NCBI GenBank assembly: GCA_958349075.1
Contig: CATWBR010000011.1
Location: 1 to 23,478, forward strand
Direction of reading: 5' to 3'
Length of the DNA: 23,478 nt
From: an uncultured Clostridium sp.
GTDB taxonomy: Bacteria; Bacillota; Clostridia; Lachnospirales; Lachnospiraceae
Shown one piece after another: positions 1 to 23,478 of this stretch. The position numbers and the translations under genes were made by a program. The notes below the pieces were generated by a model. That model was not told the DNA's origin. It saw only the letters and a list, made by a program, of their open reading frames with translations, and did no database searches. The first letter of the stretch is position 1, and the number at the start of each line of letters is the position of its first letter.

Positions 1-9
1 ATGTCACAC

Positions 10-15
10 TATAAT
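10..15 (+). promoter_or_regulatory. candidate -10 box of a promoter for ftsH
   Basis: TATAAT is a perfect -10 hexamer at 10-15, 186 bases upstream of the ftsH start. A second AT-rich stretch (TATAGAAT) follows at 19-26. The matching -35 would lie left of the window, so the promoter cannot be confirmed. A start site near 22 would give ftsH a leader of about 180 nt. Confidence 0.4.
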
Positions 16-63
16 GGTATAGAATAGATTGAGCTGTCTCTGCCACAATCAAGCCATGCATAT

Positions 64-120
64 GGGCGGCGGAGTATGCACTCAGGCCATAAAGAGCATG
101 GCCCGGCGTCTGCCGTACCC
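64..120 (+). promoter_or_regulatory. structured leader upstream of ftsH
   Basis: A central hairpin pairs GGCCAT (85-90) with ATGGCC (98-103) around a 7-nt loop. It is enclosed by an outer stem in which GGGCGGC (64-70) pairs with GCCG-TA-CCC (112-120), with a two-base bulge. It lies between the candidate -10 box and the ftsH ribosome binding site. It matches no riboswitch class I recognise and has no terminator-like T run. Any regulatory role is inference. Confidence 0.3.
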
Positions 121-200
121 GTTGAGCACTGATTGTGCATGAATACATCCGGCGGGGCAATCAGGCGGACTGTAATGTCTATTCGGAATGGAGAACACAT

Positions 201-2309
201 ATGGATAACAATAACAACCAGAATAAGAATGGTAAGAATCCCAAGGGCGGGCAAAATTACATGGTTCTTGTCATTACTATGATCTTTACATTGCTCTGTG
301 TCAGCGCAATGCATAATCTCTGGCAGCAGAGCAGGACGCAGCTTGTGCCCTACAGTGAGTTTAACCAGATGTTAAAGGATGGGGAAGTGGAGTCGGTTAT
401 CGTAAGCAGCAACAAGATTCAGATTACCCCCAAGAAGGATTCCAAGAAGTACACCGGAAGCCAGAGCAAGTACGGCGGACTGATTGGAATTGAGTATTAT
501 GCAATTCCAATGTATGATCCGGATCTCCAGGTGAAGCTGGATAAGGCCGGAGTAACCCAGTATGAACAGGCCCAGGTGGACGCTACGGCCAGCATTATTG
601 TGCTGATTCTGGAATGGGTGCTGCCGATCGGCCTGATGGTTCTTCTCCTGAACTTTATGATGCGCCGGATGGGCGGCGGCAACGGCCTGATGGGCGTTGG
701 AAAGAGCAATGCCAAGGTCTATGTCCAGAAGGAGACGGGAGTTACATTTAAGGACGTGGCCGGTGAGGATGAGGCCAAGGAATCCCTGACCGAGATTGTA
801 GATTTCCTCCACAATCCCGGCAAATATACGAAGATTGGTGCAAAGCTTCCAAAGGGAGCCCTTCTTGTTGGCCCTCCCGGAACAGGTAAGACACTTCTTG
901 CCAAGGCAGTGGCGGGCGAGGCGAAAGTACCGTTTTATTCCCTGTCGGGTTCCGACTTTGTGGAGATGTTCGTCGGTGTCGGGGCTTCCCGTGTCCGGGA
1001 TTTGTTTAAACAGGCACAGCAGTCCGCACCGTGTATTATTTTCATCGATGAGGTGGATGCCATTGGTAAGAGCCGTGATTCCCGCCTCGGAGGCAACGAT
1101 GAGAGGGAGCAGACCCTGAACCAGTTGCTTTCCGAGATGGATGGATTCGATTCCTCCAAGGGTCTTCTTGTCATGGCGGCTACAAACCGTCCCGAGATTC
1201 TGGATCCGGCGCTTCTGCGTCCGGGCCGTTTTGACAGGCGTATTATCGTGGATAAGCCGGACTTAAAGGGCCGTATCAACATATTAAAGGTTCATTCCAA
1301 AGATGTGAAGCTGGATGAATCTGTTAACTTTGAAGAGATTGCACTGGCAACTTCGGGCGCAGTGGGCGCCGACCTGGCCAACATGATGAACGAGGCCGCC
1401 ATCACGGCCGTTAAACACGGCAGACATGCGGTAGCCCAGAGCGATTTGTTTGAGGCCGTGGAGTTAGTATTAGTCGGTAAGGAGAAGAAGGACCGAATTC
1501 TCAGCAAGGAAGAGCGCCGTATCGTTTCCTACCACGAGGTAGGCCATGCGCTGGTAAGCGCGCTGCAAAAGGATGCGGAACCGGTCCAGAAGATTACAAT
1601 TGTGCCCAGGACAATGGGCGCCCTCGGCTATGTTATGCACGTTCCGGAGGAGGAGAAATACCTCAATACGGAGAAGGAAATCCGCGCTATGCTGGTGGGA
1701 TATCTGGCAGGGCGTGCAGCGGAAGAGATCGTATTCGATACGGTTACGACCGGCGCTTCCAATGATATCGAGCAGGCTACGAGAATTGCCAGAGCCATGA
1801 TCACCCAGTACGGTATGTCGAAGAAATTTGGCCTGATGGGTCTTGAGAGCAGGGAAAACCAGTATCTGAACGGCCGCACCGTGCTTAACTGCAGTGATGT
1901 CACGGCAGCCGAGATCGACCAGGAGGTTATGGGCATTCTCAAAGATTCCTATGCGGAGGCCAAGAGGCTTCTTCTTGAAAACAGGGATGTCATGGATAAG
2001 ATTGCCGCTTTCCTGATTGAGAAGGAGACAATTACGGGCAAAGAATTTATGAAGATTTTCCGCAAGGTGAAGGGACTTCCTGAGCCGGAGGAGAAGAAGC
2101 CTGAAGTGATAAGCGCCGACAGCAGTGAAAACAAAGCAGACGCTGCAGAGGTGACGGCTGATTCTAAACCGGCGGATCATGAACCGGCTGAACAGGCCGG
2201 AACGGTCGAAGATATTGAGACGGAGGCTGTTGTGGAAAACGGAGAGAATGAACCGGAGACAAAGGGTTCGGATGCACCGGCAGCAGAGGATGAGACAAGA
2301 GAAATTTAA
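201..2309 (+). CDS. ftsH: ATP-dependent zinc metalloprotease FtsH
   Basis: Membrane-anchored AAA+ protease that unfolds and degrades membrane and short-lived cytosolic proteins as a hexamer. The ATG at 201 is chosen because GGAG at 190-193 sits 7 nt upstream; the frame is open back to 135 but that start has no such site. The product is 702 aa. Visible in order: Asn/Lys-rich N-terminus, membrane segment about 20-40, extracytoplasmic part about 41-128, second membrane segment about 130-153, AAA domain with Walker A GPPGTGKT (224-231), Walker B IIFIDE (279-284), pore-loop FVGVGA (257-262), and arginine-rich second region of homology (about 329-347). The zinc site is HEVGH (445-449) with likely third ligand Asp522. 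The usual motif is HEAGH; the Ala-to-Val change leaves the metal ligands and catalytic Glu intact. After residue 627 comes an acidic, low-complexity tail of about 75 residues. Confidence 0.97.
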   Translation: MDNNNNQNKNGKNPKGGQNYMVLVITMIFTLLCVSAMHNLWQQSRTQLVPYSEFNQMLKDGEVESVIVSSNKIQITPKKDSKKYTGSQSKYGGLIGIEYYAIPMYDPDLQVKLDKAGVTQYEQAQVDATASIIVLILEWVLPIGLMVLLLNFMMRRMGGGNGLMGVGKSNAKVYVQKETGVTFKDVAGEDEAKESLTEIVDFLHNPGKYTKIGAKLPKGALLVGPPGTGKTLLAKAVAGEAKVPFYSLSGSDFVEMFVGVGASRVRDLFKQAQQSAPCIIFIDEVDAIGKSRDSRLGGNDEREQTLNQLLSEMDGFDSSKGLLVMAATNRPEILDPALLRPGRFDRRIIVDKPDLKGRINILKVHSKDVKLDESVNFEEIALATSGAVGADLANMMNEAAITAVKHGRHAVAQSDLFEAVELVLVGKEKKDRILSKEERRIVSYHEVGHALVSALQKDAEPVQKITIVPRTMGALGYVMHVPEEEKYLNTEKEIRAMLVGYLAGRAAEEIVFDTVTTGASNDIEQATRIARAMITQYGMSKKFGLMGLESRENQYLNGRTVLNCSDVTAAEIDQEVMGILKDSYAEAKRLLLENRDVMDKIAAFLIEKETITGKEFMKIFRKVKGLPEPEEKKPEVISADSSENKADAAEVTADSKPADHEPAEQAGTVEDIETEAVVENGENEPETKGSDAPAAEDETREI

Positions 2310-2375
2310 AGATCGATCAGAGTTAGGACAGAACAGAGATTAAGACAGAATGTAATTTAACATGGAATAGAAGTT

Positions 2376-2420
2376 ATCAAAGAAACAGGCCTGAATGGGA
2401 TTCGGGCCTGTTTCTTTGAT
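2376..2420. terminator. bidirectional terminator between convergent ftsH and DUF1846 genes
   Basis: A 20-bp stem (2376-2395 with 2401-2420, one G-T pair) encloses a 5-nt loop. The 16 outer pairs are perfect: ATCAAAGAAACAGGCC against its reverse complement. The A-rich left foot and T-rich right foot supply short U tracts for RNA made in either direction. It lies between two convergent genes, as expected for a shared terminator. A weaker GAAAAG/CTTTTC stem at 2432-2456 and a GTCCGG/CCGGAC stem at 2464-2488 follow on the DUF1846 side. Confidence 0.85.
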
Positions 2421-2501
2421 TGAGTGGCAATGAAAAGTTCGCGAAGCGTGCTTTTCGTTGTTTGTCCGGCAGGTCAAAGATACCGGACGGTTCTATAAAG
2501 T

Positions 2502-3980
2502 TTAATGGTACAGTCTGTTATGTTCGTATACCGGTTCCGACGTAAGGCCGATTCCCAGTTTCTGGAAGGTTTTGATATCGACTTCCGACAGCATGACGGA
2601 GGTATGAACCTGGCAGTGTTTCAGCTTTGGAAGCTGCTCCAGGGCAATCTGCGCATTCTTGTCGGTTGCGGCACACATAGAGAGGGCAATGAGAACCTCG
2701 TCCGTGTGGAGGCGCGGGTTTTTGCTGCCGAGGTAATCGACCTTCAGCTTCTGGATCGGCTCGATAGCGGTCGGTGAAATCAGGTGAACGCCATGAGGGA
2801 TGTTACCCAGGGCCTTAACTGCATTGAGCAGGAGAGCGGCGGAGGCACCCAGAAGGTTGGACGTCTTGCCTGTCTCAATTCTTCCGTCCGGCAGTTCGAT
2901 GGCAGCGGCCGGAGCGCCTTCCCTCTCGGCCTCGGCCAGGGCGGCCGGGACCACCCTGCGCATCTCGGTGGAGATTTTAGCCTGTTTCATCAGAAGCTCA
3001 ATCTTATAAACTTCCTCCTTGCTGCCTTCTTCCTTGGCAACACGGTTTAAAGCCTGGTAATAACGGCGGATAATCTCCTGTTTGGAAGCTTCACAGCAGG
3101 CATCGTCGTCAAAAATGCAGTTGCCGGCCATATTAACGCCCATGTCCGTTGGAGATTTATAAGGGTTATCTCCATAGATTCCCTCAAAAATAGCGCTGAG
3201 TACCGGGAAAATTTCAATGTCGCGGTTATAATTGACCGTCGTCACCCCATATGCTTCTAAATGGAAGGGATCAATCATATTGACATCGTTCAAATCTGCG
3301 GTAGCAGCCTCATAAGCCAGGTTAACCGGGTGTTTAATCGGAATATTCCAGATTGGGAACGTCTCAAATTTGGCATATCCGGCCTTGACGCCGCGTTTAT
3401 TCTCATGATAAAGCTGAGACAGGCAGGTAGCCATCTTTCCGCTTCCGGGACCGGGGGCGGTCACGATCACGAGAGGTTTGGAGGTTTCGATATAATCATT
3501 CTTACCGTACCCTTCATCGCTCACAATCAGCGGTACATTTCCGGGATAACCATCGATTGTATAGTGGCGGTAAACGCGGATTCCCATATGTTCCAGTTTC
3601 TTCTTAAACGTATCGGCGCTGGCCTGCCCGGAATAGTGGGTAATTACGACACTGCCCACATAGAGTCCTTTATCCGTAAAAGCCTGGATGAGGCGGAGTA
3701 CGTCCACGTCATAAGTAATACCGAGATCGGAGCGGATTTTATTCTTCTCAATATCCGCAGCACTGATGGCAATTACAATCTCAGCCTGATCAGCAAGCTG
3801 CAGCAGCATCCGAAGCTTACTGTCGGGGGCAAACCCCGGCAGAACCCTGGAAGCATGGAAATCATCAAACAGCTTCCCGCCAAACTCAAGGTAAAGCTTA
3901 TCCCCAAACTGATCAATACGCTCGCGGATGTGATCCGACTGCGTCTTCAGATATTTGTCATTGTCAAAACCTAATTTCAT
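2502..3980 (-). CDS. DUF1846 family protein (UPF0371)
   Basis: A 492-residue soluble protein matching in length and sequence the DUF1846 family, widespread in Firmicutes and Actinobacteria; structures exist for some members but I know of no settled function. The N-terminus (MKLGFDNDKYLKTQS) is typical of the family. A Gly-rich APGPGSGK segment at 175-182 is P-loop-like, in a stretch reading as strand-loop-helix, so nucleotide or phosphate binding is plausible but not shown. No signal peptide or membrane segment is seen. The ATG at 3980 follows AAGGATGGGA on the minus strand. The gene is monocistronic, with its own promoter (4042 to 4015) and a terminator shared with ftsH. Confidence 0.85.
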   Translation of the reverse strand: MKLGFDNDKYLKTQSDHIRERIDQFGDKLYLEFGGKLFDDFHASRVLPGFAPDSKLRMLLQLADQAEIVIAISAADIEKNKIRSDLGITYDVDVLRLIQAFTDKGLYVGSVVITHYSGQASADTFKKKLEHMGIRVYRHYTIDGYPGNVPLIVSDEGYGKNDYIETSKPLVIVTAPGPGSGKMATCLSQLYHENKRGVKAGYAKFETFPIWNIPIKHPVNLAYEAATADLNDVNMIDPFHLEAYGVTTVNYNRDIEIFPVLSAIFEGIYGDNPYKSPTDMGVNMAGNCIFDDDACCEASKQEIIRRYYQALNRVAKEEGSKEEVYKIELLMKQAKISTEMRRVVPAALAEAEREGAPAAAIELPDGRIETGKTSNLLGASAALLLNAVKALGNIPHGVHLISPTAIEPIQKLKVDYLGSKNPRLHTDEVLIALSMCAATDKNAQIALEQLPKLKHCQVHTSVMLSEVDIKTFQKLGIGLTSEPVYEHNRLYH

Positions 3981-4014
3981 AACGTCCCATCCTTATCTAT
4001 AAGTAATATTTTAA

Positions 4015-4042
4015 AATATAAACCCATCCTATTATCCTACAA
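4015..4042 (-). promoter_or_regulatory. promoter candidate for the DUF1846 gene
   Basis: On the minus strand, TTGTAG (4042-4037) and TATATT (4020-4015) are separated by 16 bp and stand 35 bp upstream of the start codon. The region is strongly AT-rich. Both hexamers are close to the sigma-70/SigA consensus. Confidence 0.55.
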
Positions 4043-4150
4043 AAAAGAGGATTTGAGTAGGGGGAAAATGAAAAAAGTTAAAAAATGTGCGGAAAAGTTA
4101 TAGAAAGTGACAGAAAAACGAGTTGGGGCTGGAAAAGGTGGGGGGGAGGG

Positions 4151-4159
4151 TGGTATAAT
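4151..4159 (+). promoter_or_regulatory. extended -10 promoter for the ogt operon
   Basis: TGGTATAAT (4151-4159) is a perfect TATAAT preceded by a TGn extension, which in Firmicutes can compensate for a missing -35. No good -35 is present at the right distance: that position is occupied by a G-rich tract (4125-4153). Transcription would run through the palindromic element at 4174-4309 before reaching ogt. Confidence 0.6.
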
Positions 4160-4173
4160 ATCCGCGTAGGCAA

Positions 4174-4309
4174 TGAGCCGGGTGAGTGGAAAAATAATCA
4201 GGTTCCCGAACGGGAGCTCGTTCCCGTTCGAAAACCTGCTTATTTTTCCACTCACAGGGCGAAGCCCGTGAGTTAGGAAAGCTCCGCTTTCCTAACTCCC
4301 CCCGGCTCA
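4174..4309 (+). repeat. 136-bp multi-arm palindromic element in the ogt leader
   Basis: The outer stem TGAGCCGGG (4174-4182) pairs with CCCGGCTCA (4301-4309). Inside are three arms. Arm 1 pairs 4182-4197 with 4240-4255 (16 bp, GTGAGTGGAAAAATAA and its complement), then CAGGTT/AACCTG (4199-4204, 4233-4238), then CGAACGGGA/TCCCGTTCG (4207-4215, 4222-4230). Arm 2 is the small hairpin GGGC-GAA-GCCC (4257-4267). Arm 3 pairs 4270-4282 with 4286-4298 (13 bp, triloop TCC). The result is a four-way junction with almost every base paired. It could be a palindromic mobile repeat or a structured RNA; no transposase is adjacent and no protein is credible here. Confidence 0.85.
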
Positions 4310-4391
4310 GTAGTGAAACGCGATTCCAGCTTTCCTGCCCCCTACCAGTTACCCTTTCACCCTTCCATTTCAAGAAAGAAGGTCCCCCTCC

Positions 4392-4889
4392 ATGCGATAC
4401 ACAATCCAAATTACAACCCCAATCGGCCCGCTTCTCCTTGCGGAGGAAAACAACGCATTAGCCGAAATTTCATTCGCTGTAAAAGAACCAAAAACCTTCC
4501 AGGCAGGCCGTCAGGCGGAGTCTGTAGAACAGGAGACACCGCTGCTTTTGGAGACAAAGCGCGAATTGGAAGAATATTTTGCCGGTACGCGAAGGACATT
4601 TGACATCCCGCTCTCGATGCGCGGGACATCTTTCCAGAAACAGGTCTGGGAGCAGCTTCTCACGGTTCCGTACGGAGAGACAATAACATATGGAGAGATA
4701 GCCGCAAGAATCGGAAATCCGAGAGCCGGCCGGGCGGTCGGTATGGCGAACCACCATAATCCGATTCCGATCATTGTGCCGTGTCACCGTGTAATCGGCG
4801 CCGACGGCCGTTTGACAGGATACGGCGGAGGACTGCCGATTAAAGAAAAGCTCCTCGAATTAGAAAAGGAACACAGGGGAACCAAGTGA
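4392..4889 (+). CDS. ogt: methylated-DNA--[protein]-cysteine S-methyltransferase
   Basis: A suicide DNA repair protein that moves the methyl group from O6-methylguanine to its own cysteine. The product is 165 aa, typical of stand-alone Ogt/MGMT proteins. The acceptor motif PCHRV lies at 130-134, with Cys131 as acceptor. Upstream is the winged-helix DNA-binding part (TSFQKQVWEQLLTVPYGET, 79-97), including YGEIA at 100-104 and the RAVGMAN stretch 114-120. The N-terminal domain (1-75) is the usual poorly conserved one. The ATG has AAGAAGG 9 nt upstream. It is the first gene of the long plus-strand run, and its stop codon overlaps the next start (TGATG), implying translational coupling. Ogt and Ada C-terminal domains are hard to tell apart by name; the activity is not in doubt. 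Confidence 0.93.
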   Translation: MRYTIQITTPIGPLLLAEENNALAEISFAVKEPKTFQAGRQAESVEQETPLLLETKRELEEYFAGTRRTFDIPLSMRGTSFQKQVWEQLLTVPYGETITYGEIAARIGNPRAGRAVGMANHHNPIPIIVPCHRVIGADGRLTGYGGGLPIKEKLLELEKEHRGTK

Positions 4890-6196
4890 TGAGAAAGTGG
4901 CTGATATTAAGCATGTGCGCCTGTCTGCTGACAGGGTGCACACGGTATAACCCGGCGGAGATGCCGGACATCGTCGGGGAAGAGACGGAATCCGGCGCGG
5001 CGGAGAACCCTGCCTCGGGCAGCAATGCCATAGACGGAGATTCTGCTGAAACCGCTGACGGCAAAGAACAGGGTCAGGCGGGCACAACGCCGGGAAGTTC
5101 CCAAAATGCGGAGAATTCTCCCAAGGGTCCGCTGGCGGCCAAGCTTGAGAAGATACTTCAGATTACAGACGGGGATGATCTTCTTGAGCAGCGTGAGCCC
5201 GTAAAAGTAAAAGGCATCTACGTTTCCGCCTATGTGGCAGGGAATGAAAAGATGATGGACAATATTATAAAGCAGATCGATGCGACGGAACTGAATGCGG
5301 TAGTCATAGATTTTAAAAATGACGACGGCCGCATTACCGCGCCCGTAGATTCGGAGATGTTCAGTGAGATAGACGCATGTAAAGCCTATATTCCCGATCT
5401 GGAAGCCCTGCTTCAAAAACTGAAAGAACACGATATTTACACCATAGCCCGGATTGTGGCCTTTAAAGATCCCTACCTGGCGGAGAAAAAGCCGGATTGG
5501 AGCCTGAAAAAAGCGGACGGTTCCCTCTACAGGGATAAAAAGGGCCTGGCCTGGGTAAACCCATACAGACAGGAAGTGTGGGATTATCTGGTGGAAGCAG
5601 GGACTAAGGCAGCCGATGCCGGTTTCGATGAAATACAGTTTGATTATATACGCTTTGCCACCGACTCCACGATGCGCGAGGTAGTGTTCGGCGAGGAGGA
5701 GACGAAAGGACGTTCCAAGACGGATATCATTGCGGAATTTACCGAATACGCCTTTGATAAGCTGACGCCTCTCGGAGTATTCGTTTCCGCCGATGTCTTC
5801 GGAGCAATTATCGGGAGCGAGGAGGATGCCGGCGCGGTAGGCCAGATCTACGGCGAGATGGCGCAGAACCTGGATTATATCTGTCCGATGATTTACCCGT
5901 CCCACTACGGCGACGGCAACTTCGGGCTCGATCACCCCGATATGCATCCCTATGAGACAATTCTCGGGGCGCTGCAGAAATCGGAGGCCGAACTTTCGGC
6001 CTATCCGGCGGAGGAACGCCAGGCGATCGTCCGTCCGTGGCTCCAGGACTTTACGGCAACCTATCTGAAACATCACATTAAATACGGCAACGAAGAGGTA
6101 CGCAAGCAGATCCAGGCGGTATACGATGCGGGATATGAGGAATGGATTCTGTGGAATGCATCAAACAACTATCATTACGGAGGACTTGAACAATGA
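4889..6196 (+). CDS. lipoprotein with putative glycoside hydrolase domain (DUF4015)
   Basis: A 435-aa predicted surface lipoprotein. The N-terminus is Met-Arg-Lys, a hydrophobic core and lipobox LLTGC (13-17), so Cys17 should be lipidated after signal peptidase II cleavage. Residues about 18-85 are acidic, Ser/Gly/Ala-rich and probably a flexible tether. From about 105 (VKGIYVSAYVAG) to the end is a TIM-barrel-like domain of the DUF4015 putative glycosyl hydrolase type, with VIDFKNDDGRI near 137-147, FDEIQFDYIRF near 244-254 and CPMIYPSHY near 330-338. The Asp/Glu residues in these strand ends are the candidates for catalysis. Substrate is unknown; a cell-envelope polysaccharide is a guess. 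AGGGGA lies 8 nt before the ATG at 4889; a GTG at 4886 is possible. Its stop overlaps the DUF1653 start (ATGA). Confidence 0.85.
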   Translation: MRKWLILSMCACLLTGCTRYNPAEMPDIVGEETESGAAENPASGSNAIDGDSAETADGKEQGQAGTTPGSSQNAENSPKGPLAAKLEKILQITDGDDLLEQREPVKVKGIYVSAYVAGNEKMMDNIIKQIDATELNAVVIDFKNDDGRITAPVDSEMFSEIDACKAYIPDLEALLQKLKEHDIYTIARIVAFKDPYLAEKKPDWSLKKADGSLYRDKKGLAWVNPYRQEVWDYLVEAGTKAADAGFDEIQFDYIRFATDSTMREVVFGEEETKGRSKTDIIAEFTEYAFDKLTPLGVFVSADVFGAIIGSEEDAGAVGQIYGEMAQNLDYICPMIYPSHYGDGNFGLDHPDMHPYETILGALQKSEAELSAYPAEERQAIVRPWLQDFTATYLKHHIKYGNEEVRKQIQAVYDAGYEEWILWNASNNYHYGGLEQ

Positions 6197-6723
6197 ATGC
6201 AGATCCAAAACCAGGTGAATTTTACAGACACTTTAAAAATAAATTGTACCAGATCATGGCGGTGGCAAACCACTCGGAAACCGGAGAAAAGATGGTGGTT
6301 TACCAGGCGCTTTACGGAGACTACGGCGTCTGGGTCCGCCCGCTTGCCATGTTTACGGAAGAGGTGGACAAAAGCAAGTACCCGGATGTTTCACAGAGAT
6401 ACAGATTCGAGCAGGTATTTCCCGGACAGGGGCAGGATGCTTTAAACCATGCCTCAGACAGGGAAATACACCCGTACACCAGACCCGAGGAGGCGGCGGT
6501 CAGCCCAATGCTCTTAGAGTTTCTGGACACGGAGTCCTTTGAGGAACGGCTGGCCATTCTCCAGCGGATGAAGGGCAGGGTAGGGCAGAGAGAGGTAGAC
6601 AGCCTGTGCCTGTGCCTCGATGCGAAACCGTCCGACGGAACCATCGAAGAACAGCTTGACGGATTGAAACAGTATCTGAGAATGCAGCAGAGATACGACG
6701 CATCCAGACTGCGCCGGGGATAA
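6193..6723 (+). CDS. DUF1653 domain-containing protein
   Basis: A 176-aa cytoplasmic protein. The first about 70 residues ([26 protein letters not shown]...[20 protein letters not shown]) match the small DUF1653 domain, a compact beta-rich module of unknown function seen alone in many bacteria. The remainder (about 95-176), rich in Glu, Gln and Arg, is probably helical and is not part of that domain. GGAGG sits 9 nt upstream of the ATG, and the start overlaps the lipoprotein stop by 4 bp. It is followed 4 bp later by uvrC, so all three are almost certainly co-translated. No function is claimed. Confidence 0.8.
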
Positions 6724-6727
6724 GAAA

Positions 6728-8593
6728 ATGTTTAATATTGAAGAAGAACTGAAAAAACTTCCGGCTCAGCCGGGAGTTTATATTATGCATGACATAAAAG
6801 ACGAGATTATCTATGTAGGAAAAGCCATCAGCCTGAAAAACCGCGTGCGCCAGTATTTCCAGAGCAGCCGGAACAAGACTTCCAAGATAGAGCAGATGGT
6901 GTCGAGGATTGCCAGGTTTGAATATATTGTGACCGATTCGGAGCTGGAAGCGCTTGTTTTAGAGTGTAATCTGATCAAGGAACACAGACCCCGCTACAAC
7001 ACCATGCTGAAGGATGACAAGACATACCCTTACATCAAGGTGACGGTGGCGGAGGATTATCCCAGGATCCTGTTTTCCCGCATCATGAAGAAAGATAAAA
7101 ATAAATATTTCGGTCCGTTTACCAGCGCCGGAGCCGTGAAAGACACGATCGAGCTGATACACAAGATTTACCATATCAGGACCTGCACGAGGAAGCTGCC
7201 CCAGGATATAGGAAAGGACAGGCCCTGCCTGTATTACCATATCCACCAGTGCGATGCGCCCTGCCAGGGCAATATCTCAAAAGAGGAATACCAGCAGTCT
7301 GTAAAACGGGCCCTGGATTTTCTGGGCGGAAAGTATGAGCCGGTGATGAAATATCTGGAGGACAGGATGATGGCTGCCTCGGAGGAGATGGAGTTTGAGA
7401 AAGCCATCGAGTACAGGGAACTTCTTGGCAGCGTCAGGAAAGTGGCCCAGAAACAGAAGATTACCAGCCAGAGCATGGACGACAGGGATATCATCGCCAT
7501 GGCAAAGGACGATCGGGACGCAGTGGTCCAGGTATTCTTTGTCAGGGACGGCCGCCTGATCGGCAGGGAGCATTTCCATATGTCCATATCCTCGGCCGAG
7601 GAGGACCGGCAGATTTTGAACAGCTTTGTCAAGCAGTTCTATGCGGGGACACCGTTTATCCCGCATGAGATTTGGGTGCAGGAGGAACTGGAGGACGAGG
7701 AAGTCATCAGCAGTTTCCTGACATCGAGAAGAGGACAGAAGGTAAAAATCGTCGTTCCGAAGAAGGGCGGTAAGGAGCAGCTTGTCGAGCTGGCCGAAAA
7801 GAATGCGAAAATGGTTCTTTCCCAGGACAAGGAAAAGATCAAGAGGGAAGAACTGCGCACCATCGGGGCAATGAACCAGGTGGGCGAATGGATTGGTTTA
7901 AAAGGAGTCAAGAGGATCGAGGCCTATGATATTTCCAATATCAGCGGCTTTGAGTCGGTCGGTTCCATGATCGTGTATGAAGATGGCAGGCCGAAGAGGA
8001 ATGATTACAGGAAGTTCCGCATAAAAACTGTTAAAGGACCAAATGATTACGCCTCCATGAGAGAGGTGCTGACACGCCGTTTTTCACACGGACTGGAGGA
8101 AACGGAAAAACTGAAAGCGGAGGGCGGCGACATGGCCTTCGGAAGCTTTACCAGATTTCCCGACCTGATCATGATGGACGGCGGAAGAGGGCAGGTAAAC
8201 ATTGCCCTGGAAGTACTTGAGAGCCTGCGGATCGTGATTCCGGTATGCGGTATGGTCAAGGATGACAACCACAGGACGCGGGGACTCTATTATAACAATG
8301 TGGAGATACCGATCGATCATCACTCGGAGGGATTCCGGCTGATAACAAGAATACAGGATGAGGCCCACCGTTTTGCCATTGAATATCACAGGAGCCTGCG
8401 CAGCAAGGAACAGGTGCGCTCCGTTCTGGATGATATAAAGGGAATCGGTCCTGCCAGAAGAAAAGCTTTGATGCGCCATTTTAAGACGATCGAGGCGGTC
8501 AGGGATGCGGGAGTCGGAGAACTGGCCGAAGCGCCGCAGATGAACCGGAACGCAGCCGAGGCCGTATATAATTTTTTCCACGGAGAAGAATAA
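6728..8593 (+). CDS. uvrC: excinuclease ABC subunit UvrC
   Basis: The nuclease of nucleotide excision repair: it makes the 3' then 5' incisions around a lesion marked by UvrA-UvrB. The 621-aa length is normal. The N-terminal GIY-YIG nuclease is visible as GVY (16-18) and YVG (29-31) with conserved Lys/Arg following ([13 protein letters not shown]). A Cys-rich pair region lies near 158-180. The UVR/UvrB-binding motif is around 203-238 ([12 protein letters not shown]). The C-terminal RNase H-like nuclease begins near 395 ([12 protein letters not shown], catalytic Asp) with [12 protein letters not shown] near 479-490. A tandem helix-hairpin-helix tail lies near 566-616 ([13 protein letters not shown]). 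GGGGA 6 nt upstream supports the ATG. It is the last gene of the tightly packed ogt segment. Confidence 0.97.
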
Positions 8594-8686
8594 GCGAAAC
8601 GGTTACCGTCCGCTGCATGCCGTTTATACACAAGCTGTGAACGGCGGGAGGGAGTAAAGCGGGCCGGCACCGTCCTGCCGCTGTTG

Positions 8687-8715
8687 GTGACAAGTGGTTA
8701 AAGTTGTGATAGGAT
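8687..8715 (+). promoter_or_regulatory. internal promoter candidate for hprK-murB-rapZ-whiA-crh
   Basis: GTGACA (8687-8692, 5/6 to TTGACA) and TAGGAT (8710-8715) are 17 bp apart, with TGA just before the -10 giving a TGn extension. It lies in the only sizeable gap (168 bp) inside the long plus-strand run. A transcript starting near 8722 would favour the ATG at 8762 for hprK over the one at 8735. Confidence 0.5.
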
Positions 8716-8761
8716 AAAGGAAAGATTAGAAAAAATGCCACAGAGAAGGAGAATGAGGACC

Positions 8762-9688
8762 ATGTATGGAGTTACGATTACGGAACTGATAGAGAAACTG
8801 GGGCTTCGAAATATGACAATGGAGCTGGATACCGATGCGATTGTGCTGGTACATCCGGATGTAAACCGTCCGGCTTTGCAGCTCACCGGATTTTTTGACC
8901 ATTTTGACAAGGACCGTGTCCAGATTATCGGATATGTGGAGCATGCTTATCTTGATAAGCTGACGGCGGAGCGCCGCCATGAGGTTTACGACGCCCTGAT
9001 TTCCAGCCAGATTCCCTGCCTCCTTTACAGCCGGGGCATGGTGCCGGATGAGGACGTGCTGGATCTCTGCAACCACTATGAAGTTCCATGTATGGTTTCG
9101 GAGAAGACGACATCGGATTTGATGGCCGAAATCATCCGCTGGCTCAATGTCAAGCTGGCTCCTATGATCAGTATCCATGGGGTGCTGGTGGACGTATTCG
9201 GCGAGGGAGTCCTGATTATGGGCGAAAGCGGGATTGGCAAGAGCGAGGCGGCTCTGGAGCTGATTAAGAGGGGACACCGGCTGGTCAGCGACGATGTGGT
9301 GGAGATACGGCGCGTCAGCGACGAGACGCTCATCGGTTCAGCGCCCGACATCACCAGGCATTTTATTGAACTTCGCGGCATAGGTATCATTGACGTGAAA
9401 ACACTGTTCGGTGTTGAGAGCGTTAAGGATACGCAGTCCATAGACATGGTAATCAAACTGGAAGAATGGGACAGAGAGAGGGAGTATGACAGACTTGGGA
9501 TGGAAGACCAGTATACGGAATTCCTCGGCAACAAGGTAGTCTGCCATTCCATTCCGATCCGCCCCGGCAGAAATCTTGCCATTATCGTGGAATCGGCGGC
9601 TGTCAACTACAGACAGAAGAAGATGGGGTATAATGCGGCCAGGGAGCTTTACAACCGTGTCCAGGCCAACCTCGCGAGAAAAGATTGA
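8762..9688 (+). CDS. hprK: HPr kinase/phosphorylase
   Basis: The sensor enzyme of carbon catabolite repression in Firmicutes; it phosphorylates or dephosphorylates Ser46 of HPr (and Crh) according to fructose-1,6-bisphosphate, ATP and phosphate. Starting at 8762 gives 308 aa, the usual size. AAGGAG at 8746-8751 is 10 nt upstream. The frame is open to an ATG at 8735, but those extra residues (PQRRRMRT) look unlike the family. The N-terminal domain spans 1-130. The P-loop GESGIGKS is at 154-161, followed by HRLVSDDVVE (172-181) and the family signature ELRGIGIIDV, which carries phosphorylase activity. The Crh-like paralogue 3 kb downstream in the same run is its expected substrate. Confidence 0.96.
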   Translation: MYGVTITELIEKLGLRNMTMELDTDAIVLVHPDVNRPALQLTGFFDHFDKDRVQIIGYVEHAYLDKLTAERRHEVYDALISSQIPCLLYSRGMVPDEDVLDLCNHYEVPCMVSEKTTSDLMAEIIRWLNVKLAPMISIHGVLVDVFGEGVLIMGESGIGKSEAALELIKRGHRLVSDDVVEIRRVSDETLIGSAPDITRHFIELRGIGIIDVKTLFGVESVKDTQSIDMVIKLEEWDREREYDRLGMEDQYTEFLGNKVVCHSIPIRPGRNLAIIVESAAVNYRQKKMGYNAARELYNRVQANLARKD

Positions 9689-9713
9689 AAACAGAAAACA
9701 GGCAGGATATAAC

Positions 9714-10625
9714 ATGAACGATTTTTTTGAAAGACTTTGTCTGGCGGCAGGAGACGGCCAGGTAAAAAAAGACGAGTTGATGAGCGGGCATACCACATTC
9801 CGCGTGGGAGGACCGGCATCCTATTTCGTATCGCCGGACGGTGAGGAAGCGCTTAGAAGGGTGCTTCTTCTCTGCCGGGAGGAACGGACGCCATATTACA
9901 TACTTGGCAACGGAAGCAATATGCTGGTCAGTGACAAAGGATATGACGGCGTCATGGTCCTGATGGGGGAGAGCTTTTCGGAGATCAGGGAAGAGGAGCC
10001 GTGTGAACTTACGGCCGGCGCCGGAGCGCTGCTCTCCAGGATTGCCAAAGAGGCGATGGAACATTCGCTGACCGGTTTTGAATTCGCGGCCGGAATTCCA
10101 GGAACTTTGGGCGGCGCGGCGGTCATGAACGCCGGAGCTTACGACGGAGAGATGAAGGATGTCTTAAAGTCGGTCAGGGTCATGGAAAAATCGGGCAGGA
10201 TTCTTACTCTCACCGGGAATGAACTGGATCTGGGCTACCGTCACAGCTGCATCCCGGAGAGGGAATACACGGTCCTTTCCGCCGTTATTTCCCTGAAGAA
10301 GGGCGATAAGGAGAAGATCCGGGAAAAGATGGCCGAACTGGCGAAAAAAAGGCGCGACAAGCAGCCGCTGGAATATCCGAGTGCGGGAAGCACATTTAAA
10401 AGGCCGGCCGGATACTTTGCCGGAAAGCTGATAGACGATGCGGGGATGCGGGGCTACCGCGAGGGCGGAGCGCAGGTTTCCGAGAAGCACTGCGGATTTG
10501 TCATCAACCGCGGGGAGGCTACGGCGGAAGATATCCGTTCCCTGTGCCGCTTGGTGCAGAGGAAAGTAAAAGAGACATCAGGGGTGGACCTGGAGACTGA
10601 AGTACGTATGATAGGCTGGGATTGA
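9714..10625 (+). CDS. murB: UDP-N-acetylenolpyruvoylglucosamine reductase
   Basis: FAD enzyme that reduces UDP-GlcNAc-enolpyruvate to UDP-MurNAc with NADPH, the second committed step of peptidoglycan synthesis, in the cytoplasm. Starting at the ATG at 9714 (AGGA 6 nt upstream) gives 303 aa, normal for the shorter MurB type. FAD-binding segments are HTTFRVGGPA (26-35), LGNGSNMLV (64-72) and FAAGIPGTLGGAAVMNAGAY (124-143). The catalytic region is SAGSTFKRP (223-231), where Ser226 is the likely proton donor. The C-terminal domain has SEKHCGFVINRG (256-267) and ends ETEVRMIGWD. An upstream in-frame ATG inside hprK (9576) has no family resemblance. It lies 25 bp after hprK, so co-transcription is likely. 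Confidence 0.96.
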   Translation: MNDFFERLCLAAGDGQVKKDELMSGHTTFRVGGPASYFVSPDGEEALRRVLLLCREERTPYYILGNGSNMLVSDKGYDGVMVLMGESFSEIREEEPCELTAGAGALLSRIAKEAMEHSLTGFEFAAGIPGTLGGAAVMNAGAYDGEMKDVLKSVRVMEKSGRILTLTGNELDLGYRHSCIPEREYTVLSAVISLKKGDKEKIREKMAELAKKRRDKQPLEYPSAGSTFKRPAGYFAGKLIDDAGMRGYREGGAQVSEKHCGFVINRGEATAEDIRSLCRLVQRKVKETSGVDLETEVRMIGWD

Positions 10626-10679
10626 CATCCTAAGCGATACGGCGCTAAACGGACACAGGAATGACAGAAGGAGAAAAAA

Positions 10680-11555
10680 ATGCGGCTTGTAATTGTTACC
10701 GGAATGTCGGGAGCAGGGAAGACGGCGGCTCTCAAAATGCTTGAAGATATGGGATTCTACTGCGTTGATAATCTTCCGATTCCGCTCGTCGGCAAGTTTG
10801 CCGAACTGGTGGAGAGCAGCAGCGGAGATATAAGGAGCGGCGCACTGGGAATCGACGTCAGGAGCGGCGAGGAGCTGTGCGAACTTGAAAAGACGCTGTG
10901 TGAGTGGGATCGGCTCAAATTCCCCTATGAGATTCTGTTTTTGGATGCCAGCGATGAAATCCTGATTAAGAGGTATAAAGAGACGAGAAGATCACACCCT
11001 CTCGCCGGCACCCAGCGGCTGGACCGCGGGATTGCCAAAGAGAGGGAAAAACTGAAATTTTTAAAAATACGGGCGGATTACATACTGGATACCAGCAAGC
11101 TTCTGACAAGGGAGCTGAAGGTGGAGCTTGAAAAGATTTTTTTGGACCATGAAAGATTTTCCAGCCTGTTTGTAACGGTGCTGAGTTTTGGATTTAAATA
11201 TGGAATTCCTTCCGATGCGGATCTCGTTTTCGACGTCCGTTTCCTTCCGAATCCCTACTATGACGACGATCTGCGCTACCTCACCGGTAACGAGACGGCG
11301 GTTCAGGAATTCGTGAAGCAGGGAGGAACTGCCGGTATTTTCCTTGATAAGCTTTATGATATGATTGGCTTTCTTCTGCCATACTATGTTCAGGAGGGGA
11401 AAAACCAACTGGTCATTGCCGTTGGCTGCACCGGAGGAAAACACCGCTCCGTCACCATCGCAAACATGCTGTATGAGAAGCTTGAAAGCCACAGGGATAT
11501 CGGACTTAAGATAGAACACAGGGACATTGAAAACGATAGCAAGGTTAAGAAATAG
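10680..11555 (+). CDS. rapZ: RNase adapter/nucleotide-binding protein RapZ (YvcJ family)
   Basis: A 291-aa P-loop protein of the RapZ/YvcJ family. In E. coli RapZ directs RNase E to the sRNA GlmZ and so controls GlcN-6-P synthase; in Bacillus the homologue YvcJ binds and hydrolyses nucleotides, with a different and less clear role, so the adapter function should not be assumed here. The Walker A is GMSGAGKT (8-15), with LFLDASDEILIKRYKETRRSHPL near 89-111 as the Walker B-like region. The conserved C-terminal half carries DVRFLPNPYYDDDLR and CTGGKHRSVTIAN (near 249-261). AAGGAG lies 6 nt before the ATG. Next come whiA and the Crh-like gene, the same order as yvcJ-yvcL-crh of Bacillus. Confidence 0.93.
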   Translation: MRLVIVTGMSGAGKTAALKMLEDMGFYCVDNLPIPLVGKFAELVESSSGDIRSGALGIDVRSGEELCELEKTLCEWDRLKFPYEILFLDASDEILIKRYKETRRSHPLAGTQRLDRGIAKEREKLKFLKIRADYILDTSKLLTRELKVELEKIFLDHERFSSLFVTVLSFGFKYGIPSDADLVFDVRFLPNPYYDDDLRYLTGNETAVQEFVKQGGTAGIFLDKLYDMIGFLLPYYVQEGKNQLVIAVGCTGGKHRSVTIANMLYEKLESHRDIGLKIEHRDIENDSKVKK

Positions 11556-11565
11556 AGGTGGAGAG

Positions 11566-12525
11566 ATGTCATTTTCTTCCCGCGTGAAAGAGGAACTGTC
11601 GCGGCAGATCAGCTCTGCCAGACACTGCCAGATAGCGGAAATTGCCGCTATCTTAAGCCTGTGCGGCAAAGTTCACATTGATGAAGAGGATCATTACAGC
11701 ATCCGCATCCACACGGAAAATGTGGCGGTTGCGAGAAAATACTTTACATTATTGAAAAAAGCATTTAATATAGGAACTGATATTTCTATCCGGAGAAACG
11801 CATTCCTGAAAAAGAACAGGACTTATACGGTGGTAATACGGAAACATGAAGACGCGATCCGCGTTCTGGAGGCCTGCAAGCTTCTGGATGAACACGGGGA
11901 AGTGTGGGAGAATTTATCCGTAGTGAAGAATCTGGTTGTCCAGAATCCATGCTGCCGCAGGGCGTTTATCAGGGGAGCATTTCTGGCGGCGGGATCCATC
12001 AGTGATCCGGAAAAGTTTTATCATTTTGAGATTGTCTGCGCTTCGATGGAGAAGGCGGAACAGCTCAGAGCCATGATAGCAACTTTTTCAATTGATGCGA
12101 AAATAGTTGTCAGGAAGAAGTATTTTGTGGTATATATAAAAGAAGGAAGTCAGATTGTGGAGATTCTTGGCGTGATGGAAGCACATTTAGCCCTGATGGA
12201 TCTGGAGAATATCAGGATTCTGAAGGAGATGAGAAACAGTGTGAACCGCCAGGTGAACTGCGAGACGGCCAATATTAACAAAACCGTTTCGGCTGCCGTA
12301 AAGCAGTTGGGGGATATTACGTACATCCGGGATACAGTGGGTCTTGACTATCTGCCGGAAACACTGGCAGAGATTGCTGAGGTCAGGCTGGACAGGCCGG
12401 ATGCGACGCTGAAAGAATTAGGAGAGAGCCTGGATCCCCAGGTGGGTAAATCCGGAGTAAACCATCGGCTTAGAAAGATCAGTACAATCGCAGAAAACCT
12501 GAGAGCTCAGAGGGCTCAGGTATAA
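11566..12525 (+). CDS. whiA: DNA-binding protein WhiA
   Basis: A conserved Gram-positive protein with a LAGLIDADG homing-endonuclease-like fold that has lost nuclease activity, fused to a helix-turn-helix. It is a sporulation regulator in Streptomyces; in Bacillus it affects cell division and chromosome segregation. The product is 319 aa from the ATG at 11566, chosen because it gives the family N-terminus MSFSSRVKEELSRQ and has AGAGG 7 nt upstream; the frame also opens upstream inside rapZ. CCRRAFIRGAFLAAGSI (near 126-142) belongs to the LAGLIDADG-like core. The HTH tail is near 283-310 (TLKELGESLDPQVGKSGVNHR). The 10-bp gap to rapZ implies one transcript. The yvcK gene that separates the two in Bacillus is absent. 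Confidence 0.95.
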   Translation: MSFSSRVKEELSRQISSARHCQIAEIAAILSLCGKVHIDEEDHYSIRIHTENVAVARKYFTLLKKAFNIGTDISIRRNAFLKKNRTYTVVIRKHEDAIRVLEACKLLDEHGEVWENLSVVKNLVVQNPCCRRAFIRGAFLAAGSISDPEKFYHFEIVCASMEKAEQLRAMIATFSIDAKIVVRKKYFVVYIKEGSQIVEILGVMEAHLALMDLENIRILKEMRNSVNRQVNCETANINKTVSAAVKQLGDITYIRDTVGLDYLPETLAEIAEVRLDRPDATLKELGESLDPQVGKSGVNHRLRKISTIAENLRAQRAQV

Positions 12526-12572
12526 GGAACAAAGCGATGGTGTGAGTTCTTTTGGAAGATGAGGAGGATATT

Positions 12573-12827
12573 ATGAAGAGTAAGGAAATCACAATTCAAC
12601 TTGAATCAGGTCTGGAAGCAAGACCGGCCGCTATGCTCGTGCAGGTTGCCAGCCAGTATGCCAGCAGCATTTATCTGATAGACGGAGATAAAAATATCAA
12701 TGCCAAAAGTATCATGGGCATGATGACTCTCACTCTGCAGGCGGGCGAGGAAGTTATGGTGCAGGCCGAGGGCGAGGATGAAGATACGGCAATTGAAGGG
12801 ATAGAAAAATATCTTACGAACAGTTAA
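12573..12827 (+). CDS. crh: HPr-family protein lacking His15 (Crh-like)
   Basis: An 84-aa HPr fold protein. HPr normally relays phosphate from PEP through His15 to sugar-specific PTS enzymes, and is marked by HprK on Ser46. Here the motif that should read G-[LI]-H-A-R-P is GLEARPA, with Glu exactly at residue 15, so PTS phosphotransfer should be impossible. Ser46 is kept in NAKSIMG (43-49), so HprK control is possible. Bacillus Crh has Gln15 with Ser46 and lies after yvcJ-yvcK-yvcL; this gene lies directly after rapZ-whiA, so it is a positional and residue-level counterpart. The symbol is by that analogy, not by proven orthology. GAGGAGG 5 nt upstream fixes the start at 12573. A terminator follows at once. 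Confidence 0.85.
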   Translation: MKSKEITIQLESGLEARPAAMLVQVASQYASSIYLIDGDKNINAKSIMGMMTLTLQAGEEVMVQAEGEDEDTAIEGIEKYLTNS

Positions 12828-12839
12828 TTTTACATTAGG

Positions 12840-12874
12840 GGCTGCTGCAGGGAAACCATTGCAGCAGCCTTTTT
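12840..12874 (+). terminator. intrinsic terminator after the Crh-like gene
   Basis: GGCTGCTGCA (12840-12849) pairs perfectly with TGCAGCAGCC (12860-12869) around a 10-nt loop, directly followed by five T's. It closes the ogt-to-crh run and separates it from dnaE. Confidence 0.93.
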
Positions 12875-12880
12875 AAATCG

Positions 12881-12920
12881 GCGGCGCGCGTCCGGCAGGG
12901 GACTGCATCACAAGCGCCGC
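12881..12920 (+). promoter_or_regulatory. GC-rich hairpin just upstream of the dnaE ribosome binding site
   Basis: GCGGCGC (12881-12887) and GCGCCGC (12914-12920) are perfectly complementary across a 26-nt loop, ending 4 nt before AAGGAG (12925-12930). The closeness to the ribosome binding site makes a translational effect possible, but no evidence beyond the pairing exists. Confidence 0.35.
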
Positions 12921-12939
12921 GGGAAAGGAGAACAGGGGA

Positions 12940-15900
12940 GTGGCATTTACTCATCTGCATGTGCATACGGAATACAGTCTGCTGGATGCATCCAGTAAGA
13001 TTAAGGAACTGACAGCCAGGGCCAAGGACTTGGGGATGGACAGCCTGGCTATCACCGATCACGGCGTTATGTACGGAGTGATCGATTTTTACCGGGCTGC
13101 AAAGGAAGTGGGCATCAAGCCGATTATCGGCTGTGAGATTTATGTGGCGCCGGGCTCACGCCTGGATCGTGAGAATGTGAACGGGGAGGATCGGTACTAC
13201 CACCTGATTCTGCTGGCGGAAAATAATGTGGGTTACCAGAACCTGATGAAGATTGTTTCAAAGGGGTTTGTGGAAGGTTTTTATTATAAACCGAGAGTTG
13301 ATTATGAAGTGCTCAGCCAGTTCAGCGAAGGAATCATCTGCCTCAGCGCCTGCCTGGGCGGTGAGGTGCAGCGTTACCTCTCCCGTGGTATGTATGAGCA
13401 GGCGTGTAAATCGGCTCTCAGGTACCAGGAGATTTTCGGAAAGGGGAACTTCTTCCTGGAGCTTCAGGATCACGGGATACCGGCCCAGAAGACGGTGAAC
13501 CAGGGGCTTTTGCGCATGAGCCAGGAACTGGATATCCCGCTGACCGCCACAAACGACTGCCATTATATTTATAAAGAAGACGTGGAATCGCATGACATTC
13601 TGCTCTGTATCCAGACGGGTAAGAAAGTGGCCGATGAGAACAGGATGAGGTACGAGGGCGGACAGTATTACCTGAAATCGGAGGAAGAGATGAGAAGCAT
13701 CTTCCCATACGCCGCCGATGCCCTGGATAATACCCATAAGATAGCCGAGCGCTGCAACGTGGAAATTGAGTTCGGCGTGACGAAGCTGCCGCAGTTCGAC
13801 GTACCGGAGGGGTACACCTCATGGGAATATCTTAAGAAGCTTTGTTTTGACGGTTTTTATAAACATTACCCGGATGACGACGGGTCCCTGAAGGAAAGGC
13901 TCGAATATGAGCTGGGAGTCATTCAGTCCATGGGATATGTGGACTATTTCCTGATAGTCTGGGATTTTATACATTTTGCAAAAGTACACGACATCATGGT
14001 CGGACCGGGGCGCGGTTCCGCCGCCGGAAGTATTGTGGCATACAGCCTGGGCATTACCGATATTGATCCCATCCGGTATCAGCTTCTTTTTGAACGTTTC
14101 CTGAACCCGGAGAGAGTTTCGATGCCTGATATTGATATCGACTTCTGTTTCGAGCGGAGACAGGAAGTCATTGATTACGTGGTGAGCAAATACGGCAAGG
14201 ACAGGGTGGTACAGATTGTCACCTTCGGTACGCTGGCCGCCAAGGGCGTGGTCCGCGACGTCGGACGCGTGCTCGATATGCCATATGCCAAGTGCGATTC
14301 GATTGCCAAGATGATCCCGGGCGACCTGGGAATGACGCTCGATAAGGCGCTAAAAGCCAGCCCGGATCTTAGAAACGCCTATCAGGAGGACGAGGAAGTT
14401 AAATATCTGATCGACATGAGCAGAAGGCTGGAAGGACTCCCAAGGCATACTTCCATGCATGCGGCGGGCGTTGTAATCAGTAAGGCGTCGGTGGACGAGT
14501 ATGTTCCTCTTTCCAGGGCAGCCGACGGTTCCATCACGACCCAGTTTACAATGACGACGCTGGAGGAGCTGGGGCTCCTGAAAATGGATTTTCTGGGACT
14601 GCGTACCCTGACGGTTATCCAGAATGCGGTCCGCCTGGCCGAAAAGACATGCAATAAGACGATCGACCTTTATCAGATCGATTATAATGATAAGAATGTG
14701 CTGAATTCCATCGGAACCGGAAAGAATGACGGTGTATTCCAGTTGGAAAGCTCCGGTATGAAGAGCTTCATGAAGGAACTGAAGCCGGAAAACCTGGAAG
14801 ACATCATAGCCGGCATCTCCCTCTACCGTCCGGGTCCGATGGACTTTATCCCGAGATACTTAAAGGGAAAGAACGACAAGCAGTCCATCACTTACGAGTG
14901 CCCGCAGTTAGAGCCGATTCTGGCTCCCACATACGGCTGTATCGTATATCAGGAGCAGGTAATGCAGATCGTGCGGGATTTGGCGGGATATACGCTTGGA
15001 CGAAGCGATCTGGTGCGGCGCGCCATGTCGAAGAAAAAAGGCTCCGTCATGGAAAAGGAACGCCAGAACTTTGTTTACGGCAATGAGGAAGAAGGCGTTA
15101 AGGGCTGTATTGCCAACGGAATCGACGAGAAAACGGCAAACCACATTTACGATGAGATGATCGACTTTGCCAAATATGCATTTAACAAGTCGCATGCGGC
15201 GGCTTATGCGGTGGTCTCGTACCAGACTGCCTTTCTTAAGTATTACTACCCGGTTGAGTTCATGGCGGCCCTGATGACTTCGGTCAAGGACAATGTATCC
15301 AAGGTTTCCGAATATATCATGGCCTGCCGCCAGATGGGAATGAAGATTGTGCCTCCCGATATCAATGAGGGAGAGGGCGGTTTCTCCGTTTCCGGCGGTT
15401 CCATCCGATACGGCCTGTCCGCGATTAAGAGTATCGGCCAGTCTGTTGTGGAAGAGATCGTGAGGGAGCGCCAGGAGAGAGGACTTTATAAGAGCCTGGA
15501 AGACTTTGTGGATCGGATGAGCAGCAAAGAGGTTAACAAGCGGACTTTGGAAAGCTTTATCAAATCGGGGGCCATGGATTCACTGCCGGGTACCAGAAAA
15601 CAGAAATTCCTCGTGTCAGCCCAACTTCTGGACCAGAAAAACAAGGAAAAGAAAAATTCCATGGAAGGGCAGATGTCCATGTTTGACATTGTGGCCGAGG
15701 AAGAAAAGGAAGATTTCCAGATTACATTCCCGAATGTGGGGGAATATACAAAGGAGGAACTTCTGGCATTTGAGAAGGAGATGCTGGGCGTTTACATCAG
15801 CGGTCATCCTATGGAAGCCTACATCGGCCTGTGGGAAAAGAATGTGACTGCCAAGACCTCCGACTTTACCGTGGATGAGGAGACCGGAGAGGCGGAAATC

Positions 15901-16419
15901 AGGGACGGAGCATTTGTAACAATCGGCGGCATGGTTACGGCCAAGACGGTAAAAACCACGAGAACGAATAAGATGATGGCTTTTGTAACGATAGAGGATC
16001 TGGCCGGAAGCGTGGAAGTACTTGTATTCCCGAGGGATTACGAAAAGAAGAGACAGTTCCTCGAGCTGGATGCCAAGATATTTATTACCGGCAAGGCGTC
16101 TATCGGCGATGATCCGGTAGGAAAACTGATCTGTGAACAGGTGATCCCGTTTGAAGCGGTTCCGAGAGAGGTGTGGCTTCAGTATCCCGACAAGGAAACG
16201 TATTTTTCCGGGGAGCAGGAACTTCTTAATATACTCAGGGAATATGAGGGCAGTGACCAGGTAATTGTCTATCTTGGAAAGGAAAAAGCCAAAAAAGTGC
16301 TTCCGAGGAACTGGAATGTGGAGGCGAAGGAAGAACTTCTGTCCGCTCTCAGGGAGAGGCTGGGGGAGAAGAACGTGAGGGTGATTGAGAAGACGATTGA
16401 CAAGGCGGCAAGGAGATAA
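12940..16419 (+). CDS. dnaE: DNA polymerase III subunit alpha (DnaE type)
   Basis: Catalytic subunit of a C-family replicative polymerase, 1159 aa, normal for DnaE. A PHP domain at the N-terminus has metal-ligand-like THLHVHTEYS (4-13) and ITDHGVMYG. The palm carries PGRGSAAGSIVAYSLG and PDIDIDF (396-402), with Asp397 and Asp399 as catalytic metal ligands by analogy with E. coli D401/D403. QMSMF at 911-915 matches the QxxMF beta-clamp-binding motif. An OB-fold follows near 990-1070. There is no inserted DEDD exonuclease, so it is not PolC. The start is GTG at 12940 with AAGGAG 9 nt upstream; no ATG is nearby and the protein begins as the family does. In Firmicutes with PolC, DnaE works mainly in lagging-strand initiation; whether PolC exists here cannot be seen. 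No clear promoter lies in the 65 bp after the preceding terminator. Confidence 0.97.
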   Translation: MAFTHLHVHTEYSLLDASSKIKELTARAKDLGMDSLAITDHGVMYGVIDFYRAAKEVGIKPIIGCEIYVAPGSRLDRENVNGEDRYYHLILLAENNVGYQNLMKIVSKGFVEGFYYKPRVDYEVLSQFSEGIICLSACLGGEVQRYLSRGMYEQACKSALRYQEIFGKGNFFLELQDHGIPAQKTVNQGLLRMSQELDIPLTATNDCHYIYKEDVESHDILLCIQTGKKVADENRMRYEGGQYYLKSEEEMRSIFPYAADALDNTHKIAERCNVEIEFGVTKLPQFDVPEGYTSWEYLKKLCFDGFYKHYPDDDGSLKERLEYELGVIQSMGYVDYFLIVWDFIHFAKVHDIMVGPGRGSAAGSIVAYSLGITDIDPIRYQLLFERFLNPERVSMPDIDIDFCFERRQEVIDYVVSKYGKDRVVQIVTFGTLAAKGVVRDVGRVLDMPYAKCDSIAKMIPGDLGMTLDKALKASPDLRNAYQEDEEVKYLIDMSRRLEGLPRHTSMHAAGVVISKASVDEYVPLSRAADGSITTQFTMTTLEELGLLKMDFLGLRTLTVIQNAVRLAEKTCNKTIDLYQIDYNDKNVLNSIGTGKNDGVFQLESSGMKSFMKELKPENLEDIIAGISLYRPGPMDFIPRYLKGKNDKQSITYECPQLEPILAPTYGCIVYQEQVMQIVRDLAGYTLGRSDLVRRAMSKKKGSVMEKERQNFVYGNEEEGVKGCIANGIDEKTANHIYDEMIDFAKYAFNKSHAAAYAVVSYQTAFLKYYYPVEFMAALMTSVKDNVSKVSEYIMACRQMGMKIVPPDINEGEGGFSVSGGSIRYGLSAIKSIGQSVVEEIVRERQERGLYKSLEDFVDRMSSKEVNKRTLESFIKSGAMDSLPGTRKQKFLVSAQLLDQKNKEKKNSMEGQMSMFDIVAEEEKEDFQITFPNVGEYTKEELLAFEKEMLGVYISGHPMEAYIGLWEKNVTAKTSDFTVDEETGEAEIRDGAFVTIGGMVTAKTVKTTRTNKMMAFVTIEDLAGSVEVLVFPRDYEKKRQFLELDAKIFITGKASIGDDPVGKLICEQVIPFEAVPREVWLQYPDKETYFSGEQELLNILREYEGSDQVIVYLGKEKAKKVLPRNWNVEAKEELLSALRERLGEKNVRVIEKTIDKAARR

Positions 16420-16484
16420 ATGGGGATTTAGTTGAGATGCGAGGACGCCTCTGTAAGACGGCGGACGGGGGAGTGGAGGGTGTG

Positions 16485-16690
16485 TATGAGTCTTCAGTCC
16501 CGGTGGATGGCTGAGGTGAGGGGGAATCCGGAGAAAAAAATTCCTGCGGGGACACGCTTCCGCTTGTGAAGCGCACAGCGGATGCTAGGCTCGAAAATAC
16601 CTCGCCAAGCACCGGCGGGCTTCAAGGTCACCCTTCGGAAAGTTTTTCTCCTCCTTCCCCGGGCAGGTTGTCGACGGGACTGAAGACTCA
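16485..16690 (+). repeat. left half-palindrome of the giant inverted repeat
   Basis: TGAGTCTTCAGTCCC (16487-16501) recurs as its exact reverse complement at 16676-16690, so the left half can also fold on itself. Inside it are a local hairpin CGCTTC/GAAGCG (16555-16560 with 16568-16573) and AAGC/GCTT around an ACCGGCGG loop (16607-16622). Each end carries one copy of a roughly 65-70-nt module. Confidence 0.8.
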
Positions 16691-16749
16691 GGGAAGGTGA
16701 TTGCCCCGTCCGCCGGCTTCAGGGGCTGATTGTCTCTTTCGTCAAGTGC

Positions 16750-16877
16750 GGGGGAGGGTATTGTCTCGGCCGCTACGTGGCTGTGATACCTGTAACGGTT
16801 CAGCGGCTTGAGAGTTTCTGCTAGACATTCTCCCTGCAATCGGAAGAACGTAGTGACAGCGACAATACCCTTCCCCC
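16750..16877 (+). repeat. central long hairpin of the giant inverted repeat
   Basis: GGGGGAGGGTATTGTC (16750-16765) pairs with GACAATACCCTTCCCCC (16861-16877) with a single bulged base. It continues inward through CTACGT/ACGTAG (16773-16778 with 16848-16853) to an apex near 16810-16832 containing GAGA/TCTC. Outward pairing also continues, for example GGCTGA near 16724 with TCAGCC near 16895. Confidence 0.8.
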
Positions 16878-16934
16878 TGAAGGAATAGAACAACTCAGCC
16901 ACCGCAGGCCGGGCGGAATGGCGACAACCTGCGC

Positions 16935-17140
16935 GTCTTCAGTCCCGGGCGATAACCTTCCCGTGGGGAAGAAGGGAGAAAAAGATTCCGCAGGGAACCT
17001 GGGAGTCCATCAGCACTTAGGCGGCGTTTCTCAGACGCCTTAGTACTGTTATGTACTCCAAAGAGCGCAAGCGTTTCCCGCAGGAACTTTTTCTGTCCGG
17101 ATTCCCCACCCGCCACAGCCTTCAAACCGGGACTGAAGAC
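16935..17140 (+). repeat. right half-palindrome of the giant inverted repeat
   Basis: GTCTTCAGTCCCGG (16935-16948) is exactly complementary to CCGGGACTGAAGAC (17127-17140), so the right half also folds on itself. Small internal hairpins are AGGCG/CGCCT near 17019-17040 and AGTAC/GTACT near 17042-17057. It is laid out like the left half. Confidence 0.8.
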
Positions 17141-17233
17141 TCATAGTCTCCCCTCACCATTCCGAACCCCGACCGTCCCGGCGGCGTTCTCTTTCTTCAA
17201 CTCCCTCCTAGTTAAAAAAATATCATAAACCCC

Positions 17234-17262
17234 TTGAAAAGAAGGATAAAATGAATTAGAAT
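17234..17262 (+). promoter_or_regulatory. promoter for pfkA
   Basis: TTGAAA (17234-17239) and TAGAAT (17257-17262) are separated by exactly 17 bp in AT-rich DNA just past the giant palindrome. Each hexamer differs from consensus at one position. The start site would be near 17269, about 54 nt before the pfkA ATG. Confidence 0.8.
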
Positions 17263-17274
17263 AAGATGAATTGA

Positions 17275-18297
<1,023 letters not shown>

Positions 18298-18327
18298 ACG
18301 GTACGGATTAACGATAAAAAGAAAGAA

Positions 18328-18403
18328 ACGGTGAGAAGAACGCTTTATGCACTTTTCACCGTCACCGACAAAGGCATGATGTCCGGAGGACAGAATGCCT
18401 TTT
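18328..18403 (+). terminator. tandem hairpins after pfkA, probable terminator or attenuator
   Basis: Hairpin 1 pairs ACGGTGAGAAG (18328-18338) with CTTTTCACCGT (18352-18362), 11 bp with one G-T pair. Hairpin 2 pairs AAAGGCAT (18370-18377) with ATGCCTTT (18395-18402), with an inner GTCC-GGA-GGAC stem (18381-18391). The second ends in TTTT before GATGTG. The T run is short, so readthrough into the next gene is possible; no promoter is visible between this and the next ATG. Confidence 0.55.
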
Positions 18404-18427
18404 GATGTGTAACGGAGGGCAGAAAAG

Positions 18428-18811
18428 ATGGAACATACAGCGGGCGGTAACGCGGGGGAGAATACGGTTCTCTGCGGAGCCAACTCCTATGTGGAAAAAT
18501 ATTATTTTAATGAGCAGTTTGCAGGACTCCCGGAGGGAGTAAAAGAAGAACTGAGGATTATGTGCGTACTCTTCACGGAAGACGTGGGAGGCACGATAAT
18601 GCTGGAGTTCACGCCGGAAGGGACACTGGAATTCCGGGTGGAGGCCGAGGAGACGGATTACCTTTTCGATGAGATAGGCAGCGGCCTAAGGATCAGGCAG
18701 TACCAGAGAGAAAAACGGGAGCTTTTGGAATCGCTGGAGCTTTACTATAAGGTGTTTGTCCTGGGAATGCCGGCGGACGGGCTGCTGGACGGCACAGAGG
18801 AAGACGAATAG
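18428..18811 (+). CDS. small conserved protein, probably DUF6145 family
   Basis: A 127-aa acidic cytoplasmic protein with no signal or membrane segment. The core ([31 protein letters not shown]...) reads like DUF6145, a small family of gut Clostridia of unknown function; the family name is from memory and is the uncertain part. The C-terminal third (near 90-118, [19 protein letters not shown]) looks amphipathic helical. The Glu/Asp-rich end may be disordered. GGAGGG lies 8 nt before the ATG. dusB follows 17 bp later, so the two probably share a transcript. No function is proposed. Confidence 0.75.
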
Positions 18812-18828
18812 ATAAAAGGGCAGGACAG

Positions 18829-19788
18829 ATGAAGTTAAAAATTGGAAATGTAGAACTGGAGAATAACGTAACGCTGGCTCCGATGGCTGGTGTGACGGAT
18901 CTTCCGTTCCGGCTCCTGTGCAAGGAGCAGGGCTGCGGCCTGATGTGCACGGAGATGGTCAGTGCAAAAGCGCTTCTCTATAATAACAGAAATACGAAGC
19001 CGATTCTTGAGATGAGGGAGGAAGAACGCCCGATTGCGGTCCAACTGTTCGGTTCCGATCCAGATATCATGAGTGATATGGCGCTTAAGCTGGAAGAGGG
19101 GACGTATGATATCATCGACGTCAACATGGGCTGTCCGGTCCCGAAGATTGTGAATAATGGGGAAGGTTCGGCCTTGATGAAGAATCCGAAGCTGGCGGAG
19201 GAAATACTCACGGCAATGGTGAAAAAACTGCACAGACCCGTAACAGTTAAGTTCCGTAAGGGATTTAACGATACCAGCATTAATGCGGTGGAATTTGCAA
19301 GGATGGCGGAGAGCTGCGGAGTGGCCGCGGTTGCCGTCCACGGCAGGACGAGGGAGCAGTATTATTCCGGAAAAGCGGACTGGGACATTATCAGGCAGGT
19401 CAAAGAGGCCGTGAAAATACCGGTAATCGGAAACGGTGATATTTTTACCCCTGAAGATGCCGGACGTATGCTGAAAGAGACCGGCTGCGACGGAATCATG
19501 GTGGCCAGAGGAGCCAAGGGAAATCCATGGCTGTTTGGGCGCATTAACCATTATCTCGATACGGGAGAGCTTCTGCCGCCTCCGTCCAAGGAGGAACTGA
19601 AGGCCACAATTATCCGGCACGGAGAGCTGCAGACGGAATACAAGGGCGAGGAGATTGCAATGCGGGAAATGCGCAAGCATGTGGCATGGTATACGGCGGG
19701 ATATCCGAATTCATCTTCGCTGAGAAATGACATTAATAAGGTCAGCACAATGGAGGATTTAATTGCCCTGATCGAAGAACGGATTTGA
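18829..19788 (+). CDS. dusB: tRNA-dihydrouridine synthase
   Basis: FMN enzyme that reduces specific uridines of tRNA to dihydrouridine using NADPH. At 319 aa it is normal for the DusB/Nifr3 group found in Firmicutes. The TIM barrel begins [12 protein letters not shown] (17-28). The catalytic cysteine is Cys102 in [19 protein letters not shown] (99-117). [16 protein letters not shown] and [11 protein letters not shown] are the substrate and flavin phosphate regions, and [15 protein letters not shown] follows. The start at 18829 has AAAGGG/CAGGA 4-9 nt upstream. The exact tRNA position modified cannot be read from sequence. It is coupled to the upstream small gene and ends before the greA promoter. 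Confidence 0.94.
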
Positions 19789-19844
19789 AAAGACAGGACT
19801 ATGGTAAACCCTTGTAAATAAACGGAAAACGCCGTTTCCGATTC

Positions 19845-19873
19845 TTGACAAGGGGGACTTTATCAGTTATAAT
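19845..19873 (+). promoter_or_regulatory. consensus promoter for greA-lysS
   Basis: TTGACA (19845-19850) and TATAAT (19868-19873) are both perfect and exactly 17 bp apart, the ideal SigA promoter. The start would be near 19880, giving a leader of about 54 nt. A small AAACGG/CCGTTT hairpin (19820-19825 with 19832-19837) lies just upstream and may help end dusB transcription, though it has no T run. Confidence 0.93.
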
Positions 19874-19933
19874 AATGCGATGCAATATTAGAACGATTTC
19901 GGAGACGAATTATCGGAAGGAAGGATAGTTGTC

Positions 19934-20416
19934 ATGGCAGAGAAAAAAAATATTTTAACGTATGCAGGTCTCAAGCAGTATGAAGATGAACTGCAGGATC
20001 TGAAGGTGAATAAACGTAGAGAGATCGCCCAGAAAATTAAAGAAGCAAGAGAGCAGGGGGATTTATCCGAGAACGCGGAGTACGATGCGGCAAAAGATGA
20101 GCAGAGAGACATCGAGGCCAGGATCGAGACTCTTGAGAAGCTTCTCAAGAACGCAGAAGTTGTTGTGGAAGAGGAGATCGACCTTGACAAGATCAGCGTT
20201 GGCTGTAAAGTAAAACTTCTGGACGTGGAAGAGGACGAGGAGATGGAGTTCAAGATCGTTGGTTCCACAGAGGCAAACAGCCTTCAGAACAAGATTTCCA
20301 ACGAATCTCCCGTAGGCCATGCACTGCTTGGCAAGAAACAGGGCGAGACGGTAAAGGTTGAGACACAGGCAGGAATGATTCATTATAAAATCCTGGAAAT
20401 CCAGAGAGTATCATAA
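19934..20416 (+). CDS. greA: transcription elongation factor GreA
   Basis: Rescues backtracked RNA polymerase by entering the secondary channel and stimulating transcript cleavage. The 160-aa length is standard. The N-terminal coiled coil spans about 10-80, with the acidic tip GDLSENAEY (42-50) carrying Asp43 and Glu46, equivalent to the E. coli cleavage residues. The C-terminal FKBP-like domain starts near 90 ([22 protein letters not shown]) and includes [18 protein letters not shown]. An AAGGA site lies about 9 nt before the ATG. A consensus promoter precedes it, and lysS follows 27 bp later. Confidence 0.96.
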
Positions 20417-20443
20417 TCTAAGTTCACAAAGGAGTGGAAGAAA

Positions 20444-22390
20444 TTGGCAGAGCAGAATCAGCAGAACCAGCAGAATAAGAAGGAAGAGCAGGATTTAAAC
20501 CAGCTTCTTAAGGTACGCCGCGACAAACTGGCGGAGCTTCAGGAGAACGGCAGAGATCCGTTTCAGATTACGAAATTTGACGTGACGGCACACAGTGCCG
20601 ACGTGAAGGATAACTTTGAGGAAATGGAGGGAAAGGAAGTAACCCTGGCAGGACGTATGATGTCCAAACGTGTCATGGGTAAGGCATCTTTCTGCAACAT
20701 CCAGGACTTAAAGGGGAATGTCCAGTCTTACGTTGCCAGAGACAGTATCGGCGAAGAGTCCTATAAAGAATTCAAGAAGATGGATATCGGTGACATCGTA
20801 GGAATCAGAGGCACGGTATTTAAAACCAAGACGGGAGAGATTTCTATCCATGCGGAGGCCGTAACCCTTCTTTCCAAGAGCTTACAGATTCTGCCGGAGA
20901 AATTCCACGGCCTTACCAATACAGATATGCGCTACAGACAGCGTTATGTGGATCTGATCATGAATCCGGAGGTGCGTGATACGTTTGTGAAGCGTTCCCA
21001 GATTCTCAAGGAAGTCCGCAACTTCCTCGATGGCCGCGGCTTTATGGAAGTTGAGACACCGATGCTGGTTCCGAACGCAGGCGGCGCTGCCGCAAGACCT
21101 TTCACGACACACTACAATGCACTGGACGAGGATGTAAAACTGCGTATCTCGCTGGAGCTGTATTTAAAGAGACTGATAGTAGGCGGTCTTGAGAGAGTAT
21201 ACGAGATTGGCCGCGTATTCCGTAACGAAGGCGTGGATACGAGACACAACCCGGAATTCACCCTGATGGAGTTATACCAGGCATATACGGATTATTACGG
21301 AATGATGGAACTTGTTGAGACCATGTTCCGCGAAGTGGCAAAGAAGGTTCTCGGCACAGCAAAGCTCGTGTATGACGGTGTTGAGATCGATCTGGAAAAG
21401 CCGTTTGAGAGAATTACAATGGTGGATGCCCTGAAGAAATATAAGGGAATCGACTTTACTGCCATTAAGACGGACGAGGAAGCAAAAGCCCTGGCCGATC
21501 AGTATCACATCGAGTACGAGGCCAGACACAAGAAGGGTGATATCCTGAGTATGCTGTTTGAGGAGTTCGTGGAGGATCACCTGGTACAGCCGACCTTTAT
21601 CCTGGATCACCCGATTGAGATCTCCCCTCTGACCAAGAAGAAACCGGAGAATCCTGAATACACGGAACGTTTTGAGCTGTTTATCACAAAGCGTGAGATG
21701 GCGAACGCATACTCCGAGTTAAACGATCCCCTGGATCAGATTGAACGTTTCAAGGCACAGGAAGCGCTGCTGGCAGCAGGTGATGAGGAAGCCAACTCTA
21801 TGGATGACGACTTCGTCAACTCCCTGATGGTAGGTATGCCTCCGACAGGCGGCATCGGCATCGGTATGGACCGTTTTATCATGCTGCTTACTGATTCCTA
21901 TGCAATCAGAGACGTACTGCTCTTCCCGACGATGAAGACGCTTGGCGGTTCTGAGACATCTGCAAAAGCAGAGAAGACGGCACCGGCGCAGGACACCAGG
22001 GTACAGGAAACCATTGATTTTTCCAAGGTAAAGATCGAACCGCTTTTTGAGGAAATGGTGGATTTTGAGACATTTGCAAAGTCCGATTACCGGGCTGTAA
22101 AGGTAAAAGACTGTACGGCGGTGCCTAAGAGCAAAAAACTTTTAAAGTTCATTCTTGACGATGGCTCCGGCACAGACCGCACGATTTTAAGCGGAATTCA
22201 TGAGTATTATGAGCCTGAAGAGCTGATTGGAAAGACTGCGATTGCAATCGTCAATCTGCCGCCGCGCCCTATGATGGGCATCGACTCCTGTGGAATGCTG
22301 ATATCGGCAGTTCATGAGGAGGATGGAAAAGAAGGTCTGAACCTTTTGATGGTGGATGACCGTATCCCGGCAGGCGCAAAGCTGTACTAA
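20444..22390 (+). CDS. lysS: lysyl-tRNA synthetase (class II) with C-terminal tRNA-binding domain
   Basis: Charges tRNA-Lys with lysine in the cytoplasm. The start is TTG at 20444: AAAGGAG is 9 nt upstream and no ATG occurs before about residue 73. The product is 648 aa, against about 500 usual. A Gln/Asn-rich N-terminus is followed by the OB-fold anticodon-binding domain (about 60-170). The class II core has motif 2 near 250-262 ([21 protein letters not shown]) and motif 3 near 469-480 ([11 protein letters not shown]). After a short Ala/Lys/Glu linker (about 505-522), residues about 523-648 form a second OB-fold of the EMAPII/MetRS C-terminal (TRBD) type: [49 protein letters not shown], and [12 protein letters not shown]. 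The fusion is open without frameshift. Confidence 0.95.
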
Positions 22391-22469
22391 GTTTTCCGGT
22401 TTTTATGCCTCATATCGGATACCGAATCGATACAGGTGATAAGAACAGTAAGTAAATAGAATTGATTCA

Positions 22470-22501
22470 GGACATTTCCTACTCGTAGGAAATGTCCTTT
22501 T
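22470..22501 (+). terminator. intrinsic terminator after lysS
   Basis: GGACATTTCCTAC (22470-22482) is perfectly complementary to GTAGGAAATGTCC (22485-22497); the two innermost pairs must open to form the loop. TTTT and then an AT-rich stretch follow. It sits between convergent lysS and the LysR gene and may act on both. Confidence 0.88.
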
Positions 22502-22542
22502 ATAATAGGAATGCGCTGCGGCGGTAAGGAATTAAAAAAGTC

Positions 22543-23433
22543 TTACGTCGTCTGCATCTCTTCTCTCAAAAGACGGATAAATAATTCCATTGCAGGGGTA
22601 ACCCACTTATTTTTATGGTAGCTGCATACTGCGGTGATATTTTTAATAAAAGGTCCCAGAGGCAGTTCAATTAATTCCCCATGTTCCAATTCTTTCCCGA
22701 CCGAATAGCGGGGCAAAAAGGCGACGCCTAAATTGCTGGATACACTGAGTTTCGCTGCCTCTATGCTTTCGATCTCCATTTCGCCCTCCAGGACAATATC
22801 GTGCTCTGCCAGGTACTCATTTAATATCTTATGGTAGAGGCTGTTGTAATCCACTGTTATAAGGCAGACGGACTTTCTCTGGCCCTTCTTTATAAAATCG
22901 CGCTCTTTTTTATCAAGAGCCGGGCTTGCAATGAGAGCCAGAGGATAGCTGGCCAGCGGTTCGGTTATGAGAGAAGAACCGTAACCCCCCACATCGTAAT
23001 GAACGCCGATATCAAGGCTGCCGTTCAGAAGACGGTCCCGGATGAGGTAGCAGTTGGGAATCTGGAGGGATAATCTCACATTGGGAGCCTGTTCCCGAAA
23101 GGCTCTGATGACAGGCTGCATCTGATATACAAGAAGTGTTTCCGGCATGGCGATCCGCAGCGTTCCTGCCGGTTCTTTCCCGCTCTTTCCATAGCATTCC
23201 ATCTGTTCTACGGCTTCCAAGGCGGCGTCTATGCAGGGGAGAAGTTCCTTTCCGGCCTCGGTTAATTCCATCTTCCTGCCGATTTTATCAAATAATTTGA
23301 CGGATAACTCCTGCTCCAGGATCTGCATCTGCAAGGTCACGGTCGACTGTGCATAATTTAGACGCTCGGCCGCCTTTTGAAAACTTCCTGTTTCAAGTAT
23401 CGTCTTAAACGTTCTCAGGTATTTGAGTTCCAT
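22543..23433 (-). CDS. LysR-type transcriptional regulator
   Basis: A 296-aa LysR-family regulator, normal length. The N-terminal winged helix-turn-helix spans 1-60 (FQKAAERLNYAQSTVTLQMQILEQELSVKLFDKIGR), followed by a linker helix and the effector-binding domain from about 92 (GTLRIAMPETLLVYQMQPVIRAF) to the end. The HTH Ser/Gln contacts are typical. AAAGGAG lies 9 nt before the ATG on the minus strand. The ligand and regulon cannot be read from sequence. LysR genes are often divergent from their target; any such target is beyond the right edge. It converges on lysS but has no functional link to it. Confidence 0.93.
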   Translation of the reverse strand: MELKYLRTFKTILETGSFQKAAERLNYAQSTVTLQMQILEQELSVKLFDKIGRKMELTEAGKELLPCIDAALEAVEQMECYGKSGKEPAGTLRIAMPETLLVYQMQPVIRAFREQAPNVRLSLQIPNCYLIRDRLLNGSLDIGVHYDVGGYGSSLITEPLASYPLALIASPALDKKERDFIKKGQRKSVCLITVDYNSLYHKILNEYLAEHDIVLEGEMEIESIEAAKLSVSSNLGVAFLPRYSVGKELEHGELIELPLGPFIKNITAVCSYHKNKWVTPAMELFIRLLREEMQTT

Positions 23434-23455
23434 GCCTCTGCTCTCCTTTATGTTT

Positions 23456-23461
23456 ATTATA
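23456..23461 (-). promoter_or_regulatory. candidate -10 box of the LysR gene promoter
   Basis: On the minus strand TATAAT (23461-23456) stands 22 bp upstream of the start codon. The -35 would fall just off the right edge. The leader would be very short, with the ribosome binding site beginning within a few bases of the transcription start. Confidence 0.45.
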
Positions 23462-23478
23462 ATGATTCAGTATTAATG

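Follow-up and report, generated by a model that had tools for sequence, protein, structure and literature searches.

A large palindrome between dnaE and pfkA in a relative of [Clostridium] symbiosum is probably a copy of a dispersed, MITE-like palindromic element

A palindrome in the dnaE-pfkA gap

The window, a 23,478-nucleotide stretch of DNA, comes from a relative of [Clostridium] symbiosum as judged by DnaE comparison: over the best segment, DnaE identity reaches 97% with C. transplantifaecale (L001) and 94% with C. symbiosum ATCC 14940 (L032). NCBI taxonomy places C. symbiosum in Lachnospiraceae and C. transplantifaecale under Clostridiaceae. The gene for DNA polymerase III alpha (dnaE) ends with a TAA stop codon at 16417-16419, and the gene beyond the gap encodes 6-phosphofructokinase (pfkA). 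Between this stop codon and the region upstream of pfkA lies an inverted doublet (16422..17202, no strand assigned), recognized by its tips and by the complementarity of its arms. Its tips, GGGGATTTAGTTGAG on the left and TTCAACT on the right, were compared by eye with those of 23 other copies. DNA in common with C. symbiosum restarts at ~17207, and a promoter-like TTGAAA-17-TAGAAT, read by eye on the plus strand (17234..17262), is located outside the element, upstream of pfkA. The minus-strand open reading frames (ORFs) overlapping the palindrome, considered by length only, comprise 87, 105, and 76 amino acids.

The initial annotation described a single coherent palindrome filling this gap. 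The two arms, 16430-16816 and 16817-17202, are indeed complementary, with 285 of 361 aligned positions being Watson-Crick (78.9%) and an alignment score of 265, relative to 13.2 (sd, 5.9; highest, 45) when the right arm was permuted base by base 200 times. When folded as RNA, 16420-17220 reached -436.1 kcal/mol versus -298.5 kcal/mol (sd, 9.0) for 20 dinucleotide shuffles (z = -15.3), and the opposite strand folded almost equally well (-425.8 kcal/mol, z = -11.7). These analyses confirm both the large palindrome and its excess pairing over shuffled sequence. The G-T mismatches that had been read as a hint of selection on RNA pairing carry no weight, given that 21 G-T and 17 A-C mismatches are found across the rod formed by the window copy.

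The palindrome is also nested, since each half is a palindrome itself, and these halves are what shows covariation among copies. The left half is a plus-strand hairpin of ~280 nt (16440..16735; inverted repeats I4, I6, and I7) whose local pairing is kept in an alignment of 25 copies and whose nested arms pair 16455-16470 with 16704-16719 and 16487-16502 with 16675-16690. It carries a conserved apical module at 16542..16648 (plus strand) that matches our covariance model R1 at 94.5 bits (E = 1.6e-25), a match that exists by construction because this module is 1 of the 24 R1 training sequences. The apex core, CTAGGCTCGAAAATACCTCGCCAAG (16585..16609, plus strand), falls in the best-conserved columns of the 24 units and gave 1 exact pattern match, with 0 in 100 shuffles. 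A central stem-loop (16750..16876, inverted repeat I3, no strand assigned) follows; when 32 other centres were compared, this part varied in both sequence and length between copies. The right half is a hairpin of ~290 nt in the opposite orientation (16910..17202, minus strand, inverted repeat I9), with nested arms at 16935-16948 and 17127-17140. Its more diverged apical module (16977..17086, minus strand), which was left out of R1 model building, matches R1 at 53.7 bits (E = 2.5e-13). R1 is thus found in both halves on opposite strands, and the window element is two facing copies of one hairpin unit around a variable centre.

Copies of the doublet and the conserved hairpin unit

The palindrome between dnaE and pfkA is neither unique nor best taken as one RNA rod. 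The C. transplantifaecale locus L001 has the element at the same site, with 88% identity in the left half and 77% in the right half, while the corresponding site of C. symbiosum ATCC 14940 is occupied by a short spacer. Eighty DnaE loci were compared, 72 with both genes and 8 without pfkA; apart from L001, none of those 72 gave a BLAST match to the element, and R1 had no match in the 79 other dnaE loci. A first search with the element DNA returned 148 matching pieces in the C. transplantifaecale genome G001 and 84 in the C. symbiosum genome G002. G001 contains at least 40 grouped copies (40 of 227 candidates were scored), and a 35-base left-tip pattern allowing up to 3 mismatches occurred 105 times in this 5.7-Mb genome of the closest relative examined, compared with 0 times in a reversed control. 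Scattered copies with clean empty sites had been named as support for a mobile element, the reading that fits better: there are 105 scattered tips, and the dnaE-pfkA site of C. symbiosum is empty. The C. symbiosum sites orthologous to L126 and L114 are empty but diverged rather than clean. Two C. symbiosum sites orthologous to occupied C. transplantifaecale sites (L250 and L254) hold ordinary-looking bidirectional terminators.

The copies have in common the left tip, a similar inverted right tip, two conserved halves, and a variable centre. Among C. transplantifaecale copies, the right halves fall into two sequence types; in the type unlike that of the window, the 3' arm of the right half has no exact match to the left half, and its own 5' arm has changed alongside. 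Judging from these sequences, the matched arm changes are compensatory changes within a half. Close pairs of units are almost always of one polarity: among the 108 G001 hits listed, 20 of 21 pairs were (+,-), none was (-,+), and 1 was on the same strand, and 13 of 14 unit pairs within 700 nt were (+,-) by eye. Doublets are present in C. symbiosum as well.

When 25 copies were aligned (those of the window and L001 plus 23 others), free folding of the consensus gave local hairpins at an energy of -239.9, with 31 pairs contributing 139 double-change cells. Allowing rod pairs only gave an energy of -199.9 and 10 double-change cells at 8 pairs; 98% of cells were paired in either fold. Because the free fold is superior in both covariation and energy, the conserved structure consists of separate hairpins enclosed by a short outer stem. 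We therefore reject a single rod-like RNA, and the suggestion of one near-continuous RNA hairpin gives way to separate hairpins. For single copies, the free minimum free energy was still better than the sum of the three parts folded apart, so a rod or mixed fold is possible for one molecule.

The hairpin unit extends well beyond these two species. We searched 397 family genomes, a set taken as Lachnospiraceae that includes Hungatella, Mobilisporobacter, and C. fessum genomes. With the element DNA (2 candidates scored per genome), 14 genomes had hits; outside G001, these were short and limited to the left-hairpin apex, and the sites proved to be hairpins with different lower stems. The R1 covariance model matched 196 of the 397 at E = 0.001, 153 of which reached E = 1e-6 (counted by eye). 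Since 9 candidates were scored per genome in the R1 search, its copy numbers are lower bounds. Module counts were at least 150 in G001, 126 in G274, 41 in G002, 38 in G376, 37 in G404, and 11 in G363. In a set of 291 class genomes, 7 matched at 1e-6, 5 of which are also in the family set. Comparisons directed at a plasmid or phage origin gave short chance matches only, and the 25-base core pattern had 0 exact matches in viral contigs.

Across 24 aligned units, the module contains an invariant CGCTNNCGCT, a consensus CGC-AG-CGG bulge, and a CTCG-AAAANA-CCTCG loop. Double changes are carried by 24 of its 26 pairs, and 84.0% of module cells are paired, relative to 67.6% in shuffles, with the apex helix reaching 97.4%; by the covariation measure of further pair types, the module was no better than shuffles (47 versus 45.2). 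The lower stems differ in sequence between genomes while their pairing is kept. The arms of 157 units aligned over a median of 72 nt with a median identity of 0.86, as expected for the terminal inverted repeats (TIRs) of a miniature inverted-repeat transposable element (MITE), and for 39 of the 40 units listed, the span of the stem was 125-248 nt.

Several variants of the unit were also observed. In L294 and L300, the AAAANA loop is replaced while the flanking module is kept, and the L300 replacement resembles an extra small hairpin. In L155 and L160 (~1400-1630), units with quite different lower stems lie between apparently the same genes (thiolase and enoyl-CoA hydratase, by eye), which may reflect either an insertion hot spot or turnover of the stem.

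Gene context and direct repeats

The 157 units from other genomes were sorted by gene context: 104 were in co-directional gaps, 16 in convergent gaps, 16 in divergent gaps, 17 inside a called ORF, and 4 at an edge, relative to 123 co-directional, 18 convergent, and 32 divergent gaps overall at the same loci; these classes were derived from ORFs of at least 300 nt without a gene finder, and one G001 locus was left out. Among the 104 co-directional cases, the module strand is sense to the flanking genes in 66 and antisense in 38 (P = 0.008). We found no preference for the 3' ends of genes around 37 of the 40 C. transplantifaecale copies, where the 3' end faces the element for 39 of 74 flanking genes. 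Stop codons occur in two or three frames of the left tip, and several C. transplantifaecale genes end inside it (e.g., at L114, L123, L130, and L140).

Direct repeats of at least 8 nt were found within 40 nt of the stem in 17 of 156 single units, relative to 4.6 expected from mispaired flanks, a control that ignores shared local base composition; for repeats of at least 10 nt, the counts were 6 of 156 and 0.4 expected. In 9 of the 17, as judged by eye, the repeats are no more than 3 nt away from either stem end; their lengths range from 8 to 16, and 7 of these 9 come from two genomes, G195 and G274. Examples include L305, where the 8-bp GATTATTA flanks both sides of GTAACAGTTC...GAACTGTTAC, and L304, where a 16-base direct repeat is found beside the unit. 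These repeats may represent target-site duplications. The giant doublets gave no such signal: 0 of 26 had a direct repeat of at least 8 nt (0.36 expected), 14 of the 40 loci fetched having been dropped because the tip was not found. We propose that doublets are free of duplications either through age or through a different mode of insertion.

Neither of two candidate mobilizers was associated with the units. Y1_Tnp, the domain of RAYT transposases, was not found in G001 and occurred in 104 of 196 genomes with units and in 108 of the 201 genomes without a match (odds ratio, 0.97; P = 0.92). The transposase of IS66 (PF03050), an element with GTAA ends, occurred in 66 of 196 and 63 of 201, respectively (P = 0.67), and was not found in G274 or G195. 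We therefore reject both RAYT and IS66 as mobilizers. When one end was tested in one genome, a longer, autonomous partner was not found, the 6 matches representing 3 elements with ends ~200 nt apart. Among the neighboring ORFs of at least 120 amino acids beside units (112 of 267 were scanned), no transposase was present in the 25 commonest of 165 Pfam families; 2 thiolases and 2 enoyl-CoA hydratases were among the ORFs scanned.

Alternative explanations and a candidate mobile element

REP sequences have been proposed to stabilize or process mRNA, and the hairpins described here could similarly act in transcripts, in 3' untranslated or intercistronic regions, with their dispersal being secondary. 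The sense bias (66 of 104) is consistent with this reading, as are the thiolase-enoyl-CoA hydratase sites in L155 and L160 with their different lower stems, the position of units L226, L229, and L236 ahead of apparent terminators (by eye), and the covariation of the apex helix, where G-T outnumbers A-C by 26 to 6 and one pair accounts for 18 of the G-T (T-G) and 0 of the A-C. The outer pairs, by comparison, have more A-C (87) than G-T (56). The 40 sequences from G001 also have 210 G-T versus 26 A-C, but as related copies they were set aside; their trend is opposite to that of the 77 non-redundant units, in which G-T and A-C are nearly equal (114 versus 108). Given this near equality, RNA pairing is probably not what keeps the stems matched. 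Orienting units by their flanking genes revealed no G-T excess in the stems either (102 G-T and 99 A-C on the motif strand of sense units; 55 and 48 for antisense units). Since, in addition, the window copy folds about as well on one strand as on the other, direct repeats flank some units, and whole elements have multiplied along with their stems, a primary role in RNA appears rather unlikely. The originally suggested selected RNA hairpin is weakened by the separate hairpins, the near equality of G-T and A-C, and the similar folding of both strands, although the sense bias speaks in its favor. Bidirectional terminators that replaced native ones between genes would account for the several copies that abut or contain the stop codons of flanking genes and for the apparent ordinary terminators at the two element-free C. 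symbiosum sites. Where a gene reads into the element, however, no T-run follows the stem base, with 2.73 T per 9 nt directly after the stem compared with 2.59 in a stretch 30 nt beyond (136 cases, P = 0.49). We rejected a terminator function on these grounds and consider it very improbable.

REPINs, in which REP palindromes are arranged as inverted doublets and mobilized by a RAYT (Y1/HUH) transposase, resemble the element in their palindromic units with conserved bulges, one-polarity inverted doublets, intergenic location, and high copy number, a likeness that extends to BIMEs. PMC8266576 describes a REP as a 20- to 50-nt palindrome with a conserved tetranucleotide tag; the stems analyzed here are several times longer, and they fit neither the size nor the tag given in PMC8266576 and PMC3733652. 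Given this mismatch and the lack of any link to Y1_Tnp, a REPIN-like origin is improbable. Least credible of all is a foldback chimera produced during assembly. Long palindromes can be chimeric, and two of the 40 grouped G001 copies extend to a contig end; nevertheless, a separate genome (L001) has a diverged version of the element at the corresponding site, and the flanks are distinct among copies.

The palindrome is instead probably a copy of a dispersed, non-coding, non-autonomous palindromic element of MITE-like character. Dispersed copies, a doublet architecture, a conserved module, presence or absence at one site, and direct repeats beside some units are all observed, and mobility of the element is strongly suggested. 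The element is similar to a MITE in its dispersal, its inverted-repeat arms, its intergenic location, and the short direct repeats flanking some copies. It differs in that its ends vary in sequence from genome to genome around a conserved, structured internal module, in that no partner transposon was detected with the one end tested, and in that the giant doublets are free of duplications. An ordinary transposon has conserved ends; here the interior is conserved and the ends vary, the opposite of an ordinary MITE, which raises the question of what reads the module; the covariance model renders this question testable. Integron attC sites are imperfect palindromes in which bulged bases mark one strand of a folded hairpin, and the bulged bases of the element, likewise an imperfect palindrome, would do the same. 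It is also long, highly structured, and intergenic, as Rfam structured RNAs are. Nevertheless, no Rfam covariance model matched the window at its gathering score, the element gave only weak and implausible matches at E values up to 5, and the units of 7 loci gave no credible match at E values up to 1; the one RNA detected there, Clostridiales-1 (RF01699, E = 3e-30), lies outside the unit, just upstream of it (L083, 1218-1379).

In the mechanism we propose, the building block would be the family-wide hairpin, in which a long, closely paired lower stem carries a conserved apical module whose bulges and loop are fixed. The lower stem would form the ends of the element and serve as its TIRs, and an enzyme acting in trans would read the folded module, most likely as DNA, and move the element. 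Two of these hairpins, plus then minus, appear to have been multiplied together around a variable centre in the C. symbiosum group, as a unit of ~0.8 kb, and survival mainly in intergenic gaps would reflect the loss of insertions elsewhere. More tentatively, the unit may represent a class of mobile elements defined by a folded module rather than by its ends, with the apical stem-loop being recognized and the TIRs freely replaced between lineages. If so, one fold would be found with many ends across a bacterial family, in addition to giant doublets in the C. symbiosum group.

Independently of how it moves, an intergenic structured element that reaches at least 100 copies per genome, occurs in about half of the sampled family genomes, and lacks an Rfam match bears on annotation, assembly, and operon prediction in this family. 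No description of it was found in the open-access literature searched. Three minor observations concern its forms and neighbors. In G005, G106, and G367, several matches extend over no more than the inner 30 nt of the module, in some cases as two matches less than 100 nt apart, and may represent a minimal form of the unit. In L092 (1-1500), an apparent group II intron (by eye), whose reverse-transcriptase frame is broken, meets the left-hairpin apex at TTCGAAAATACC. Lastly, in L156 (1091-1596), a 180-nt repeat containing the unit is present in 2.8 tandem copies.
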